DNA of 58,157 bases from positions 1 to 58,157 of IMG/VR virus record IMGVR_UViG_3300023220_000531. One strand, given 5' to 3'. A program made the position numbers and the translations under genes. This stretch comes from a virus. The notes under the pieces are model-generated. The model did no database searches and was not told the DNA's origin. It worked only from the letters and a program-made list of their open reading frames with translations. Below are positions 1-58,157 of this stretch, in pieces; the first letter of the stretch is position 1, and every line of letters starts with the position of its first letter.

Positions 1-144
1 CGTAACCTCTTCGCCTCATGGATTGTTCGACGGCGCACAGATTACCGTTATTGGCGCCGGTGAGTCTCCTTATAATGTTACCGATGGTTCAGTTCTTGTT
101 ATCGATGCAACTACATTTGCTTATCTGGTTGCTGGTTCACCGGC
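1..144. repeat. Terminal direct repeat, left copy
   Basis: Bases 1-144 are identical to the last 144 bases of the window (58014-58157), checked base by base. The window is therefore a closed circle of about 58,013 bp with an overlap. It could be an assembly overlap of a circular or permuted genome, or less likely a short genuine terminal redundancy. It lies inside the baseplate J coding sequence, so a fixed DNA end here is unlikely. Confidence 0.97.
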
Positions 145-613
145 AACACCGGCAACAGGAACTATTACATCTACCGGTGTTATTCCTTTGGGAAGGATAC
201 AAACATACTTTACCCGAGATCTTGACGCCGACCCGATACCAACAGCGCCTGAAATAGCCGATGTGAATACCGCTATATTGGAAATAACACCAGCAAACAC
301 TCCTGATTCCTTTGTCATCACCAGTGCGCCAACGGCATTACCTATTGATTTCACATTTACAGAGCTGACACCAGACTCGACAACAATGAGAACCGCGGTC
401 AGCGCTAACCTAGATCAATTCTTTAATGAACAGGTTGATGTGAACGTTAATATCGACCGTGACGCTTACAGGGCAGCCATATTCAATACAATAGATCCAG
501 ACACCGGTTTTACAGTCACGTCGTTTGAATTGAGCTCACCTACAGGCGATATCGCTGTTGGTACCGGTGAACTTCCAACACACGGCACAGATGACTATAC
601 GGCGCTTCCATGA
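2..613 (+). CDS. Baseplate J-like protein, C-terminal part (gene begins at 57022)
   Basis: This is the continuation of the gene starting at 57022. Base 1 is the third base of a codon and the frame starting at base 2 joins the 57022 frame exactly when the terminal repeats are merged, giving a 534-residue protein. The Mu gp47 / P2 gpJ family forms the baseplate wedge. This part begins with a beta-rich segment (HGL...G...V.G motif, then a Thr/Ala/Gly-rich PATPATGTI stretch) and ends in the more conserved C-terminal domain with a predicted repeat of alpha/beta units. Its TGA overlaps the ATG of the next gene by four bases (ATGA), the usual translational coupling in this operon. Confidence 0.85.
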   Translation, partial: VTSSPHGLFDGAQITVIGAGESPYNVTDGSVLVIDATTFAYLVAGSPATPATGTITSTGVIPLGRIQTYFTRDLDADPIPTAPEIADVNTAILEITPANTPDSFVITSAPTALPIDFTFTELTPDSTTMRTAVSANLDQFFNEQVDVNVNIDRDAYRAAIFNTIDPDTGFTVTSFELSSPTGDIAVGTGELPTHGTDDYTALP

Positions 614-1194
614 CAGGATTAGTAATAGACAATAAGTTACTGATTGAAACTCAAGAATCATTAGCGGCTTTTTTACCTGGTGGTGAGTTATGGGAATCTG
701 CTTTAATACCTGGTACCAATCTAAATGCCATAACGCTAGGTCTATCCGGTGTCTTGCTGGATATTCAAAGCTTTATGTTTGTCTACAACAGCGAATTTAT
801 ACCCTCTCAACCAGGTACATCTTTCCTTGAGAACTGGGAACAGGCTGTTGGTATTCCTGATGAATGTTTTCCAGGTTCGGAGGAATCAGACCGAGAAACA
901 AGGCGGTTGCATGTATTGGTTAAACTGGCTTCACTTGGTGTTCAAACCACCGACGACTTCATTAACCTAGCGACTATTTTGGGTTTTCCCGGAACTATTG
1001 TAGAATCTGGCATAGACGCGGGTGTAGCAGAACCAGAGGGACAATTTACTATCGTTGTTACTTTTCCATTTTCAGGTAACAATTTTCCTCTAATATTTCC
1101 TATACTGTTTGGTAGTGATCAATTTGCAATACTGGAATGCCTGTTTACTAAACTAAAACCAGACAATTGCGATATCGTTTTTGGAGTGGACTAA
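610..1194 (+). CDS. Baseplate/tail protein, Mu gp48-like (YmfQ/DUF2313 family)
   Basis: A 194-residue protein directly after the J-like gene, overlapping it by ATGA. In Mu-type tails the gene after gp47 is gp48, a small baseplate wedge protein; length, position and features such as LAAFLPGGELW near the N-terminus and the ESDRETRRL segment (around residues 92-100, typical of the helix where these proteins list RR or R residues before a LASLG helix) fit. It would act in tail completion at the virion end opposite the head. The call rests mainly on gene order plus general resemblance. Confidence 0.75.
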   Translation: MTGLVIDNKLLIETQESLAAFLPGGELWESALIPGTNLNAITLGLSGVLLDIQSFMFVYNSEFIPSQPGTSFLENWEQAVGIPDECFPGSEESDRETRRLHVLVKLASLGVQTTDDFINLATILGFPGTIVESGIDAGVAEPEGQFTIVVTFPFSGNNFPLIFPILFGSDQFAILECLFTKLKPDNCDIVFGVD

Positions 1195-1698
1195 GTGAAA
1201 GACTTAACGCCGAAGTTTGACAATACAGGTGGACCAACAGGGCAGTTAGACGCCGATGAATTTAATGATTTTGCGAATGATGTTCAGAATGCGATAACTG
1301 AGTCAGGACAGACACTAACTGTTGCTGTAGGCGATGATAATCTCCAGACACATAAAGCAATCGCAACAGGTGGTAAACGTATTAGCAGGGCTGATGCAAC
1401 TACCGCTGCCGTTGGTGATAACGTTCAACCTGATAATTCTTCGGCCGCACTAACTGTAAAATTGCCACCGATTGCTGATTTATTCGTCGGTGCTACTGTA
1501 TTTTTCGAACAGGTAACAGATCAACTTTATTCTACGAATGCGCTAACTATTGGTAGAAACAGCCAAAGCATTGAAGGGGCTGCGCAAGACTTCGTTATGG
1601 ATTCAGGAAATGCAGATAATACAAAAATTGCCGCCGTATGGGTTGCCGGTTCAATTGGCTGGAAAATACTGGTAGTTGGCACAGTAGGAGCAACATAG
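1195..1698 (+). CDS. Putative tail fibre or baseplate-associated protein
   Basis: A 167-residue protein starting with GTG immediately after the previous stop. It begins with KDLTPKFDNTGGPTGQLDADEFND, a pattern common at the N-terminus of small phage proteins placed between baseplate and tail fibre genes, and continues as low-complexity Thr/Ala/Val-rich beta sequence with no catalytic motif. Position between the gp48-like and the next fibre-like gene suggests a virion component at the tail tip. No specific family recognised. Confidence 0.6.
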   Translation: MKDLTPKFDNTGGPTGQLDADEFNDFANDVQNAITESGQTLTVAVGDDNLQTHKAIATGGKRISRADATTAAVGDNVQPDNSSAALTVKLPPIADLFVGATVFFEQVTDQLYSTNALTIGRNSQSIEGAAQDFVMDSGNADNTKIAAVWVAGSIGWKILVVGTVGAT

Positions 1699-2742
1699 AT
1701 GACAAATTTTGATGATCGGTTCGCTGGCGGTGGCGGGGCATTTTTGGGAGTTCCATATCCCAGGAAGTCCAAGACCTTGAGTAGCGGTTATAACAACACA
1801 TTTACAACTGGTGGAGGAACAATATTTCCCTTCATAGTTGGCCGAGACATTCCTGTTCCTGACACAGTGTACGCTGGTATTATTGCACCGGTCGCAAATT
1901 TAGGGGCGACTTCTGTTATAGCAAGGGGACAGCGGCCTGATGGTACATCCATATGGAGTAAAGCTTACGGCACAGCCCTTAGCGGTCGAGCTACAGGTTC
2001 TTATTACATGGATGAAGCCAGTGGTAAGCTTTATATGCTCCAGGCTGATACCGGGACCACAAATCTTAAATTTATTGATGAGATTGATATGCTACTTGGG
2101 ACAGTAGTGACAAAAGTATCACTTGTTACCGGTATCACAAGTATCAATGCTGACCACAGTTACCATTTGCGGCCAGTTACCCCAGGTTCACCGGGAACTT
2201 CAGACTGGCGGATCATACACGGTTTTGGCTCTGGACAGACTGCCGCAATGTCAGTAATTACCACAAGCAACACAATCACGACTGACAAGCAAGATTTGAA
2301 AGTAGATTCTGGTGGTACTAATCAGAGTTTTGGATTCAAGCCTCAATACATGACCGCCGATAACAAAATTATTATTGGTGATTGGTTACACGCTGACGCT
2401 GGTGCTGGTTTAGAAACCGCGGGAACAAATATTTTCTTTAATATTCAGCGAGGCCCTATGCAAATTGGTGTAATAATGCCATTTGATGGAAACATGCCTT
2501 ATCCTTTTGCGAGTTCAAGCCTTATATCAACTACCCCTATAGATATGGCACCTAATGCACTTAAAACTGCATGGATATCATCTGAGAGTTCAGTAATATT
2601 TATTGCGGATAGTGCGACGACTGCTACGGGTAGCGCTATTCAGGTGTTCGGTAAACGAGTTTTTGACAAAGTTGATTTCGATAGATGGCTGAAAGGTATC
2701 TGTGATGCGCTTAACATGCCAACAGGGGAGGCGTTTTTCTAA
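1699..2742 (+). CDS. Putative tail fibre / tail tip protein
   Basis: A 347-residue protein starting one codon after the previous stop. It has a Gly-rich start (AGGGGAFLG), then repeated short beta-strand-like stretches with many Gly, Thr, Ser and Asp, the composition of a receptor-binding or fibre protein. No enzymatic motif or signal peptide. It sits where phages carry host-specificity proteins, between baseplate and lysis genes, and the next gene overlaps its stop by one base (TAATG). Confidence 0.6.
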   Translation: MTNFDDRFAGGGGAFLGVPYPRKSKTLSSGYNNTFTTGGGTIFPFIVGRDIPVPDTVYAGIIAPVANLGATSVIARGQRPDGTSIWSKAYGTALSGRATGSYYMDEASGKLYMLQADTGTTNLKFIDEIDMLLGTVVTKVSLVTGITSINADHSYHLRPVTPGSPGTSDWRIIHGFGSGQTAAMSVITTSNTITTDKQDLKVDSGGTNQSFGFKPQYMTADNKIIIGDWLHADAGAGLETAGTNIFFNIQRGPMQIGVIMPFDGNMPYPFASSSLISTTPIDMAPNALKTAWISSESSVIFIADSATTATGSAIQVFGKRVFDKVDFDRWLKGICDALNMPTGEAFF

Positions 2743-3188
2743 TGAGCAGAATAGTTTATTTCCAACATGGTAATCCTGATTATAAAGGTGAACAGGAATT
2801 TTTCGGGCCGCCCACATGGGTTGAAAAAGTAGAAAATCCTCCTGGAACTGTGATTCAGGAAGCCGGTTTTTATTGTGACTATAGTGGATCTTCTGATGAA
2901 TCAGTTTTCCCTATACACACACCTTTAGTTGTTGTTAAAGATCGAAGAACCCGTGTAACTGGCCGAGAATTAATTGCTTTGTTTGATTCCCGTGACGAAG
3001 CTATATGGGACAAGGTTGAAGGTTCTGCAGCTACAGAGGCCAAGGATTTCAGAGAGGCCGTTGCCAGAAACTTAGATCGTCGAGTAAGTTTAACAGCCAC
3101 TTTTATCACCGATGCTTTTGCCCTAATGGTTCCATCCATTTGCACTCAAGACGATATTGATTTTGTTTCTCTCGGTATTGAATTGTGA
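2742..3188 (+). CDS. Hypothetical protein, possibly tail-fibre accessory
   Basis: A 148-residue protein coupled to the fibre-like gene (TAATG) and to the esterase gene (GTGA). The second half resembles the short helical proteins that follow tail fibre genes in many myoviruses (FDSRDEAIWDKVEGSAATEAKDFRE then MVPSICTQDDIDFV), so a chaperone or structural accessory role is possible. The N-terminal half starts with a QHGNPDYKGEQEFFGPP segment that I do not recognise. Function unknown. Confidence 0.6.
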   Translation: MSRIVYFQHGNPDYKGEQEFFGPPTWVEKVENPPGTVIQEAGFYCDYSGSSDESVFPIHTPLVVVKDRRTRVTGRELIALFDSRDEAIWDKVEGSAATEAKDFREAVARNLDRRVSLTATFITDAFALMVPSICTQDDIDFVSLGIEL

Positions 3189-3973
3189 GACTTTTAATAT
3201 TATTGATTGCGTTGCTACCGATATCATCCTTTGGTGAATATTTCGCTAATCAATCCTATGGACCAGGGCCACAACACAAATATGACCTCGAGACGACCGA
3301 TAGCGATATTTTGCTTGTATTGGTTCACGGTGGCGGCTGGGTTCAAGGTGATAAACGAGCGGCTAATTTCGATAATGGTGAAGCAATAAAATATGTTGCT
3401 AAACGGTATGGAATCAATATAGCTTCAGTGAATTATACTCTGGCAAAGCCCGGTACACCGACCGCGCCAATCAATAAGGACGGACCCAAGCCACGGCCTA
3501 CCCATAATGTTTATATTGCTGTTACAAAGATCAAGCAACGCACAGGCGCATCGAGGGTTGTTTTACTGGGTACGTCAGCAGGCGCGAACATAGCGGCTCT
3601 CACGTATGCCTATTACAAAGATAAAATCGATGGGTTTATTGGTTTTTATGGTGTCTACGACTTGAAACGAAGCAACGACTTTAATTCAACAGTACAGGGG
3701 ATGGTCGACACTTACACCGGTGGCAGCAATCAGAAAAAGCTTACGGCATCCCCGGTTAATATCCGATTTCCAACAAAGAAATATTTATTATTCCATGGCA
3801 ATGAAGACACTGTAGTTGAATCGATACAGTCAGCACTGATGGTCGATAAAAAGCCTGGTGCTGAGTTTCATCTAATCGAAGGCAAGAATCACGGATTTAA
3901 AGTTTTCGGCGAGAAGAACGACCCAGCGCCATGGGTAGAGCGTTTAATCCGGTTCGTTTATACAGGTGAGTGA
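3185..3973 (+). CDS. Secreted alpha/beta-hydrolase (esterase/lipase family)
   Basis: A 262-residue protein starting with GTG that overlaps the previous stop. Residues 1-17 form a signal peptide (hydrophobic LLILLIALLPISSF). The alpha/beta-hydrolase signature is complete: oxyanion-hole HGGGW at 48-52, nucleophile GTSAG at 129-133 (Ser131), acid Asp208 in HGNEDTV, and His236 in GKNHGF. This is the pattern of the BD-FAE/HSL-like carboxylesterases. Being exported to the periplasm and lying between tail fibre and lysis genes, it could act on cell envelope esters during lysis, or be a moron altering the host surface. Substrate cannot be inferred from the sequence. Confidence 0.85.
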   Translation: MRLLILLIALLPISSFGEYFANQSYGPGPQHKYDLETTDSDILLVLVHGGGWVQGDKRAANFDNGEAIKYVAKRYGINIASVNYTLAKPGTPTAPINKDGPKPRPTHNVYIAVTKIKQRTGASRVVLLGTSAGANIAALTYAYYKDKIDGFIGFYGVYDLKRSNDFNSTVQGMVDTYTGGSNQKKLTASPVNIRFPTKKYLLFHGNEDTVVESIQSALMVDKKPGAEFHLIEGKNHGFKVFGEKNDPAPWVERLIRFVYTGE

Positions 3974-3974
3974 T

Positions 3975-4250
3975 ATGGATAAAAAATGGTTAGTAATTTA
4001 TATGTCTTTGATTATTTCCGGTTGTGGCACTACAGGACTTGTCGATAATGATACCGAATATGTCATGGTGTCTGTCGGTTGCGCTGGTGGTTTGTCAGCT
4101 CTTTTCACTGGTGAGGTTTGCTACTGTAAAGCGACCGATTCAGTTGAAGGAAAGGAAAATGATATTGATTGGAAAATTGATTTCAACGGAAAGGACGATT
4201 GCAAAGTTATCGGTAGGTCTGAAGGTTCTTTGAACACTGAAGGTAACTAA
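3975..4250 (+). CDS. Small putative lipoprotein in the lysis region
   Basis: A 91-residue protein with a basic start (MDKKW), a hydrophobic stretch and a lipobox-like ISGC at residues 14-17, so probably an outer-membrane or periplasmic lipoprotein. ATG at 3975 is chosen over an upstream GTG because AGGTGA lies at ribosome-binding distance. It contains further Cys residues. An outer-membrane spanin role is possible because the following genes are lysis-type, but it lacks the Pro-rich sequence typical of Rz1 proteins. Confidence 0.6.
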   Translation: MDKKWLVIYMSLIISGCGTTGLVDNDTEYVMVSVGCAGGLSALFTGEVCYCKATDSVEGKENDIDWKIDFNGKDDCKVIGRSEGSLNTEGN

Positions 4251-4693
4251 TGGATTTAACAGAGCGATATTCAAGAGCTTCGAATCATCTGCTTTATATA
4301 AAAGTTGGCGGCAGTTATCAATTAGTCGCTGATTACTTCTTTCAAACATCCATTCTCCCCGGCAAAGACATCATCACAGAGCGCTTACACTTGCTGACTG
4401 ATGGCCGCATGTTCATATTGCGCGGTTATTGTTGGGATGGCACCAGTGGCCCCGTAATCGACCGTAAGACTAATATGCGAGCTGGCTGTGGCCATGATGG
4501 TCTTTATCAACTGTCTAGGATGAATAAAATTCCTTTTGAATGGTGGCCTCGGTTAGATTTAGAGTTTGCAAAAGTTCTCGATGAAGACGGAGCGTGGTCT
4601 ATAACTATATGGACAGACCTAAAAGGATTGTCACTTGCCAAAGGTAAAGCAGCGCATCCCAATAGTAGGAAAAAGAGGTACGTGGCGCCATGA
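4250..4693 (+). CDS. DUF1353-type phage protein
   Basis: A 147-residue protein overlapping the lipoprotein stop by one base. It carries the pattern of the DUF1353 family: a G..WDGTSGPVID segment in the middle (around residues 62-72) followed by an A-x-H-D-x-LY-like MRAGCGHDGLYQL. DUF1353 proteins occur in the lysis/tail end regions of many phages; their role is not established. The motif residues (Asp, His-Asp) suggest metal binding or hydrolysis, which is inference. The next gene starts in its stop codon (ATGA). Confidence 0.7.
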   Translation: MDLTERYSRASNHLLYIKVGGSYQLVADYFFQTSILPGKDIITERLHLLTDGRMFILRGYCWDGTSGPVIDRKTNMRAGCGHDGLYQLSRMNKIPFEWWPRLDLEFAKVLDEDGAWSITIWTDLKGLSLAKGKAAHPNSRKKRYVAP

Positions 4694-5028
4694 AAAAATT
4701 ACTAACAAAGTACTGGCCGGTAACCGTTTTCGTTTTGGGCGGAATTATCTCAGCTATAGCTTACGGTGCCGAAGCGGTACACGATCACGCGAAAGCCGAG
4801 AACGCCAAACAAACAGAAAACACAAAGCAGGTCGCGCAGTCAGCTGCCGCCAGCATGAAGGCAATAGCCCTTCTGATACAGGAACAGCGCATTGCTGAAA
4901 TGAGCGATCGAAAGAACGAGATAGAATCGAAAGTCACCCAGACCGAACCAGAACGACTCCGAGTTCTCCAGATAAAAAAGAGTCTCGAGGCTGCGCGGTT
5001 GTCCGTAAAAACAATAGGATCGATGTAG
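4690..5028 (+). CDS. Single-pass membrane protein with coiled coil (inner-membrane spanin-like)
   Basis: A 112-residue protein: short basic N-terminus, one membrane segment (about residues 9-28, VTVFVLGGIISAIAYG), then a long charged, Ala/Gln/Glu/Lys-rich helical stretch to the end. This is the topology of an i-spanin (Rz-like): N-terminal anchor and periplasmic coiled coil. It directly precedes the endolysin gene. No sequence identity to a named Rz is claimed; it could also be a lysis accessory protein. Confidence 0.55.
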   Translation: MKKLLTKYWPVTVFVLGGIISAIAYGAEAVHDHAKAENAKQTENTKQVAQSAAASMKAIALLIQEQRIAEMSDRKNEIESKVTQTEPERLRVLQIKKSLEAARLSVKTIGSM

Positions 5029-5031
5029 ATA

Positions 5032-5520
5032 ATGGCTAAATTCGGTAAAACATCACTGCAAAGACAGGAAGGGCTCTGTATCGAACTAAAAGAAGCCTCT
5101 AACCAGGTGATTCAAGTAATCGATCATTCCATTATCTGTAGTATTCGGAGCAAAGAGGATCAAAACAAGGCCTTTAATAGCTCACCACAGCGCTCTCACA
5201 TCAAATGGCCAATGTCTAAGCACAATGTAACCTCTGAACGAACTAAGGCTGACGCCATCGACGTGTGGCCCTGGATACCAGGCTTTGGCGCCATCAGTGG
5301 CAGCAAAGAACAGATAGCGGACATAATGCTCAAGCAAAATAAAAGCAGGGTTCAGGTATTAGCATTCGTTTATAAATCGTTCGCCAGGCTATCCGGTTAT
5401 TATCAAATGGCAGGTTATGATTTAGGCTTCGATACTATCTGGGGCGGTGACTGGGACAATGACGGAAACCTTTTAGACCAAAACTTTCATGACCTCCCAC
5501 ACATAGAAATCGTTCGATAG
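5032..5520 (+). CDS. Endolysin, M15-type peptidase (L-alanyl-D-glutamate type)
   Basis: A 162-residue protein with the metal-peptidase pattern of the VanY/M15_4 endolysins: N-terminal CSIRSKEDQNKAF, then S-K-H......A-D-A-I-D-V-W-P-W (residues about 62-81, metal-binding His and Asp), and a C-terminal WGGDWDNDG followed by D-L-P-H-I-E-I (metal-binding His and the Glu pair partner). It would cleave peptide cross-bridges of peptidoglycan. No signal peptide, so release needs a holin, consistent with membrane protein genes just downstream. SD-like sequence is weak because the gene starts three bases after the previous stop. Confidence 0.88.
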   Translation: MAKFGKTSLQRQEGLCIELKEASNQVIQVIDHSIICSIRSKEDQNKAFNSSPQRSHIKWPMSKHNVTSERTKADAIDVWPWIPGFGAISGSKEQIADIMLKQNKSRVQVLAFVYKSFARLSGYYQMAGYDLGFDTIWGGDWDNDGNLLDQNFHDLPHIEIVR

Positions 5521-5534
5521 TAGATTAATCCCTC

Positions 5535-5548
5535 TTTTTGGTTATAAT
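5535..5548 (+). promoter_or_regulatory. Possible promoter -10 box after the endolysin gene
   Basis: The short gap 5521-5580 contains a perfect TATAAT at 5543-5548 preceded by a T-rich run, 33 bases before the ATG of the small acidic-tail gene. A good -35 box at 17 bases is not present. It is the only clear gap in the lysis operon, so an internal promoter is plausible but unproven. Confidence 0.3.
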
Positions 5549-5580
5549 CACTTCATTGATTAAAACTTATAGGTATCAGT

Positions 5581-5694
5581 ATGACGCCCGAAATTGAAAC
5601 CAAACCAGATTCAATTCCTAAAGGTGGTGGTGGAGGTACCTCTGAACCGCGAGATAGAGATCGAGAAGATGATGATTTAGGTGAAGTCGAGTAA
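5581..5694 (+). CDS. Very small protein with poly-Gly and acidic C-terminus
   Basis: A 37-residue ORF (MTPEIETKPDSIPKGGGGG..., then alternating Arg/Asp and an acidic tail). It is coupled to the next gene: its TAA overlaps the ATG at 5694 (TAATG). The even spacing and coupling support a real gene. Small proteins of this kind are often found beside phage holin/antiholin genes, but no function can be assigned. Confidence 0.55.
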   Translation: MTPEIETKPDSIPKGGGGGTSEPRDRDREDDDLGEVE

Positions 5695-6242
5695 TGGAAT
5701 ATTCATTCATTTTATTTGCGATCATCGCTGGTGTTGTTGCAAACCTAAGCACCTCTGATGAGAAAGTAAGACTTTGTATCATGTATGCTCAGGTATTATT
5801 ATTCGCTGGTCTTTTTGCCCACGGTACGACGGCCTGGATAAATCATAGAGATTCCATGTTACCTGCAAGCGATTGGTTGACTCGGTTTCTGGATTTTTAT
5901 CAATACCTGGTACCCGCAGCATTGAACCTCTATGCAATAACAAGGTTTCAGAAGTCAATGAACCGGGCTTATAGGCTTATTTCTATTCCATTATCGTTCA
6001 CTATTTTATACAACATCGGCGTTCCTTTAGAGTTTAAATTATTCGGGACAACCAATCTTTGGTCCGCTACTTTCATAATCCCCGCACTTTGTGCTACTGA
6101 GGTGATCTTATTACTGGTAGGTTCAGATGTCATTCGAGATAAATTTGGCGGTATTGATCGTGATGGTCATACTGTTCGAAGTACGCTTAGTCGACCTGCT
6201 AGAAACCGCAGTTTACATAGGGGTGATACACACCGTAATTAA
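5694..6242 (+). CDS. Multi-pass membrane protein in the lysis region
   Basis: A 182-residue protein with about five hydrophobic segments (for example residues 2-18, 26-45, 70-85, 100-120, 128-148) and a basic C-terminal tail. Location between endolysin and the holin-like gene suggests a role in lysis timing or superinfection exclusion, but I do not recognise the family. Its last 80 bases are overlapped by another small ORF in a different frame (6163-6297). Confidence 0.65.
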   Translation: MEYSFILFAIIAGVVANLSTSDEKVRLCIMYAQVLLFAGLFAHGTTAWINHRDSMLPASDWLTRFLDFYQYLVPAALNLYAITRFQKSMNRAYRLISIPLSFTILYNIGVPLEFKLFGTTNLWSATFIIPALCATEVILLLVGSDVIRDKFGGIDRDGHTVRSTLSRPARNRSLHRGDTHRN

Positions 6243-6297
6243 GGTGGTTGTATCGGGTATCAAAGCATTGGCCAAAGAAGCGGAGGACGACGAATAA
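6163..6297 (+). CDS. Small membrane-anchored peptide overlapping the upstream gene
   Basis: A 44-residue ORF starting inside the end of the 5694-6242 gene in another frame. It has a hydrophobic amphipathic stretch (VDLLETAVYIGVIHTVIKVVV) and ends in an acidic tail (EAEDDE). No clear ribosome-binding site is visible; translation could be coupled to the upstream gene. It fills an otherwise empty stretch to 6297, which is the main argument that it is real. Confidence 0.4.
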   Translation: MVILFEVRLVDLLETAVYIGVIHTVIKVVVSGIKALAKEAEDDE

Positions 6298-6335
6298 TTA
6301 TTCATGGTGCGCCTGGATAATTCGGCGTTAAATGG

Positions 6336-6653
6336 ATGTTATTAACTCAATTCATCAGTTCTTATTCTGTATACATCGATGCTGGTCTCATTGGGACATT
6401 CGGTGGCCTAGCTAATTATTTCTACTACATCGATAAACAACATTTAAAATTTAAATTCAGACATCTTTTTACCACATCAATATTGGCATTCTTCATGGGA
6501 ATTGTCGGTTATGTCTTCCTTCCCACTGGACCCAATAAGCTGGGTTACCTGATGCTGGTAGGGTTTTTCTGCTATCCAATAATTGATTTTCTTTCTAAGA
6601 ATTTGGATAGGGTATTAAAGGCGATAATTAAGCGAGGGACTTTTGGCGACTGA
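6336..6653 (+). CDS. Putative holin (multi-pass membrane protein)
   Basis: A 105-residue protein with three hydrophobic segments (about residues 14-30, 45-63 and 68-86) and a basic C-terminal end (VLKAIIKRGTFGD). The start, IDAGLIGTFGGLANYFYY, resembles the LydA/superfamily-IV style phage holins that begin with a DAGLIG-type helix. Size, topology and position in the lysis block support a holin that permeabilises the inner membrane to release the endolysin. It is the last rightward gene before the convergent leftward genes. Confidence 0.6.
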   Translation: MLLTQFISSYSVYIDAGLIGTFGGLANYFYYIDKQHLKFKFRHLFTTSILAFFMGIVGYVFLPTGPNKLGYLMLVGFFCYPIIDFLSKNLDRVLKAIIKRGTFGD

Positions 6654-6803
6654 TGGAACTTTGCACCAAAATTCACCATTAACGACAATCACATCACATT
6701 TGATTCCAACCAGAACAGTCCTTTGAATATGCCTAACCGTCTCGGTGCTAAAGCTGATTAAGATCAAGAAAATTACTATTTTTATTAGTGTGGTTTTAGC
6801 CAT
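6615..6803 (-). CDS. Small putative exported protein, antisense to the holin end
   Basis: A 62-residue leftward ORF whose start overlaps the stop of the HNH gene (TAAATG arrangement). The N-terminus is a convincing signal peptide or membrane anchor (MAKTTLIKIVIFLILISFS), followed by a short Val/Cys-containing tail. It overlaps the last 39 bases of the rightward holin gene on the other strand. No family recognised; the alternative is that it is spurious and the region is only the meeting point of two convergent transcripts. Confidence 0.4.
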   Translation of the reverse strand: MAKTTLIKIVIFLILISFSTETVRHIQRTVLVGIKCDVIVVNGEFWCKVPSVAKSPSLNYRL

Positions 6804-7311
6804 TTAAACCAGGTCCGTTAGCCCTATGCCATGCACCGTGGCAACTGCGGCACAACCATCTTACCGACAGAAGCAATGAATAGTCGTCGTGATGGCCGTG
6901 CAATGTGTCTGTATTGTCGCATTTCGAACAATTATCCGGCCTTGTCAACCAACCACATTTTATTGCGTTGTTAACTGCGGTTTTTGCTTTAGTCTTGATT
7001 GGGTTTTTTGCGGTATATTTGGCTTTACTACGCCTGTATTCATCAGTCTTTTGATAAGCTGCCTGATAGTTTTTGTATTTGTCGCTTTTTTGATGTTTGG
7101 ACACAGTAAGATTTCTGGCTTCGCTCTTTAGATAAGCTGCTCTGACGCTCTTACCTTTAGCACTGTTCACGTATTCAGTCTCAAACTTCTTTCTACACGT
7201 CTTGCATGCATACTGAAGACCGTCTTTTGATTTGGCTCGCCTACTAAATTCAGATAGTGGAGTGGGATTTTTACAAGTGGTGCATATTTTAGTAGAATCA
7301 ATATCAGACAT
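6796..7311 (-). CDS. HNH-type nuclease, cassette 1
   Basis: A 171-residue protein. N-terminal Cys4 zinc module (CTTCKNPTPLSEF and ACKTCRKKF), a Lys/Tyr/Ala-rich middle (QKTDEY, AKYTAKNP), then a C-terminal HNH-like metal site: NCSKCDNTD, HGHHDDYS, and WLCRSCHGAWHRANGPGLNG. This is the layout of phage HNH endonucleases with tandem CxxC. It is a clear paralogue of the gene at 13206-13703, including a near-identical end (GPGLNG) and leader. Likely a free-standing homing-type endonuclease; no intron is seen. Start ATG has AGAGGT just upstream. Confidence 0.8.
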   Translation of the reverse strand: MSDIDSTKICTTCKNPTPLSEFSRRAKSKDGLQYACKTCRKKFETEYVNSAKGKSVRAAYLKSEARNLTVSKHQKSDKYKNYQAAYQKTDEYRRSKAKYTAKNPIKTKAKTAVNNAIKCGWLTRPDNCSKCDNTDTLHGHHDDYSLLLSVRWLCRSCHGAWHRANGPGLNG

Positions 7312-7384
7312 TTTGACCTCTGCTATAGGTTGAAATGATTAGAATAGAGCCAGTTGACGCTGGCTTTGTTCGTTTATTATAGCA
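7312..7384 (-). promoter_or_regulatory. Promoter and hairpin leader of HNH cassette 1
   Basis: Reading leftward: an extended -10 box TGCTATAAT (complement of 7376-7384), then a 6-bp hairpin AGCCAG-cgtcaa-CTGGCT, then a leader that shares ATTTCAACCTA, AGCAGAGGT and AAAATG with the leader of the second HNH gene at 13703. The ribosome-binding site is the AGAGGT. No -35 box is evident, as expected for an extended -10 promoter. Confidence 0.55.
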
Positions 7385-7573
7385 TTTTTATTAAAACTGT
7401 GGTCTCAGATAATTCAAACATACATTTAGCGCCGCTCTTTATTTTTCTATAAGTCTGAATACTTGTCGGGGAACTCATAGAAAAACATTATCTGGTTTAG
7501 GCGTAGATACCACTTACCACCCCTTTTAAGGTGCCGACTTAACGACTGACGCGCCCCGATGTTCATTTAAATA
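7385..7573. other. Intergenic stretch without a recognisable gene
   Basis: The stretch between the HNH cassette promoter and the end of the 7574 gene has no ORF with a start signal on either strand. It has A/T-rich and G/C-rich patches and no strong hairpin with a T tract. Leftward transcripts from upstream would read through it. Confidence 0.5.
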
Positions 7574-7834
7574 TTACCACCAAAAAGGGAGTTCAATTTC
7601 TTCTTTCTCACAATACTCAATAATAGCTTCTTTCTCTGTAGCGCCGAATCCCATTGCATCAAACCCGTATTTGTCTCCAAAGTCGCCAGGGCTTTCCATT
7701 TCATCCCAACAAGTCCAAGGATGATCACCGCAACCAGGCGAATTCCATGTGTAAATTTTATTTACTTTTTTCCAATCGCCAAGAGTCGCTTTTTGCTGAC
7801 CAATTCCCTCGATCGATAATTGTTCATTGCTCAT
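7574..7834 (-). CDS. Hypothetical protein, acidic with Trp/Cys-rich centre
   Basis: An 86-residue protein starting at the ATG at 7834; GGAG lies eight bases upstream, which favours it over a TTG two codons earlier. The middle has a WNSPGCGDHPWTCWDEM segment and the C-terminus ends in EIELPFWW. No conserved family recognised. It is the first gene beyond a 65-base gap (7841-7905) in the leftward cluster of small genes. Confidence 0.55.
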   Translation of the reverse strand: MSNEQLSIEGIGQQKATLGDWKKVNKIYTWNSPGCGDHPWTCWDEMESPGDFGDKYGFDAMGFGATEKEAIIEYCEKEEIELPFWW

Positions 7835-7905
7835 TTTCAAACTCCATTACATCTTCGTAAAGATAAGTCCAGATTGTTGCCACGGTTTTATTATTAAGTT
7901 AAGTG

Positions 7906-8166
7906 TTAGAATTCCATCATGGTAGAAAGCCTACATTCGTTAGACTCTCTTTCTTCTTCTGCTTTAGGTAACCCAAGTTCATCGCACAGATCCATCAATG
8001 CACAGTCCCATGCATCCCTGAATGATATGCCTTCATCCAATAACTGCACTAAAATGCGGCTCTGTCTCGATGGCCCCAGAGCAGACAACATGCTTTTAGT
8101 GATACGAATTTCATCATCAGTAAGAATTCTTTTGGCCTTTATATAACTATCTTTCGTAATATTCAT
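7906..8166 (-). CDS. Hypothetical protein, helical
   Basis: An 86-residue, mostly helical protein (MNITKDSYIKAKRILTDDEI...) with a central LDEGISFRDAWDCALMDLCDELGL segment and an acidic/basic Glu-rich end. Its start overlaps the upstream stop by four bases (ATGA), typical of the leftward operon. Unknown function; no catalytic or DNA-binding motif. Confidence 0.6.
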   Translation of the reverse strand: MNITKDSYIKAKRILTDDEIRITKSMLSALGPSRQSRILVQLLDEGISFRDAWDCALMDLCDELGLPKAEEERESNECRLSTMMEF

Positions 8167-8369
8167 TTTTCAAATTCCTTCGCCTGATTGTATAAATCAA
8201 CCCAAATAGCATTATCGTCTGGGCCAGAGGCTCGAATCAGTTCATCGTTATCAGTATTGTACATAGCTACATAAATAAATTTTGTTTCTTGGGGTGTGCC
8301 ATGTTGTATTGAAACGATATCCCACTTATCAAGCGGAGGCTGTTGCCATGGCAGTTTTCCGATAATCAT
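8163..8369 (-). CDS. Hypothetical protein
   Basis: A 68-residue protein. I choose the ATG at 8369 because it forms an ATGA overlap with the preceding gene; the open frame extends 21 bases further upstream. It has short beta-strand patterns (KWDIVSIQHG, KFIYVAMYNTDNDE) and is coupled on both sides. No recognisable family. Confidence 0.55.
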   Translation of the reverse strand: MIIGKLPWQQPPLDKWDIVSIQHGTPQETKFIYVAMYNTDNDELIRASGPDDNAIWVDLYNQAKEFEK

Positions 8370-8938
8370 TGGTCTTCCCATGGCCAGCAATATCCGTCAG
8401 CCAATCCAATTACCTCAAAAGCGATAATATCGTCAGAATTCGATGAATGATTCCACCCTACTATACTATCGCCCACATTATCTATGATCCCACCCATCAC
8501 ACCCTTTCGATAAACCTTAACTTGCAATCCATTAGGTAGTGAACGTTTGCCACCCATCCAAGCGTGAATGTGATTCATTCTGGGTCTGCAACGATCAAAA
8601 GGTTTCAATCCACCAGAATTATTTGCCATTAAATACTCATCAGTTCTATTGATAGTTGCAAGTGAACCTATGCTCATAATGATGTCGCAGTGGACGTTCC
8701 AAAACTCGCAGTCGATACCTGATTTAGTGAGAACAGATAGATCAACCGGTATTAGTTTTGGTTTGATGCGCCATTGATCAGGATTGCAGTTAAACCAATC
8801 TGGATATTTAGGTCCGCATTGGCCACCCCACATATCAAGCCATTTATCACGAACAAGAATTTGAGCTTCACCACCTTCGGCAACTTGCGCATAAAACTCA
8901 GACAACCATTTTGCTTTTTCTTTAGTATTCATATTCAC
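8366..8938 (-). CDS. Hypothetical protein with a phage 'W.I.P' N-terminal module
   Basis: A 190-residue protein. Residues 1-60 follow a common phage pattern (GGEAQILVRDKWLDM... NPDQWRIKPK) that occurs at the ends of otherwise unrelated early proteins. The rest is rich in Gly, Asp, Asn and Trp, with no catalytic motif I recognise. ATGA coupling to both neighbours. Function unknown. Confidence 0.6.
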   Translation of the reverse strand: MNMNTKEKAKWLSEFYAQVAEGGEAQILVRDKWLDMWGGQCGPKYPDWFNCNPDQWRIKPKLIPVDLSVLTKSGIDCEFWNVHCDIIMSIGSLATINRTDEYLMANNSGGLKPFDRCRPRMNHIHAWMGGKRSLPNGLQVKVYRKGVMGGIIDNVGDSIVGWNHSSNSDDIIAFEVIGLADGYCWPWEDQ

Positions 8939-9363
8939 TCCAAAGTTATAGTTAGTTCATCTGACCATTCAGATTCAAGGCCATCTTTATCGATTGTTCT
9001 AATCCGCAAAACCTTCAAACCGCCTGTAAGCCCGTTTAAGCGATGTTCTGTCAATTCTGGTGCAATGGCGTAGATAGTGCCGTTTATATCGAGCTCATAG
9101 CCAGCGATTTGATCAGGTGTGAGGATATCGCCGTTTTCTCTGCTTGTCGGGTGACTCCAGGAAACATTGATAGAAAAGTTGTTACAAGCCTTTTTGGTAA
9201 CCGTGACTCTTAAACCAGCGCCTTGAATGGTACCATCGTCAAAAACCTTGAACCGATCGACAACAGGCCGAACGATACTTACCCGAATGTTGCAGGGCAG
9301 TTGAGCGTTAAGAGCCTCTTGAATCGCTTTATATTCATTGGCTGTGTCGTAGATTACGTCCAT
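8935..9363 (-). CDS. Hypothetical protein with fibronectin-III-like end
   Basis: A 142-residue protein; the second half looks like a fibronectin type III module (INVSWSHPTS, IAGYELDINGTIY, LRIRTIDKDGLESEWSDELTITL, about residues 60-142). Such domains normally belong to virion or secreted proteins, so its place in an early/middle operon is unusual. No signal peptide. It overlaps the DUF1643 gene by ten bases. Confidence 0.55.
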   Translation of the reverse strand: MDVIYDTANEYKAIQEALNAQLPCNIRVSIVRPVVDRFKVFDDGTIQGAGLRVTVTKKACNNFSINVSWSHPTSRENGDILTPDQIAGYELDINGTIYAIAPELTEHRLNGLTGGLKVLRIRTIDKDGLESEWSDELTITLE

Positions 9364-9860
9364 GGCACTAACTCGGTATCTGCTTTTACGTATAAAGGAT
9401 GCTTCGGATTTCCATTTTTAGTGGTACCCAGGCAATAGAATTGCTCTACATTACTTTCTTCGACTAAAAGCTCAGGCCAATTCTTATCCCAATCGGCGCC
9501 GTTACCCCACCCTATAACAACTTTGTCTGAAATTTTCGTGCATACATCGACGTGGACCAAATTTTGGATCATAGAATCTCTTCTGTCCCAATCGCCGCGA
9601 ATATCCCAATCTTCAACAATTCGTCTGCATTCCTTTGATGATGGTGTTCTAAAGGGGTATAAATTTACGGCCAAAAGAGAATCAAAACCCCATTTTTTGG
9701 AGAACCCTATTATTCTTCGTAGTGTTGGGTCGTCTTGTTCGGCGTCTGCTGTAGAGGGATTCAACATAATCCAACAAATAATCTTGGATCCGTCAGACCA
9801 TTTTCTTTTCAACCACCATCGACAATTACCGGTGATTTTTGCTTTGCGTTCCATTTCCAT
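9354..9860 (-). CDS. DUF1643 family protein
   Basis: A 168-residue protein with the family's signatures: WIMLNPSTADAEQDDPTLRR near the start, then WGFDSLLAVNLYPFRTP, a central VVIGWGNGADW, and YCLGTTKNGNPKHPLYV at the end. The catalytic role of DUF1643 is not established. Start at 9860 is chosen because AGAGGG lies upstream; an in-frame ATG at 9884 has no such signal. Overlaps the FN3-like gene by ten bases. Confidence 0.8.
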   Translation of the reverse strand: MEMERKAKITGNCRWWLKRKWSDGSKIICWIMLNPSTADAEQDDPTLRRIIGFSKKWGFDSLLAVNLYPFRTPSSKECRRIVEDWDIRGDWDRRDSMIQNLVHVDVCTKISDKVVIGWGNGADWDKNWPELLVEESNVEQFYCLGTTKNGNPKHPLYVKADTELVPWT

Positions 9861-9896
9861 ATTATTCAACCCTCTGGATATCATTTAGGATGACTA

Positions 9897-10061
9897 TCAC
9901 AACTTCGATCCTATTTGATTCAGTTTGTGATTCTGTGCATCAGACAGCTCGTAATCGTCGTCATGTTCTGCAATGCTATCAATGAACTCAACCTCCCAAT
10001 CGTTTAAGTCTTCAGGGTAATCGATAGCGTCTTTGATGATCTGCTTTTGTAATCTGTTCAT
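9897..10061 (-). CDS. Small acidic helical protein (phage WE-F-SI type)
   Basis: A 54-residue ORF. The pattern D..DLNDWEVEFIDSI...LS.AQ..KLNQIGSKL matches a very common small phage protein whose helix ends with an LS..Q...L..I..KL repeat; no function is known. ATG at 10061 overlaps the upstream stop (ATGA), supporting a real gene in the leftward operon. Confidence 0.6.
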   Translation of the reverse strand: MNRLQKQIIKDAIDYPEDLNDWEVEFIDSIAEHDDDYELSDAQNHKLNQIGSKL

Positions 10062-10312
10062 TTTATGTGGGCCTTCTTCAAAAACTCTTCATACGGCATG
10101 TAATACAACGCTCTATCCATTCGTTTCGTATAACCAAGACAGTCACCACCAACAGAAATACCGTAAGGGAATAATTTGTTTCTGGATATATGCCCGGGGA
10201 TTATTTTTCCTTGATCAAAAGCCCAATCAACAACAGTTTTTAATTGTTCGAATGATTCAGCCTTAATGACAGTGGACCCATGTTCCAATGATTTATATTT
10301 TGGTTTCATCAT
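10058..10312 (-). CDS. Hypothetical protein
   Basis: An 84-residue protein (MMKPKYKSLEHGSTVIKA...), with a Lys/Tyr/Arg-rich sequence and a C-terminal YYMPYEEFLKKAHIK. Coupled to its neighbours by ATGA on both sides. No motif recognised. Confidence 0.55.
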   Translation of the reverse strand: MMKPKYKSLEHGSTVIKAESFEQLKTVVDWAFDQGKIIPGHISRNKLFPYGISVGGDCLGYTKRMDRALYYMPYEEFLKKAHIK

Positions 10313-10998
10313 TTACTCCCCATAAAATCATCAACGTTAACATTGTGAACATCAAACTTAACCACCCAAACCCATGGATTCTCGCGCCATGAATCTTCGC
10401 CGTTTATTGATTTCCATAGTGTTGAAAATGCGCCTCTGGCATGAACTAATGCGGCGCCTTTGTTTTCTGCGTAGTGATATCGATCGGTTTCAACATCGTG
10501 AAACACGCCTTCAGACTTTGAGTCTTCTTCTGAGATATCCTGCAACCTCTCGCAAACAACGTCTGTTATTTCCAGAGTAATCCGTGAAGCCCATCGAGGC
10601 ATAAATATTGACGGTCTCCAAACGGGATCTTTCATTTGTGGAAACTGTTCTTCTGGCTTTCGTACGTCAAGCCATTTATCGGCGGCCTCCACACTGTTTT
10701 CTATGTGGATCAATACATTATCGGCCTTGAAGCGAATTCCAGAAGTAATATCGCCAACATCCGGCTTCCATGTTTCACGAACCCAGAGCAAGTCGCCAAC
10801 TTCACCATATTTACATTTAATATATTCGTCGTCATACATATCGGCGATAAACGAATAACCAGAAGGAGAACAAGCATCCTGTGAAATCAGCTCACACCTT
10901 TCAGGCTGCCGCTTCAGCTTTCGGCGAGTCATCGTTTTACTGCCATTCAGCAACGCTTGAACCATCGGTGTGCTAAATAAAATTGGTCTACTTTTCAT
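10309..10998 (-). CDS. ASCH-like phage protein
   Basis: A 229-residue protein beginning MKSRPILFSTPMVQALLNGSK with TMTRR next, a start shared by many phage proteins that carry an ASCH (EVE-like, RNA-binding) fold: L.LLNG.KT.TRR. Also GEVGDLLWVRETWKP and FMPRWASRITLEI, typical of the family, and a C-terminal NPWVWVVKF. Such proteins are proposed to bind RNA, but the function is unproven. It sits next to the RtcB and Rmf-like genes. Confidence 0.65.
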   Translation of the reverse strand: MKSRPILFSTPMVQALLNGSKTMTRRKLKRQPERCELISQDACSPSGYSFIADMYDDEYIKCKYGEVGDLLWVRETWKPDVGDITSGIRFKADNVLIHIENSVEAADKWLDVRKPEEQFPQMKDPVWRPSIFMPRWASRITLEITDVVCERLQDISEEDSKSEGVFHDVETDRYHYAENKGAALVHARGAFSTLWKSINGEDSWRENPWVWVVKFDVHNVNVDDFMGSK

Positions 10999-11168
10999 TA
11001 TTTTTTACCTGCTACAAAATCAATCTGTTTATGTTTGTTGAATTCATTTAGCCAAGCCGACTTCCATGGTTGCTTTTTGAACGGGCAATGGCTGACTGAT
11101 GTCGATAATCGAGCATGAGCCCAACAATCGGTGAAAGGATTGCGTCTGGACTTTTTATCCTTTGACAT
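10998..11168 (-). CDS. Small Rmf/CrpP-like protein
   Basis: A 56-residue protein (MSKDKKSRRNPFTDCWAHAR...) with HCPFKKQPWKSAWLNEF near the end. The pattern (basic start, aromatic/acidic centre, CPF, then W..AW) resembles the ribosome modulation factor and its phage relatives (CP.....W..G). It overlaps the 3' end of rtcB by 14 bases; ATG 11168 chosen because the longer frame would run deep into rtcB. Homology is suggestive, not certain. Confidence 0.5.
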   Translation of the reverse strand: MSKDKKSRRNPFTDCWAHARLSTSVSHCPFKKQPWKSAWLNEFNKHKQIDFVAGKK

Positions 11169-12372
11169 TGAGAACCTGCCGCAACCTATAAACAATTTCA
11201 ACAAGGTCATCTTGAGCCGCCATAACAGCGCCGATATCTTTGTAAGCTGCTGGGCTTTCATCGAGGACGTCTTTGTCTAGCCTTGCTTCAATTCCTTCCA
11301 TAGCAGCTGCATGCTGTTCGAGAGTAATCTCCCTGTTTGCTTGGGTTCGCGACATTACACGACCTGCACCATGAGAACAGCTACAGAAAGAGTCTTTGTT
11401 GCCTAACCCTCGAACGATGAACGACCCTGTACCCATTGAGCCAGGTATAATCCCTAAATCGCCTGTGCGAGCCCTAACGGCCCCTTTACGAGTGATCCAC
11501 ACGTTTGAACCGTAATGATTTTCGCGGCTGATGTAGTTGTGATGGCAGTTAACCGCTTGGTCGGTGACTGAGAACTCTGGCAAGGATTTATGCAGTACAC
11601 TTAAAATTGCCTCCATCATTGCCTTTCTATTTTCCAAAGCATAATCCTGCGCCCACCCAACTGCATTAACGTAATCGTCAAATAATTCTGTGTGCTCCAC
11701 CAGGTAAGACAGGTCTTTATCCGCGAGATACTTATCAATGTGGTATCGTTCCATTTCTTCCTTAGCTTTCTGGATGAAATAAGTACCGATTCTATTGCCG
11801 ACACCTCTTGATCCAGAATGCAGCATAATCCAAACAGCGTCATTTTCATCAAGGCATAATTCGATAAAATGATTACCGGTTCCAAGCGTTCCCATGTGAG
11901 ACCAGTTATTAAATGATTTGGCCTTTGGATGCTTTGTCAAAATATCGCAGTAACGGTAATACAGCGCATCCCATCGCTTTATATGAGGGTTATTGTCTCC
12001 CCATCTGCCGCGATCATTTTTGCCACCGTTATCAGTTCTGCCATGGGGAACGGCTTGTTCAATCTGACATCTTATTTCGTGAAGATTATCTGGCAACTGA
12101 TCGGCTCTCAACGTGGTCTGGTAGGCCATCATTCCACAACCTATATCGACACCTACAGCAGCTGGGACAATAGCTCCCTTGGTAGCTATCACTGATCCGA
12201 TAGTCGCACCCATACCCCAGTGCACATCAGGCATAGCGGCAACGTGTTTGTGAATAAATGGAAGGGATGCGACATTTTCTAGCTGTTCCTCTGCGCGCAC
12301 ATCCAGCAATACACCGTTAGTCCAATGCTTAATTGGCACGTTTTTAGTTTCTTTGTAAATATATCCGCCCAT
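11155..12372 (-). CDS. rtcB: RtcB-type 3'-phosphate RNA ligase
   Basis: A 405-residue protein of usual RtcB length. It contains the hallmark metal and active-site segments: MPDVHWGMGATIGSV near residue 47, GVDIGCGMMAY near residue 74, HSGSRGVGN in the centre, and the guanylylated-histidine loop SHGAGRVMSR near the end. RtcB seals RNA with 2',3'-cyclic phosphate ends using GTP and Mn2+. A phage copy could repair tRNA or mRNA cut by host anticodon nucleases. ATG 12372 has GGAG six bases upstream, better than the GTG just before it. Confidence 0.93.
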   Translation of the reverse strand: MGGYIYKETKNVPIKHWTNGVLLDVRAEEQLENVASLPFIHKHVAAMPDVHWGMGATIGSVIATKGAIVPAAVGVDIGCGMMAYQTTLRADQLPDNLHEIRCQIEQAVPHGRTDNGGKNDRGRWGDNNPHIKRWDALYYRYCDILTKHPKAKSFNNWSHMGTLGTGNHFIELCLDENDAVWIMLHSGSRGVGNRIGTYFIQKAKEEMERYHIDKYLADKDLSYLVEHTELFDDYVNAVGWAQDYALENRKAMMEAILSVLHKSLPEFSVTDQAVNCHHNYISRENHYGSNVWITRKGAVRARTGDLGIIPGSMGTGSFIVRGLGNKDSFCSCSHGAGRVMSRTQANREITLEQHAAAMEGIEARLDKDVLDESPAAYKDIGAVMAAQDDLVEIVYRLRQVLNVKG

Positions 12373-12390
12373 CACTGTCTCCTTTAATTT

Positions 12391-12669
12391 TTAGATTCTG
12401 CCACGACTATCGCCACGTATTATTCGCTCACAATGAGTTACCGATATTTCAAACATGTCCGCTATATATCTGCGCGTCATTTGATTCTTCAGCTGGATTT
12501 TGCGGTCTTTGAGTTTTTCAATATCGATATCAATTTCATTTATCTCTTCTTGGCACGAATCGTGATAATCAAGCATCAATGTGACATCGTCATTGGTAAG
12601 TTTAGCGCTGCCATTTCGTTCACCAACGGCGTAATCTCTGTCTAGTTTTTTTGTGTAGGCGGTTCTCAC
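12391..12669 (-). CDS. Hypothetical helical protein, HTH-like C-terminus
   Basis: A 92-residue protein: Tyr/Lys/Asp-rich start, a long charged helix with heptad-like leucine/isoleucine spacing (ECINEIDIDIEKLKDRKIQLK), then ADMFEISVTHCERIIRG, which resembles a helix-turn-helix recognition pair. Probably a small DNA-binding or dimeric regulator. Overlaps the next gene by ATGA. Confidence 0.5.
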   Translation of the reverse strand: MRTAYTKKLDRDYAVGERNGSAKLTNDDVTLMLDYHDSCQEEINEIDIDIEKLKDRKIQLKNQMTRRYIADMFEISVTHCERIIRGDSRGRI

Positions 12670-12884
12670 TTGATGCTATCCGGACTATCTATCAATTCGC
12701 AGAGTGTAGCTTTTGCCTGCAAAAAACAGTAACTGGATAAATAAGACGTTTTCGAACAAACCTCGACCTCCTCTTTAACCAATGCCAGCTGATCGGAAGT
12801 GCATACATAATCGACCAGTGTTGTTTCTTTTCGCATGCAACCGCCGACAAAGAACGCAATCAAAATAATTATCGTGACTCTCAT
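12666..12884 (-). CDS. Small putative lipoprotein
   Basis: A 72-residue protein with N-terminal signal and lipobox (MRVTIIILIAFFVGGC, Cys16), then a Cys-containing mature part (VCTSDQ, EVCSKTSYLSSYCF, LC). Likely an outer-membrane or periplasmic lipoprotein. Overlaps the following gene by ATGA. No specific family recognised. Confidence 0.6.
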   Translation of the reverse strand: MRVTIIILIAFFVGGCMRKETTLVDYVCTSDQLALVKEEVEVCSKTSYLSSYCFLQAKATLCELIDSPDSIK

Positions 12885-12964
12885 GATTTCACCTTCACTG
12901 AAAAGTTAAATTTAATTATGGCACCGAACAGGCGGTGCAATTGTTAACGTTTCATTACAATAAT

Positions 12965-13171
12965 TTAACATTCACCAATTGGACCCGCAGCACCATAACC
13001 TCTGGTACCATGGGTTATGATAAATTTGTGCCCTTCAATGCATTCGATGAAATAGTTAATACCAAGCTCTGATTTCTTCCAGTTTCGTTCGGTAGTCTGT
13101 TTTCGCCTATCCTCATCCGCTTTACATCCGATAAGCGCAAATAACAACACAATAAATATTACCTTTTTCAT
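12965..13171 (-). CDS. Small putative lipoprotein
   Basis: A 68-residue protein with a signal peptide and lipobox (VIFIVLLFALIGC, Cys16), then a charged stretch and the ending HGTRGYGAAGPIGEC. Lies just downstream of the second HNH gene, in the same direction. No family recognised. The 80 bases between it and the next lipoprotein (12885-12964) hold nothing obvious. Confidence 0.6.
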   Translation of the reverse strand: MKKVIFIVLLFALIGCKADEDRRKQTTERNWKKSELGINYFIECIEGHKFIITHGTRGYGAAGPIGEC

Positions 13172-13205
13172 AATTTCACCTTTTAATTCAGTCAGTTGTC
13201 TTTGA

Positions 13206-13703
13206 TTAACCGTTTAACCCAGGCCCGTTTTCAGCGTGCCAAGCAATATGACAGGTGCGGCACAGCCAGCGCACCACTAACGGTAGAGCGTAATCGTCAT
13301 GGTGAGCCTGTATCTTTCCTGTGCTAGGGCATTCCTCACATGTGGTAGGTTTTTCCATTCTGCCATCACGTATTGCGTTATTGATTGAGTTTTGGGCTTT
13401 TATCTTGATTGGGTTGGCTGATTGATATTTGGCGTCATATCTGCACTGAACAAGCTTCCCCGCCGCTGTCTTGCGATATTTGGCATGAGAGCGCTTTCCA
13501 GCATCAGTCTTGGCATATTTGGTACTAGCCTTGGCTTGAGTAGCTTTGCCTGCCTCTGTCTTCGCATATCTGGATTGAGAAGCGCGACTGCATCCTTTGC
13601 AAGCAGATTGCAGTCCATCTTTTCTGCCGGAGTGCTTATTGAACTCAGAAAGTGGCTTATATGTACACTGGGAACATTTTTTAGTAACATTCGTTTCAGG
13701 CAT
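13206..13703 (-). CDS. HNH-type nuclease, cassette 2
   Basis: A 165-residue paralogue of the 6796-7311 protein: Cys4 start (CSQCTYKPLSEF, ACKGC), a repetitive Lys/Ala/Thr/Tyr middle built of near-identical short units (YAKTEAGK, YAKTDAGK, YRKTAAGK), then CEECPSTG, QAHHDDYALP and WLCRTCHIAWHAENGPGLNG. The two share the C-terminal metal site and the last residues almost exactly while the middles differ in repeat number. AGAGGT precedes the ATG. Confidence 0.8.
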   Translation of the reverse strand: MPETNVTKKCSQCTYKPLSEFNKHSGRKDGLQSACKGCSRASQSRYAKTEAGKATQAKASTKYAKTDAGKRSHAKYRKTAAGKLVQCRYDAKYQSANPIKIKAQNSINNAIRDGRMEKPTTCEECPSTGKIQAHHDDYALPLVVRWLCRTCHIAWHAENGPGLNG

Positions 13704-13774
13704 TTTAACCTCTGCTTTAGGTTGAAATTGTTAGGGCGGGTCCAGCACTAACTGGATCTGTCCGAATTATAACA
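13704..13774 (-). promoter_or_regulatory. Promoter and hairpin leader of HNH cassette 2
   Basis: Read leftward: extended -10 box TGTTATAAT (complement of 13766-13774), then hairpin TCCAG-ttagtg-CTGGA, then a leader with ATTTCAACCTA, AGCAGAGGT and AAAATG. The same order and spacing occurs before HNH cassette 1, so promoter, hairpin and leader were probably duplicated with the gene. Confidence 0.55.
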
Positions 13775-13858
13775 TAATCCAGCTTACTGTTGATTCTTCC
13801 TCTGAACATTTAATGCAAATCTGTTTTACTTATAACTACAGGCTCTATATCAGATAAA

Positions 13859-14242
13859 CTAATAGTCCGACAAAAGACGATTAATTTTGTCTTCAGCTTT
13901 TATGTCATCTTCATTCTTTCGTGCTTCCAGGTCTAAACGTGAAGCGGCCAAGTCAGCCATCCGACCATCAACAGCATCCATAAAATCCACTTCCCATTGA
14001 CCGTGATGCAGCCACCCATAAGTTTCGGTCCATCCCAGTTGTCCACCTGTGACGCCATAAACCTCTACCATATTTATATTGGTTGGCGGGTTTTGAGTAT
14101 ATTGCACCAGAGCATCTTCGCCTTTTGGCAAAAGATATATTTGGAATGTGGCTCCACGCGCATGCCATCCAGGAAGTAAGTAAAGTCGGCCTATCTGTTT
14201 CGGTGATGAAAATAATTTATAAAATTTGTCTGCGCCTATCAT
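13859..14242 (-). CDS. Hypothetical protein
   Basis: A 127-residue protein starting at the ATG at 14242, one base after the stop of the Ref-like gene. The N-terminal two thirds has Trp, Gly and Tyr-rich beta-like segments (LYLLPGWHARGATFQIYLLP; GQLGWTETYGWLHH), the last third is a charged helix. No family recognised. Downstream of it, 13775-13858 contains no gene. Confidence 0.55.
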   Translation of the reverse strand: MIGADKFYKLFSSPKQIGRLYLLPGWHARGATFQIYLLPKGEDALVQYTQNPPTNINMVEVYGVTGGQLGWTETYGWLHHGQWEVDFMDAVDGRMADLAASRLDLEARKNEDDIKAEDKINRLLSDY

Positions 14243-14243
14243 A

Positions 14244-14546
14244 CTATTCTCCAATAAGGTCATTAGTTATTTGTAAAAGTTCGTACTCGGTACCGTATGC
14301 CTTTTGAAACACTTTCTTTCCATCACCATGGCGTGATATCCATCTAGGCGGCTTATCGTTATCTTTTTGCTGGTGGTGCTTGGCACACAGAGGGATAGTT
14401 AATTGATGGCAGCCAGGCTTTACCTGGCCAGAAATATGATGAATCGCTGGCGGCGTATGCATTGCCAATCTGGTAACACAAATCACGCAACCTAAGTCCC
14501 GCAATTTAACGCCTCGTGCTTTGTCGGCTTTGGTTAGGGCTCTCAT
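14244..14546 (-). CDS. Ref-like / HNH recombination-associated nuclease
   Basis: A 100-residue protein: GCVICV at about residues 19-24, then IHHISGQ, IPLCAKHHQQKDN, and HGDGKKVFQKAYGTEYELL. This is the zinc/HNH pattern of the Ref family (RecA-dependent nuclease of phage P1), here in a short version. It would cut DNA with host RecA. ATG 14546 overlaps the previous stop (ATGA) and is chosen over an upstream in-frame start. Confidence 0.7.
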   Translation of the reverse strand: MRALTKADKARGVKLRDLGCVICVTRLAMHTPPAIHHISGQVKPGCHQLTIPLCAKHHQQKDNDKPPRWISRHGDGKKVFQKAYGTEYELLQITNDLIGE

Positions 14547-14731
14547 GAACGTGCCCCGTAATATCCAGACACATAAGCAAATATTGCCCATTCAGGCCAA
14601 TCATTACGTTTTACTAATGCATGAATCTTACCGTATCGAACTATCGCCTCTTCAAACGAAATAGAACCATATCGGTGTTTGTCTCGCTGACCCTTTGAAT
14701 AAAAATAACCTTTTCCGCTTCTTGTATTCAT
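14543..14731 (-). CDS. Small hypothetical protein
   Basis: A 62-residue, Tyr/Arg/Trp-rich protein (MNTRSGKGYFYSKGQRDKHRYGSISFEEAI). The ATG at 14731 has AGGT upstream and is preferred over a GTG at 14737. The basic N-terminus may contact nucleic acid (inference). It is coupled to the Ref-like gene by ATGA. Confidence 0.5.
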   Translation of the reverse strand: MNTRSGKGYFYSKGQRDKHRYGSISFEEAIVRYGKIHALVKRNDWPEWAIFAYVSGYYGARS

Positions 14732-14738
14732 AATCACC

Positions 14739-15263
14739 TCAATATCTTCGCCGTTCTTGCCCGTGGTTTTTGTGGTAGCCTAGCTTTAACTCCATTGACT
14801 TTCTTGCACAACATGCTTCGAAAAAATCTTTAAATAAGCCTATATGAATTTTCTGGCCATCGTTGCCTATCTCGGCCTGCCATTTCGAGACTTTGGAAAC
14901 TAAGTGAACACCTGTTACGCCTGATCTGTTGGCAGTCGCTATTACCCTGTTTTTCATATTTTCACTGTGACCAGCTTTCAGCAGATTGCATATTCTGTTA
15001 TCAGACCTTATGCCATTTGAATGGTCAATCTGATCTGGCCACTGTCGAGTGACGTAAAAGAATGCAAGCCTGTGTGCACGATAAGGTTCACTGTCAACAA
15101 TAATTGTTATGTATCCTCTATCATTTACCGAGCCTGCAATAGATCCTTTAGCTGCACTTCCTCTTGATGTTTTCCACACAAAAATACCAAACTGAGGGCT
15201 ATAAAAAAGGAGTTCTTTTAATCGTTCTTGAGTTATATTTTTATCAGTCATGTGAGTTCTCAC
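14739..15263 (-). CDS. HNH endonuclease with AP2 domain
   Basis: A 174-residue protein if started at the GTG at 15263 (GTGA overlap with the upstream gene; an ATG four codons later at 15251 is possible). N-terminal half: YSPQFGIFVWK, SVNDRGYITIIVDSEPYRAHRLAFFY and DQIDHSNGIRSDNRICNL, the HNH nuclease core; second half: SGVTGVHL, KWQAEIGNDGQKIHIGLFKD, an AP2 DNA-binding domain. Typical of phage homing endonucleases. Confidence 0.85.
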   Translation of the reverse strand: MRTHMTDKNITQERLKELLFYSPQFGIFVWKTSRGSAAKGSIAGSVNDRGYITIIVDSEPYRAHRLAFFYVTRQWPDQIDHSNGIRSDNRICNLLKAGHSENMKNRVIATANRSGVTGVHLVSKVSKWQAEIGNDGQKIHIGLFKDFFEACCARKSMELKLGYHKNHGQERRRY

Positions 15264-15427
15264 TGATTCGATTCAATATGTGCAACGCAGCCTAGTAGGA
15301 CTATGTTGAATAATTCAGACTTATCCTTGTGCCAGTTCGCCAGTGTCTGAGGGCTTTGGCCTGTGAGCTCTGAGACTTGTTTTAATCCCTTTAGCCCTAA
15401 TAATTTCGCTTGCTGTGATGGAGTCAT
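15260..15427 (-). CDS. Small helix-turn-helix regulator
   Basis: A 55-residue protein: MTPSQQAKLLGLKGLKQVS, ELTGQSPQTLANWHKDKSELF, then IVLLGCVAH. The QVSELTGQSPQTLANWHK helix-turn-helix is typical of small phage Cro/CopG-like regulators (SPQTL..W...K). ATG at 15427 chosen because GGAAA lies nine bases upstream; an in-frame ATG at 15466 without SD also exists. GTGA coupling to the HNH-AP2 gene. Confidence 0.7.
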   Translation of the reverse strand: MTPSQQAKLLGLKGLKQVSELTGQSPQTLANWHKDKSELFNIVLLGCVAHIESNQ

Positions 15428-15526
15428 ATACTTTTTTCCATTTCCGATAAATTGTCTTTCTCTCATGACCGTTTGGGAGATTATGGAACTGACTAAACAG
15501 CTCCTTTTCTCTCAACTCAAGGCCGA

Positions 15527-15661
15527 TCACTTGGCCGCTTCTCTCACTAGGAACCAAGTCCAGTCATCTTTAGCGAATAATTTGTTTGCTATTTCCTGGT
15601 TTGTTTTGTTAGTTGATTCGGCTACTTTAGCGATTGCTTGGTTAAGTTCTGATTTTGACAT
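15527..15661 (-). CDS. Small peptide, first gene of a local operon
   Basis: A 44-residue ORF: MSKSELNQAIAKVAESTNK, then QEIANKLFAKDDWTWFLVREAAK. It follows the promoter at 15694-15721 and precedes the HTH gene, so it is probably the leading gene of that short transcript. Helical; the C-terminal part could be a minimal DNA-binding or protein-interaction helix. No family recognised. Confidence 0.5.
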   Translation of the reverse strand: MSKSELNQAIAKVAESTNKTNQEIANKLFAKDDWTWFLVREAAK

Positions 15662-15693
15662 TTTTATTTGCTCTGTTTGTTTAAGTTGTAATT

Positions 15694-15721
15694 ATTATAA
15701 CAAACTATTTGGTTAATTCAA
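15694..15721 (-). promoter_or_regulatory. Leftward promoter with operator-like sequences
   Basis: On the complementary strand TTGAAT (complement of 15716-15721), 16 bases, and TATAAT (complement of 15694-15699) preceded by TG. The -10 region sits in AACAAACTATTTGGTT (15700-15715 region), which is a 12-of-16 pseudo-palindrome, and a second similar AT-rich element follows at about 15727-15745. Likely controls the 15527 and 15260 genes; an HTH protein binding site is an inference. Confidence 0.5.
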
Positions 15722-15744
15722 GCAAAACATACAATTATTTGTTA

Positions 15745-16197
15745 TTAATACGGGTTATTCAGTATTGCACTGAAATCAACACCTTTATTTGTGTAAACTT
15801 TTATCACTGTATCAATGTACTCCCGACACTGCCTTATTCCCATGCAAGAGGTAACCGGAAATTCCAGCGATGGGATCATTAACGAAAGCTTTGTATCGTA
15901 ATCAAGAGGCCTTATTACCATGTCGTATTTAGCCCGATAGTCGACATCATCCCGGCGCATGATAGGAACGCCGAGAGTAAGCTTGCATTCAGCTCTGGCA
16001 TGAAGAGAATCACCGCCGTAAAGCTGCTCACCTATCCTTGAGTAAAGCTCGAAGGTCATTCTGCGCTGATCGTCTGACATGTCCTTGCCAACTCTCCACG
16101 AAAAAGTTACCTGTTCTTGTCCTTCGCAAACAGATTGAACCCTATTGATAAAACCGTTCAGGCTGTTTACGTCGGTGACTCGGTATGTTTCAGACAT
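15745..16197 (-). CDS. Hypothetical protein, possibly NinB-like
   Basis: A 150-residue protein starting MSETYRVTDV. The DMSDDQRRMTFELYSRIGEQLYG segment and the C-terminal TSCMGIRQCREYIDTVIKVY... GVDFS resemble the layout of NinB/Orf-type recombination mediators (helix, then TS.M......YI...), but key residues are not conserved enough to be sure. It is next to the recombination genes. Start overlaps the upstream stop (TAATG). Confidence 0.45.
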   Translation of the reverse strand: MSETYRVTDVNSLNGFINRVQSVCEGQEQVTFSWRVGKDMSDDQRRMTFELYSRIGEQLYGGDSLHARAECKLTLGVPIMRRDDVDYRAKYDMVIRPLDYDTKLSLMIPSLEFPVTSCMGIRQCREYIDTVIKVYTNKGVDFSAILNNPY

Positions 16198-16514
16198 TAT
16201 TCACCAACCACTTTATCTATTGTAAAAATCTGTCCCTTAAATTTATTTAGTACCCTGGAAACCATCACATCAATATCACTCTCAGCGAATATTTTTTGGT
16301 ATCCGTCATTGGTATCCCAATCAATAAAATAAAAGAGTTCCCCGATCGCTTGAACGATATAACCGCCAACACTGTCAGAGCCGATAAAATAACAAAGGTG
16401 TAATTGTTTTCTCCCTTTTCCCCAGTTCGATTTTGCTACACTTCCTCTAACTGCATCAGGGAATATACCAGTCAATCGTTCGCGTATTTCTTCTATGTCA
16501 TCAACAGTTTTCAT
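16197..16514 (-). CDS. Hypothetical protein
   Basis: A 105-residue protein starting at the ATG at 16514 in a TAATG overlap, with GGA upstream; an ATG six bases earlier is less well placed. N-terminal IEEIRERLTGIFPDAVRGSV helix, then beta/aromatic pattern (LHLCYFIGSDSVGGYIV, FYFIDWDTNDGY). No recognised family. Confidence 0.55.
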   Translation of the reverse strand: MKTVDDIEEIRERLTGIFPDAVRGSVAKSNWGKGRKQLHLCYFIGSDSVGGYIVQAIGELFYFIDWDTNDGYQKIFAESDIDVMVSRVLNKFKGQIFTIDKVVGE

Positions 16515-16951
16515 TAGCATTCCATCATTATTACGCGCGTTATCTTGTAGTATTTATGCCAGAAAACATCTTCCCATTCACCAGACTCTTCGAGCGTTAC
16601 TATTGTGGACCCTTCTTTTGGCAAGATATCAAAATTCAAATCGTTTTCTATGCAGTCGGTGATTAGAGAAATATCGTCAACGCCACCGATCGAGGATAAA
16701 TCTAGCGCACCAATAAATGAACTAAGGTGAACGCTGTATTCTCCTTCTTTGGGATCACAATCTAGTTCTGTACCAATAATGACTTGGACGGTGTTTATTT
16801 CTCTGTCTTCAATTTTCTGTTTTACTATTTCGATATCATTATTAAGTGGAGCATGAAACGGTTCGTTAAAATCTTCTTCGCTCATACCGTCATTAAGAAA
16901 ATCGCCGCCAATTTCATCGCTTTCAGGCTCGTTGTTGTCTTGTTCACACAT
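16514..16951 (-). CDS. Acidic hypothetical protein
   Basis: A 145-residue protein with a strongly acidic N-terminal third (Asp/Glu/Asn-rich), then a beta-rich part (VQVIIGTELDCD, YSVHLSSFIGALDLSSIGGVDD). No motif recognised. Between it and the ATPase gene lies a short gap with a possible hairpin at 16974-16995. Confidence 0.55.
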   Translation of the reverse strand: MCEQDNNEPESDEIGGDFLNDGMSEEDFNEPFHAPLNNDIEIVKQKIEDREINTVQVIIGTELDCDPKEGEYSVHLSSFIGALDLSSIGGVDDISLITDCIENDLNFDILPKEGSTIVTLEESGEWEDVFWHKYYKITRVIMMEC

Positions 16952-16973
16952 GGTTATTACCTTGATTAAAAGT

Positions 16974-16995
16974 GCCCGTTCATGCTGACCCGGGC
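16974..16995 (-). terminator. Possible weak leftward terminator
   Basis: On the minus strand GCCCG, a 12-base loop, CGGGC, then a short run of T (complement of AAAA at 16968-16971). The stem is only five pairs, so termination would be partial at best. Confidence 0.3.
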
Positions 16996-17010
16996 TAGGA
17001 CCTGGACTAG

Positions 17011-18291
17011 TTAAGCCTCGTACTTACCATCGACAATAACTATTTCTTGTGGCTCGATATCGCCGCGGCTTACCCTGGTAGATAAGACTTGAATTCCTTC
17101 GCCGTTAAATAGTGTTTGAAGCTTTAGAAAATCATCCTTCGACATTGATTCAACACCATCCATTCGAACAACCTTCAGTGGATGGGCTTTTATATCCTCA
17201 ATGGCAAGCGCTGCGCATACCAGCATTTGCTCTGATTCACCGAGGTTTGAAAGAAGACAGTCATTGTATATAACGTTGCCGTCTTCAATGGTTAGCCCAG
17301 GGATAGGCCAAGCGGCTGATTCTAGCGCTTTGGATTTAATCTCGACCATTTCTCTAACGTCCACGTCAGCTTTTCTATGGGCTTCAACCGCTTGTTCGTG
17401 ACGCTCTGATTGATCAAGCCAATTTTTATGAGTAGATGCTGTCTCGTTGATTTGTTGAGAATTGTTAATCTGTCCAGTTACTTCGTCGGTGTCGTGGTCT
17501 ACCAATTTCGCAACGGCTTCATTCCCTGATTTTATCCGAGATATGAGGGTTTCATATGTGGCCTTTGCGCCGTTAAGCTCGCATTCTTTTTCTATCAACT
17601 CCTTTTTTATCGCTTCGATATCGTCAACTATTTCGTTTATATTTTCTTCTTCGTCGGTTTTCTTATCGACAAGCCCAGCAAGGAAATCACGAGTTTTTTG
17701 ATTATCGGCATTGGTTACTTGCATCTTATCGCGACTAGAAATCAGTTCAGAAATATCAACGGCTTCTGCCTTTTCTGGTTCTTCACCGACCTTTAATAAT
17801 TCGGCTTTTCTGTGCAAATCCAACCGCTCTTCACTAAGCGATTCAATTTTGTTTTCAGTCTCGGTTAAATCGATATCGAGCTTTGCAGACTTCAGAAGCG
17901 TTTCACTTTGCGCCTTTGGTTTTAAACTCATTATCTGATGAGGATTGACAGACAGATCACTAATCATTTTTTTGAAATCAGAGACTGTAATGGTGGACTT
18001 TTTACCCTTCTCATTGATTGCTGTCAGGGTCACATTTGAGCCACTAGGCGTTGTTTTTCGCTCGGCGTATATAGTTTTGCTACCATCACTCAAAGTAACC
18101 GCTATGGTGCCTTTCTTTTCGCCATGGCGTAACATATCGCTACGCTTAGACAAAATATCGTGAAGAGCTGTTATCGCTGTTGTTTTTCCTGTGCCGGTAC
18201 CACCAGACATTTCCAGGTTGTTACCGTTTAAATTTACGTCAAAGCATTCAATGACGCCTGTATTTACTATTTGTATCGATGTTATTTGCAT
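17011..18291 (-). CDS. SMC/RecF-like ATPase
   Basis: A 426-residue P-loop ATPase of the RecF/SbcC/RecN type. Walker A GGTGTGKTT at residues 30-38 directly after a short N-terminal strand pair, then a long charged helical coiled-coil-like centre (about residues 120-310), and a C-terminal signature-like LLSNLGESEQMLV followed by KVVRMDGVESMSKDDF and VLSTRVSRGD. It is downstream of ERF and the YqaJ exonuclease, so it probably assists recombination or DNA end handling. Specific function unknown. Confidence 0.75.
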   Translation of the reverse strand: MQITSIQIVNTGVIECFDVNLNGNNLEMSGGTGTGKTTAITALHDILSKRSDMLRHGEKKGTIAVTLSDGSKTIYAERKTTPSGSNVTLTAINEKGKKSTITVSDFKKMISDLSVNPHQIMSLKPKAQSETLLKSAKLDIDLTETENKIESLSEERLDLHRKAELLKVGEEPEKAEAVDISELISSRDKMQVTNADNQKTRDFLAGLVDKKTDEEENINEIVDDIEAIKKELIEKECELNGAKATYETLISRIKSGNEAVAKLVDHDTDEVTGQINNSQQINETASTHKNWLDQSERHEQAVEAHRKADVDVREMVEIKSKALESAAWPIPGLTIEDGNVIYNDCLLSNLGESEQMLVCAALAIEDIKAHPLKVVRMDGVESMSKDDFLKLQTLFNGEGIQVLSTRVSRGDIEPQEIVIVDGKYEA

Positions 18292-18296
18292 TTTTA

Positions 18297-18935
18297 TTAC
18301 TCCGATAAAAGGATTTTATAGCTTTCGACTAGGGTGTTAAATTCAAGCAATTCTATTTCCATTGCTTCAATAAAGGTTTCGTCGCGCTCGACTCGAATAA
18401 TGGTCAAGTCTTTGCCAATTGATTTAAGCGCAGGGCAATATAAAACGAAGTCAGACCACTTGCGGCCGGTGATCCATAATTGGCCTTGAACTTGGTCTTC
18501 GCAGCTTGAGATATCGCCATTCAAAAGAATTGGCATTAATGATTTAGGGCTGATGAAACATTTGTATTCAGAGCTTCCGTCATTACCAATAAGGCCATCA
18601 GCGCTGGCACCAAATAACCGATCGTCAGTAAAAACTATTCCTGTGTGCTCGATTAGCATCCCAATCTTTTGCTCATGAAGAAACCTGGCTTCAGGCTCTA
18701 ACTCTCTACCCCGGCGCATTTCAAAGGTGTCAAACTTATCCTCTGAGAGCAGTTCACCGCTAATACGCTCAACGGCTAACCTGAAGGCATATTCTCGCGC
18801 CTTGCCTGTAAAATCACCCTTGTTAGCTCCAGACTTTAACCGCTTTCGGCATTCCTCGAAGTTGCTGGCCGTGATACATCCAGAACGTTCTATAAACCAT
18901 TCCTCAGATCCTTGCTCGCAATCTATGACTATCAT
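18297..18935 (-). CDS. YqaJ-type viral exonuclease (lambda Exo-like)
   Basis: A 212-residue protein with the PD-(D/E)XK exonuclease pattern: GSEEWFIERSGCITASN near the start, RRGRELEPEA, FGASADGLIGN (Asp113), then SSEYKC (Glu123, Lys125). It would resect double-stranded DNA ends 5' to 3', making 3' single strands for the ERF protein encoded next to it. The start overlaps the ERF stop (ATGA). Confidence 0.85.
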   Translation of the reverse strand: MIVIDCEQGSEEWFIERSGCITASNFEECRKRLKSGANKGDFTGKAREYAFRLAVERISGELLSEDKFDTFEMRRGRELEPEARFLHEQKIGMLIEHTGIVFTDDRLFGASADGLIGNDGSSEYKCFISPKSLMPILLNGDISSCEDQVQGQLWITGRKWSDFVLYCPALKSIGKDLTIIRVERDETFIEAMEIELLEFNTLVESYKILLSE

Positions 18936-19705
18936 GCCTCTTTCTCCATTAGTGATTTAAGGTGGTTCATGCAGGCGTCGTACCTAACCGCCCAAAGCTC
19001 TTCTACTTTATTCACCCGCGCTTTTTTGCAAATGTAATCATAATCTTCACCAACAGCCTTTGCGGCACCTATAAGCTTTTTAACCTGTTCTGGCGTGACT
19101 GTTGGTTGGGTTGGTGGATTTCCGTCTTTGTCTTCTTCGGCTACTGCAATGTTAAATATCATACAAAAAAGATATCTCCTCCCATACGACAATGTGGATC
19201 CAGCGGCATGCACCCCAGTTTTATTAGCGGTTCCCTTTATTCCAGAACCATCAGGTGGCAAGTCTAAAAAATAGTGTTTACTGTGGCCAGCGTTGTGCAT
19301 TACTTCGCAGGTAACGCGAATGTAGGTTTCTATTGGAGAAATATCTGTTCCAAATGAAAGCGCGAAACCGTTTCTAGTGTAAGTTGATTGAGTAGTGATA
19401 AGAATGCTTTCAAATTTTGCATAACTACTATTGGTTTGTTTGTTTTCGGCATCCTTTACAACCGTTGGCATTTCTTCCTGGCAGATAGCCATCGATTTTT
19501 TATATGATTGGACAGCGTCGCGCTCAACCATATCAACATGCATGACCATTAAGCGCTCCATCTTATCGACATCGCTATTTGGGTCAGATGCCACTTTCTG
19601 AATGATAGATAAAATCGCGCCTGCGTTATCCATCACTACAGCAACATCTTTGCTTTCTTCTGCAACAAGTACTTCTGATTCAATTACTTCTGATTCAAAT
19701 TCCAT
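18932..19705 (-). CDS. erf: ERF-family single-strand annealing protein
   Basis: A 257-residue protein. The central part has the ERF signature: YAKFESILITTQSTYTRNGFALSF, then TCEVMHNAGHSKHYFLDLP, and GVHAAGSTLSYGRRYLFCMIFNI. These proteins anneal complementary single strands in phage recombination and DNA circularisation. Here it is paired with the YqaJ exonuclease. The acidic N-terminal 25 residues (ESEVIESEVLVAEESK) are extra. The 81-base gap upstream (19706-19786) holds an RBS (GAGGAAAT). Confidence 0.85.
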   Translation of the reverse strand: MEFESEVIESEVLVAEESKDVAVVMDNAGAILSIIQKVASDPNSDVDKMERLMVMHVDMVERDAVQSYKKSMAICQEEMPTVVKDAENKQTNSSYAKFESILITTQSTYTRNGFALSFGTDISPIETYIRVTCEVMHNAGHSKHYFLDLPPDGSGIKGTANKTGVHAAGSTLSYGRRYLFCMIFNIAVAEEDKDGNPPTQPTVTPEQVKKLIGAAKAVGEDYDYICKKARVNKVEELWAVRYDACMNHLKSLMEKEA

Positions 19706-19786
19706 TGTTATTTCCTCTATAAAAACTACATTTTACTATCGTTTGCGGGATTGAATTATTACCATCACGTTAAACTTTTGTAATGT

Positions 19787-20215
19787 TTACATTGCCAATC
19801 GGCTAATCGCATCACTCATGCAGCCTTCACAATGAATGGTATCTACTGGTGCGGCATAGTCACCTTCTCCAGACTCATCAACCCGAAGACAATCGCCACA
19901 GTAGAAACAGTTAATTATTTCGCCTCTTTCCGACTTGTCCTCCCTTAAATCCATATCGTCGGTAATATCGTCTATATCCTCTACTTCATCTTCATGAAAT
20001 TCTTTTGGTGTAAAACTTCGGAGGAAAGCAGCTTTATTTTCATGTTGAATAATTTCGTTTTCTGACAGTAATCGACCGTTATCAGCTTTTACTTTATAAC
20101 CTTTTCTTGCGGTGCCATTTTTTACGTGATCAATCGCAGCAGCCAATGACTCACCTTTATTCAATTGATAGATTCCATGGTCATTAAGCAGCTCTCTTGC
20201 TTCAGATATATTCAA
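19787..20215 (-). CDS. Zinc-ribbon hypothetical protein
   Basis: A 142-residue protein that starts with TTG overlapping the upstream stop by four bases (TTGA), with GAGGGG before it. It has an acidic centre (EDEVEDIDDITDDMDLRED) and a C-terminal CFYCGDC and CEGCM pair, a Cys4 zinc site. Role unknown. Confidence 0.6.
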   Translation of the reverse strand: MNISEARELLNDHGIYQLNKGESLAAAIDHVKNGTARKGYKVKADNGRLLSENEIIQHENKAAFLRSFTPKEFHEDEVEDIDDITDDMDLREDKSERGEIINCFYCGDCLRVDESGEGDYAAPVDTIHCEGCMSDAISRLAM

Positions 20216-20400
20216 GATTCTTCCCCTCTATAATATGCATAAGCACCAATACACTTATTAACGATTTGCACGTTCAAAAATATCGACCTGTTCTGCTCTT
20301 TCTCGGTCAACCTGCATGTCATGCGCTTTTTACGAAGGACAATCAATTCCTGCATATCGGCATCGTTCATTATTATGTTTATCTCAACCCGATTACTCAT
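20212..20400 (-). CDS. Small hypothetical protein
   Basis: A 62-residue protein starting at the ATG at 20400 (MSNRVEINIIMNDADMQEL). An upstream in-frame ATG at 20520 would overlap the preceding gene by over 120 bases, so I reject it. Basic/helical; no family recognised. Confidence 0.5.
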   Translation of the reverse strand: MSNRVEINIIMNDADMQELIVLRKKRMTCRLTEKEQNRSIFLNVQIVNKCIGAYAYYRGEES

Positions 20401-20614
20401 AAATCCCCCAATCTTCAGCAGTGTCTTTATCTTCGGCGCAAAGTTTGCAGCATCCGCTATCCTTATGATCGTGGACAATTGCCATATCCCGGACAACAAA
20501 CCGTTTTTCACACTCTTCACATTTGAATTCCATCTGGTTTCTATCCATGCCTGAATTTAGTTGCCAAAGGTCGTCGGCTTCCCTGGCTCTATCCATTTGA
20601 AGTTCGTGGTTCAT
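20393..20614 (-). CDS. Zinc-finger protein
   Basis: A 73-residue protein: Asp/Arg-rich helical start, then CEECEKRFVVRDMAIV and CCKLCAEDKD (two CxxC pairs), a zinc-finger layout similar in size to the TraR/DksA-type C4 proteins of phages, although DksA-type acidic coiled-coil tip residues are not obvious. ATGA coupling to the gene upstream. Confidence 0.55.
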   Translation of the reverse strand: MNHELQMDRAREADDLWQLNSGMDRNQMEFKCEECEKRFVVRDMAIVHDHKDSGCCKLCAEDKDTAEDWGIYE

Positions 20615-20850
20615 AGTAGTGATCCTTGTACTTCGTTGGATGAATCAATAACGGTTATCTTGGTTTCCAATATGCTTCTATAGCTGATAGCCAGAACCGC
20701 ACCACAACCTCCGTCTTCTCCATTTTCAGGCAATGCACATTGGTAAGTCGTGCCAACACTCCAGGCGCTTTCGATCTTACTGACGTTTAATTGCTTAAGC
20801 TGTTGCTTCTGGCAAACAGGACATTCAATTTGTATTTTTGCGGGGATCAT
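20611..20850 (-). CDS. Zinc-ribbon protein, first gene of the leftward operon
   Basis: A 79-residue protein with CPVCQKQQ near the N-terminus and CALPENGEDGGCG in the middle, likely a zinc ribbon. It is the first leftward gene, 31 bases from the -10 of the candidate leftward promoter. Function unknown; position suggests an early-expressed regulator or host-takeover protein. Confidence 0.55.
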   Translation of the reverse strand: MIPAKIQIECPVCQKQQLKQLNVSKIESAWSVGTTYQCALPENGEDGGCGAVLAISYRSILETKITVIDSSNEVQGSLL

Positions 20851-20879
20851 TTTCTTTGCCTCGTTTATTTGTATGAAGC

Positions 20880-20899
20880 AATATTAATTGACATTAAGT
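20880..20899. repeat. Operator-like direct repeat, copy 1
   Basis: AATATTAATTGACATTAAGT, 17 of 20 bases identical to the second copy at 20925-20944 (starts 45 bases apart). It covers the -35 of the rightward promoter and the -10 of the leftward promoter, so a bound protein could shut both. Confidence 0.55.
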
Positions 20900-20909
20900 G
20901 ATTATGCAA
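20881..20909 (-). promoter_or_regulatory. Candidate leftward early promoter
   Basis: On the minus strand TTGCAT (complement of 20904-20909), 17-base spacer, TAATAT (complement of 20881-20886). Two mismatches from consensus at each box. It overlaps the rightward promoter and reads into the 20611-20850 gene. Confidence 0.5.
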
Positions 20910-20916
20910 GTATATT
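20888..20916 (+). promoter_or_regulatory. Strong rightward early promoter
   Basis: Perfect TTGACA at 20888-20893, 17-base spacer, TATATT at 20911-20916. It reads into the AlpA-like gene at 20959. The second operator-like repeat (20925-20944) lies just downstream of the -10, at the likely start site. Confidence 0.65.
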
Positions 20917-20924
20917 TGGTAATA

Positions 20925-20944
20925 AATATTAATTAACGTTAACT
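20925..20944. repeat. Operator-like direct repeat, copy 2
   Basis: AATATTAATTAACGTTAACT, including the palindrome TTAACGTTAA. Copy 1 has the same pattern with a G/A and two other changes. Location over the transcription start of the rightward promoter suggests a repressor or activator site, probably for one of the small HTH proteins nearby. Confidence 0.55.
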
Positions 20945-20958
20945 ATAGAGGCAACAGA

Positions 20959-21153
20959 ATGAACAACAAAGACAGAATGACGACAGTTGAAGCGGCTGAA
21001 TATTTAGGCTTAAGCACTGGGAGTCTTAGTAATATGAGAAGTATTGGAAATGGACCTGATTTTTATAAAATGGGTGGAATATTCTATAAACAAACTGATC
21101 TTGACATATTCATTGAAAGTAGAAGGCGTTCAAGCTCTAGTAAAAAAGGATAG
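20959..21153 (+). CDS. AlpA/excisionase-like HTH protein
   Basis: A 64-residue protein: MTTVEAAEYLGLSTGSLSNMRSIGNGPDFYKMGGIFYKQTDLDIF then a basic Ser/Arg/Lys tail. This is the MerR-type HTH of the AlpA / helix-turn-helix-17 family (AEYLG.S..TL.N.R..GNGP.F.K.GG...Y...DL..F), which regulate or act in excision. It is the first gene of the rightward operon. RBS GAGGCAACAG is moderate. Confidence 0.75.
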   Translation: MNNKDRMTTVEAAEYLGLSTGSLSNMRSIGNGPDFYKMGGIFYKQTDLDIFIESRRRSSSSKKG

Positions 21154-21159
21154 CCTTAC

Positions 21160-21459
21160 ATGAAATACCGAGGCCACAACGCCAAGCGTGACGCTAATGA
21201 GCCAGAAATAGTTGACGCTCTTCGTGCTATTGGTTGCAGCGTTGAATACCTCAGTAAGCCATTAGACCTGCTTGTAGGCTATCGAGGTGTAACGTTTCTT
21301 ATCGAGGTAAAAGGCGAGAAAGGCACATTAACCAAAGATCAGAAAGAGTTTTTACCTACTTGGCGAGGACAGTTGGCCGTTGTGCGAACATCTGACCAGG
21401 CCATTGGCGTTGTCACCGGAAAATACAAAGATCGCGGCTCAAAAATTCACTTTAGTTAA
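21160..21459 (+). CDS. VRR-NUC / resolvase-like nuclease
   Basis: A 99-residue protein: RDANEPEIVDALRAIGCSVEYL, then DLLVGYRGVTFLIEVKGEK and LTKDQKEFLPTWRGQLAVVRT. This is the compact PD-(D/E)XK layout (acidic D in DLLV, E-V-K) of phage VRR-NUC / Holliday junction resolvase-like nucleases. It probably processes branched DNA in replication or recombination. Confidence 0.7.
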   Translation: MKYRGHNAKRDANEPEIVDALRAIGCSVEYLSKPLDLLVGYRGVTFLIEVKGEKGTLTKDQKEFLPTWRGQLAVVRTSDQAIGVVTGKYKDRGSKIHFS

Positions 21460-21471
21460 CGGGGAATGAAT

Positions 21472-21732
21472 ATGTTTAGGCTCATAAAACAATACGATAA
21501 CTCTGGTCTTGAACTAGGTGAAACAATAACGCTGCCAGATGATAGGTTTATTTATGCCGATACAAAGAAAACGCACTGCGATGCTGAATTCTTTAGAGAC
21601 TGGCCAGAATTTTTTGAAGAATTAGAAGAACCTGCCAACCGAACGATTGCCGTTTTAGGAGATAAATATGAGAGCGAGAGATGTAGCATTAGCTTTGAAT
21701 ATGGGTGTGCAGTACCAATGCTCTATAAATAA
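21472..21732 (+). CDS. Hypothetical protein
   Basis: An 86-residue protein. The ATG at 21472 is preferred because GGGG lies seven bases upstream; the ATG at 21466 is too close. Acidic with aromatic residues (FFRDWPEFFEELEEP). Its end overlaps the start of the next gene in another frame by about 65 bases, and both have good ribosome-binding sites. No family recognised. Confidence 0.5.
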   Translation: MFRLIKQYDNSGLELGETITLPDDRFIYADTKKTHCDAEFFRDWPEFFEELEEPANRTIAVLGDKYESERCSISFEYGCAVPMLYK

Positions 21733-21859
21733 GATCGGTGAAAGTCATAAGTGCAATCAAGGTTGCGGAGAAGGCTGGTGTGGTAGAAACGAAGATATTC
21801 ACCAGCAAAAGCTGCTCAGGTTGATGGGAGTGGAAAACAAAGATCTTGAGAGAATTTAA
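21668..21859 (+). CDS. Small Cys-rich hypothetical protein
   Basis: A 63-residue protein. Its ATG is preceded by AGGAG at seven bases, inside the end of the upstream gene. Contains CNQGCGEGWCG, a possible zinc-binding cluster, and an ending HQQKLLRLMGVENK. Role unknown. Confidence 0.5.
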   Translation: MRARDVALALNMGVQYQCSINKIGESHKCNQGCGEGWCGRNEDIHQQKLLRLMGVENKDLERI

Positions 21860-21860
21860 T

Positions 21861-21881
21861 AATGTACTTTTAACGATTTAA
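21861..21881 (+). repeat. Short intergenic repeat, copy 1
   Basis: AATGTACTTTTAACGATTTAA. The same core, AATGTACTTT(TA)ACG, recurs at 22085-22098 (shorter) and 22649-22669. All three sit in gaps just upstream of small genes in this rightward operon. Confidence 0.5.
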
Positions 21882-21909
21882 TTGATCCAAATCAAACAAG
21901 GAATAAATA

Positions 21910-22080
21910 ATGAAACAATCAATCAGTCAATACATAGCCGCTAATTACATCTCTATAGCCCAATTTGCACGCATACACGGAGTTTACCCGCAGTCAGTAA
22001 CGAAGTGGATCAATAAGGGATATATAGTTGTCGATGGGGCTCTATACAGCCCTAGGCGTAAGCTGTGTGATCGCCATTAA
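21910..22080 (+). CDS. Small Cro-like DNA-binding protein
   Basis: A 56-residue ORF: SIAQFARIHGVYPQSVTKWINKGYIVVDG and ending ALYSPRRKLCDRH. The HTH GVYPQSVTKWINKG with following YIVVDG..YSPRR.L is the lambda Cro-like family pattern. A Cro-like protein could bind the repeated 20-bp operator at 20880-20944. RBS AGGAAT. Confidence 0.65.
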   Translation: MKQSISQYIAANYISIAQFARIHGVYPQSVTKWINKGYIVVDGALYSPRRKLCDRH

Positions 22081-22084
22081 AATT

Positions 22085-22098
22085 AATGTACTTTGACG
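22085..22098 (+). repeat. Short intergenic repeat, copy 2
   Basis: AATGTACTTTGACG; the 10-base start matches copies 1 and 3 exactly, followed by GACG in place of TAACG. It lies immediately before the GGGAG ribosome-binding site of the 22109 gene. Confidence 0.4.
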
Positions 22099-22108
22099 GG
22101 AGTTAAAA

Positions 22109-22423
22109 ATGACCGAGAAAATAAAGATTTCTGATAAAGAGCTACTTTCGATGTGGCGACACAGTTGCGGCAAAGCTCGCTCTGATTTATACGAAGCCGC
22201 CACACACGAAAAAGGTCCTTATTCGTTAACAGTCCCCAGCCTTTCTTTAAGAATTTTTGCCGAAATGGTCCAGGCCAAGACAGAGCAGTCGATTAATGAC
22301 AACGCCGAATGGGTTTGCCCTGAATGCAACGACAAAGGCACCTACCAGGAAATCAGAACGCCGATCGATAGAGGTGTGGATTCGTGTCCTGAATGCGGCA
22401 CTGAAGTTAAACCCATATTATAA
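22109..22423 (+). CDS. Zinc-ribbon hypothetical protein
   Basis: A 104-residue protein with helical N-terminal part and a C-terminal zinc ribbon: WVCPECNDKGTY and DSCPECGTEVKPIL (two CPEC motifs). GGGAG precedes the ATG. No specific family recognised. Confidence 0.6.
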   Translation: MTEKIKISDKELLSMWRHSCGKARSDLYEAATHEKGPYSLTVPSLSLRIFAEMVQAKTEQSINDNAEWVCPECNDKGTYQEIRTPIDRGVDSCPECGTEVKPIL

Positions 22424-22446
22424 AATTGTACGGAGGGAGAAGTTAG

Positions 22447-22644
22447 ATGAGTGAATACCTATTTAAAATTTCGGTGGTAGCAAGCAATCAATGGCAAAAG
22501 AAAATGAAACCTGTATATGCTGTTTCTACAGATAAAGAAAGCGCGAAAAAATATGTTGAAATACACCTTAGATTTCCTTATCACGCTGGCAAGGTGACGC
22601 AACTTGGTAAGGCGCTAGGGTCAAAAATGTTCAGTGGTAATTAG
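22447..22644 (+). CDS. Small hypothetical protein
   Basis: A 65-residue protein (MSEYLFKISVVASNQWQKKMKPVYAV...) with a strong ribosome-binding site (GGAGGGAGAAG). Basic/beta-like; no motif. Confidence 0.55.
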   Translation: MSEYLFKISVVASNQWQKKMKPVYAVSTDKESAKKYVEIHLRFPYHAGKVTQLGKALGSKMFSGN

Positions 22645-22648
22645 TTTA

Positions 22649-22669
22649 AATGTACTTTTAACGCTTTAA
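22649..22669 (+). repeat. Short intergenic repeat, copy 3
   Basis: AATGTACTTTTAACGCTTTAA, 20 of 21 bases identical to copy 1 (21861-21881; A to C at one position). Lies 25 bases before the next gene. Confidence 0.5.
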
Positions 22670-22693
22670 CCCACCAACCAACAGAGGCGGTGA

Positions 22694-22888
22694 ATGATGG
22701 AACCTGAAAAATTCGACGAATTGTACCCAATTGGGACTAAATTTAAATATTACCCTATCTTCGGCAGTCCAGAGTTTGAAGAAGTTGAAACTCGCTCGAT
22801 TGCATGGGCACTTGGACATGGCGAGGTGGTAGTAAAAGTAACTGGGCGAACTAGTGGCGTATGTATCAGCCATCTTGTTCAGATATAG
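22694..22888 (+). CDS. Small hypothetical protein
   Basis: A 64-residue protein (MMEPEKFDELYPIGTKFKYYPIFGSPEFE...) with AGAGG upstream. Beta-type pattern (VVVKVTGRTSGVCISHLVQI). Possibly a small OB-like or beta-barrel fold, which is inference. No family assigned. Confidence 0.55.
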   Translation: MMEPEKFDELYPIGTKFKYYPIFGSPEFEEVETRSIAWALGHGEVVVKVTGRTSGVCISHLVQI

Positions 22889-22897
22889 GAGATCGTA

Positions 22898-23122
22898 ATG
22901 AAATGCAATAAATGTGACAGCTGCGGTGGTAAAAAGACTTATGAAAATCAGGTTTTCATGCCTATCAACGGCAAGGTTAGAAATATTGACTGGTGCATCC
23001 ACAGTATCGTTGCGGCGCTGAATGCCTCGGGGATATATACTTCTGCTTGCTGCTGTGGTCACGGTAAACAGGATGGCCGTATTGACCTGGAAGATGGGCG
23101 AATATTGATTATAAAGAAATGA
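22898..23122 (+). CDS. Conserved phage protein with Cys/His cluster
   Basis: A 74-residue protein: CNKCDSCGGKKTY start, then NIDWCIHSIVAALNASGI and CCCGHGKQDGRI. The pattern WCI..IV.ALN..GI.T...CCGHG is shared by a family of small phage proteins of unknown function, probably zinc-binding. RBS GGAG. Confidence 0.65.
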   Translation: MKCNKCDSCGGKKTYENQVFMPINGKVRNIDWCIHSIVAALNASGIYTSACCCGHGKQDGRIDLEDGRILIIKK

Positions 23123-23132
23123 GGAAATGATT

Positions 23133-23450
23133 ATGAGTCATGTAGCAGATATTATTTTAATCACTATGATAGAGGATGGCGCTGATACTGAAGACGGTCA
23201 TCCTAATGCCGACAAACTCAACGACTATCTAAAGGAAAACCATAACGGAGCGAATCTGGTTATGGTAGATGGATATGCTGGCGGAAATAAACATATGCAG
23301 TGCGATGTTTTCATGGCAGCAATTAACTATTTGAATATAAAGGATTTTGTAAAGTCATTCCAGGGAATAGACTGGGAGTATCCAGAAGGTTCTCAGTTGC
23401 TGATTAAGGATGAACATGATGATAAATTCACTGTATACAATAAGGAATAA
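23133..23450 (+). CDS. Conserved phage hypothetical protein
   Basis: A 105-residue protein (MSHVADIILITMIEDG..., ending FTVYNKE). Contains GYAGGNKHMQCDVFMAAINYL and LLIKDEHDDKF, a pattern seen in a family of phage proteins of unknown function. ATG 23133 fits the GAGG spacing better than the ATG at 23127. Confidence 0.6.
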   Translation: MSHVADIILITMIEDGADTEDGHPNADKLNDYLKENHNGANLVMVDGYAGGNKHMQCDVFMAAINYLNIKDFVKSFQGIDWEYPEGSQLLIKDEHDDKFTVYNKE

Positions 23451-23452
23451 CC

Positions 23453-23689
23453 ATGTTTTGCGAAGAATGCGGCGGCGTTACAGATGTTATCGATAGCAGG
23501 CCTAATGTCACGCTTGGTCATGCTAAAGACATGCAAATAAAGGTTACTAGGCGAAGAATAGCCTGTAGGCATTGTGGCCATAGATCAACAACTTACGAGT
23601 TATATTCAAAAGATGTGGAGAATATTCACCCAAAAAGTGAAGCCGAGAAAATACTCGATAGGATATCGGATTTAATTAACAATCCGTAA
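23453..23689 (+). CDS. NrdR-like zinc-ribbon protein
   Basis: A 78-residue protein whose first 50 residues match the NrdR zinc ribbon: CEECGG, VIDSRPNVTL, VTRRRIACRHCGHRSTTYEL. It lacks the ATP-cone of NrdR, so it cannot sense nucleotides in the same way. A DNA-binding role (ribonucleotide reductase control or phage-type activator such as Ogr) is possible. RBS AAGGAA. Confidence 0.6.
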   Translation: MFCEECGGVTDVIDSRPNVTLGHAKDMQIKVTRRRIACRHCGHRSTTYELYSKDVENIHPKSEAEKILDRISDLINNP

Positions 23690-23775
23690 CGTTCACCACT
23701 TGACTATTTGGGTGGTTGGATTAGTATCTATAACGCGGCTTATCTTTGAGTAGCTCTTGAAGAAACAGCCTACCA

Positions 23776-23807
23776 CCAGTCGGGTTGCCGCGCATTCTAA
23801 CGACTGG
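23776..23807 (+). promoter_or_regulatory. Inverted repeat upstream of the GIY-YIG gene
   Basis: CCAGTCG (23776-23782) and CGACTGG (23801-23807) are a perfect 7-bp inverted repeat around an 18-base loop, 22 bases before the ATG of the GIY-YIG gene. In the RNA it would form a stable hairpin. The stretch 23690-23829 otherwise carries no gene; a TTGACT at about 23700 may be part of a promoter. Confidence 0.45.
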
Positions 23808-23829
23808 AATCTACAGACTGGCTATCGAT

Positions 23830-24579
23830 ATGAATAAATTTCAATTAGAAGCACTTCACACTAAAGATCTTACCGCGTTAAAAAATCAGATATCTGCCGT
23901 ATTAAATTCAAGGAAAAAAGAAGAAAAATACAGGCGGAAACTTAAACTAGCGAGGGAGCATGAAGGCTTCACGCTGGAAACAGATGAAGAAATAATGAAG
24001 CAAAATTCATCTGGGTTATTTTCTATCCCTAAATATTACGCAAGCAAGCACACAGCAAAAGAAATTTACCTACCTTCCCTAATCAACCAAAACTGGTCTG
24101 GCATCTACAAGGATGGAGGATCTAATGATGAGTTCTATGTGTATGCCCACGTTGACCCATCATCAAAACAATTCACCACAAGGCCTATGTGTGGAGGAAA
24201 TTACGGAGGAACACCGTTTTATATCGGTAAAGGTAGTGGAGATCGTGCACATGATTTAAAAAGGAACCAGGGACACGGTAAAAAAATAACTGAACTGATA
24301 AAAAAGGGGGTTAGTAAGGATTTAATTCCGTACATAATATTTTCTGGTTTGTCTGAAAGTAAAGCATACGAGCTAGAATCGAAATTGATCTATTTTTTTG
24401 GAACGATATACAACAAAGAATCGTCCAAACATGGTGTTTTATTGAATCTGGACATACCAAAAACACCTAACTTTATCTCTGAAATGAAAGAATATAATAA
24501 ACCTGACAGGAAAAAGCACAAAACCAATAAAAAAATAGCTTTCTCCGCATCGCTTTCAGATGTTGGGGGTAATAAATAA
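23830..24579 (+). CDS. GIY-YIG domain endonuclease
   Basis: A 249-residue protein starting at the ATG at 23830 (an upstream TTG frame is less likely). N-terminal 60 residues are a charged helical region (KNQISAVLNSRKKEEKYRRK). The nuclease core follows: EFYVYAHVDP (GIY), PFYIGKGSGDRAHD (YIG), and YELESKLIYFFG with the conserved Glu. Free-standing, or homing, phage nucleases have this layout. Downstream gene overlaps the stop by one base. Confidence 0.8.
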   Translation: MNKFQLEALHTKDLTALKNQISAVLNSRKKEEKYRRKLKLAREHEGFTLETDEEIMKQNSSGLFSIPKYYASKHTAKEIYLPSLINQNWSGIYKDGGSNDEFYVYAHVDPSSKQFTTRPMCGGNYGGTPFYIGKGSGDRAHDLKRNQGHGKKITELIKKGVSKDLIPYIIFSGLSESKAYELESKLIYFFGTIYNKESSKHGVLLNLDIPKTPNFISEMKEYNKPDRKKHKTNKKIAFSASLSDVGGNK

Positions 24580-24902
24580 TGACCACAGGATATAGAAGTA
24601 CAATTTTAGAATGCCCAGTTTGCTACGATGATATGGTTTTCCTCGAGCATATTTCTGGTAATTCCTTCGTTAAATGCAAAAGCCTTTGTGATCCAATACT
24701 TATTCACAAGCATCTGGCTAAACTCGAACCACCAGAACCAAAGAAAAAACCTCTATCAGAACTTGTTTCAGATCAATTTTTCATGGATGTTATTTCATAT
24801 GCTCGCAGCATAGGAAAGGAGATATCGGACGCAGATTTAAAGCATGAACTGATTATCTGGAAGCGAACCAAGGCGACCAGGGAGGCCAATAAAAATGGCT
24901 AA
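24579..24902 (+). CDS. Hypothetical protein with a Cys4 site
   Basis: A 107-residue protein (TAATG coupling). ECPVCYDDM and VKCKSLCDP form a possible zinc site, followed by a Pro/Lys linker and a helical end. It directly precedes the replication initiator and overlaps it by eight bases; possibly a replication accessory factor. Confidence 0.55.
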   Translation: MTTGYRSTILECPVCYDDMVFLEHISGNSFVKCKSLCDPILIHKHLAKLEPPEPKKKPLSELVSDQFFMDVISYARSIGKEISDADLKHELIIWKRTKATREANKNG

Positions 24903-25647
24903 AGGTTGGGCTAAAATTGATAGAAGAATTACCGGTCATTGGTTATGGAAAAGCGAACCATTCAGTAAAGCGCAGGCGTGGATAGATTTGATATTAAGCG
25001 CCAATCACACACCGACTAAAATAAACATAAAGGGAACTATCATCCCGTTGTCGATAGGCGATCAAGCAAGATCAGAAATCACATTATCTAAAACCTGGTT
25101 ATGGTCCAGAGGAAAGGTTAGACGGTTCTTAAAGCTACTCGAAAAAGACGGAATGATAATACAACAGGCGGGACACCTGACAAGCGTTATAAGTATTTGT
25201 AATTACACGACTTATCAGGACAGCGCATCAGTCAACGGTACAACTAATAGTACATCTGGCGGTACAACAGGCGGACAACAGGCGGGACACAGTAAAGAAT
25301 TTAAGAATGAAAAGAAAAACAATACTTCGGAAGAAACCGAAGGTGATGTAAAAAATATATGTGACAAGGATGTTGAATTAGCAGAATGGATTTATGACAA
25401 GATTCTTATACGCATCCCTAAAACTAAAAAACCTAATTTTAATAAATGGGCTGACACCGTACGACTAATGAGACAACAAGATAAATTCACTCATCGTGAA
25501 ATAGCTGAGGTTTTCAAATGGGCCAACAACGATGGATTTTGGGGAGGAATTATCCTTAGCCCAACCAACCTAAGAAAACAATTTGCACAATTACACGCCA
25601 AAGCAAACCCAAAACAACCAGAACAAGAAACGGAAAATCTATTATGA
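24895..25647 (+). CDS. Replication initiator (lambda O / DnaT-like)
   Basis: A 250-residue protein. The N-terminal 100 residues form the phage winged-helix initiator domain (KAQAWIDLILSANHTP... SLSKTWLWSRGKVRRFLKLLEK). The linker (residues about 110-145) is Thr/Gly/Gln-rich with QQAGH repeats. The C-terminus is DnaT-like (WADTVRLMRQQDKF, FKWANNDGFWGGIILSPTNLRKQF). It should bind an origin in its own gene and load the helicase encoded next. RBS GGGAGG. Confidence 0.8.
   Translation: MAKGWAKIDRRITGHWLWKSEPFSKAQAWIDLILSANHTPTKINIKGTIIPLSIGDQARSEITLSKTWLWSRGKVRRFLKLLEKDGMIIQQAGHLTSVISICNYTTYQDSASVNGTTNSTSGGTTGGQQAGHSKEFKNEKKNNTSEETEGDVKNICDKDVELAEWIYDKILIRIPKTKKPNFNKWADTVRLMRQQDKFTHREIAEVFKWANNDGFWGGIILSPTNLRKQFAQLHAKANPKQPEQETENLL
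25161..25290 (+). other. Probable origin of replication inside the initiator gene
   Basis: ACAACAGGCGGGACAC occurs at 25161-25176 and 25275-25290; an 11-base ACAACAGGCGG also occurs at 25264-25274, directly abutting the latter. Each encodes QQAG. Right after the repeats the DNA is A-rich (about 25291-25360), as at lambda ori where iterons are followed by an AT-rich segment, inside the O gene between its N- and C-domains. Confidence 0.55.
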
Positions 25648-26624
25648 ACATGGTCATACCTCAGTTCGATTATAACGACAAAGAGTTAATTGCTTTTATC
25701 GGCCATCAAGAATCACAAAGGATAAAAACGACCGTTGATTATAGAGATTCAGTGGCCGAAAGATTAAAAAACGGCAGGGTTCTTAGAGGCGATAAATTGC
25801 CATGGGGTAAAACTCATGAGTATATCGCTTTTGCTGAAGGCCAGGTTTCAATATGGGCAGGTATCAACGGGCACAAAAAATCTATGCTGCTGAGTATGGT
25901 TATGATGTGGTTCTCAAGGATTGCACCAGCTGGAATAGCGTCTTTTGAAATGCCAGTTATCGACACCATGGAAAGATTGATATCACAGGCCGCAGGTTGC
26001 AGCCCCGCCAAACAATTCGGACAGGATTGGCTAACATGGGGTGAGAATAAATTATTCTTCTATGACCAGCTAGATACGGTACCCACTGAAAGGGTTTTAG
26101 GTGTTATTTACTACATGGCCACCCAGTGTGGATGCAAGCATGTAATGATCGATTCATTAGCTAAATGCGGAGTATCTGCCAACGACAAAGACGCTGAAAA
26201 AAGATTTATTGAATTGCTTGTGGCCACAGCAAAGGCACTTAAGATTCATATACATTTGGTTGCTCACGTTCGAAAACCCCCACAAGGTGGTGATGAATAC
26301 ATTCCACAAAGGTTTGATATACGTGGAGCTGGTGAGCTTACAGACCTTGTTGATAATGTTCTGGTTGTTTGGGCTGACAAGAAACGAGAAAAGCTAAAGC
26401 GTAAAGAGCTTTCCTCAAATACCCTAACCGACAGCGAAAGAGAATATTTAGACAGCAGGCCTGATCAGCGTTTAGTTGTAAGAAAACAAAGAAATTGGTT
26501 CTGGGAAGATACAGTTGCTCTTTGGTTTGACGATGACTCATTGCAATTTATGGGTGACAACACAAGAGGACCAATGGGTTTCGACATACAACAAATCGAA
26601 GGCGATCTTTACGGTGGACGTTAA
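25644..26624 (+). CDS. Replicative helicase (DnaB/RecA-fold)
   Basis: A 326-residue single-domain ATPase. Walker A-type AGINGHKKSM at about 72-81, Walker B HVMIDSL (Asp170), a sensor-like HLVAHVRKPP, and RFDIRGAGELTDLVDNVLVVW, all typical of the RecA-fold DnaB/T7 gp4 helicase core. No primase domain. It overlaps the initiator gene by four bases and so pairs with it. Confidence 0.8.
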   Translation: MNMVIPQFDYNDKELIAFIGHQESQRIKTTVDYRDSVAERLKNGRVLRGDKLPWGKTHEYIAFAEGQVSIWAGINGHKKSMLLSMVMMWFSRIAPAGIASFEMPVIDTMERLISQAAGCSPAKQFGQDWLTWGENKLFFYDQLDTVPTERVLGVIYYMATQCGCKHVMIDSLAKCGVSANDKDAEKRFIELLVATAKALKIHIHLVAHVRKPPQGGDEYIPQRFDIRGAGELTDLVDNVLVVWADKKREKLKRKELSSNTLTDSEREYLDSRPDQRLVVRKQRNWFWEDTVALWFDDDSLQFMGDNTRGPMGFDIQQIEGDLYGGR

Positions 26625-26628
26625 ATCA

Positions 26629-27117
26629 ATGCAGTCTGCATTTTACCAGCACACATTTCAACGCTATGAGATTGTCGCACCGAATATCTTTCTCGATTGG
26701 CGTTTCAATGAAATGGATATTATTGCCATCCGGAAAAGTGGTTTTATCGATGAGATTGAGATAAAGACAAGCAAAGCGGATTTCAAGGCAGATTTTAAAA
26801 AGACGGTGACTGTTCTTGACGGCTGCCGAGAAGCTGGAGGTTTCAAAATACCAAACAACGTCGAGCGCCTAAAGCATGATTGCCTGGTAGAAGGATTAAA
26901 TTATTGTAACTATTTCTCGTTTCTAATTCCTGTAGAGTTGGTAGACGAAGTAACCATTCCTAATTACGCAGGGCTTTACATTGCCAGAACCGACCGGGAT
27001 GGAATTGTCAGGGTACATGAGGAAAAACCAGCGATACGACTCCATACGCGCAAAGCAAGCGAGAAACAAAAATACCAGATTGGTAGAAAAATGGCTTACA
27101 GGTATTGGCAGAAATGA
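26629..27117 (+). CDS. MmcB-like PD-(D/E)XK nuclease
   Basis: A 162-residue protein. FLDWRFNEMDIIAIRKSGFIDEIEIKTSKADFKADFKK has the MmcB-type nuclease core (D, E-x-K), and NYFSFLIPVELVDEV, GLYI follow. Related proteins act in DNA repair. ATG 26629, four bases after the helicase stop, is preferred over upstream starts that overlap it. Confidence 0.65.
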   Translation: MQSAFYQHTFQRYEIVAPNIFLDWRFNEMDIIAIRKSGFIDEIEIKTSKADFKADFKKTVTVLDGCREAGGFKIPNNVERLKHDCLVEGLNYCNYFSFLIPVELVDEVTIPNYAGLYIARTDRDGIVRVHEEKPAIRLHTRKASEKQKYQIGRKMAYRYWQK

Positions 27118-27302
27118 CAACACAAGATATTAAAAATGGTCTTTTCTTCTGCGTAACGATGAAAGACCTTAAATTATATATATCTGCCATGCATAAAATG
27201 AGCAGAGAAAGTGAACTGAATTTTACATTTTCTGAATGGTTTGAAATTGATCAGGCTGTTAAGGAAACCGAAGAAATCCTGATTAACAGGGTTTTACACT
27301 AA
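27114..27302 (+). CDS. Small hypothetical protein
   Basis: A 62-residue helical protein starting at the ATG at 27114 in an ATGA overlap (MTTQDIKNGLFFCVTMKDLK...). No motif recognised. Confidence 0.5.
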   Translation: MTTQDIKNGLFFCVTMKDLKLYISAMHKMSRESELNFTFSEWFEIDQAVKETEEILINRVLH

Positions 27303-27317
27303 CCGCAAGGTGATTTT

Positions 27318-27731
27318 ATGACTAACGAAGAGGGTGGAAAAATGAACGGTGGTCTAAGCGTAGTAGAAATAGCACGACAGGAGCTGGGGGAGGATTTTGA
27401 TTTTAACCAGAATGCCAACCCCGGCGAATTCGAGCCAGAAGAAGGGCTTCACAATATAACCGACGAAGAGTTTAAAGAATACTTTCGTTTGCGTGATGAA
27501 ATACAGGAACAGCGGGACGTATTGAGCGATAGGCTGGCATTAGGCAAGGCGCTGCTTGTTGGTCGAGGTGCTGATTCTCTGGGCTTAAACTCAGCCTATG
27601 GCCGCTGGAAGACCGACGAACATAAACGTAAAAAGTTCGATCAAACCTACATGCGCATTACAAAGTTAATGGGCGTACAGCATCAAGAGGATTTGCCTTT
27701 GTTCGATGAAGAAACTGAAGGCGAAGATTAA
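27318..27731 (+). CDS. Hypothetical acidic protein
   Basis: A 137-residue protein, acidic at both ends (FDFNQNANPGEFEPEEG; PLFDEETEGED), with a helical middle (RLRDEIQEQRDVLSDRLALGKALLVGRG). AAGGTG precedes the ATG. No family recognised. Confidence 0.55.
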   Translation: MTNEEGGKMNGGLSVVEIARQELGEDFDFNQNANPGEFEPEEGLHNITDEEFKEYFRLRDEIQEQRDVLSDRLALGKALLVGRGADSLGLNSAYGRWKTDEHKRKKFDQTYMRITKLMGVQHQEDLPLFDEETEGED

Positions 27732-27768
27732 TTCATTCTGCCATGGACGGCACCAATAAGAGGTGTTT

Positions 27769-28047
27769 ATGAATATTGACCAAGAACCGAAATATGATGC
27801 AATCGACGGTAAAATAGTTAATCGTGCAACCGGTGAGACTATACCAGATGACGAGCCTATTATGATTTTCAGGGCAAAAGATCTTAAATCTATCGGCGCA
27901 ATAAACAATTACAAAACTTCCCTTATGAATACTGACCACAGATCTATTGTTCACAAAAGATTGCTTCAGTTTATCGATTGGCAATATAAAAACCATGGCA
28001 AAGTTATGGAACCAGATTCAGACAAGAGTCTTTTAGATAATGATTGA
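27769..28047 (+). CDS. Conserved phage hypothetical protein
   Basis: A 92-residue protein with a pattern common in phages: AIDGKIVNRATGETIPDDEPIMIFRAKDLKSIGAI, then YKNHGKVMEPDSD. AAGAGG precedes the ATG at 27769, preferred over a GTG two codons upstream. Unknown function. Overlaps the next small gene by eight bases. Confidence 0.6.
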   Translation: MNIDQEPKYDAIDGKIVNRATGETIPDDEPIMIFRAKDLKSIGAINNYKTSLMNTDHRSIVHKRLLQFIDWQYKNHGKVMEPDSDKSLLDND

Positions 28048-28168
28048 GCCAACAGAAAGCCAACTAGAAAAATGCGCCTTTTTTGGCTGGTTCTACGAGG
28101 GAGACTGCCTATTTAGACGGGGCCAGTATATTGGCTACTTCACCGAGTCTGGTTTTGTGAAAGAGTAA
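28040..28168 (+). CDS. Small hypothetical protein
   Basis: A 42-residue ORF (MIEPTESQLEKCAFFGWFYEGD...) overlapping the previous gene. Aromatic-rich (GWFYEGDCLFRRGQYIGYF). Coupling to the upstream gene supports it. Confidence 0.45.
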   Translation: MIEPTESQLEKCAFFGWFYEGDCLFRRGQYIGYFTESGFVKE

Positions 28169-28300
28169 CAAAATATTTTACCGATAATGACCGCTAGACC
28201 AAAAACGATAGGGTTTTTTATTACCATTCGTTCACAAACCACATCTTACCAATTCTCTATGTAATACTTGGTGCAAGTTAAATAACTCAGGAATAATAAA
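28169..28300. other. Intergenic region before the methyltransferase
   Basis: 132 bases with no ORF. An A/T-rich AAAAACGATAGGGTTTTTT could form a weak stem. The downstream gene starts with TTG and has AGGA eleven bases upstream. No clear promoter matches consensus here. Confidence 0.4.
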
Positions 28301-29557
28301 TTGATTTACGGTTCAGTTTGTAGCGGGATAGAAGCGGCCAGTTGTGCATGGGAGCCATTAGGCTGGAAGGCTGCTTTTTTATCCGATATAGAGAAATTCC
28401 CCCGGGCAGTGCTTAAACATCATTATCCTGAAATCCCGCTACACGGCGACTTTACAACAATAGGCGAAAAAGATTATGGACCAATTGACCTTCTTGTCGG
28501 AGGAACCCCATGTCAAAGCTTCTCAATCGCTGGACTCAGAAATGGGATGGAAGACGACCGCGGTAACTTGGCGATCGAGTATCTTAAATTGGCTGATCGC
28601 AAAAGGCCCAAATGGATGGCTTGGGAAAACGTGCCCGGCGTCTTGTCATCTAACAAAGGAAGGGATTTTGGAGCCTTCCTCGGAGGGTTGGTCGAACTCG
28701 GGTATGGGTTCAGCTACAGAATTCTTGACGCTCAGTTCTTCGGAGTTCCACAAAGGCGTAGACGTGTGTTCGTTGTCGGATATCTTGGAGACTGGCGACC
28801 TGCCGCAGCGGTATTATTTGAGCGCGAAAGCTTGCAAAGGAATCCTAAACCGAGCCGAAAAGAGAGGGAAAATATTACCTCGTTTACTACAGGAAGCTTT
28901 GGAGGCTACAAACCAGGTGTCGGAACTTTAAGGGCCAGAACTGGTGATGTGGGTGGTGGATCTGAAACACTAATCACTGGAACGCTTTTGAATAACGGAA
29001 AGGCCGCTGGTAGCACAACACAACAGTGCCCAGAGAATGGAATGTTCGTCGTTCACGGCACTCAAGACCCTGATGTAAACATTGATCTTGCTCATCCATT
29101 AGGCAGGAATAACGGCGCTGAAAACGCTGTTGCTTTTACCCAGAATTCACGCGATGAAGTTCGATTGATTGGAGGTGATGGCGATATAGCTGGTTCATTG
29201 TCAGCGAATGAGGGGATGAAACAAAGAACTTATGTCGCCGCGTTCAAGGCTGGTCAGGGTTCAAAAGCTGGTGGAATCGGTTTCTCGATCGAGCAGGCAC
29301 CAACATTAACTTCATCGGATAGCGGAACGCAGGCAGCACCAGCACTCCTAAAAAATAATAAGGTTCGGCGCCTAACTCCAATTGAATGCGAAAGACTTCA
29401 AGGATTCCCAGACAATTGGACCAAAATACCCTGGAGAAATAAAACCGTAGCGGATTGTCCAGACGGACCACGATACCGAGCAATAGGAAACTCAATGGCT
29501 GTACCGGTGATGTCCTGGATAGGAAAAAGAATTGATATGGTTGATAAATTATTATGA
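28301..29557 (+). CDS. C5 cytosine DNA methyltransferase
   Basis: A 418-residue protein with all key motifs in order: motif I-like GSVCSGIEAAS at the start, motif IV GTPCQSFSIAG (catalytic Cys71), ENVPG at 109-113, QRRRRVFVVG near 151, and motif X GNSMAVPVMSW. The variable region (about 170-330, Gly/Ser-rich) would set target specificity, which is not readable here. No restriction partner is visible, so it is likely protective against host restriction. Starts with TTG. Confidence 0.92.
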   Translation: MIYGSVCSGIEAASCAWEPLGWKAAFLSDIEKFPRAVLKHHYPEIPLHGDFTTIGEKDYGPIDLLVGGTPCQSFSIAGLRNGMEDDRGNLAIEYLKLADRKRPKWMAWENVPGVLSSNKGRDFGAFLGGLVELGYGFSYRILDAQFFGVPQRRRRVFVVGYLGDWRPAAAVLFERESLQRNPKPSRKERENITSFTTGSFGGYKPGVGTLRARTGDVGGGSETLITGTLLNNGKAAGSTTQQCPENGMFVVHGTQDPDVNIDLAHPLGRNNGAENAVAFTQNSRDEVRLIGGDGDIAGSLSANEGMKQRTYVAAFKAGQGSKAGGIGFSIEQAPTLTSSDSGTQAAPALLKNNKVRRLTPIECERLQGFPDNWTKIPWRNKTVADCPDGPRYRAIGNSMAVPVMSWIGKRIDMVDKLL

Positions 29558-29775
29558 TTGACCAAATTCTATTAGGGGCCCTGGGCGCATCAGCCATATT
29601 GCTCATCCAGCATCGAGAAGAAAGTAAGCGTAAATTTGCGCCGATACTCGGATTACTGGCACAACCTTTTTGGCTATACACAACATTCATGCATCAGCAA
29701 TGGGCAATATTTGGATTATCGTTTTTCTATGCCTACGCCTGGTGGACCGGATTTAAACAACATTGGAGAAATTAA
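29554..29775 (+). CDS. Small membrane protein
   Basis: A 73-residue protein (ATGA overlap with the methyltransferase). Two hydrophobic segments (about 6-20 and 33-58) with a Trp/Phe/Tyr-rich second half (WAIFGLSFFYAYAWW). Inner-membrane, unknown function. Confidence 0.6.
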   Translation: MIDQILLGALGASAILLIQHREESKRKFAPILGLLAQPFWLYTTFMHQQWAIFGLSFFYAYAWWTGFKQHWRN

Positions 29776-29776
29776 A

Positions 29777-29983
29777 GTGAGTAAGTTAAACCAACTACAC
29801 ATGTTATTTGAGCGAATAGCCAGCCATCAAGACGTTGAGGTTATTCATGCTACAGCGCAATCCGGGATAGAGCTCATACGCGAAATGATGACAAACAACG
29901 ATATTTTATTGGGAGCCATTGAAGAACTTGAATCCATGGCCCTGGATATGCACACTAGTAAGCGAAAGGTTGACGCAGGCTAA
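29777..29983 (+). CDS. Small helical protein
   Basis: A 68-residue protein starting with GTG at 29777 with GGAGAA upstream (an earlier in-frame start runs back into the previous gene). Sequence MSKLNQLHMLFERIASHQDVEV, acidic/helical, ending HTSKRKVDAG. No motif recognised. Confidence 0.5.
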   Translation: MSKLNQLHMLFERIASHQDVEVIHATAQSGIELIREMMTNNDILLGAIEELESMALDMHTSKRKVDAG

Positions 29984-30046
29984 GTCAGCAATTATATTTA
30001 AGTTCTCTGGAACTTGATTCGATTAACCCAGAAAGGAGTACCAACA

Positions 30047-30424
30047 TTGAAAAAGATTAGAGTGGTAATCACTTGCGGTATTATGGCCGCTGCGCTTAGT
30101 CACTTGCCCGCAATGGCAAATGACATTGATATTGTGACGATGCAAAAGGTTGTGGCAAATGAGTTGATGCTCATTCCTGCTCTAGACCTGAAAATTGTGC
30201 CATCACACGAAACAAACTTTCCTACGATCGACAGCATAGAAATTCTGGTCCAGGCCAGTACCGAAGAGTTTGGCGGTGCTCTTCAGTTTGAATCTAATAT
30301 ATCAGCGGCAACCGATTACAGCGAACCCACAGAGACGATGCTAACCCTCGATACCGAATCTGGTGCAGTCGATACAACCTTTGAACAGCGCGTTGGAACT
30401 GTCCCGTTTCGCTGGCAAAGCTGA
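30047..30424 (+). CDS. Exported hypothetical protein
   Basis: A 125-residue protein starting with TTG at 30047 (GAAAGGAGT nine bases upstream). N-terminal signal peptide (KKIRVVITCGIMAAALSHLPAMAND) predicted to be cleaved after Ala-Met-Ala; the mature part is acidic and beta-rich. Periplasmic; function unknown. It is the last gene before the strong terminator. Confidence 0.55.
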   Translation: MKKIRVVITCGIMAAALSHLPAMANDIDIVTMQKVVANELMLIPALDLKIVPSHETNFPTIDSIEILVQASTEEFGGALQFESNISAATDYSEPTETMLTLDTESGAVDTTFEQRVGTVPFRWQS

Positions 30425-30464
30425 AACTAAAAATGTAGATTAACGTCTTGGCGACGTAATCAGA

Positions 30465-30493
30465 AAAGGCTTCGAATAATTCGAGGCTTTTTT
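30465..30493 (+). terminator. Rho-independent terminator
   Basis: GCTTCGAA-taa-TTCGAGGC forms an 8-bp stem (one G-T pair, at 30469-30476 / 30480-30487), preceded by AAAA and followed by TTTTTT (30488-30493). This ends the early rightward operon. Confidence 0.85.
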
Positions 30494-30539
30494 CATTCTG
30501 AATTTCCGCTATACTCTTCGCATTGTAATGGAGGTTTGA

Positions 30540-31400
30540 ATGACAGTACCCAATAATGTAGAAGAGACTAGTACAACAACTGGTACAGCAGCAATGGTTC
30601 TTCTTGGCGCGGTATCTGACGCTATAACTTGGTCAGCAGGTTTGGGAGCTTCGCGTAGATCAAATTACAGTATCATTCATCAAACAACAAGTGAATACGA
30701 AAACGGTACTGGATATATTGACGGTTCAGGAGATCTAGTAAGAGAGTTCGTAACAGACAGTTCAAACTCAAATAATATTGTAACTTTAACTACTGGAACT
30801 AAGAATGTATTAATTAGCCCATTAATACCTGGTCAAGTTGCTCCAGCTTACGGTATTAGCGATTTAGGGTTTGCGACTGCAAAGATACTAATGCCCGCCA
30901 ATGTTGTTGGAACATCTACGGTGGCTATTGTAGCGAACCGAATATACTACATACCTTTTGTGGTTATTAGGCCGGTTGCTGTAGACACAATTGGTATTGC
31001 TATAACCACGGGCGCAGGCTCCGCACCCCCTACCAATAAGATTCATTTAGCCCTTTATGATGTGGACCCTAATACAGGTGACCCCGGCTTTAAGCTATTT
31101 GAAAAGACAGACTTAGCACCAAATGCAACAGGACAGATAACAGGAACATTCACAGAGTTTACCCTACAACCGGGTCTATACTTTAGTGCTTTCTGGTGTG
31201 ATACAACCCCCACGGTGAGAGCACAGACTACCGTGGCACCACAGGTGTCAACAAATGCAGGAGATACAACAGCACTTACCATAACTACTTTCCATTTTCG
31301 CCCAGATCAATCTAGTTTATCAAGCCTTCCAACCACAGGTGATGCCAACGATGCAAGCAGCGGATCTTTCCCTCCAATAGTATTTCTAGGCCATTCATAA
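30540..31400 (+). CDS. Putative virion protein
   Basis: A 286-residue protein, Thr/Gly/Ala/Ser-rich with beta-type composition (VNNVVGTSTVAIVANRIYY... TTTFHFRPDQSS) and a mid-region DVDPNTGDPGFKLFEK. It looks like a structural protein (head fibre, decoration or tail spike type) rather than an enzyme. GGAGGT precedes the ATG; a possible -10 (TATACT) lies at about 30512. First gene after the terminator. Confidence 0.55.
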   Translation: MTVPNNVEETSTTTGTAAMVLLGAVSDAITWSAGLGASRRSNYSIIHQTTSEYENGTGYIDGSGDLVREFVTDSSNSNNIVTLTTGTKNVLISPLIPGQVAPAYGISDLGFATAKILMPANVVGTSTVAIVANRIYYIPFVVIRPVAVDTIGIAITTGAGSAPPTNKIHLALYDVDPNTGDPGFKLFEKTDLAPNATGQITGTFTEFTLQPGLYFSAFWCDTTPTVRAQTTVAPQVSTNAGDTTALTITTFHFRPDQSSLSSLPTTGDANDASSGSFPPIVFLGHS

Positions 31401-31831
31401 TGATTAATTATAACTGCGCACATGACGGGATTAACGAAGAGATTGCTCGCCAAGGTTACAAGAAATTCAGTAGAGATGGGGTGTGGTGGGCAGACGATGA
31501 AGTTGCAGTTCAAGCTATAATTGATAACTTTGATCATGTGGCATACGCAAAGCCGTTAACTAAAACCCGCATAATCAAAGAGGCGAGTAAGCGAGTTGCT
31601 GAAATCTACCCGTTTATAAACCCTGAAAAAGAAGAAGCTATTGGGTTATATGAGTTTGCGATTGATTTGTATTTATCAACTATTCCAGCAGCGAGAGAAG
31701 TGCTATCAGGAAGGCTTTTACAATTTAAAAATATTCACGACAAGGCGCAGGCAGCAATAGCTGTTATTGAAGCTTCAACTGATTGGCAGTTTATTCTAGA
31801 TTACGACGCTGTAACCGGTCCGGGGTGGTAA
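31400..31831 (+). CDS. Hypothetical protein, possibly a structural chaperone
   Basis: A 143-residue helical protein in a TAATG overlap with the previous gene. NYNCAHDGINEEIARQGYKKF and KTRIIKEASKRVAEIYPFINPEKEE are typical of small helical phage assembly proteins. No family identified. Confidence 0.5.
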   Translation: MINYNCAHDGINEEIARQGYKKFSRDGVWWADDEVAVQAIIDNFDHVAYAKPLTKTRIIKEASKRVAEIYPFINPEKEEAIGLYEFAIDLYLSTIPAAREVLSGRLLQFKNIHDKAQAAIAVIEASTDWQFILDYDAVTGPGW

Positions 31832-32353
31832 ATGGCTACAGGTCAGGGGCGATTCGGTTTAAGGCCGTTCGGTAGCGGTCGTTTTAGTTCTTTAGTTGAG
31901 GATGGCGGTACAGCTGGAGCCACAGGAACACTAGTTCCTACTTCTACCGAAGCCCAAATAGTCAGCGGTGGAAGAACACTAATCCTGACTCTCACGGATG
32001 ATACATGGGTAGCAGCCGGGGCGACATTTAACGCTCAACGACAGAATATTATTGACGGATTAGACAGCGCTCAATCTGAAACATTTGGTTGGAACAACGA
32101 GGTAAGGGATAACGAGGTAGTAACGGCGGTAGTAAGAACGTCTTCTACAGTGGTAACAATCACACTGACAGCATCAGCCAGCTATGATATTACCGCTACA
32201 GAGACAATTACAGCTACAATTCCCAATACAGCGTTAGTTACGGGGACTTCTGATATAATAGCGACACCGACATTCACAGTAACCCCAGCTGTTTTAAATT
32301 TCCCTTTAATAGAAACTCAACGAATAGTGAGACACAGTGGAAGATTCCATTAA
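31832..32353 (+). CDS. Putative virion protein, Ig-like
   Basis: A 173-residue protein following the previous gene without a gap. GRFGLRPFGSGRFSS at the start (a small phage structural motif) then a beta-rich Thr/Val/Ser region (TSTEAQIVSGGRTLILTLTDDTW, SSTVVTITLTASASYDIT). Likely a virion surface domain. Confidence 0.5.
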   Translation: MATGQGRFGLRPFGSGRFSSLVEDGGTAGATGTLVPTSTEAQIVSGGRTLILTLTDDTWVAAGATFNAQRQNIIDGLDSAQSETFGWNNEVRDNEVVTAVVRTSSTVVTITLTASASYDITATETITATIPNTALVTGTSDIIATPTFTVTPAVLNFPLIETQRIVRHSGRFH

Positions 32354-32654
32354 AATAGCCTTAAAACGCGGTATATGGTCTTGCGCCATTCATCAAATAC
32401 GAGTGAGGGCAGATCGGGATAGTGTGCTAATATTGATAGCGGATAAGATGGTTAGCTTCACTACCCCAGCTGCGCATAGAGCTGGCTTTTCTCTTGTAAA
32501 ATTAGCAGGGCGTGCGCTTCCCGGAGAATTTGTTATAATGTCAATCAACGGGTCAGATTTAGATTTGTTGCCTGAACATGCTTTAAAGGTCGGTGGTGCA
32601 TTATTACGCAAAGCCGATGATGTTGATGATTACCAATTGAGGAAAAACCAATGA
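32337..32654 (+). CDS. Hypothetical protein
   Basis: A 105-residue protein starting with GTG inside the end of the previous gene (17-base overlap). Basic/hydrophobic beta-like (VLILIADKMVSF), with no motif. Confidence 0.5.
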   Translation: MEDSIKIALKRGIWSCAIHQIRVRADRDSVLILIADKMVSFTTPAAHRAGFSLVKLAGRALPGEFVIMSINGSDLDLLPEHALKVGGALLRKADDVDDYQLRKNQ

Positions 32655-33112
32655 TCGGTCGTTTATATACAGTATCCGTCGGCTCACAAGCACAGACAGC
32701 CGCCAAAACACTTATCGAAATCGCGAGCGCAGCTGATTCAGTGACGCTTGTTGAGCGTTTGTGGATTAATCAAACCTCATTCGATACTTCCGAAAACCTG
32801 GGGACAAAAACCCAGCGTATCACTACGACTGGCACCGGGACCGCCACAGTGCCCGAACCATTGCAAGCTGGCGATGCGGCCTTTGGTGGCGTGGTAGAGA
32901 CTAACTCTACAGTAGAACCCACTTATACCGCTGGAACCGAGATTCTTGAGAACGGTTTCAATGTTCTGTCTGGTTATTTATGGACGCCAGCTAATGACGA
33001 TGAAATTATTGCGATTTCTCCTTCGGCCTTGGTAGGGATGAACTTGGACGTAGCCCCCAGCGCGAGCATGAATTTCAGTTATGGTTGTACATTGCGCGAA
33101 ATAGGCGGCTAA
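32651..33112 (+). CDS. Putative virion protein
   Basis: A 153-residue protein (ATGA overlap). Thr/Ala/Gly-rich with beta pattern (MIGRLYTVSVGSQAQTAAKTLIEI; TTTGTGTATVPEPLQAGDAAF; FSYGCTL). Structural look; no function assigned. Confidence 0.5.
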   Translation: MIGRLYTVSVGSQAQTAAKTLIEIASAADSVTLVERLWINQTSFDTSENLGTKTQRITTTGTGTATVPEPLQAGDAAFGGVVETNSTVEPTYTAGTEILENGFNVLSGYLWTPANDDEIIAISPSALVGMNLDVAPSASMNFSYGCTLREIGG

Positions 33113-33113
33113 T

Positions 33114-33962
33114 ATGTCCTTTGTCGTCTACAGGGTCGAGAGTAGGCGATTAAAGACCCCGACATCTATACCGTGGGCTGAACAGGCGCCGGCTGTTGCT
33201 GTTCCTTACCCTAGCTATCTGGAAAAGATAGCGATTCGTCGTGATCCATTAAAACGGAACGTTCTGGATGTAGAGCTTAACGTCTTTCCGTCTGCCCCCG
33301 TAGATTCATCCACATTCCTACCTGCTTGGTTCAATCAGAAAGAAAATAGATCTAATTTCGATACACGTCGATTAGATCCGACTCAATTAGATGAATATCC
33401 AGTCTTTGTTGATTCATCGACATTCCTTCCTGCATGGTTGTCTAAAGCTGCCAATCAGGTAGAATTTGATATAAACAAACAAGAAACACCTGAACTGAAT
33501 GAATATCCGGTTACGCCTGTTGACGCATCTGCCTTTATGCCAGCCTGGCTGTTGAAGCCAGCTAACCAATCAAGCTTTGATATAACCAGGCAGGAAGATC
33601 CAGAATTAAATGAATATCCTTTTGATCCTGCATTTTTATCAGGATTCTATCCGGGATCTGCATTAGCAAAAGCCAATAAGGTATGGTTTAGGCGCAAGCA
33701 TCAAGAAGTTCAAGAGTTTAACCTGTGGCCTGCAACGCCACCGACACCAGAGCAGCCACTCACAGCGTTTTTGCTGAAAAAGGCAAACATTTTAGAACCG
33801 CAAATACGTATACTACAATTAATCGAACCGCTATTTGTTGAATCTATTGTGCCACCTGTCATTATCAGGCATTGTCTGGTTAATGGATTATCGATTTTTG
33901 CCGTTGCCAGAGGACCGGTTCAAATTAAACCTGTAGCTTCTGGTGATGTGGAGATATGTTAA
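33114..33962 (+). CDS. Tandem-repeat virion-like protein
   Basis: A 282-residue protein mostly made of about five or six repeats of 36-37 residues from about residue 30 to 240: VDSSTFLPAWFNQ, VDSSTFLPAWLSK, VDASAFMPAWLLK, each followed by FDI or similar, Q and ELNEYP. The last copies (AFLSGFYPG; LTAFLLKKAN) are divergent. The C-terminal tail is different. The repetitive aromatic/Pro pattern suggests an elongated structural protein or a host-interaction module. No signal peptide. Confidence 0.55.
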   Translation: MSFVVYRVESRRLKTPTSIPWAEQAPAVAVPYPSYLEKIAIRRDPLKRNVLDVELNVFPSAPVDSSTFLPAWFNQKENRSNFDTRRLDPTQLDEYPVFVDSSTFLPAWLSKAANQVEFDINKQETPELNEYPVTPVDASAFMPAWLLKPANQSSFDITRQEDPELNEYPFDPAFLSGFYPGSALAKANKVWFRRKHQEVQEFNLWPATPPTPEQPLTAFLLKKANILEPQIRILQLIEPLFVESIVPPVIIRHCLVNGLSIFAVARGPVQIKPVASGDVEIC

Positions 33963-34298
33963 ATGTCTAATCAGTTTTTAGAATTAAACACGAACGCCAT
34001 TAGAGTCAATGGGCTTCAGTTTGAAGATGAAAAAGGTGTCTTGAATTTCGATAACGTTGCCACTGTGCAAGTGACCTTAAAAAAAGATGGGATAAATGTT
34101 CTTCCAGATGTTTGGCCATTAAACGTGCCTTATATTGCCACAACAAATGGAATCTACTACGCATCTTTCGATGCCGCACTTCAGATAGTAGATGGCGACG
34201 TGGTTGAAACCACAGTTGAATCTTCCAGCGTTAATGCGATTGGCAATTGGCGAGAAGATGTAAGAGTTTATACAAGGCCTCTTGACGGCTCACCCTAA
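33963..34298 (+). CDS. Hypothetical virion-like protein
   Basis: A 111-residue protein starting three bases after the tandem-repeat gene's stop codon begins. Beta-rich (FLELNTNAIRVNGLQFEDEKG, VTTIEVTLKKDG-like) with GNWREDVRVYTRPL at the end. Last gene of the virion-like block. Function unknown. Confidence 0.5.
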   Translation: MSNQFLELNTNAIRVNGLQFEDEKGVLNFDNVATVQVTLKKDGINVLPDVWPLNVPYIATTNGIYYASFDAALQIVDGDVVETTVESSSVNAIGNWREDVRVYTRPLDGSP

Positions 34299-34301
34299 AA
34301 G

Positions 34302-34330
34302 TTGACATTGTACGACATTACGTCCATATT
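34302..34330 (+). promoter_or_regulatory. Promoter for the small-gene cluster
   Basis: TTGACA at 34302-34307, a 17-base spacer, CATATT at 34325-34330, in the only gap of this region (34299-34362). The gap before the 45325 gene also has a perfect TTGACAT followed by a TCCA at the same distance, but a poor -10. Confidence 0.6.
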
Positions 34331-34362
34331 TAGATCTCTTTTAATCAAACGAGATCATTATT

Positions 34363-34581
34363 ATGAGTTTCACACATCGATTAAATTCAAGAGTTACCCT
34401 TTCTGAAAGCGGCGAAACTGGTAAAGTTGTTGGCAGGGCTCAGTACACTACAGCCGATAATTCATACTATATCCGATACAAAGCTGCAGACGGCCGACAG
34501 GTTGAGTCCTGGTGGACAGAAGGCGCCATTGCCGACAAACCCAAAAAGAAAGCGGCCATAAAGAAGGCGGCTAAAAAGTAA
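34363..34581 (+). CDS. Small basic conserved phage protein
   Basis: A 72-residue protein: beta-type segment (FTHRLNSRVTLSESGETGKVVGRAQY; YYIRYKAADGRQVESWWTEGAI) and a Lys/Ala-rich tail (KPKKKAAIKKAAKK). The first part looks like a small SH3-type barrel. A known small phage family of unknown function; the basic tail suggests nucleic acid contact. Coupled to the next gene. Confidence 0.6.
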   Translation: MSFTHRLNSRVTLSESGETGKVVGRAQYTTADNSYYIRYKAADGRQVESWWTEGAIADKPKKKAAIKKAAKK

Positions 34582-34772
34582 TGAATAAAGCGCTCCCTCA
34601 ATCGTTGTCTAGTTACCTACAAAAGGAACTTGGTATTACCCGGGCAGAATTTTCACGTCTCGAGAAAACACCAATGCCAACATTGAGGGATCGCTGGAAT
34701 ACTGAACGCGGTAGAAAATCAATCGAAGATGCGGTGTTTGTCCGTAAGCATAAGGGGATTGATATTGAATAA
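34581..34772 (+). CDS. Small hypothetical protein, HTH-like
   Basis: A 63-residue protein with ITRAEFSRLEKTPMPTLRDRWNTER, a helix-turn-helix-like spacing (S..L.....TL..R). Possibly DNA-binding. Overlaps the next gene by eight bases. Confidence 0.45.
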   Translation: MNKALPQSLSSYLQKELGITRAEFSRLEKTPMPTLRDRWNTERGRKSIEDAVFVRKHKGIDIE

Positions 34773-34998
34773 AATCACTATTTGGATAGCAATGGATTCT
34801 GACCATCGTATAGATGTAAAGTCTTCGATATTGGAAAACAACGGTGCATCTGTTTTATTTAGTCGTGAATGGTGGTCATATGGCGGTGATAGTGAATTCT
34901 ATTTTTATGCCCAGACAGAAGAAGCCGCAAAAAAAGCATTGAAAATCAGACTCCAAGAAAAAATAAATAAATATCAAAAAGTTATAGAGGGTTTGTAA
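34765..34998 (+). CDS. Small hypothetical protein (TTG start)
   Basis: A 77-residue protein starting with TTG, AAGGGG ten bases upstream. Beta/aromatic N-terminal part (MNKITIWIAMDSDHRIDVKSS; FSREWWSYGGDSEFYFYAQ) then a Lys-rich helix. The longer frame beginning at 34729 has no RBS. No family recognised. Confidence 0.5.
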   Translation: MNKITIWIAMDSDHRIDVKSSILENNGASVLFSREWWSYGGDSEFYFYAQTEEAAKKALKIRLQEKINKYQKVIEGL

Positions 34999-35192
34999 TG
35001 AATAATCGCATACCACCAGAGCCACCAACACCACCTGAAGGCCGGTTAGTGTGTGGCGCTTGCGGTTATAGCGCTCCGAAGTCAGAATTCAATCACGATG
35101 TTTGGCATAAACCTGAATTGATAACGATGTGCATATTGTTTTCACTGTTTCCCTTGTCAGTAATAATTATTGTTTTGACGGAGATTTTTTGA
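34998..35192 (+). CDS. Small membrane protein with CxxC
   Basis: A 64-residue protein: Pro-rich start (IPPEPPTPPEGR), one LVCGACGYS pair, then a C-terminal hydrophobic segment (MCILFSLFPLSVIIIVLTEIF). Tail-anchored inner-membrane protein; unknown function. Overlaps the next gene by one base. Confidence 0.55.
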   Translation: MNNRIPPEPPTPPEGRLVCGACGYSAPKSEFNHDVWHKPELITMCILFSLFPLSVIIIVLTEIF

Positions 35193-35377
35193 TGATCAAG
35201 CTATTCAAAAGGCCAGAAAGACAGCCACGAATCGTTATGTTTGATCCATCAAAAGTAAACATGCCAAGTGAAAGGCACGCAAACCAATTGGAATTAGATC
35301 AAATTCGAAAGGCTAGACTTGAAGCAATCGTTGAAATATTCGGCATTAATCGTAAATACCTTGGGAAGTCAGAATGA
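35192..35377 (+). CDS. Small hypothetical protein
   Basis: A 61-residue protein starting at the ATG at 35192 (MIKLFKRPERQPRIVMFDPS). An upstream start at 35129 overlaps the previous gene's membrane segment and is less likely. Basic; C-terminal helix (ELDQIRKARLEAIVEIFGINRKYL). No motif. Confidence 0.5.
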   Translation: MIKLFKRPERQPRIVMFDPSKVNMPSERHANQLELDQIRKARLEAIVEIFGINRKYLGKSE

Positions 35378-35718
35378 AAACCACACAGCAAGCCGCTGAA
35401 AACCTTACCAAAGCATGTAGGGAATTTGCCAGAGTAGTACGAAAAGCTTTGTTCTGTTCCAGGGGTATTCATTGTCGCATGAAATACGACAGCGGTTTTA
35501 AACATGATTTTCTCGGCGCCGGCACTTGTCAGGATTGCGGTAAGAAAAATGAGAGTAGAATTCCTCCTGCCATGCCAAGAGTTAAAACAACGCCAAGCCA
35601 TGAATTTGAAGAAGGTCGTTACATAGTGACTGGTGCTAAATACATCGGCGAAGGAAAATGGAAAGGCATGATAAACGGTGTCGAAAGTGAGCTTATAATT
35701 GTCAAGGAATTGCAATAA
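35374..35718 (+). CDS. Hypothetical protein with zinc-type Cys pairs
   Basis: A 114-residue protein (ATGA overlap). Helical N-terminus (NLTKACREFARVVRKALFCSRG), then HCRMKYDSG and GTCQDCGKKNE. Possible zinc site. Function unknown. Confidence 0.5.
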   Translation: MKTTQQAAENLTKACREFARVVRKALFCSRGIHCRMKYDSGFKHDFLGAGTCQDCGKKNESRIPPAMPRVKTTPSHEFEEGRYIVTGAKYIGEGKWKGMINGVESELIIVKELQ

Positions 35719-35747
35719 ATTATTTGCCTTATTATTAGGAGACAAGC

Positions 35748-35969
35748 ATGCCATCAATATCGAACGAACAGTACATAGAAAATGCAGTCAGAAATAGATA
35801 TCAGGGTTACAGGATGATAAAAACTCCGGCGTCAAAAGAAAAGCTAGAATGTGTAAAACAAATGAACAGCAAGATAGTAACTATGGACCAGGTACACACA
35901 TTCGCACAAGAAACAGCAAAGCAGATAGGTTTTTCTGGTCATTTTGAGCTGAAATTTGAATCATTGTGA
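35748..35969 (+). CDS. Small hypothetical protein
   Basis: A 73-residue protein with a strong AGGAG upstream. Helical, basic/acidic mix (SNEQYIENAVRNRYQGYRMIK...). No motif. Confidence 0.5.
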   Translation: MPSISNEQYIENAVRNRYQGYRMIKTPASKEKLECVKQMNSKIVTMDQVHTFAQETAKQIGFSGHFELKFESL

Positions 35970-36157
35970 TAGTCACCGAAGAAGAAGCCAAAAAGATGTT
36001 TTGCCCTATTGTCGGTGGTAAGTGTGTTGCTTCTGAGTGTATGGGATGGGAACAAGACTATGACTTTATTCTTGGTTCTGATTCAGAATATCCATTTGTA
36101 CCTAAGGCAGAAAAAACCCCAAATGGTAAAGGCTATTGTAGAGTGATCAAGAAATGA
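35966..36157 (+). CDS. Small Cys-containing protein
   Basis: A 63-residue protein starting with GTG in the previous stop (GTGA). MFCPIVGGKCVASECMGW and GKGYCRVIKK give four Cys that could bind a metal. Similar short C..C..C proteins occur in many phages. Unknown function. Confidence 0.55.
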   Translation: MIVTEEEAKKMFCPIVGGKCVASECMGWEQDYDFILGSDSEYPFVPKAEKTPNGKGYCRVIKK

Positions 36158-36447
36158 AACGTGATATCCAGCCAAAATATGAACAAGGCATATACAAACG
36201 ATTCAATTGGTTTCAGTGGGATGAATGTTGTAATTGCCATAAAGAATTCAGGCGTGAAGATGGTTGGCGGTTTCTAGCCGGTCCATTCTGTGGAGGTAAA
36301 GGCCACTGGAATTATATTTGTGAATCATGTGCACCAACCAAACAAGACGCGCATAAAATGGCCATTAGCGGGTGTTACATGCCCAAAAGACCACCTCCCC
36401 CAGCATGCCCACCACAAAAAAGCGGGATTGGAGCGACAATCGTATGA
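36154..36447 (+). CDS. Hypothetical Cys-rich protein
   Basis: A 97-residue protein (ATGA overlap). DECCNCHKEF and YICESCAPTKQ form a zinc-ribbon-like cluster; the end is Pro-rich (PKRPPPPACPPQ). Directly before the terminase genes. Function unknown. Confidence 0.55.
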   Translation: MKRDIQPKYEQGIYKRFNWFQWDECCNCHKEFRREDGWRFLAGPFCGGKGHWNYICESCAPTKQDAHKMAISGCYMPKRPPPPACPPQKSGIGATIV

Positions 36448-36469
36448 AAACAATAAGGGCTATGAAGTA

Positions 36470-36970
36470 ATGAGCCAGCAGAATCCAACAATCACACAGG
36501 CCAATAAATACGCTAAGAACTTTATTCTCTATGGGGATATGTCAAAAGCTTTTATGGTCGCATTTCCTGATTCCAAATTAAAGCCAGCAGGTGTAAATAC
36601 TAAAGCCTCAGCAATTCATAAAACAGTTGAGATTCAGTTGAGAATTGAAGCCTTGCAGCTGGCAGCCAAGAAAGCAGCTGAGAAAAAGTTTGCTTTGACC
36701 ACCAATGACCTACAAAAAACTCTCTCTAAGGTGATGAAAAAAGGACTGTCTGACAAAAAAGATAAGCATGGAAATAAATCTGCACAAAACCTTTCAGCTG
36801 TCGTATCAGCAATAAAAGAAGTCAATTTAATGAATGGCAACCATGCCAAAATACAAGCTAATATAGAACTTACCCCGGGCGATGGCGCAAGTATGGAAAT
36901 GAAAGTAACAAGCGATCCGAAAGAATCTGGTAAGGCATACCAGGCAATGTTGAACGGCAATAATGAATGA
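36470..36970 (+). CDS. terS: Terminase small subunit
   Basis: A 166-residue protein starting at the ATG at 36470. The first 50 residues have an HTH-like helix pattern (TITQANKYAKNFILYGDMSKAFMVAFPDSK), followed by a long charged helical region (VEIQLRIEALQLAAKKAAEKKF; LSKVMKKGLSDKKDKHGN). This is the usual small terminase layout (DNA binding, oligomerisation) and it immediately precedes the large subunit, overlapping it by eight bases. Confidence 0.75.
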   Translation: MSQQNPTITQANKYAKNFILYGDMSKAFMVAFPDSKLKPAGVNTKASAIHKTVEIQLRIEALQLAAKKAAEKKFALTTNDLQKTLSKVMKKGLSDKKDKHGNKSAQNLSAVVSAIKEVNLMNGNHAKIQANIELTPGDGASMEMKVTSDPKESGKAYQAMLNGNNE

Positions 36971-38546
36971 TTTCGATTTCAAGAACCCAGATTACCCAGC
37001 TGTATTCGAGGAAAGGGCCAGGCGGTTAACATGGCTTAGGGCCAACCCTGAACAACTTGGTCACTTAAAATTCTATTACAAAGAAAATATAGCGCAATTC
37101 ATCACTGATTGGGGCATGACTTATGACCCTAGAAACGCTAATACTAAATACCCTTCAATCCTCCCGTTCATACTTTTTCAACGACAAATCGAATTCATCG
37201 AAGAGTTAATTTATTGTTGGCAGAACAATCTACCTCTTGTCGTGCCAAAGTCTCGAGAAATGGGTTTGAGCTGGTTATGTATCGGTGCTGCATGTTCTAT
37301 TGCGCTTCTTAATGATGGGTTTGTTGCTGGTTTTGGGAGTCGTACAGCCGAATATGTGGATAAGATAGGATTTCCCAAGTCATTGTTTTATAAAGCCAGA
37401 ATGTTCTTGAAATTCCTTCCTGTTGAGTTTCGTGGTGGTTTCGATGAAAAGCGACATGCACCACATATGCGAATCAACATACCTGATACCGGTTCATATT
37501 TAACTGGTGAGGCAGGGGATAATATAGGCCGCGGTGACAGGACTTCTATTTATTTTATTGATGAAAGCTCTCATCTTGAAAGACCTCACTTAATCGAAGC
37601 ATCGTTATCACAAACTACTAATTGCCGCATCGACGTATCAACTGTGAATGGCACTGATAATCCTTTTTATACAAAAGTTATTGGTGGAAAAATACGCTCT
37701 TTCCCATTCCATTGGCGCGAGGATCCCAGAAAAGACCAAGCCTGGTATGACAAACAGGTAGAAGAACTCGACCCGGTTACGATAGCCCAAGAAATAGACA
37801 TGGATTTCCAGGCATCAAAAGAAGGAATCATTATCCCCAGCAAATGGGTACAGGCTGCTATTGGTGCACATAAAAAGCTCGGTATTGAGCCAACAGGGAC
37901 AAGGCAAGGGGCAATGGATGTTGCCGATAGGGGTAAAGATAAAAACGCCTTCTCAGGTAGATATGGTTTTTTACTGGAATTTCTAGAATCGTGGAGCGGC
38001 AAGGATGCAACAGAGGATATTTTTGAATCGGTAGAAAAGGTATTCGTGATATGTGACACCGAAGATTACGATTTATTTTATTACGAGTCAGATGGTCTTG
38101 GCGCCGGTGTCCGTGGTGACGCGAGAGTTATCAATGAAAGGCGTAAAGAAGAAGATCAAAAACAAATAGCGGTCGCATCATTTAGGGCATCAGGTGAGGT
38201 GGTGGATCCAAAGAAAGAAATGGTGAAGGGTCGAAAAAATAAAGACTATTTTTACAATCACAAGGCCCAGGGATGGTGGTGGCTGAGGATTCTATTCCAG
38301 AATACTTGGCGAGCACTACAGGGTAAACCGTACGATATTGATAAAATTATATCAATTGATGAGAATTTGGCAGAACTTCAGAAGCTATGTACTGAATTAT
38401 CGCAACCGACCTATTCACTAAAAAACGGTAAAATACTAGTTAACAAACAACCAGACGGATCCTTGTCGCCAAATTTGGCAGACTCGGTTATGATTAATTA
38501 CGCGCCTGTTAAGCTAGGAAGAGAAGTCAGAGTTGTAGTTATATAA
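36963..38546 (+). CDS. terL: Terminase large subunit
   Basis: A 527-residue protein. ATPase: Walker A-type VPKSREMGLSW at 94-104 and Walker B IYFIDESS with D200/E201. Nuclease domain: GAMDVADRGKDKNAF (Asp319), then YYESDGLGAG (Asp377), matching the RNase H-like fold. It packages DNA into proheads and makes the cuts. Packaging mode is not obvious; the circular assembly fits headful packaging, though pac or cos could not be located. Confidence 0.9.
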   Translation: MNDFDFKNPDYPAVFEERARRLTWLRANPEQLGHLKFYYKENIAQFITDWGMTYDPRNANTKYPSILPFILFQRQIEFIEELIYCWQNNLPLVVPKSREMGLSWLCIGAACSIALLNDGFVAGFGSRTAEYVDKIGFPKSLFYKARMFLKFLPVEFRGGFDEKRHAPHMRINIPDTGSYLTGEAGDNIGRGDRTSIYFIDESSHLERPHLIEASLSQTTNCRIDVSTVNGTDNPFYTKVIGGKIRSFPFHWREDPRKDQAWYDKQVEELDPVTIAQEIDMDFQASKEGIIIPSKWVQAAIGAHKKLGIEPTGTRQGAMDVADRGKDKNAFSGRYGFLLEFLESWSGKDATEDIFESVEKVFVICDTEDYDLFYYESDGLGAGVRGDARVINERRKEEDQKQIAVASFRASGEVVDPKKEMVKGRKNKDYFYNHKAQGWWWLRILFQNTWRALQGKPYDIDKIISIDENLAELQKLCTELSQPTYSLKNGKILVNKQPDGSLSPNLADSVMINYAPVKLGREVRVVVI

Positions 38547-38555
38547 GAGGTTAAA

Positions 38556-38864
38556 ATGACAACAGAAAACACACAAATTCAATACGATATTTTGTTAACA
38601 AAAATAATTTCAATAGCAATATTCACCGGGCTTATCGTGTCGGTATTTCACGCACAATCTATTTATGTGCTATTGTTGCAAATATCCAGCGTTATTGGCG
38701 TGTTTTGTCTAATGGGTTATTTGTTTATGGCAACGATGTTTTTAAATGCATGCAGCGTCAAAAACGACACATTAGCAAATCGTTTCAAAATGGCTGCAAC
38801 GTGCTTTCAGTGGGCTTCTGCGTTGATGTCTTCGGTGGTAACAATACTACTTACAATTATATAG
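38556..38864 (+). CDS. Small membrane protein between terminase and portal
   Basis: A 102-residue protein with three hydrophobic segments (about 17-35, 39-66, 80-100), AAGAGG upstream. Small membrane proteins here are unusual; possible roles include holin-like or prohead assembly function. No family recognised. Confidence 0.55.
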   Translation: MTTENTQIQYDILLTKIISIAIFTGLIVSVFHAQSIYVLLLQISSVIGVFCLMGYLFMATMFLNACSVKNDTLANRFKMAATCFQWASALMSSVVTILLTII

Positions 38865-38874
38865 AGCTTCTGAA

Positions 38875-40278
38875 ATGCTGCTTGATCCCCGAGAAACTAA
38901 AGCAAACCCTACTCCCATCGAGTATAAATCATCCTTTCCGATTACGTCTTTTCATGAATTTCTTTCCAATGGTGGGAATAATGACCTGGCAAACATCGTC
39001 GCTATCAAAATGTACATGGATGCAATGCCGTTTTTCAATGCGGTCGATATGCGGGCCCGTAACTTTGCCCAGATACCAATTCGAGTATGGGATAAATCAA
39101 AGAATGAATTTATTGATGACCATCCAGTATTAAAATTACTGGAAAATCCTAACGCCGATGTCACCGGTACAGAATTTTTATACCAGTATTCGAGCTACTT
39201 TGATATCACTGGTGATTCATTTTTATTTGCTGGTGGTCGAGTTGAGAACCCGCCTCTTGAAGTCGCTACCATACCGCCTCATAGCATTACATTTTCAACA
39301 GGCCGAAGATTTGGACTACTTCACGTACCTGATTCGATTACTTTTTCACAGCAAGGCCACGGTGCTGCTAAATTTGTCTCTGAAGATGTTAACGGAACTA
39401 TTCGATTCTATGGTGACGAAGGAAAAGAGCTTTGGCACACCAGGCAGTTCAATCCACTCAGATCAGCCACTAATTTCTGGGGCATGAGCCGAGCAAAGCC
39501 AACCTTTCTCGAGATACAGCAATACTTAAGCGGCAATAATACCAACTGGTCTATGCTGAAACGCGGATCCCGCATATCAATGGCATGGGTTAATAAACGG
39601 GAGCAAGAGCTCTCAGAAAAACAGTGGTCAAGGATCCAGGAAGAAGCGCAGAAATATTCCGGTGATATGAACGTTGGTGGCACACCTGTACTCGATGGCA
39701 TGGAAGTTACAGCCATGTCTCAAACAAACCGAGATATGGAATTCAAAGACCTTCAGGAAGCCATGTTATCAAGAGTATCAACGGTTTACGGTATTCCTCT
39801 GCCGCTATTGCTCGACAAATCCATGACGCTAAGCAATATGGAAACGTCAATGCTGCAGCTATTCGACAATGCGGTTATTCCGTTAACGAATTATCTGTAT
39901 GACGAATTAACCCGGTTTATCTTGAAACGATATCCCGACAGTGAGGATTTAGAGTTCAGGTTCAACGAAGGCGATATAACAGCGCTTCGGGTTCGCATCA
40001 TTGAAAACGCCGATCGACAGAACAAGATTAATGTTAATACCATCGATGAGATACGAACTCTCATTGGCGATGAAGCACTTGCATCCGGTGGTGATGTGAT
40101 AATGAGACCTGCGACACTGATTCCTGTTGGTAGTGACGGTTTCACCGATGACAATCTACCAAAGCCAACGGCGAGTAAATTTAGAGAGTTAATGACTGAG
40201 GTTAAAACTCTTGATGGTGACCGTGTTTATTCTGATGAGGTTATACAATCCATATGTGAGGAACGGGGTTTAACCTAA
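38875..40278 (+). CDS. Portal protein (HK97-type)
   Basis: A 467-residue protein. N-terminal ITSFHEFLSNGG, KMYMDAMPFFNAVDMRARNFAQIPIRVWDK, then HPVLKLLENPNADVTG, YFDITGDSFLFAGG, the hallmark portal segments. It forms the dodecameric ring through which DNA enters and where the tail attaches. Followed by MuF-like and protease genes, the standard order. Confidence 0.85.
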   Translation: MLLDPRETKANPTPIEYKSSFPITSFHEFLSNGGNNDLANIVAIKMYMDAMPFFNAVDMRARNFAQIPIRVWDKSKNEFIDDHPVLKLLENPNADVTGTEFLYQYSSYFDITGDSFLFAGGRVENPPLEVATIPPHSITFSTGRRFGLLHVPDSITFSQQGHGAAKFVSEDVNGTIRFYGDEGKELWHTRQFNPLRSATNFWGMSRAKPTFLEIQQYLSGNNTNWSMLKRGSRISMAWVNKREQELSEKQWSRIQEEAQKYSGDMNVGGTPVLDGMEVTAMSQTNRDMEFKDLQEAMLSRVSTVYGIPLPLLLDKSMTLSNMETSMLQLFDNAVIPLTNYLYDELTRFILKRYPDSEDLEFRFNEGDITALRVRIIENADRQNKINVNTIDEIRTLIGDEALASGGDVIMRPATLIPVGSDGFTDDNLPKPTASKFRELMTEVKTLDGDRVYSDEVIQSICEERGLT

Positions 40279-41150
40279 TGCCCCTAAACACCACCGATGA
40301 AGAACTCCGATTAGCCGCTGCCAATGACCTGGCACAAAAGCTAAAACTCGAACGCCGACAGATAATCGAATTAAGAGAATTATTCCGGAATATGTCGGCA
40401 GATATGTTTGCCTTCGTATCAGAGACAGGCAATGCGCCACAGGCCACAGCTTACACCGATGATCTACGTGGAATTCTATCCAAGCAAGGCAGGCGCACAG
40501 GAGCAGCGTTTAGCGGTCAAGTCGTTGATTTCTTGGATGAAGCGGATGAAGACGAATCTATTATTGAAGAACTTGCTATCATTGCTGCTGTATCTGGATT
40601 AACTGTTGCAGACATTCTTGCCAAACTTAGAAACGATGTCCGCGTAAAAGATCAGGAATTTATAGCCGATCAGGTTACTCGAGACACCGCTTTTATCACT
40701 CGAACCAACCAAAATGAAATGGACGCGGCCGTTGCATCTGCCCGGGCCACTATAATCGAAGATGGCAAAGTGCCAACCAATGCTGAAGTCGCCAGGATAG
40801 CCTCAAAGGATTTCAGGAACAGAGGTTTTGGCAGGTCACCGACAATAGCTGCTACCTTTACACAAAAAATTGCTGAAGGCGTTAAGAGTATTGAGAGAGA
40901 TTTATTCTTTTCTGCTAGAAACGGTTTCCCTGCTGTTACAGCTAACATTGCACAAATCGTTGAAATTGAAATATGGGTAACTGTCGGTGATGAAGTAGTC
41001 AGAGTATCGCATGTAGTCGTTGATTTTACTGAAAAAGTAGACGGTGGATTCATAGTGCAAGGAGAGTTTTTAAGGTTTCCAGGTGACCCAAATGGGAGCG
41101 CATCTAATATTATTAACTGTCGTTGTTCCGTTTTGCTAGTAATCGAGTAA
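40278..41150 (+). CDS. MuF-like head morphogenesis protein
   Basis: A 290-residue protein overlapping the portal stop by one base (TAATG). The last 90 residues carry the MuF/SPP1 gp7 signature: W.T.GDEVVRVSH, GEFLRFPGDPNGSASNIINCRCS. It is a minor capsid or portal-associated protein. The N-terminal part is a helical region. Confidence 0.8.
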   Translation: MPLNTTDEELRLAAANDLAQKLKLERRQIIELRELFRNMSADMFAFVSETGNAPQATAYTDDLRGILSKQGRRTGAAFSGQVVDFLDEADEDESIIEELAIIAAVSGLTVADILAKLRNDVRVKDQEFIADQVTRDTAFITRTNQNEMDAAVASARATIIEDGKVPTNAEVARIASKDFRNRGFGRSPTIAATFTQKIAEGVKSIERDLFFSARNGFPAVTANIAQIVEIEIWVTVGDEVVRVSHVVVDFTEKVDGGFIVQGEFLRFPGDPNGSASNIINCRCSVLLVIE

Positions 41151-41210
41151 CAATCAAACTTGCAAATTTATACTTTCGGGTCAATAATTGCCAAAACTCA
41201 GGAATTAAAA

Positions 41211-41966
41211 ATGAAACCAAAGCGCAAAGATCTAGACACGAAAGAAGTGCATTTCATTGATGTTGCCTTTGAGGTGAAGTCGATTCATGATCTTGACGAC
41301 GAGTTTTTCCGCTTTGAAGGCCTGGCCAGTACCTTTGGCAATATAGATTTAGTGGATGACATTGTTGTTCGCGGTGCGTTTAAAGAATCCCTTGAAACTA
41401 AAACACCTATTGTTCTTTGGCAGCATGATTCACACAGACCTCTTGGCATGCCAGAAGAAATCAGGGAGACGGAAGACGGTTTATTCCTGAAAGCAAAATT
41501 ACCCAAAGCTGATACGTTCGTTTCAGGTCGTGTTATCCCTCAAATCAAAGTCGGCTCTATTCGCTCTATGTCCATCGGATTTAGAATTGTTGAGCGTGAA
41601 TTTACCGATGAAGGAATTCGTTTACTCAAAAAGGTTGATTTGCTCGAGGTGTCATTGGTGACTTTCCCCGCAAATACTATGGCCAGAGTATCCGGGTTCA
41701 AGAACGACGAAACTTTTTACAACGTGGAGGATATTAAAACCTTCACGAAACGAGATCTCGAAAAGGCACTGAGAGAGTCAGGCGCTTTTTCAAAAGATGC
41801 AGCACAATTGATCGTAAAAGACTTCACGGAACAGGGCGAGCCTGCTGGTGATGATGATAGCGATTTCGAATCAATGCTTTCTAGTATGTCCGATTCAATG
41901 GACAATCACTTAAAAGCGTCCGCATTATCAAAAATTACCCACAAGGTGAGTTCCCATGGAAGTTAA
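41211..41966 (+). CDS. Prohead protease (HK97 S78 family)
   Basis: A 251-residue protein starting at the ATG at 41211 (GGAATT upstream). FEGLASTFGNIDLVDD, WQHDSHRPLGMPEEIR (catalytic His region), VGSIRSMSIGF (catalytic Ser) and VDLLEVSLVTFPANTMARV match the family. It processes the capsid N-terminal region during maturation. The end overlaps the capsid gene by 11 bases. Confidence 0.88.
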   Translation: MKPKRKDLDTKEVHFIDVAFEVKSIHDLDDEFFRFEGLASTFGNIDLVDDIVVRGAFKESLETKTPIVLWQHDSHRPLGMPEEIRETEDGLFLKAKLPKADTFVSGRVIPQIKVGSIRSMSIGFRIVEREFTDEGIRLLKKVDLLEVSLVTFPANTMARVSGFKNDETFYNVEDIKTFTKRDLEKALRESGAFSKDAAQLIVKDFTEQGEPAGDDDSDFESMLSSMSDSMDNHLKASALSKITHKVSSHGS

Positions 41967-43275
41967 AGAGATTACAGAAATAAATGAAAAGATGGGCAAA
42001 GTCCTGGAGTCTGCGACCGAAGCTCAAAAAATGGCTCAAGAAGCTGTCGATAAGTCTGGTGAAGTCGACGTGATTGTAAAAGCTGCTATTGAAAAAGCCG
42101 CAGAAGCTTCTGCCAAATCTGCTGAGGAAATGCAGGCTCTTACGCTTAAATTCGAAGCTGCTGAAAAAACATCTGAGTACATCGAGAAGATGGTTTCTCG
42201 TTTAGGTGGCGGCGAAGGCGGCGACGAACAGAAAGAACTATCTCAGAAAGCCGGTGATCAAATGTCACGTTATATGCGTACTGGTCGACCACTGGATGAT
42301 GATGTTGTAAAAGGCATTATCGAGCTTCAGCTGAAAGATGGCTTGTTTGGCGTTGAGGATCACGTTCGTGAGAATGAGATTAAAACACTTATTGCAGGCA
42401 ACAATCCCCAAGGCGGTTATTTCATACGTCCAGAGCGTTCAGCAACTATGCTTCAGCGCATTTTTGAAACTTCTCCAGTTCGTAGTATTGCCAACATCGA
42501 AACAACCAGTTCTGATTCATTAGAATTTTTGATTGATGACGACGAAGCTACTAGTGGTGGTTGGGTTGGTGAGACTTCATCTCGCGGTGACACTGATACC
42601 CCAGAAATCGGACTATTGACCATTCCAGCTCATGAGCAATTTGCACAGCCTAAAGCTACGCAAAAAATGCTCGATGATGCCGGTTTCGATATTGAATCCT
42701 GGTTGAGTGGCAAAGTAACTAACAAGATGACGCGCGTTGAAAATACCGCTTTTGTTGTTGGTGACGGTAGCCAGAAACCCAAAGGGTTCTTGGCATTACC
42801 AGCCTGGGCTGCTCCTGGTGTTTATGAGCGAAATGCTATAGAGCAAATCAACTCTGGTTCTGCTGGTGCGTTTACTGGAGACGGTGTTAAAGAGCTTCAG
42901 AATTCTCTGATAGAGGTATACCAGGCCAATGCAGTATTCACTATCAAGCGAGCATCTTGGCAGCAAATTATCACTCTGAAGGATGGTAACGGCGCTTACT
43001 TGCTTGAGCCTCGTTCACTTAAGATCGGTGATGAGCTTACCCTTCTGGGCAAGCGCGTTATGTTCATGGATGATATGGCGGCTATCGGTGCAAATGCTTT
43101 GGCAATGGCTTACGGTGATTTCGGCATTGGTTATACCATTGTTGACCGCATCGGCTTCCGCGTAATTCGTGATGAAGTGACAGCTAAACCTTTCATAAAA
43201 TTCTACACTACAAAAAGAACTGGTGGTGCTCCGACTTCCTATGAGTCAATTAAGGTCCAGAAACTAGCAGCCTAA
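41956..43275 (+). CDS. Major capsid protein (HK97 fold)
   Basis: A 439-residue protein. N-terminal about 95 residues are helical and charged (a scaffold-like delta domain to be removed by the protease), then the HK97-fold part with NPQGGYFIRPE, SDSLEFLIDDDEATSGGWVGET, IPAHEQFAQPKATQKMLDD and FVVGDGSQKPKGFL. Strong RBS (AAGGTGAG). It makes the icosahedral shell. Confidence 0.92.
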   Translation: MEVKEITEINEKMGKVLESATEAQKMAQEAVDKSGEVDVIVKAAIEKAAEASAKSAEEMQALTLKFEAAEKTSEYIEKMVSRLGGGEGGDEQKELSQKAGDQMSRYMRTGRPLDDDVVKGIIELQLKDGLFGVEDHVRENEIKTLIAGNNPQGGYFIRPERSATMLQRIFETSPVRSIANIETTSSDSLEFLIDDDEATSGGWVGETSSRGDTDTPEIGLLTIPAHEQFAQPKATQKMLDDAGFDIESWLSGKVTNKMTRVENTAFVVGDGSQKPKGFLALPAWAAPGVYERNAIEQINSGSAGAFTGDGVKELQNSLIEVYQANAVFTIKRASWQQIITLKDGNGAYLLEPRSLKIGDELTLLGKRVMFMDDMAAIGANALAMAYGDFGIGYTIVDRIGFRVIRDEVTAKPFIKFYTTKRTGGAPTSYESIKVQKLAA

Positions 43276-43290
43276 TTTTAGGTTATTATT

Positions 43291-43308
43291 TTAAGGGGTT
43301 TCGGCCCC
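43291..43308 (+). terminator. Hairpin after the major capsid gene
   Basis: GGGG (43295-43298) and CCCC (43305-43308) around a 6-base loop tttcgg in the gap 43276-43327. There is no U tract, so it is more likely a processing or stability hairpin than a terminator. A similar hairpin lies after the next gene. Confidence 0.4.
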
Positions 43309-43327
43309 GCTAAATGAGGAAAAGATC

Positions 43328-43735
43328 ATGGCTGTTAAAGATATTCGCAGCAATGTAAAACAAACAGTCGCTTTGACAGCGATTATTTCATCCGACACCA
43401 CTACCAATGGCGCCGTTTTGGATACAGCTGATTTTGAGCTTGGTCTAATGTTTGCCCTTGATATCACTGCATTTACCGATGGTAGCTATACATTGCTGCT
43501 TGAAGAAGACGATGTTATTGGTTTTGGTAGTTCAAGTGTTATTTCTGGTGATCAATTGATTGGCTCGCTTCCTGTGGTTGCAGCTGCATCGGTCGAAGGC
43601 GCAGACCTACTGACTGTCGGTGTTATCAGCAACAAGAAGTTTGTTCGTGCCAGCATTGTATCGACTGGTACGACTTCTGGTGCAACAGCAAATGTTATTG
43701 CTACGCAAGTTGCCGAGAATATGCCAACTAGCTAA
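43328..43735 (+). CDS. Putative head decoration protein
   Basis: A 135-residue protein right after the capsid gene. NVKQTVALTAIISSDTTTNGAVLDT, then FELGLMFALDITAFTDGSYTLLLEEDD. Composition and position match small head decoration/cement proteins. A hairpin precedes it and another follows, suggesting strong, separately stabilised expression. Confidence 0.6.
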   Translation: MAVKDIRSNVKQTVALTAIISSDTTTNGAVLDTADFELGLMFALDITAFTDGSYTLLLEEDDVIGFGSSSVISGDQLIGSLPVVAAASVEGADLLTVGVISNKKFVRASIVSTGTTSGATANVIATQVAENMPTS

Positions 43736-43782
43736 ATTTAAACCATTGATATACGGGGCTTAACGGCCCCTGGTTTAATTTA
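43733..43782 (+). promoter_or_regulatory. Long hairpin between decoration gene and next gene
   Basis: Outer stem TAAATTTAAACC (43733-43744) with GGTTTAATTTA (43772-43782), one bulge, enclosing an inner GGGG/CCCC stem (43755-43758 with 43767-43770). It would form a two-part hairpin of about 15 base pairs and protect the upstream transcript. No U tract, so not a typical terminator. Confidence 0.5.
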
Positions 43783-43794
43783 AAGGACACTCCT

Positions 43795-44064
43795 ATGAAG
43801 CGTATCAAAGCTACTAAAACAATCCCCTATGCGCATGACGGCGCACCACACTTGGATCATGTTAATCTTGTTGAGGGTGAGGAAATTGAAGTTACTGATT
43901 CAATGGCATTATCTATTATCGCCAACGAACACGGACATTTAGCAGACTCTGTTGCAGACACCGTAGAAAACAAAGTCGTTGAACCTGAATCGAAAGAGAA
44001 AGGTCTGGACGTAGACGACAAAGAACAGGGCAAGAAAGGAAATAAGCAAAAGAATTCGAAGTAA
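43795..44064 (+). CDS. Small hypothetical protein in the head module
   Basis: An 89-residue protein: MKRIKATKTIPYAHDGAPHL, NLVEGEEIEVTDSMAL and a Lys/Glu/Asp-rich tail (KEKGLDVDDKEQGKKGNKQK). Small proteins of this type follow capsid genes and may assist head completion. AAGGACAC precedes the ATG. Confidence 0.55.
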   Translation: MKRIKATKTIPYAHDGAPHLDHVNLVEGEEIEVTDSMALSIIANEHGHLADSVADTVENKVVEPESKEKGLDVDDKEQGKKGNKQKNSK

Positions 44065-44104
44065 ACTTATTCATTAATGAATTTTTAATTCAACAGGAAC
44101 TATT

Positions 44105-44551
44105 ATGTCAGGCGAAAATGTAGACAATAGATTTGAACAGCCAGCAGGCGGAAGCACTGATAATCCACTAGTTCTAGGCGGAACTGTTAAAACACCTGCC
44201 GGCGCCGACTTGAAAACAAAACTAGCTACTGTTGCTATCGGTGATATATCGTCATCTGGTAGTGTTTGGGTTGTCCCTGGTATTGCTGGTACCATCCAAA
44301 AGATCAGTAACGTCATTGATACGACTATCACCACAGCGAATGCTGGACTGACTTTCGAGATTGGCGGGAATGCGGTTACAGATGCGGCGATCACCATTGC
44401 GTTTTCGGGATCCCTGCCTGGTACCGTAGATCAGTCTACTCCGTCTGCGCTGAATGTGGTTGCAGCAAACGAAGCCATTGAGATCATCAAGGACGGTAAT
44501 AGTACTGTCGCTTCAAACGGTGTAGTTACTTTTGAGATACTGCCTTCCTAA
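44105..44551 (+). CDS. Putative capsid-associated protein
   Basis: A 148-residue protein, Thr/Ala/Gly/Val-rich, beta type (TLATVAIGDISSSGSVWVVPGIAGTIQKIS, AGLTFEIGGNAVTDAAITIAF). Likely a head surface or head-tail interface protein. Ends in TAATG overlap with the connector gene. Confidence 0.55.
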   Translation: MSGENVDNRFEQPAGGSTDNPLVLGGTVKTPAGADLKTKLATVAIGDISSSGSVWVVPGIAGTIQKISNVIDTTITTANAGLTFEIGGNAVTDAAITIAFSGSLPGTVDQSTPSALNVVAANEAIEIIKDGNSTVASNGVVTFEILPS

Positions 44552-45231
44552 TGAGAATCGCTCCAGCACAACATCGGGCTTACACGTATAAGGTTACGGT
44601 AGGCCCTGCTAAAAGCGCGGTATCACTCACTGCACTAAAAACACACCTTAAAGTTTCTGGTACAAATCAAGATACATTGATTTCGATTTATATGAATTCA
44701 GCTATAGATTATGCTGAAAAATTCACACGCAGAGATTTCATTACTCGGACGTACGAAACATTCAGAGATTTCTTTCCCGGGGTGTCCGAAGGCTATTATC
44801 AATTCGGCGACAATCCATCATTTGGAAACTTTTCATTCAACGGTGGTAATCTCGGGTTTGAAATAAGGCGCTCACCTCTTCAAACCATTGAAAAAATCCA
44901 ATACCTAGTAAGTAATGTTTTAACCCTGGTCGATTCATCGATTTTTTATAATACAATCGAAGAAGATTACTCAGAGGTTTTAACGTTTGATTCCAACGAA
45001 TGGCCAACGAATGCCGATCGACGCTTACAATCTGTAGTGATCACGTTTAAGGCTGGTTTCGGTGATGCCGATAGTGATATGCCACCATGGATAGCTGAAG
45101 GGGTATTTCAACACGTCGCTGAAATGTTTGCCAATAGAGGCGATTGCGGCGAGTTAGGTGATAAGCAAGGTTTGTTTTTACCACATACAGCCAGGTTGAT
45201 CTATCTACAAAACCGAATCGAAAACCTATAA
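44551..45231 (+). CDS. Head-tail connector (HK97 gp6-like)
   Basis: A 226-residue protein. VSLTALKTHLKVSGTNQDTLI, IYMNSAIDYAEKFTRRDF, and FRDFFPGVSEGYYQF fit the gp6-like connector family (helical ring below the portal). C-terminal WIAEGVFQHVAEMFANRGDCGE. It attaches the tail to the portal. Confidence 0.8.
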   Translation: MRIAPAQHRAYTYKVTVGPAKSAVSLTALKTHLKVSGTNQDTLISIYMNSAIDYAEKFTRRDFITRTYETFRDFFPGVSEGYYQFGDNPSFGNFSFNGGNLGFEIRRSPLQTIEKIQYLVSNVLTLVDSSIFYNTIEEDYSEVLTFDSNEWPTNADRRLQSVVITFKAGFGDADSDMPPWIAEGVFQHVAEMFANRGDCGELGDKQGLFLPHTARLIYLQNRIENL

Positions 45232-45324
45232 AACACTTCACAGCGCACTTCAATTGACATGTACTTGTACTTATTCCAAAAATAGCCCATATTTCAATTG
45301 TGCCTAACAAATGGAAATTAAAAT

Positions 45325-47115
45325 ATGAGAATTTTAAATAGATTTAACTTATTCATTGCCGCCGTTCTATCCTCTGCGGTTAGCTTTTCTGATACATCAA
45401 TCATAGCGGTCAATCAGGACGATTGGACTGATATATCCTCATCCTCACCAACGGCTTTTATTACTAATACGTCTGTTTGTGATGCCCGTTATGTGGAAGC
45501 ATTGGTTAAGCCTTCTACAGCATCGAAAGAAGGCCACCTTTTACACGCTAACGACCAAATCACCTATTCTATTGCCCCGGGCAATAATGTATTCGTAAGA
45601 ACAATTAATTGCATTGGTACGGTTACGGTAAGCCCTGGTGATACTTTCTCTACCGGTGGTGGTGGTGAAAGCTCGGTTAATATCGTCGGTCCATTGTCGT
45701 CTTTTGGCGAAGTAACCATTGCAGCACCCTTCCCTATCGCACAAATTACAGCGGCCTATGGTCTACTGGACAAAACAGAAAGCTTTTTATTCAGTGGTGG
45801 CACAACAAAGGCTGAGAACTCTTTATTTGTGACGTCCAGCGGCACTGATGCTGCAGGATCTGCGTTTTTGCTCACACGTAGACAAGTAGCTTATCGAGCT
45901 GGACAGGGGCTTATAGCAAGATTCACGTCCATTTTTGATACTCCGGTTGTTGATAATACTCAAGTTGCGGGTCTGATAATCAACACGGATAACCTGACAT
46001 TTGGTTTTGTCGGTGAAAATTTTGGCATTCTTTATCAACACGGCGGCGAGTCGGAGATAGAAGAACTAACAATTACGACACCCGCTGGTGGATCTGAAAA
46101 TGCGACGGTGACGGTCGATGGTACACCGTTCACTGTGCCTTTAACGGTGGGAACCGTTCAACATAACGCCTTTGAGATTGCGGAATCACTCAACGCGCAA
46201 GTCGCAAATTATGATTTTACATCTAATGATGACCAAGTTGTAGCGAGATCGGTTGTATTCGGCGACAATCTTTCGTTTGCCTTCAGTAGCTCAACAGCTG
46301 TCGCGGCTTGGGTACAGGTAGAGGCAGGACTTGCGCCAACAGCTGAATTTATACCCCAGCCAACATGGAATGTCGATACACGAATAAGCGCAGATCCTGA
46401 AGTTAATCTGGATCCGCTAGTGGGGAATGTTTATCAGATACAAATGCAATACCTCGGCTTTGGTGGTATAGAATTTTACGTTGAAGATGCTAAAACAGCT
46501 CAACTTGTACTCGTTCACCGAATCAAATTTGCCAATACTTCACTAACGACTTCAGTAACAAACCCTACTTTTAGGGTTGGATGGGCTTCGGCCAATGCTG
46601 GGAATACGACGAATATTGAGGTCAAAGGCGGTTCAGCATCAGGTTTTATTGAAGGAATAATGCTACGCACAGAATCACCGCGCGCTGCAGAGAATACAAA
46701 CGCAAGCGTTCCCGTCGGATCATTTGTTAATATTTTAACGATTAGAAACCGAATAGCCTTTGGCACACGTCGCAACAGGGCAGAAGTTTTCGGATTAAGC
46801 CTTACAGCCGCTACTGATTCAGTAAAAGCTGCCATAATAGAAGTAACTGTTGGCGCCTCGATAACAGGTGATCTTGATTTCCAATATATCGACAAAAGTA
46901 ATTCTGTTGTAGAAATAGCTGATGATCCCGGTACTGTCACAGGTGGAAAACTAGTGGCGAGCTTTATTGTTCCCTCTTCTTCTGGTGTTGTTGTAAACTT
47001 GGAAGAACTGGCATCACTGATATTGCCTGGTGAAGTACTAACTATCAGCAGTCAGATTACAACAGGCTCACCATCGTCAGTCAGTACTTCAATTATTTGG
47101 CAAGAGGATTTGTAA
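45325..47115 (+). CDS. Large exported beta-rich protein inserted in the connector genes
   Basis: A 596-residue protein with a signal peptide (MRILNRFNLFIAAVLSSAVSFS) and a long beta-rich sequence of Thr/Gly/Ala/Val/Asn repeats, with no catalytic motif. Two partly repeated ALDKTESFLF and FGVV-type segments occur. It sits between the gp6-like connector and the head closure gene, and the 93 bases before it contain TTGACA at 45254-45259 without a good -10 at normal spacing. A moron or a secreted surface protein is as likely as a virion protein. Confidence 0.55.
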   Translation: MRILNRFNLFIAAVLSSAVSFSDTSIIAVNQDDWTDISSSSPTAFITNTSVCDARYVEALVKPSTASKEGHLLHANDQITYSIAPGNNVFVRTINCIGTVTVSPGDTFSTGGGGESSVNIVGPLSSFGEVTIAAPFPIAQITAAYGLLDKTESFLFSGGTTKAENSLFVTSSGTDAAGSAFLLTRRQVAYRAGQGLIARFTSIFDTPVVDNTQVAGLIINTDNLTFGFVGENFGILYQHGGESEIEELTITTPAGGSENATVTVDGTPFTVPLTVGTVQHNAFEIAESLNAQVANYDFTSNDDQVVARSVVFGDNLSFAFSSSTAVAAWVQVEAGLAPTAEFIPQPTWNVDTRISADPEVNLDPLVGNVYQIQMQYLGFGGIEFYVEDAKTAQLVLVHRIKFANTSLTTSVTNPTFRVGWASANAGNTTNIEVKGGSASGFIEGIMLRTESPRAAENTNASVPVGSFVNILTIRNRIAFGTRRNRAEVFGLSLTAATDSVKAAIIEVTVGASITGDLDFQYIDKSNSVVEIADDPGTVTGGKLVASFIVPSSSGVVVNLEELASLILPGEVLTISSQITTGSPSSVSTSIIWQEDL

Positions 47116-47292
47116 GTGACTCAGTACGCAGAATTCTATGTAGATGATCCAGAATCAGGTGAATTGGTATTAATATATCGTACCGAATGTGAACCATTTA
47201 CTAATATATTGCCGGATGCTGAATCAAAAGATGGAGCTGAGTTATTTTCGATAATTGATGGAAAACCTATAAGTTGGCACGAGGATATTTGA
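47116..47292 (+). CDS. Small hypothetical protein
   Basis: A 58-residue ORF starting with GTG directly after the large exported protein gene and ending next to the head closure gene. Acidic (MTQYAEFYVDDPESGELVLI; ISWHEDI). Unknown. Confidence 0.5.
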   Translation: MTQYAEFYVDDPESGELVLIYRTECEPFTNILPDAESKDGAELFSIIDGKPISWHEDI

Positions 47293-47685
47293 ATGCCTAA
47301 GTGTGTAAAGATCAGGCGAAAGCATAGACAGATTTGTATCGGCGACCTTGATAAAATCATCGATATACAGAATCGTTCGCTTGATGATGGTTTTGACAAC
47401 GATACCGAGCTTGAAGAATTCACCACTTTCCTTTCTCCATGGTCGATGCTGGAAACAGTTAAAGGTATTTTTGTTGTCGATGAGGTCAATGGCGGCGATA
47501 TCGAAGTAACTCACAGGTTTACTATCCGGTTTCCTGACGATGCTATAACTGGTGAGAATTGGATACTTTTCAAGGAAAAGCGTTATTCGATTCTAAGCCA
47601 GCAAAACTTTGAAGAGCTCGACGAGTTTTTACAATTGCTATGCGTAGAGAAGGGATCCAAAGATCGGAAGGCTGCCAGTGCTTAA
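47293..47685 (+). CDS. Head-tail adaptor (head closure) protein
   Basis: A 130-residue protein. CIGDLDKIIDIQNRSLDDG, WSMLETVKGIFVVDEVNG, VTHRFTIRFPDD and ENWILFKEKRYSIL are the pattern of phage head-tail joining proteins (SPP1 gp16 / HK97 gp7 type). It closes the portal after DNA packaging. It overlaps the next gene by eight bases. Confidence 0.7.
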   Translation: MPKCVKIRRKHRQICIGDLDKIIDIQNRSLDDGFDNDTELEEFTTFLSPWSMLETVKGIFVVDEVNGGDIEVTHRFTIRFPDDAITGENWILFKEKRYSILSQQNFEELDEFLQLLCVEKGSKDRKAASA

Positions 47686-48139
47686 ACCTGGACCTAGAAA
47701 CAAAAAGGCTTTTATTGCCATCGAAGAATTGGAAAAGAGAACAGAAAGAGGTTTAAGACAGGGATTCTTTGAACTTGGCGACGATCTAAACACCGAACTA
47801 TCTAAACAAATGCTTGCAAAAAATAAGCGCGGTCGTGTTTACGTCCGTCGAATCCGAGGCGGTACACGTCGAAGGCATAAATCATCAGCACCAGGCCAAA
47901 CACCGGCAAACCGAACTGGTACAATGCGCAGAGCAAGAGGTTATCAACTTTTTGGTTCAGATCAGCTAGAATGGGGTATAAGATCAGGCAAGGGTGCTGA
48001 TTACGCTAAATTTCTAGAAAGCGGTACCGGTCGAATGTCAGCAAGACCAGGATTAAGAAACACTGTGAGAGCAACCCAACGTAATGCGCATAATGACTTT
48101 TCAAAAAACATTGAAAGAGAATTAACCAAACTGCCATGA
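47678..48139 (+). CDS. HK97 gp10-like tail component
   Basis: A 153-residue protein: Arg-rich start, KRGRVYVRRIRGGTRRRHKSSAPGQTPANRTGTMRRARGYQL, then GKGADYAKFLESGTGRMSARPGL. SxPGQxPANxTGxLxR and Y..FLE.GT..M..RPF are gp10 family signatures. It joins tail tube and head closure. ATGA-like overlap (48136) with the next gene. Confidence 0.8.
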   Translation: MLKPGPRNKKAFIAIEELEKRTERGLRQGFFELGDDLNTELSKQMLAKNKRGRVYVRRIRGGTRRRHKSSAPGQTPANRTGTMRRARGYQLFGSDQLEWGIRSGKGADYAKFLESGTGRMSARPGLRNTVRATQRNAHNDFSKNIERELTKLP

Positions 48140-49236
48140 AAGCCAGAGATATCGAGAGCAGATTACAAGACGAATTACCCCAATTAACCAACCGGTTTAC
48201 CCGGGAAGTATCGCTCGTTTCGATTATTCCTTCAGGTACTACAGCCACAGCGACCACATCGGCCGCGCATGGTAAAAGTGTCGGTGATCTTGTTTATGTT
48301 ATCGGTGCATTTGCTCCTGTAGTGATAACGTCAATTACGCGCGTAGGCACAACAGCAACAGTTATCACATCTACAAATCACGATTTAACAGAAAACTTCT
48401 TTGATACCATTACAATCGACGGTGCAACTGAATCAGAATTTAATGGCACATTTGATTTCAAGTTAACCGGAAAAGTATTAAATCGTAAAAAGTTTACATT
48501 TCAAGTTGCTGATTCTGGTCCTACGTCGTCAACCGGCAGCCCTGTTTTAGTTAATCCGGGCTCACCATTTGGCTACAACGGAAAACTAACACTGACCGGC
48601 GTTCCCAGTGCCACATCATTTACATATGATTTAACTTTAGCTTTAACCGAACCAGCTAACGTCGATACTGCATCAGTTGTTTTAGGATTGAGGATTTATT
48701 CAGCAATTACCCCAGAAAGAGCAAAAGAAGTTTTTGAATCTTCAGATGTATCTGGTGATGAATTGGTTGCTATTATAGTCGTTGGAGACATAACGGCTTC
48801 AAGATCAAGATCATCACTGAATGACGGTGTTGATTCAGGTGGCGTATCTGGGGATAACAGACAGCAAATATTAAATCCATACAATGTTTTTATGTTTCAA
48901 AAAGTTACTGATACAACGTCTGCAGCTGATCAAAGAGATACAATGGATGACATGGTTAGATTTGTGATCCGTTCGTTAGTAGGATGGGCGCCAAAAAGCA
49001 ATTACAATGTCGACTCTGGTAATGTGTCTAGATTTGTTAATGCTGGAGTCGATGAATACACACGGGCACTCTACGTTCACGGCGTAGAATTCCAATTAAT
49101 TGAAGAAATTACAAGCGGCGATTTGGCAATTGAACCCTTTAATGTGGCATTTCGCGATATTGCTGGTACTATTACTACAGATCAGGGCGAACAACCGCTG
49201 CTGGATGACATAAATTTAGACCAAGAACCCTTGTGA
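48136..49236 (+). CDS. Tail terminator-like protein with an inserted beta module
   Basis: A 366-residue protein. Residues 1-25 and about 185-366 form the expected part (ERAKEVFESSDVSGDELVAIIVVGD; NPYNVFMFQK; FRDIAGTITTDQGE), as in Mu-type gp37/terminator proteins near 150-200 residues. Between them lies an inserted beta-rich segment (about 25-185): TTATATTSAAHGKSVGDLV, then TVITSTNHDLTENFFDTITIDGATESEFNG. It overlaps the gp10-like gene by four bases. Confidence 0.6.
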   Translation: MKARDIESRLQDELPQLTNRFTREVSLVSIIPSGTTATATTSAAHGKSVGDLVYVIGAFAPVVITSITRVGTTATVITSTNHDLTENFFDTITIDGATESEFNGTFDFKLTGKVLNRKKFTFQVADSGPTSSTGSPVLVNPGSPFGYNGKLTLTGVPSATSFTYDLTLALTEPANVDTASVVLGLRIYSAITPERAKEVFESSDVSGDELVAIIVVGDITASRSRSSLNDGVDSGGVSGDNRQQILNPYNVFMFQKVTDTTSAADQRDTMDDMVRFVIRSLVGWAPKSNYNVDSGNVSRFVNAGVDEYTRALYVHGVEFQLIEEITSGDLAIEPFNVAFRDIAGTITTDQGEQPLLDDINLDQEPL

Positions 49237-49243
49237 GATTATT

Positions 49244-49456
49244 ATGACTTGTAAAGATTGCCATGTTGAATTAGAAATCAATGTCGATCTTCCTGGCTAT
49301 CCCAAAGGAACAAAGATCAAAGTCAGTGCGAATAAAGGTATTCCTACTTCAAAGTATTGGAGAGACCGAATTAAAGATTCTGATATCGACGGTTGCGTTT
49401 CAGTAGTTGTGAAAAAGACAGCCAAATCACCTAAACCCTCCGGAGCCGAATCATAA
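49244..49456 (+). CDS. Small protein before the sheath gene (Mu gp38-like position)
   Basis: A 70-residue protein: CKDCHVELEINVDLPGYPKG, then WRDRIKDSDIDGC, Lys/Pro-rich end. In Mu-type genomes a small gene (gp38) sits here between tail terminator and sheath. It ends in a TAATG overlap with the sheath gene. Function unknown. Confidence 0.55.
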   Translation: MTCKDCHVELEINVDLPGYPKGTKIKVSANKGIPTSKYWRDRIKDSDIDGCVSVVVKKTAKSPKPSGAES

Positions 49457-51021
49457 TGACCGAAATAAGCTTCCCCGAAACTACAACATCTTTAACCGGT
49501 GCTGTTGTTAACGTTAGTAACGAACCACAACGGATACTAGTTGCCAGCCAAAAGACGGCTGCAGGTACTGCTGTTTCTGGTGCGTTAAATACCAATATTC
49601 AAGCCGACGCTGATACATTGGCTGGTATTACCTCGATGGGTGCCGCTGTTGTTCGTGGTATTCGCAGGGCCAATACTGATACTGCTGTTGATTCCATATT
49701 CCTTGATGATGCGACCGGTACGGCTGCAACAGGCACAATTGTTTATGCAGGAACTGCAACGGCCGCTGGTGAATTGACAGCTATTACCGGGTCCCAGAGA
49801 AATAACAAATTATCAATCGCTGTAGCTGTCGGTGATACTGCTACCGTTATCGGCGACGCGCTTGTTGCAGCAATTATTGCCAACCTTCGCGCTCCCGTGA
49901 CTGGTATTAATACAGCTGGTAGCGTGGCACTTACAGCTGAAAATGATGGAACAGAGGGTAACGGAATTCATCTAGAAGTCGGTGATACCGTTGCTGGAAT
50001 AACTCAAACTGTAACAGCTATGACTGGTGGTGCTACAGATCCAACACTGACAGGTATATTCGATGTCATCGGCGATACCCGGTACCAGGCTATTGTTTGG
50101 AGTTGGTCAAACAGTCTTGCTGAATTAGTTACACTAGTTGACGATCGATTTAATGTTACTGATGATATTTTGGATGCCTTAGGCCATGTTGCCGCTTCAG
50201 ACACATTATCAAATCACTTAATCGTTGCTGGAGCTCAAAATACTTTCATTAATTACCACGCTCCAAAGCTGATTAGTACTGCAACCATCAAAGGCAATGA
50301 TCGAGGTGAACTACCTTATGTATTGGCAGGTTATGCCGGTGCACTGCGAAGCGTTAAATTAACCGTAGGCGCTTCAATCGCTGACTTGAACGTTGGCGAA
50401 TCCGGTTTAGATGGTATCGGTGGACCTGCTTTGGCCTCAAGGCCTTTGGCAAATACACCGGTGAATGCTTTATTGCCATCAGTACAAGGAATCGGGTGGA
50501 CTAGGCTGGAGATAAAACAGCTGAGAGATGCCGGAATGTCGGTCATGGGAAATAACAAGGCCGGTAATAAAGTTGTTTTAGGTCAGCAAATGACGCTAAG
50601 AACAACTGATTCAGCTGGCAACCCAGACAATTCATTTAAGTTTGTAAGCTTTTTTGATACCTCGACAGGTATTAGAGAGTTTTATGATAGCAACCTGAGA
50701 TCTGAATATGCTCAATCCAGGCTGACTGGCGGCGATGTTGTTGCTGGTCGACCAATGGTTAATCAAATATTATTTGAAGCGAAATTAACCGAGTTATTCA
50801 CCATTCTTTCCGAGGCTGGATTTGTTCTTACCCAAGCCGGACAACTTGCGCTTAACTTCTTCATTGCAAACATGGTTGTTACAGTCAATCTACAAACCGG
50901 AACTATTACCTGGTCCGTAAAAACTCCAATCAACGTACAGCTTCGAAATATTAACGGTGTAATTGAAATCGTTTTCGATGTTGTTGAAAGCTCAGGCGTA
51001 ACTGAAACAGAGGAAGCGTAA
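49456..51021 (+). CDS. Tail sheath protein (Mu gpL-like)
   Basis: A 521-residue protein of the size expected for a contractile sheath. Central GVVVNVS... repeated loops; GIGGPALASRPLANTPVNALLPSVQGIGWTR, LRDAGMSVMGNNKAGNKVVLGQQMTLRT and RLTGGDVVAGRPMVNQILF are typical of the C-terminal domain; the N-terminal insert (residues about 70-190) is Thr/Ala-rich. Contraction drives the tube through the envelope. Confidence 0.85.
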   Translation: MTEISFPETTTSLTGAVVNVSNEPQRILVASQKTAAGTAVSGALNTNIQADADTLAGITSMGAAVVRGIRRANTDTAVDSIFLDDATGTAATGTIVYAGTATAAGELTAITGSQRNNKLSIAVAVGDTATVIGDALVAAIIANLRAPVTGINTAGSVALTAENDGTEGNGIHLEVGDTVAGITQTVTAMTGGATDPTLTGIFDVIGDTRYQAIVWSWSNSLAELVTLVDDRFNVTDDILDALGHVAASDTLSNHLIVAGAQNTFINYHAPKLISTATIKGNDRGELPYVLAGYAGALRSVKLTVGASIADLNVGESGLDGIGGPALASRPLANTPVNALLPSVQGIGWTRLEIKQLRDAGMSVMGNNKAGNKVVLGQQMTLRTTDSAGNPDNSFKFVSFFDTSTGIREFYDSNLRSEYAQSRLTGGDVVAGRPMVNQILFEAKLTELFTILSEAGFVLTQAGQLALNFFIANMVVTVNLQTGTITWSVKTPINVQLRNINGVIEIVFDVVESSGVTETEEA

Positions 51022-51023
51022 AA

Positions 51024-51419
51024 ATGTCTATTGCGAATGATACGATTACGGTAAACGGTAACCCTGTTGCCATTAAGCCTAATTCTTTCAAGTACAAGCG
51101 CGGCGTAGCCAAATCGAAGGTTCGAACTGTTGTTGTTGGCAATGTCCGCACACAGGATTTCTCTCAAGATTTCGAAGACTCCATGGCTATGGTATCGTTT
51201 ATTTTGCTTCCAAGTGTAGAAAACGAAGGTTTGATTGATGGTTGGCAGGATGCTCTTAATACCAACACGGTAACTGATACAGGCATTGAAACGGTTAGCG
51301 GTGTTGAACAGTCATTCCGAAGGACATTTAAAAACGCTTCCGTTGTCGATGATCCAGAGCGCGCCCACGGTGCCGATGGTGAAATACCAATAGAATTCCA
51401 AGCTGATCAGGCGGTTTAA
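51024..51419 (+). CDS. Tail tube protein
   Basis: A 131-residue protein directly after the sheath gene, the normal place for the tube protein. DTITVNGNPVAIKPNSFKYKRGVAKSKVRTV and DFEDSMAMVSF, TVSGVEQSFRRTFKNASVVDD, HGADGEIPIEFQAD show the beta-sandwich tube type. RBS GGAAGCG. Confidence 0.75.
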   Translation: MSIANDTITVNGNPVAIKPNSFKYKRGVAKSKVRTVVVGNVRTQDFSQDFEDSMAMVSFILLPSVENEGLIDGWQDALNTNTVTDTGIETVSGVEQSFRRTFKNASVVDDPERAHGADGEIPIEFQADQAV

Positions 51420-51420
51420 T

Positions 51421-51909
51421 ATGAGTGTCGACGTTATTTTAGACGATGGCTTTAAGTATCATTTTAATGGTGAAGATGTAACAGCCAAACTTATTCGTAT
51501 CGCTCCTTTCTCAATGAAGCAATTAGATAAAGCTGATCCGATAAGAGAGATTTATTCTCACTCTATGGCCAATATGCAAATGAGGCTTACGGAAGAAGAA
51601 AAAGCCGAGATTGAAAAAGCACAGGAAATCGCAGCCGATAAAGCAGAGAAAGCCGATAAAAAGGAAGAAAAAGAAAAAAAGCTTGAAGTTGCAGATGGAA
51701 AGGCACTTTTATCGTTGTTTAGAATGCATTGTGATAAAGGTGATGCATCTAGAATGTCTTTGTATATGAAAGCTTTGCTTACCTCGGGCGTTGCTTATAT
51801 CGACGGTGAAAATGATCACAAGTTAAACGGCGCCAACATCGATGATATGACCCCGGGTGACTTCGACAAGCTTGCGGGGGAATATCTGGGAAATTTTATC
51901 AATTCGTAA
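51421..51909 (+). CDS. Tail assembly chaperone, upstream frame (Mu gp41-like)
   Basis: A 162-residue protein that begins VDVILDDGFKYHFNGEDVTAKLIRIAPFS, has a highly charged Lys/Glu/Ala helix in the middle, and ends NFINS. In Mu-type phages this G-like frame is followed by a T-like frame reached by -1 frameshift. The slippery site is at 51888-51894, about five codons before its stop. Confidence 0.75.
   Translation: MSVDVILDDGFKYHFNGEDVTAKLIRIAPFSMKQLDKADPIREIYSHSMANMQMRLTEEEKAEIEKAQEIAADKAEKADKKEEKEKKLEVADGKALLSLFRMHCDKGDASRMSLYMKALLTSGVAYIDGENDHKLNGANIDDMTPGDFDKLAGEYLGNFINS
51888..51894 (+). promoter_or_regulatory. Programmed -1 frameshift slippery site
   Basis: GGGAAAT at 51888-51894 in the zero frame reads G-GGA-AAT, a perfect X-XXY-YYZ heptamer like the GGGAAAG of lambda G-T. 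A -1 slip here leads into the T-like frame 51894-52088. Confidence 0.75.
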
Positions 51910-52088
51910 CTCTAGAAAGGGGTTACGATGATTTAATGCTAAACTGTTACAAAATCGCTAGGTTCACCAACGGCGGTTCACCAGTAGAAAGATTAATTAA
52001 CCTGCCACTCGATGAGCTTTTTTCTGAAATAAACATTGTAAACAAAGCCGCTGAACAAGAAAAAGCCATAGTAGACAGAACGAGGTAA
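51894..52088 (+). CDS. Tail assembly chaperone, -1 frame extension (Mu gp42-like)
   Basis: After slipping, reading continues FYQFVTLERGYDDLMLNCYKIARF and NGGSPVERLINLPLDELFSEINIVNKAAEQEKAIVDRTR to the TAA at 52086-52088, 64 residues. There is an ATG in this frame (51936) but no good ribosome-binding site, so the frame is probably made only as a fusion of about 222 residues with the upstream chaperone. It would bind the tape measure protein. Confidence 0.75.
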   Translation, partial: FYQFVTLERGYDDLMLNCYKIARFTNGGSPVERLINLPLDELFSEINIVNKAAEQEKAIVDRTR

Positions 52089-52092
52089 CAAA

Positions 52093-53691
52093 ATGGCTTT
52101 CGATGTTTCGTGGATCTTCACAGCCAAGAACAAATACTCCAAAGAAGCAAAGAAGATTGCTGCCGATACTGCCAAAATTAATAAAGAGGCAAAGGCGGCA
52201 ACCGGCGCCCTATTGAGAAAAGGTTCTGCTTTACGTAAATTAAAAGCAGCTGCGATAATTGCTAAAAGAAAGTTACGCGATTACCGAAAAGAAACCACTT
52301 TAACAACCCGCGCTTCTTCACAACTAGTAACTCAATTAAAAACGTTTGCTGTGACGGCTGTAGCAGGTCTCGGTCTGTTAAAAATCATCCAGGAGGGTGC
52401 CAAGTTTCAAGATTCAATGGCCGACTTGTCAGCGATAACCGGTGCTGTTGGTAAGGATTTTGATTTTCTAAAAGGCAAAGTTAAGGAATTAGCTATTAGT
52501 TCCCGCGTGTTACCGACAGATGTAGCATTGGCATTCAAATCTGTTGCTTCCGCAAAACCCGAGTTACTTGAAAACACAGAACTATTATCTAAAGTCACAG
52601 AGAAAGTTCTGTTGTTGAAAAACGCTGCTGGTATTGAAATGGAAGAGGCGGTAAATACCGTTGCCCGGGGATTAAATATTTTCGGAGCTGAAGCTGATCA
52701 GGCAGGGAAGTTTGTTGATATCCTGGCTGCCGGTGCCAAATTTGGTTCATCGGAAATAAGAAACACTGGAGAGGCTTTGTTGATCGCTGGTGGTTCAGCT
52801 GTCGACGCCGGTTTGAGTTTCACGGAATTAAACGCAGCAATCCAGGTTGTTGCGAAAGGTGGTTTTGTTGCCAGCCAAGCCGGTACTGGACTACAGGCGA
52901 TATTCATAAAGCTGACCAAAGCAGGATTCGATTTCAAAAAGCTCGGTGTTGATGGCGTCATGTCTCAAGTTGCCGATATGCTTGATAGAACAGAAGGTTC
53001 AGCAGCCAAGGCACAATTAAAATCAAAATTATTCGGTGAAGAGCATCAGAAAATTGCAGGCGCATTGCTTAGAAATATCCCACTAATTACTGAATTGAAC
53101 GAAAAGCTTAAAACTACAGGGATTGCGACCGAACAAGCTAGGGTAAGAATGGCAACGTTTAATTCTGGTGTGGAAGGGATGAAAGTTAAGCTTTCTCTTT
53201 TAGCCTCTGGAATTTTTGACAAGACACTTCCCGCGATCGGTTTTCTTACCGGTGGAGTGAATAGCTTTTTATCCAGTCTAGATGAATCCGATATCGAGCT
53301 TTTTAGTTTATTGCTAACAGGTCTTGCGGCGGCCGCTGGTGCTGTCGGTTTAGCGTTTGCCGCTGCATTCAAACTTATACTATTTGTCGTAAAACCTGTT
53401 TTTGCTGTATTAAAAGGAATAGCAACAGTCGTCGGGCAAGTAACAGCTGCATTTGCAACGCTAGATTTCAGTCAATTTGATCTGGGTGGAGCGTTCGATC
53501 TTGGTGGAAGATTCCTTGGACTTGGCGAAGCATCCCCTTCAGTAAGCCCTGCTGTGTCGTCAGCAAGCGCAAATGCAACTGTTAGCGGTGAGATAGTCGT
53601 TAGAGATTCAGGCGGCAATGTCGAATCAGTGAGCTCTGACGGTAATTTCCAGGGCGCTCAAGGCAATATCGGTCTAGGATTAGCAGGATGA
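52093..53691 (+). CDS. Tail tape measure protein
   Basis: A 532-residue protein with basic start, then FQDSMADLSAITGAVGKDFDFLKGKVKELA, AAGIEMEEAVNTVARGLNIFGAEADQAGKFVDILAAGA, GGSAVDAGLSFTELNAAIQV, the TP901-type tape measure core, and two hydrophobic segments near residues 410-460 (GLAAAAGAVGLAFAAAFKLILFVVKPVF). It is short, predicting a short tail. The gene follows the chaperones directly, as usual. Confidence 0.85.
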   Translation: MAFDVSWIFTAKNKYSKEAKKIAADTAKINKEAKAATGALLRKGSALRKLKAAAIIAKRKLRDYRKETTLTTRASSQLVTQLKTFAVTAVAGLGLLKIIQEGAKFQDSMADLSAITGAVGKDFDFLKGKVKELAISSRVLPTDVALAFKSVASAKPELLENTELLSKVTEKVLLLKNAAGIEMEEAVNTVARGLNIFGAEADQAGKFVDILAAGAKFGSSEIRNTGEALLIAGGSAVDAGLSFTELNAAIQVVAKGGFVASQAGTGLQAIFIKLTKAGFDFKKLGVDGVMSQVADMLDRTEGSAAKAQLKSKLFGEEHQKIAGALLRNIPLITELNEKLKTTGIATEQARVRMATFNSGVEGMKVKLSLLASGIFDKTLPAIGFLTGGVNSFLSSLDESDIELFSLLLTGLAAAAGAVGLAFAAAFKLILFVVKPVFAVLKGIATVVGQVTAAFATLDFSQFDLGGAFDLGGRFLGLGEASPSVSPAVSSASANATVSGEIVVRDSGGNVESVSSDGNFQGAQGNIGLGLAG

Positions 53692-54632
53692 CAATAGAGC
53701 AGCTTCATACAGCCTCGTTCAAAGGCGTTACATTTCCTTGTACTGTTTCACAAACAAGGGTTGGTCGCGCTCAAATTATCCACAGGTTCATCAACAGCAA
53801 CAAAAATTCTATCGAAGATCAAGGTTTAGATCCTCGAGGGTATAGCTTGACTGCCGTTATTAGCGGGACTAATTATTTGCAAGACCGCGATAGATTGCTT
53901 GCAACGATCGAAGAAGGTGGAAAAGGAACTTTAATTCATCCGTTTTATGGTCGAATAGAAAACATTGTTGCATTTCCTGTCACCATCGAGGAAAAAATGA
54001 GTGCCCTGGGAAGGGTAGAAATCCCGCTTGTTTTTGAACTGGATGAATCTGAAGGCATCCCAACAAAGCTTATTAATTCCAGTAGTGAGATCAGCCAGAA
54101 AAAATTGAAGGTCTTGGATTCTTTTTCTACCGAAGTAAAAGATAAGTTCAAAGTAACCAGCACAGCGACCGGTAATTTCGAATCTGCTAAAAACAAACTG
54201 GATGGCTTTGTTATTTCGTTGATCAAAAACGTGACTACTGCAACTATCTCAGGTGGATTGGCTAACGGTTTCAAGGCCGCTGTTAATGATTTCTCATCCA
54301 ATATTAATCTCTTGATTAACAATCCTGAAGAGTTAGGTATACAAATGACTGATTTGATGGGTGACATTTCCAATTTATACGACGAACCAGAGCAAATATT
54401 AGAGGTCTCAGGACGTTTTTTTGATTTTGGTGACGATGACACACCTATTGTTGAAACCACCACAGGACTCACTGAGAGGGCTTTAAACAACAGCACATTG
54501 AACAAGACTATCCAAGGATCGGCATTAGCTGTAGCCTATGAAGCTGCAGGCCTTATTGAATACGGCACTGTGGAAGAGATAGATTCGGTTTCCAATAATC
54601 TGGAATCAATTTTTGAAAAGGTGGTGGCATGA
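53688..54632 (+). CDS. DNA circulation N-domain protein (Mu gp43-like)
   Basis: A 314-residue protein overlapping the tape measure stop (ATGA). N-terminal ASFKGVTFPCTVSQTRVGRAQIIH, DYLTAVISGTNYLQDRDRLLATIEEGGKGTLIHPFYGR is the DNA_circ_N domain of Mu gp43. C-terminal part is helical, ending near residue 314. It acts at the tail tip/baseplate hub. Confidence 0.8.
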   Translation: MTIEQLHTASFKGVTFPCTVSQTRVGRAQIIHRFINSNKNSIEDQGLDPRGYSLTAVISGTNYLQDRDRLLATIEEGGKGTLIHPFYGRIENIVAFPVTIEEKMSALGRVEIPLVFELDESEGIPTKLINSSSEISQKKLKVLDSFSTEVKDKFKVTSTATGNFESAKNKLDGFVISLIKNVTTATISGGLANGFKAAVNDFSSNINLLINNPEELGIQMTDLMGDISNLYDEPEQILEVSGRFFDFGDDDTPIVETTTGLTERALNNSTLNKTIQGSALAVAYEAAGLIEYGTVEEIDSVSNNLESIFEKVVA

Positions 54633-54871
54633 GCTTAAGTTTGGAAGTCATTAACAGCCTGGATGATATTAGAGTTGTCACTCAAGCGGTTTTGAATGAT
54701 CAAAAATTATCAGCAAGGAGGATTGACCAGGTAGAAGTTAATACCCAGCCTATCAGTTTGATTGCCTATGCTTTTTATGGTGAAAGCACATTAACCGAAG
54801 ACTTAATCGCTTTGAACAAGGACATCAACGTATCGTATTACAGTGGCGAAGTTGATATATTGACCGCATGA
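54629..54871 (+). CDS. Small LysM/gpX-like tail protein
   Basis: An 80-residue protein (ATGA overlaps on both sides). NSLDDIRVVTQAVLNDQKLSARRIDQVEV and LIAYAFYGESTLTEDLIALNKDI show the LysM-like spacing of tail protein X. Probably part of the hub under the spike. Confidence 0.65.
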   Translation: MSLSLEVINSLDDIRVVTQAVLNDQKLSARRIDQVEVNTQPISLIAYAFYGESTLTEDLIALNKDINVSYYSGEVDILTA

Positions 54872-55962
54872 TCACTATAGAAGCCGATGGTATTCAATAC
54901 GAAAGACTCATTTCAGTTGAGTGTGGTGCTTCACTGGGTGCTCTGGTCAGAGATTTCACAATAGTTATTGCCAGGCCAAATGATAGAGCGCTTCCTTTTA
55001 CTGGTGGTGAAGCCGTAAAGGTTGTTATTGATAACGAATTATTTATTGATGGTAATATTTTCGCAGTGGCACCGGGTTATTCCAAAGACGCTCATACCAT
55101 CATTATGACAGGTCGAAGCAAAGCGGCTAATTTCATTGATTCATCGTTACTCCCTTTCTCGATATTGACCGATATTTCATTAGAAGCAGCTATTCAAAAA
55201 GCTCTTTCTCAGCTTAAATCAACACTGTCTATCGTCAACAATGTTTCAGGCCTTGCCGATTTCTCACAGACCGAGGATAAAATTGGGGCAAGCGTTGGCG
55301 AAAACGCATTTGAATACGCCAATAAACTGGCATTAAAAAGACAGGTGCTTTTGACCTCCGATGCATCTGGCAATATTGTTATCGATCGAACCGGAATAGA
55401 AGAGTTGAGGGTTACTTTAACTAATCTCTTTGGTGGCGGCGGAAATATAATCGATGGTTCTGCCTCTTACGACATATCCAGGCGTTACGATAAATATTTT
55501 GTTCAATCGCAACTCAACGAATCGGCCAGTATTTTTGCAGGCTCACTAAACCCTGAAGAATCAGTTAATCAAGTCGGTAGCGCAGAAGATCAAACGATGA
55601 TTGATTTTGGTCTTAATCGACAGCTGGTAAAAAAGGCAGAAAAGGCTTCATCGTCTGAACAGTGTCAATCCCGGGCAACATGGGAAGGGAATATACGACG
55701 CGCCAAAAGCCGTGACTATTCCGTTACCGTTCAAGGTGTCAGGCCAAAGGATGGAAAGATTTGGGAGATCAATAAATTGGTCCCTGTTAATGACGAATAT
55801 GCCGGTTTAAATGAGATCATGCTTATCGATAGTGTACGCTTTCATCAGAGCAGATCAGGCGGCACTTTAGCAAAACTTTCACTTGTTGATAGAAATTCCT
55901 ATAATGTTTCATTACAAGAACCACCACCAGTAAAAAAGAAGGATAGTCCATTTGGCATTTGA
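54868..55962 (+). CDS. Baseplate hub protein (Mu gp44 / P2 gpD-like)
   Basis: A 364-residue protein. Features: YERLISVECGASLGALVRDFTIVIARPND, TIIMTGRSKAANFIDSSL, NAFEYANKLALKRQVLLTSDASGNIVIDRTG, all of the gpD/gp44-like hub family. It links the tube to the spike. Overlaps the gp45-like gene by eleven bases. Confidence 0.8.
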   Translation: MITIEADGIQYERLISVECGASLGALVRDFTIVIARPNDRALPFTGGEAVKVVIDNELFIDGNIFAVAPGYSKDAHTIIMTGRSKAANFIDSSLLPFSILTDISLEAAIQKALSQLKSTLSIVNNVSGLADFSQTEDKIGASVGENAFEYANKLALKRQVLLTSDASGNIVIDRTGIEELRVTLTNLFGGGGNIIDGSASYDISRRYDKYFVQSQLNESASIFAGSLNPEESVNQVGSAEDQTMIDFGLNRQLVKKAEKASSSEQCQSRATWEGNIRRAKSRDYSVTVQGVRPKDGKIWEINKLVPVNDEYAGLNEIMLIDSVRFHQSRSGGTLAKLSLVDRNSYNVSLQEPPPVKKKDSPFGI

Positions 55963-56572
55963 TCGCGCTAATATCACAAAAGAAGGAACTGACGACCAAG
56001 ACGTTAGGATCCAGCAGTACGCAAAAAACGGTGATGTCGATGACGCTGAAATCTGGGCGCCTTATGGTTTATCGTATAATCTCCCAGAAAATTCTCTGTG
56101 TTTATTTGCTCAAATTGGCGGCGATGACGGCAATATTATTTTATTACCGGATCGGTCACAGGACAGAGTTAAGAATTTAAAGCGAGGTGAAGTTGCTTTA
56201 TTCAATCCTTTAACAAAAAGCCGCATGGTGTTCAGGCTTAATGGCGATATCGAGATTGTTACTGAGGGGGAAAGTGGCGACAGATTAACCACTATTAAAA
56301 AAGACGAAATCATGACGGTTGGTGGTGATAAAACGGTCACCGTTACCGGCGACGATACATTGACTGTTGCGGGTAAGATGACCATTACCGTTACCGGTGA
56401 TTGTGACTTAAAAGCGGCTAGTGTTAATATTGATGCCAGCGTTACTAATTTAGGTGTAGGCGGTAACGCAATAGCCAGGCTTGGTGATGCTGTTCAGGTG
56501 ACAGGTGTTCAATCTGGTGCAAGTACTGCGACAGGCACTATTACCAGCGCTGGAGTTAATAAAAGCATATGA
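55952..56572 (+). CDS. Baseplate spike protein (Mu gp45-like)
   Basis: A 206-residue protein starting with TTG at 55952 (GAAGGAT upstream). A compact OB-like N-terminal part (IWAPYGLSYNLPENSLCLFAQIG) followed by a repetitive beta-helix type sequence (MTVGGDKTVTVTGDDTLTVAG, MTITVTGDCDLKAA), as in the membrane-piercing spike. The spike would pierce the outer membrane. Confidence 0.8.
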   Translation: MAFDRANITKEGTDDQDVRIQQYAKNGDVDDAEIWAPYGLSYNLPENSLCLFAQIGGDDGNIILLPDRSQDRVKNLKRGEVALFNPLTKSRMVFRLNGDIEIVTEGESGDRLTTIKKDEIMTVGGDKTVTVTGDDTLTVAGKMTITVTGDCDLKAASVNIDASVTNLGVGGNAIARLGDAVQVTGVQSGASTATGTITSAGVNKSI

Positions 56573-57021
56573 CAGACGCAATATTAGTCAGACCAAAAGG
56601 TAAAACATGGGATTTCACTATTGCTTCCGATGGTGGTATTGAAACTGAATCGTTTTTCGATACTGCTATATTGACATCGCTTTATGAAGAAAAGCGCGCC
56701 TCTAGCTCTGAAGTTGAAAGACCAGAACTCAGAAGGGGTTGGATTGGTAACGAATCCACTCCAGATTTTGAGCGAGGTTCCAAGCTTTGGTTATTCTCTC
56801 AGTCAAGGCTTACCAGATCCGTAATCAATGGTATTATTTCAGCAGCGAACGAAGCTTTGGCGTGGCTTGTAGAACAAGACTATGCTTTAAGCGTTACCAG
56901 CGATGTCGAATTGTCCAACGGAACAGTAAATTTATTGATTCGATTGGAAAGACCTGATGGGCAAATAGACAAAAGATTGTTGCCGCTATGGGATCGCAGC
57001 GGAATAACCGAGACTGAATAA
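56569..57021 (+). CDS. Baseplate protein (Mu gp46-like)
   Basis: A 150-residue protein. FDTAILTSLYEEKRASSSEVERPELRRGWIGNES and GSKLWLFSQSRLTRSVINGIISAANEALAWLVE are the GP46 family signature. It is a baseplate wedge component, coupled by ATGA to the spike gene and adjacent to the J gene. Confidence 0.85.
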   Translation: MTDAILVRPKGKTWDFTIASDGGIETESFFDTAILTSLYEEKRASSSEVERPELRRGWIGNESTPDFERGSKLWLFSQSRLTRSVINGIISAANEALAWLVEQDYALSVTSDVELSNGTVNLLIRLERPDGQIDKRLLPLWDRSGITETE

Positions 57022-58157
57022 ATGGCCTTCGAAGATAATTTACCGCAATCAGCCGATGAAATGGTGCAAAAGTCACTCACTGACGTTCAGCGTGAACTTG
57101 AAAAAGTACCTAATGAAAACAAGCCTAATGCTTTTCTCGAGGCCAATTGGTTAAGAGCTATTCCAGTCGCCGGGGCTAATAGAACATTTGATAACGTTCT
57201 CCAGTTGAAAGAAGCTATCAAGCTAAACATGCCTGATACTGCTGAGGATGAATTTGTTGATCGCTGGGGCTCCATTTACATCAGCGACAGAACAGCGGCT
57301 ACAGGTGCAGTTGGTAATGTTGCATCTACAGGCGTTGCAGCTTCAATAATCCCAATATCAACAGTTTATCAATTATCTGGTATTCAGTATTCAACGACTT
57401 CTGCAACCACTATTACCGCGCAAAGCTTGTCTGTGGCCAGCATTACCCGACTAGACACAATTGTAACTGTCACCACTGTTGATGATCACTTACTTGGATC
57501 AAACGTTGAAGTAACTATCGTTGATGCCGTAGAGACTGAATATAACGGCCCTCAGGAAATACAGGTTACCGGTGCAAAAACGTTTACATTTCCCATTGCA
57601 ACAACACCAACGTCACCAGCGACAGGAACAATAACCGCTGATTTCACCTCCGGCAGCGTACCGTTACAAGCGTTGGTTCCTGTCAACCCTGATGATCCTT
57701 TTGGCGCTGCAACAAACCAATTATTAGATGCTCCCCTTTCCCTTGCTTCACCTATTGCCGGTGTTGATAACGTCGCCAATGTTGATTTCGGTCAATTAGC
57801 TGGTGGAGCAGACCAGGAAACAGACGCCGAATACAAACAACGTTACATCGATAAAATAAGAGATCCCGTTTCTCATTTTGCAACATCCGATATCGATCAA
57901 CAGATTAGAGCTGAAGTGCCAGGCGTTACCCGGACATTTATTCAAAAATCTGGGCAGCAAATAGGATCCAACAGCATTGTTTCAATTAATCGATTCGATG
58001 TCTTTGCAAAAGTCGTAACCTCTTCGCCTCATGGATTGTTCGACGGCGCACAGATTACCGTTATTGGCGCCGGTGAGTCTCCTTATAATGTTACCGATGG
58101 TTCAGTTCTTGTTATCGATGCAACTACATTTGCTTATCTGGTTGCTGGTTCACCGGC
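57022..58157 (+). CDS. Baseplate J-like protein, N-terminal part (continues at 2-613)
   Basis: Starts one base after the gp46-like stop. Reads in one frame to the window end and, via the terminal repeat, on to 613, for a 534-residue protein (Mu gp47 / P2 J family). Signatures: NAFLEANWLRAIPVAGANRTF, AEDEFVDRWGSIYIS near the start; GQLAGGADQETDAEYKQRY and DPVSHFATSDIDQQIRAEV in the middle. Two beta-rich segments with the same look as the insert in the 48136 protein lie at about 57430-57650 and across the junction. Confidence 0.85.
   Translation, partial: MAFEDNLPQSADEMVQKSLTDVQRELEKVPNENKPNAFLEANWLRAIPVAGANRTFDNVLQLKEAIKLNMPDTAEDEFVDRWGSIYISDRTAATGAVGNVASTGVAASIIPISTVYQLSGIQYSTTSATTITAQSLSVASITRLDTIVTVTTVDDHLLGSNVEVTIVDAVETEYNGPQEIQVTGAKTFTFPIATTPTSPATGTITADFTSGSVPLQALVPVNPDDPFGAATNQLLDAPLSLASPIAGVDNVANVDFGQLAGGADQETDAEYKQRYIDKIRDPVSHFATSDIDQQIRAEVPGVTRTFIQKSGQQIGSNSIVSINRFDVFAKVVTSSPHGLFDGAQITVIGAGESPYNVTDGSVLVIDATTFAYLVAGSP
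58014..58157. repeat. Terminal direct repeat, right copy
   Basis: Identical to bases 1-144. Together they close the circle; see the entry at 1-144. Confidence 0.97.

Follow-up and report, generated by a model that had tools for sequence, protein, structure and literature searches.

A phage initiator gene with out-of-frame 11-bp linker iterons and a wing iteron as a probable embedded origin of lambda type

Embedded origins of phages are known from a few model phages. In the Lactococcus phage TP901-1 the replication gene orf13 contains its own origin repeats. In SPP1, the origin oriL consists of direct repeats and an AT-rich unwinding element within the initiator gene, and gp38 binds the oriL repeats inside gene 38, with nanomolar binding measured (PMC6316719). 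For the Staphylococcus phage 80alpha, ORF20-21 were found to support plasmid replication, the origin is thought to lie within ORF20, and an ORF20 deletion was not complemented in trans (PMC5499656).

The DNA analyzed in this work, referred to as the window, is the 58,157-nucleotide stretch of the IMG/VR record IMGVR_UViG_3300023220_000531, which may be a fragment. One of its genes encodes a replication initiator and very probably carries its own origin of the lambda type, made up of iterons and a melting region. An earlier note on this DNA had proposed such a lambda-like embedded origin, and the O-like C terminus of the protein, iterons at the domain junction and the low-stability DNA that follows them support this proposal. 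The repeats, their out-of-frame 11-bp phasing, the wing copy, the low-stability neighboring DNA, the helix covariation and the domain make-up were all computed directly. The features of the locus are:

24895-25647, + strand: initiator gene (250 aa), with winged helix, disordered linker and lambda O-like C-terminal domain
24895-25221, + strand: codons of the N-terminal winged helix, residues 1-109 (AF2 secondary structure; Foldseek neighbors)
25105-25125, + strand: codons of residues 71-77, where the recognition helix (72-84) begins; top covariation window
25161-25176, + strand: wing iteron ACAACAGGCGGGACAC, codons 89-94 (IQQAGH) of the wing hairpin, identical to 25275-25290
25239-25250, + strand: degenerate linker unit TACAACTAATAG, from sequence reading; parallel unit TACAACAGGTAG in the related gene L004
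25251-25262, + strand: degenerate linker unit TACATCTGGCGG, with a 2-mismatch match at 25252
25263-25274, + strand: linker iteron TACAACAGGCGG, holding the exact 11-mer at 25264
25275-25290, + strand: linker iteron ACAACAGGCGG plus terminal GACAC, 11 bp after the preceding iteron and in another codon frame
25291-25445, no strand: A-rich low-stability stretch adjoining the iterons, candidate unwinding element (stability profile)
25360-25605, + strand: lambda O-like helical C-terminal domain, residues 156-237 (PHROG profiles, tblastn, AF2)
25644-26624, + strand: DnaB/RecA-type ATPase gene, candidate helicase, with a 4-base overlap between its start and the initiator stop

The initiator matches phrog_2514 (DnaD-like helicase loader) over its full length (residues 2-247 against profile positions 2-252 of 270, E=4.3e-60), and its C-terminal part matches the O-like profiles phrog_391 and phrog_277. 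The alignment with phrog_277, the lambda O family, covers residues 150-242 (E=2.6e-24) and only profile positions 201-293, with no match to the N-terminal DNA-binding domain of lambda O. By tblastn, residues 158-241 share 41.7% identity with O from lambda-sized records; in L016, one such record, the gene order is cI/cro/cII/O/P. In the AlphaFold (AF2) model (pLDDT 82), the winged helix (residues 1-109) is followed by a disordered linker (116-148) and the helical C-terminal domain, and the strands of the wing hairpin are predicted at 88-92 and 97-101. With Foldseek, the winged helix came closest to generic regulators of the winged-helix type and to the plasmid initiator 4pt7, in no case at E<=0.001, and a sequence search of solved structures with the initiator gave no significant match. 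By its likeness to lambda O, the C-terminal domain is presumed to contact a helicase or loader. The ATPase encoded downstream matches AAA_25 (E=5e-9), DnaB_C (E=1e-5) and the primase/helicase profile phrog_239 (E=2.5e-36). Among related genes, L004 and L005 have N-terminal winged helices similar to those of L006 and L007 and different C-terminal domains, the junction being the repeat-bearing linker.

The repeats of the window are exactly as the earlier note had described them, a 16-mer present twice with an abutting 11-mer, and they exceed what shuffled sequences yield. The 16-mer ACAACAGGCGGGACAC is identical at 25161-25176 and 25275-25290 on the + strand, and the extra copy of the 11-mer ACAACAGGCGG at 25264-25274 abuts the second of these at 11-bp spacing. 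A search of both strands of the whole 58 kb found exact ACAACAGGCGG at three sites in all, and the ACAACAGGCGGGACAC pair is the longest exact direct repeat of the window among those at most 300 bp apart. When the initiator gene was dinucleotide-shuffled 1000 times, the longest repeat was 14 and never reached 16; an 11-mer in three copies arose by chance in 1 of these 1000 shuffles and, when synonymous codons were permuted, in 5 of 3000 permutations. The 25161 and 25275 copies are read in one codon frame and the 25264 copy in a different one, so the triplet is no protein repeat. All copies had been assigned to the linker, which holds for the cluster at 25264 and 25275 but not for the copy at 25161, located in codons 89-94 of the wing hairpin. 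The copies named were also correct, but the array is longer than described: it extends over 25239-25290 as TACAACTAATAG-TACATCTGGCGG-TACAACAGGCGG-ACAACAGGCGG-GACAC, with direct tandem units of 11-12 bp, and thus places direct iterons in the disordered linker between the two structured domains.

Phage records and viral contigs supplied the homologues, which were reduced to a first set of 68; a second set of 70 genes, drawn separately, shared with the first at most 75% of nucleotides over 200 bases. In total, 137 related genes were compared with the initiator of the window. A scan of genome contigs found no close relatives, and the viral sets therefore carry the comparison. Among the 68 homologues, self-similarity of the linker DNA exceeded that of synonymous-codon permutations at lag 11 (+3.3 of 20) and lag 22 (+2.8), followed by lags 23, 9, 33 and 12. 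The second set gave z=19.7 at lag 11 and z=18.3 at lag 22; since homologues share descent, these and the other permutation z-scores should not be read as exact probabilities. Neither 11 nor 22 is divisible by 3, and repetition of the protein cannot produce these lags. When 2.9 million viral contigs were searched blind for the tandem repeat ACAACAGRCGGACAACAGRC, 12 stretches were returned, and all 12 fall in this initiator's linker, on the coding strand and in two codon phases. Checked by gene, 10 were strong by profile, one was a weak match in a truncated gene and one, also in a truncated gene, was recognized by eye. The earlier note had counted homologues that keep QQAGH-type residues without the DNA repeats as evidence against an origin. 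The opposite was observed: homologues keep the DNA repeat while the reading frame changes, and L023 and L024, with a wing of the QQAGH type, retain repeat-like DNA. Inverted copies of the iterons gave weak signals (z 2.3 in the wing, 3.1 in the linker).

The upstream copy in the wing is likewise found beyond the window. The 13-mers of each linker were matched to the upstream coding DNA of the same gene and compared with the linkers of other genes, positions being counted from the conserved Asn of ITIxNYxxYQ as anchor. Across 280 bases, the sole clear own-linker peak lies at -46 to -22 from the anchor, which are the wing codons. In the first set, the wing-linker permutation gave z=10.5 (0 of 20000; background z 0.8), all three frame offsets were significant (8.6, 8.9 and 4.9), and the observed wing match was 10.79 against a synonymous null of 9.91 (sd 0.09). 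The signal was found again in the second set (z=8.2, 0 of 20000), where positions outside the wing never rose above z=2.4, and among 18 sequences of less than 45% identity (z=5.4, 0 of 50000). In a 3-kb scan, 1.5 kb to each side, the linker dominated together with the wing bin, which had z=8.0. In the initiator gene of the window, the wing copy matches the gene's own linker at 16 of 16 positions (synonymous-null p=0.007). Taken singly, 21 of 68 genes have a wing copy at p<=0.05, with several unrelated repeat sequences, examples being TCAAAACAACATCAAA in phage PVL, AAACGAAACGCAAACG in L051 and ACAACAGGCGGGACAC in the window. At the level of the family, then, the wing copy is a statistical feature that is pronounced in certain members and missing or degraded in others. 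Some 900 bp before the NYxxYQ anchor, a separate own-iteron bin showed a weak excess (z=4.0, 63 loci), which may be another site or chance.

The protein and its repeats also covary. In a covariation test on 138 genes, using 7-residue windows and with overall N-domain identity removed, the best predictor of linker repeat similarity was the window from residue 71 (partial r 0.34). Residues 71-77 were the top window in each set alone (partial r 0.38 and 0.39) and, among distant pairs (<=45% identity), came first by a narrow margin (0.186 versus 0.161 at residue 3, the best outside helix and wing). A second peak at residues 89-92, in the wing, is partly trivial because the iteron encodes those residues. 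Genes grouped by residues 71-74 pair SRGK with ACAACAGAC, DKSK or NKSK with GAAACGCA, SNTK with AAACGACA and SKTK with AAACCACAA. This helix covariation is indirect evidence that the N-terminal domain may bind the repeats, and the apparent pairing of residues 71-74 with the iteron is open to direct test.

On the C-terminal-coding side of the iterons lies AT-rich, easily melted DNA. The A-rich tract noted earlier after the repeats is present, with 38 A in the 70 bases of 25291-25360, and only 0.2% of window positions are more unstable than the 100 bp at 25346-25445, the iterons themselves being relatively stable. At 127 homologous loci, mean instability is highest 90 bases beyond the anchor; when 1.8 kb of each locus is considered, 69 of them have their least stable 50 bp at +50 to +199 from the anchor. 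Nucleotide skew, suggested earlier as a check, does not discriminate: no turn occurs at 25.2 kb, and the GC skew turn at 20-21 kb coincides with a change of gene direction, away from the repeats. As skew tracks gene direction in the window, it was dropped as an origin marker.

A RecE-like exonuclease is encoded beside an Erf-like ssDNA annealing protein, against the direction of the initiator operon (18297-19705, - strand), and the 14-mer TACTTCTGATTCAA is repeated with 15-bp spacing at 19670-19698, near the start of the Erf-like gene. Just downstream of these recombination genes is an ATPase of phrog_1499, a profile with no assigned function, whose N terminus weakly matches PtuA (17011-18291, - strand; E~8e-4). 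Further genes include an RtcB-type tRNA splicing ligase (11155-12375, - strand; phrog_1075, E=3e-147) and a C5-cytosine DNA methylase longer than its profile (28301-29557, + strand; Pfam E=6e-57), part of which matches phrog_864, labeled DNA primase, probably a fused-profile label. A 527-aa ORF upstream of the portal gene (36963-38546, + strand) gave no PHROG or Pfam match and is, by position, a candidate for a divergent large terminase. In line with the earlier note, which saw no lambda-type integration genes, neither a tyrosine integrase nor a serine recombinase was found in the window with searches whose controls worked; in a search for the Mu transposase C terminus, the control genomes gave no signal.

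Initiator binding, melting, helicase loading and origin activity are inferred from these data, and may proceed as follows. The N-terminal winged helix would bind the tandem 11-12 bp iterons in the linker codons and also one further iteron about 100 bp upstream, in the codons of its own wing. Iterons 11 bp apart lie on nearly the same helix face, so that several initiators could stack side by side. The stacked initiators may bend or wrap the DNA and thereby open the A-rich stretch to the right, and the lambda O-like C-terminal domain would then recruit the helicase, which is probably the DnaB-type ATPase of the following gene.

The same repeats might instead be initiator binding sites whose main role is to regulate how the initiator operon is transcribed or expressed, the origin being located elsewhere. 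The helix covariation fits binding by the gene's own product and alone does not prove an origin, and the weak upstream signal, some 900 bp from the anchor (z=4.0), would also suit such a role. However, regulation appears improbable given the family-wide low-stability DNA beside the repeats, a layout equal to that of lambda ori and the genetics of the related 80alpha gene (PMC5499656). Another possibility is that the linker repeats are hot spots of recombination or slippage that aid domain swaps of the initiator and have no binding role, as the C-terminal swaps at the linker junction (L004/L005 versus L006/L007) might suggest; this is highly unlikely, since it predicts neither the 11/22-bp phasing nor a wing copy at fixed position nor covariation with recognition-helix residues. 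Least likely of all is that the repeats are a by-product of a low-complexity Gln/Thr/Gly/Lys linker with biased codons: linkers are indeed rich in Q, T, N and K, and the signals at lags 9 and 12 are in part NKN/NDKN and TTDG codon repeats, but repetition at the protein level was rejected because the synonymous-codon nulls are exceeded and the same DNA is read in different frames, with lags of 11 and 22 that are not multiples of 3.

An embedded origin of the iteron-plus-melting-region kind is thus the preferred reading, and its wider form is, on balance, probable: a large initiator family, present in phages of Gram-negative and Gram-positive hosts, would use a dual-coding bipartite origin in which out-of-phase 11-bp linker iterons are combined with an iteron in the wing of the binding domain itself, and residues 71-77 would form a readable code of iteron specificity. 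Such a wing iteron is unusual in that the DNA-contacting segment of the protein and its own candidate binding site occupy the same bases; if this is true, wing residues and binding site must evolve together. One architecture is legible from sequence in many uncultured phages, and origins could be predicted wherever the initiator occurs. Searches of the freely readable literature found neither 11-bp nor wing iterons described for this initiator family.

Among known systems, lambda resembles the window in having an origin embedded in its initiator gene, where the DNA-binding domain adjoins the one that recruits the helicase, in the succession of direct iterons and an A-rich melting region, and in a homologous C-terminal domain (41.7%). 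In contrast, lambda iterons are about 18 bp long, hyphenated-palindromic and spaced 20-24 bp (L016), whereas those of the window are direct tandem units of 11-12 bp, and the N-terminal profile of this family gave nothing significant against lambda O. Lambda is not known to have a wing iteron. The likeness to lambda noted earlier therefore stands for the embedded layout but not for the iterons or the DNA-binding domain: judged from sequence, the locus would work like ori-lambda and shares the C-terminal domain of O, and it is not lambda O by its N terminus or its iterons. Staphylococcus phage PVL orf46 (L014) belongs to the same N-terminal family; its linker has repeats at 11, 22 and 33 bp, and 16 bp are copied exactly in its wing, but its iteron is CAACATCAAAA-like, its wing copy differs in sequence and its C-terminal domain is of another type. 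Phage 80alpha shares an origin embedded in its initiator gene ORF20 (annotated putative origin at 9674-9899), and the rep gene of Lactococcus phage Tuc2009 is annotated as containing its own origin. Unlike the window, 80alpha has in-frame 15-mers 30 bp apart and a DnaC-like loader downstream, the main repeats of TP901-1 and Tuc2009 are 15 bp and in frame, Tuc2009 having a single 10-mer pair at 11-bp spacing, and the N termini of all three miss the profile of this family. For these mainly 15/30-bp in-frame repeats and for their N termini, the three phages were rejected as examples of the same iteron design; they support the origin class and not the 11-bp design. The phage A2 origin was set aside as a parallel, being annotated downstream of its primase gene and not in a homologue of the initiator gene. 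The embedded-origin class is already known; what appears to be new here is the 11-bp phasing, the wing iteron and the apparent recognition code.
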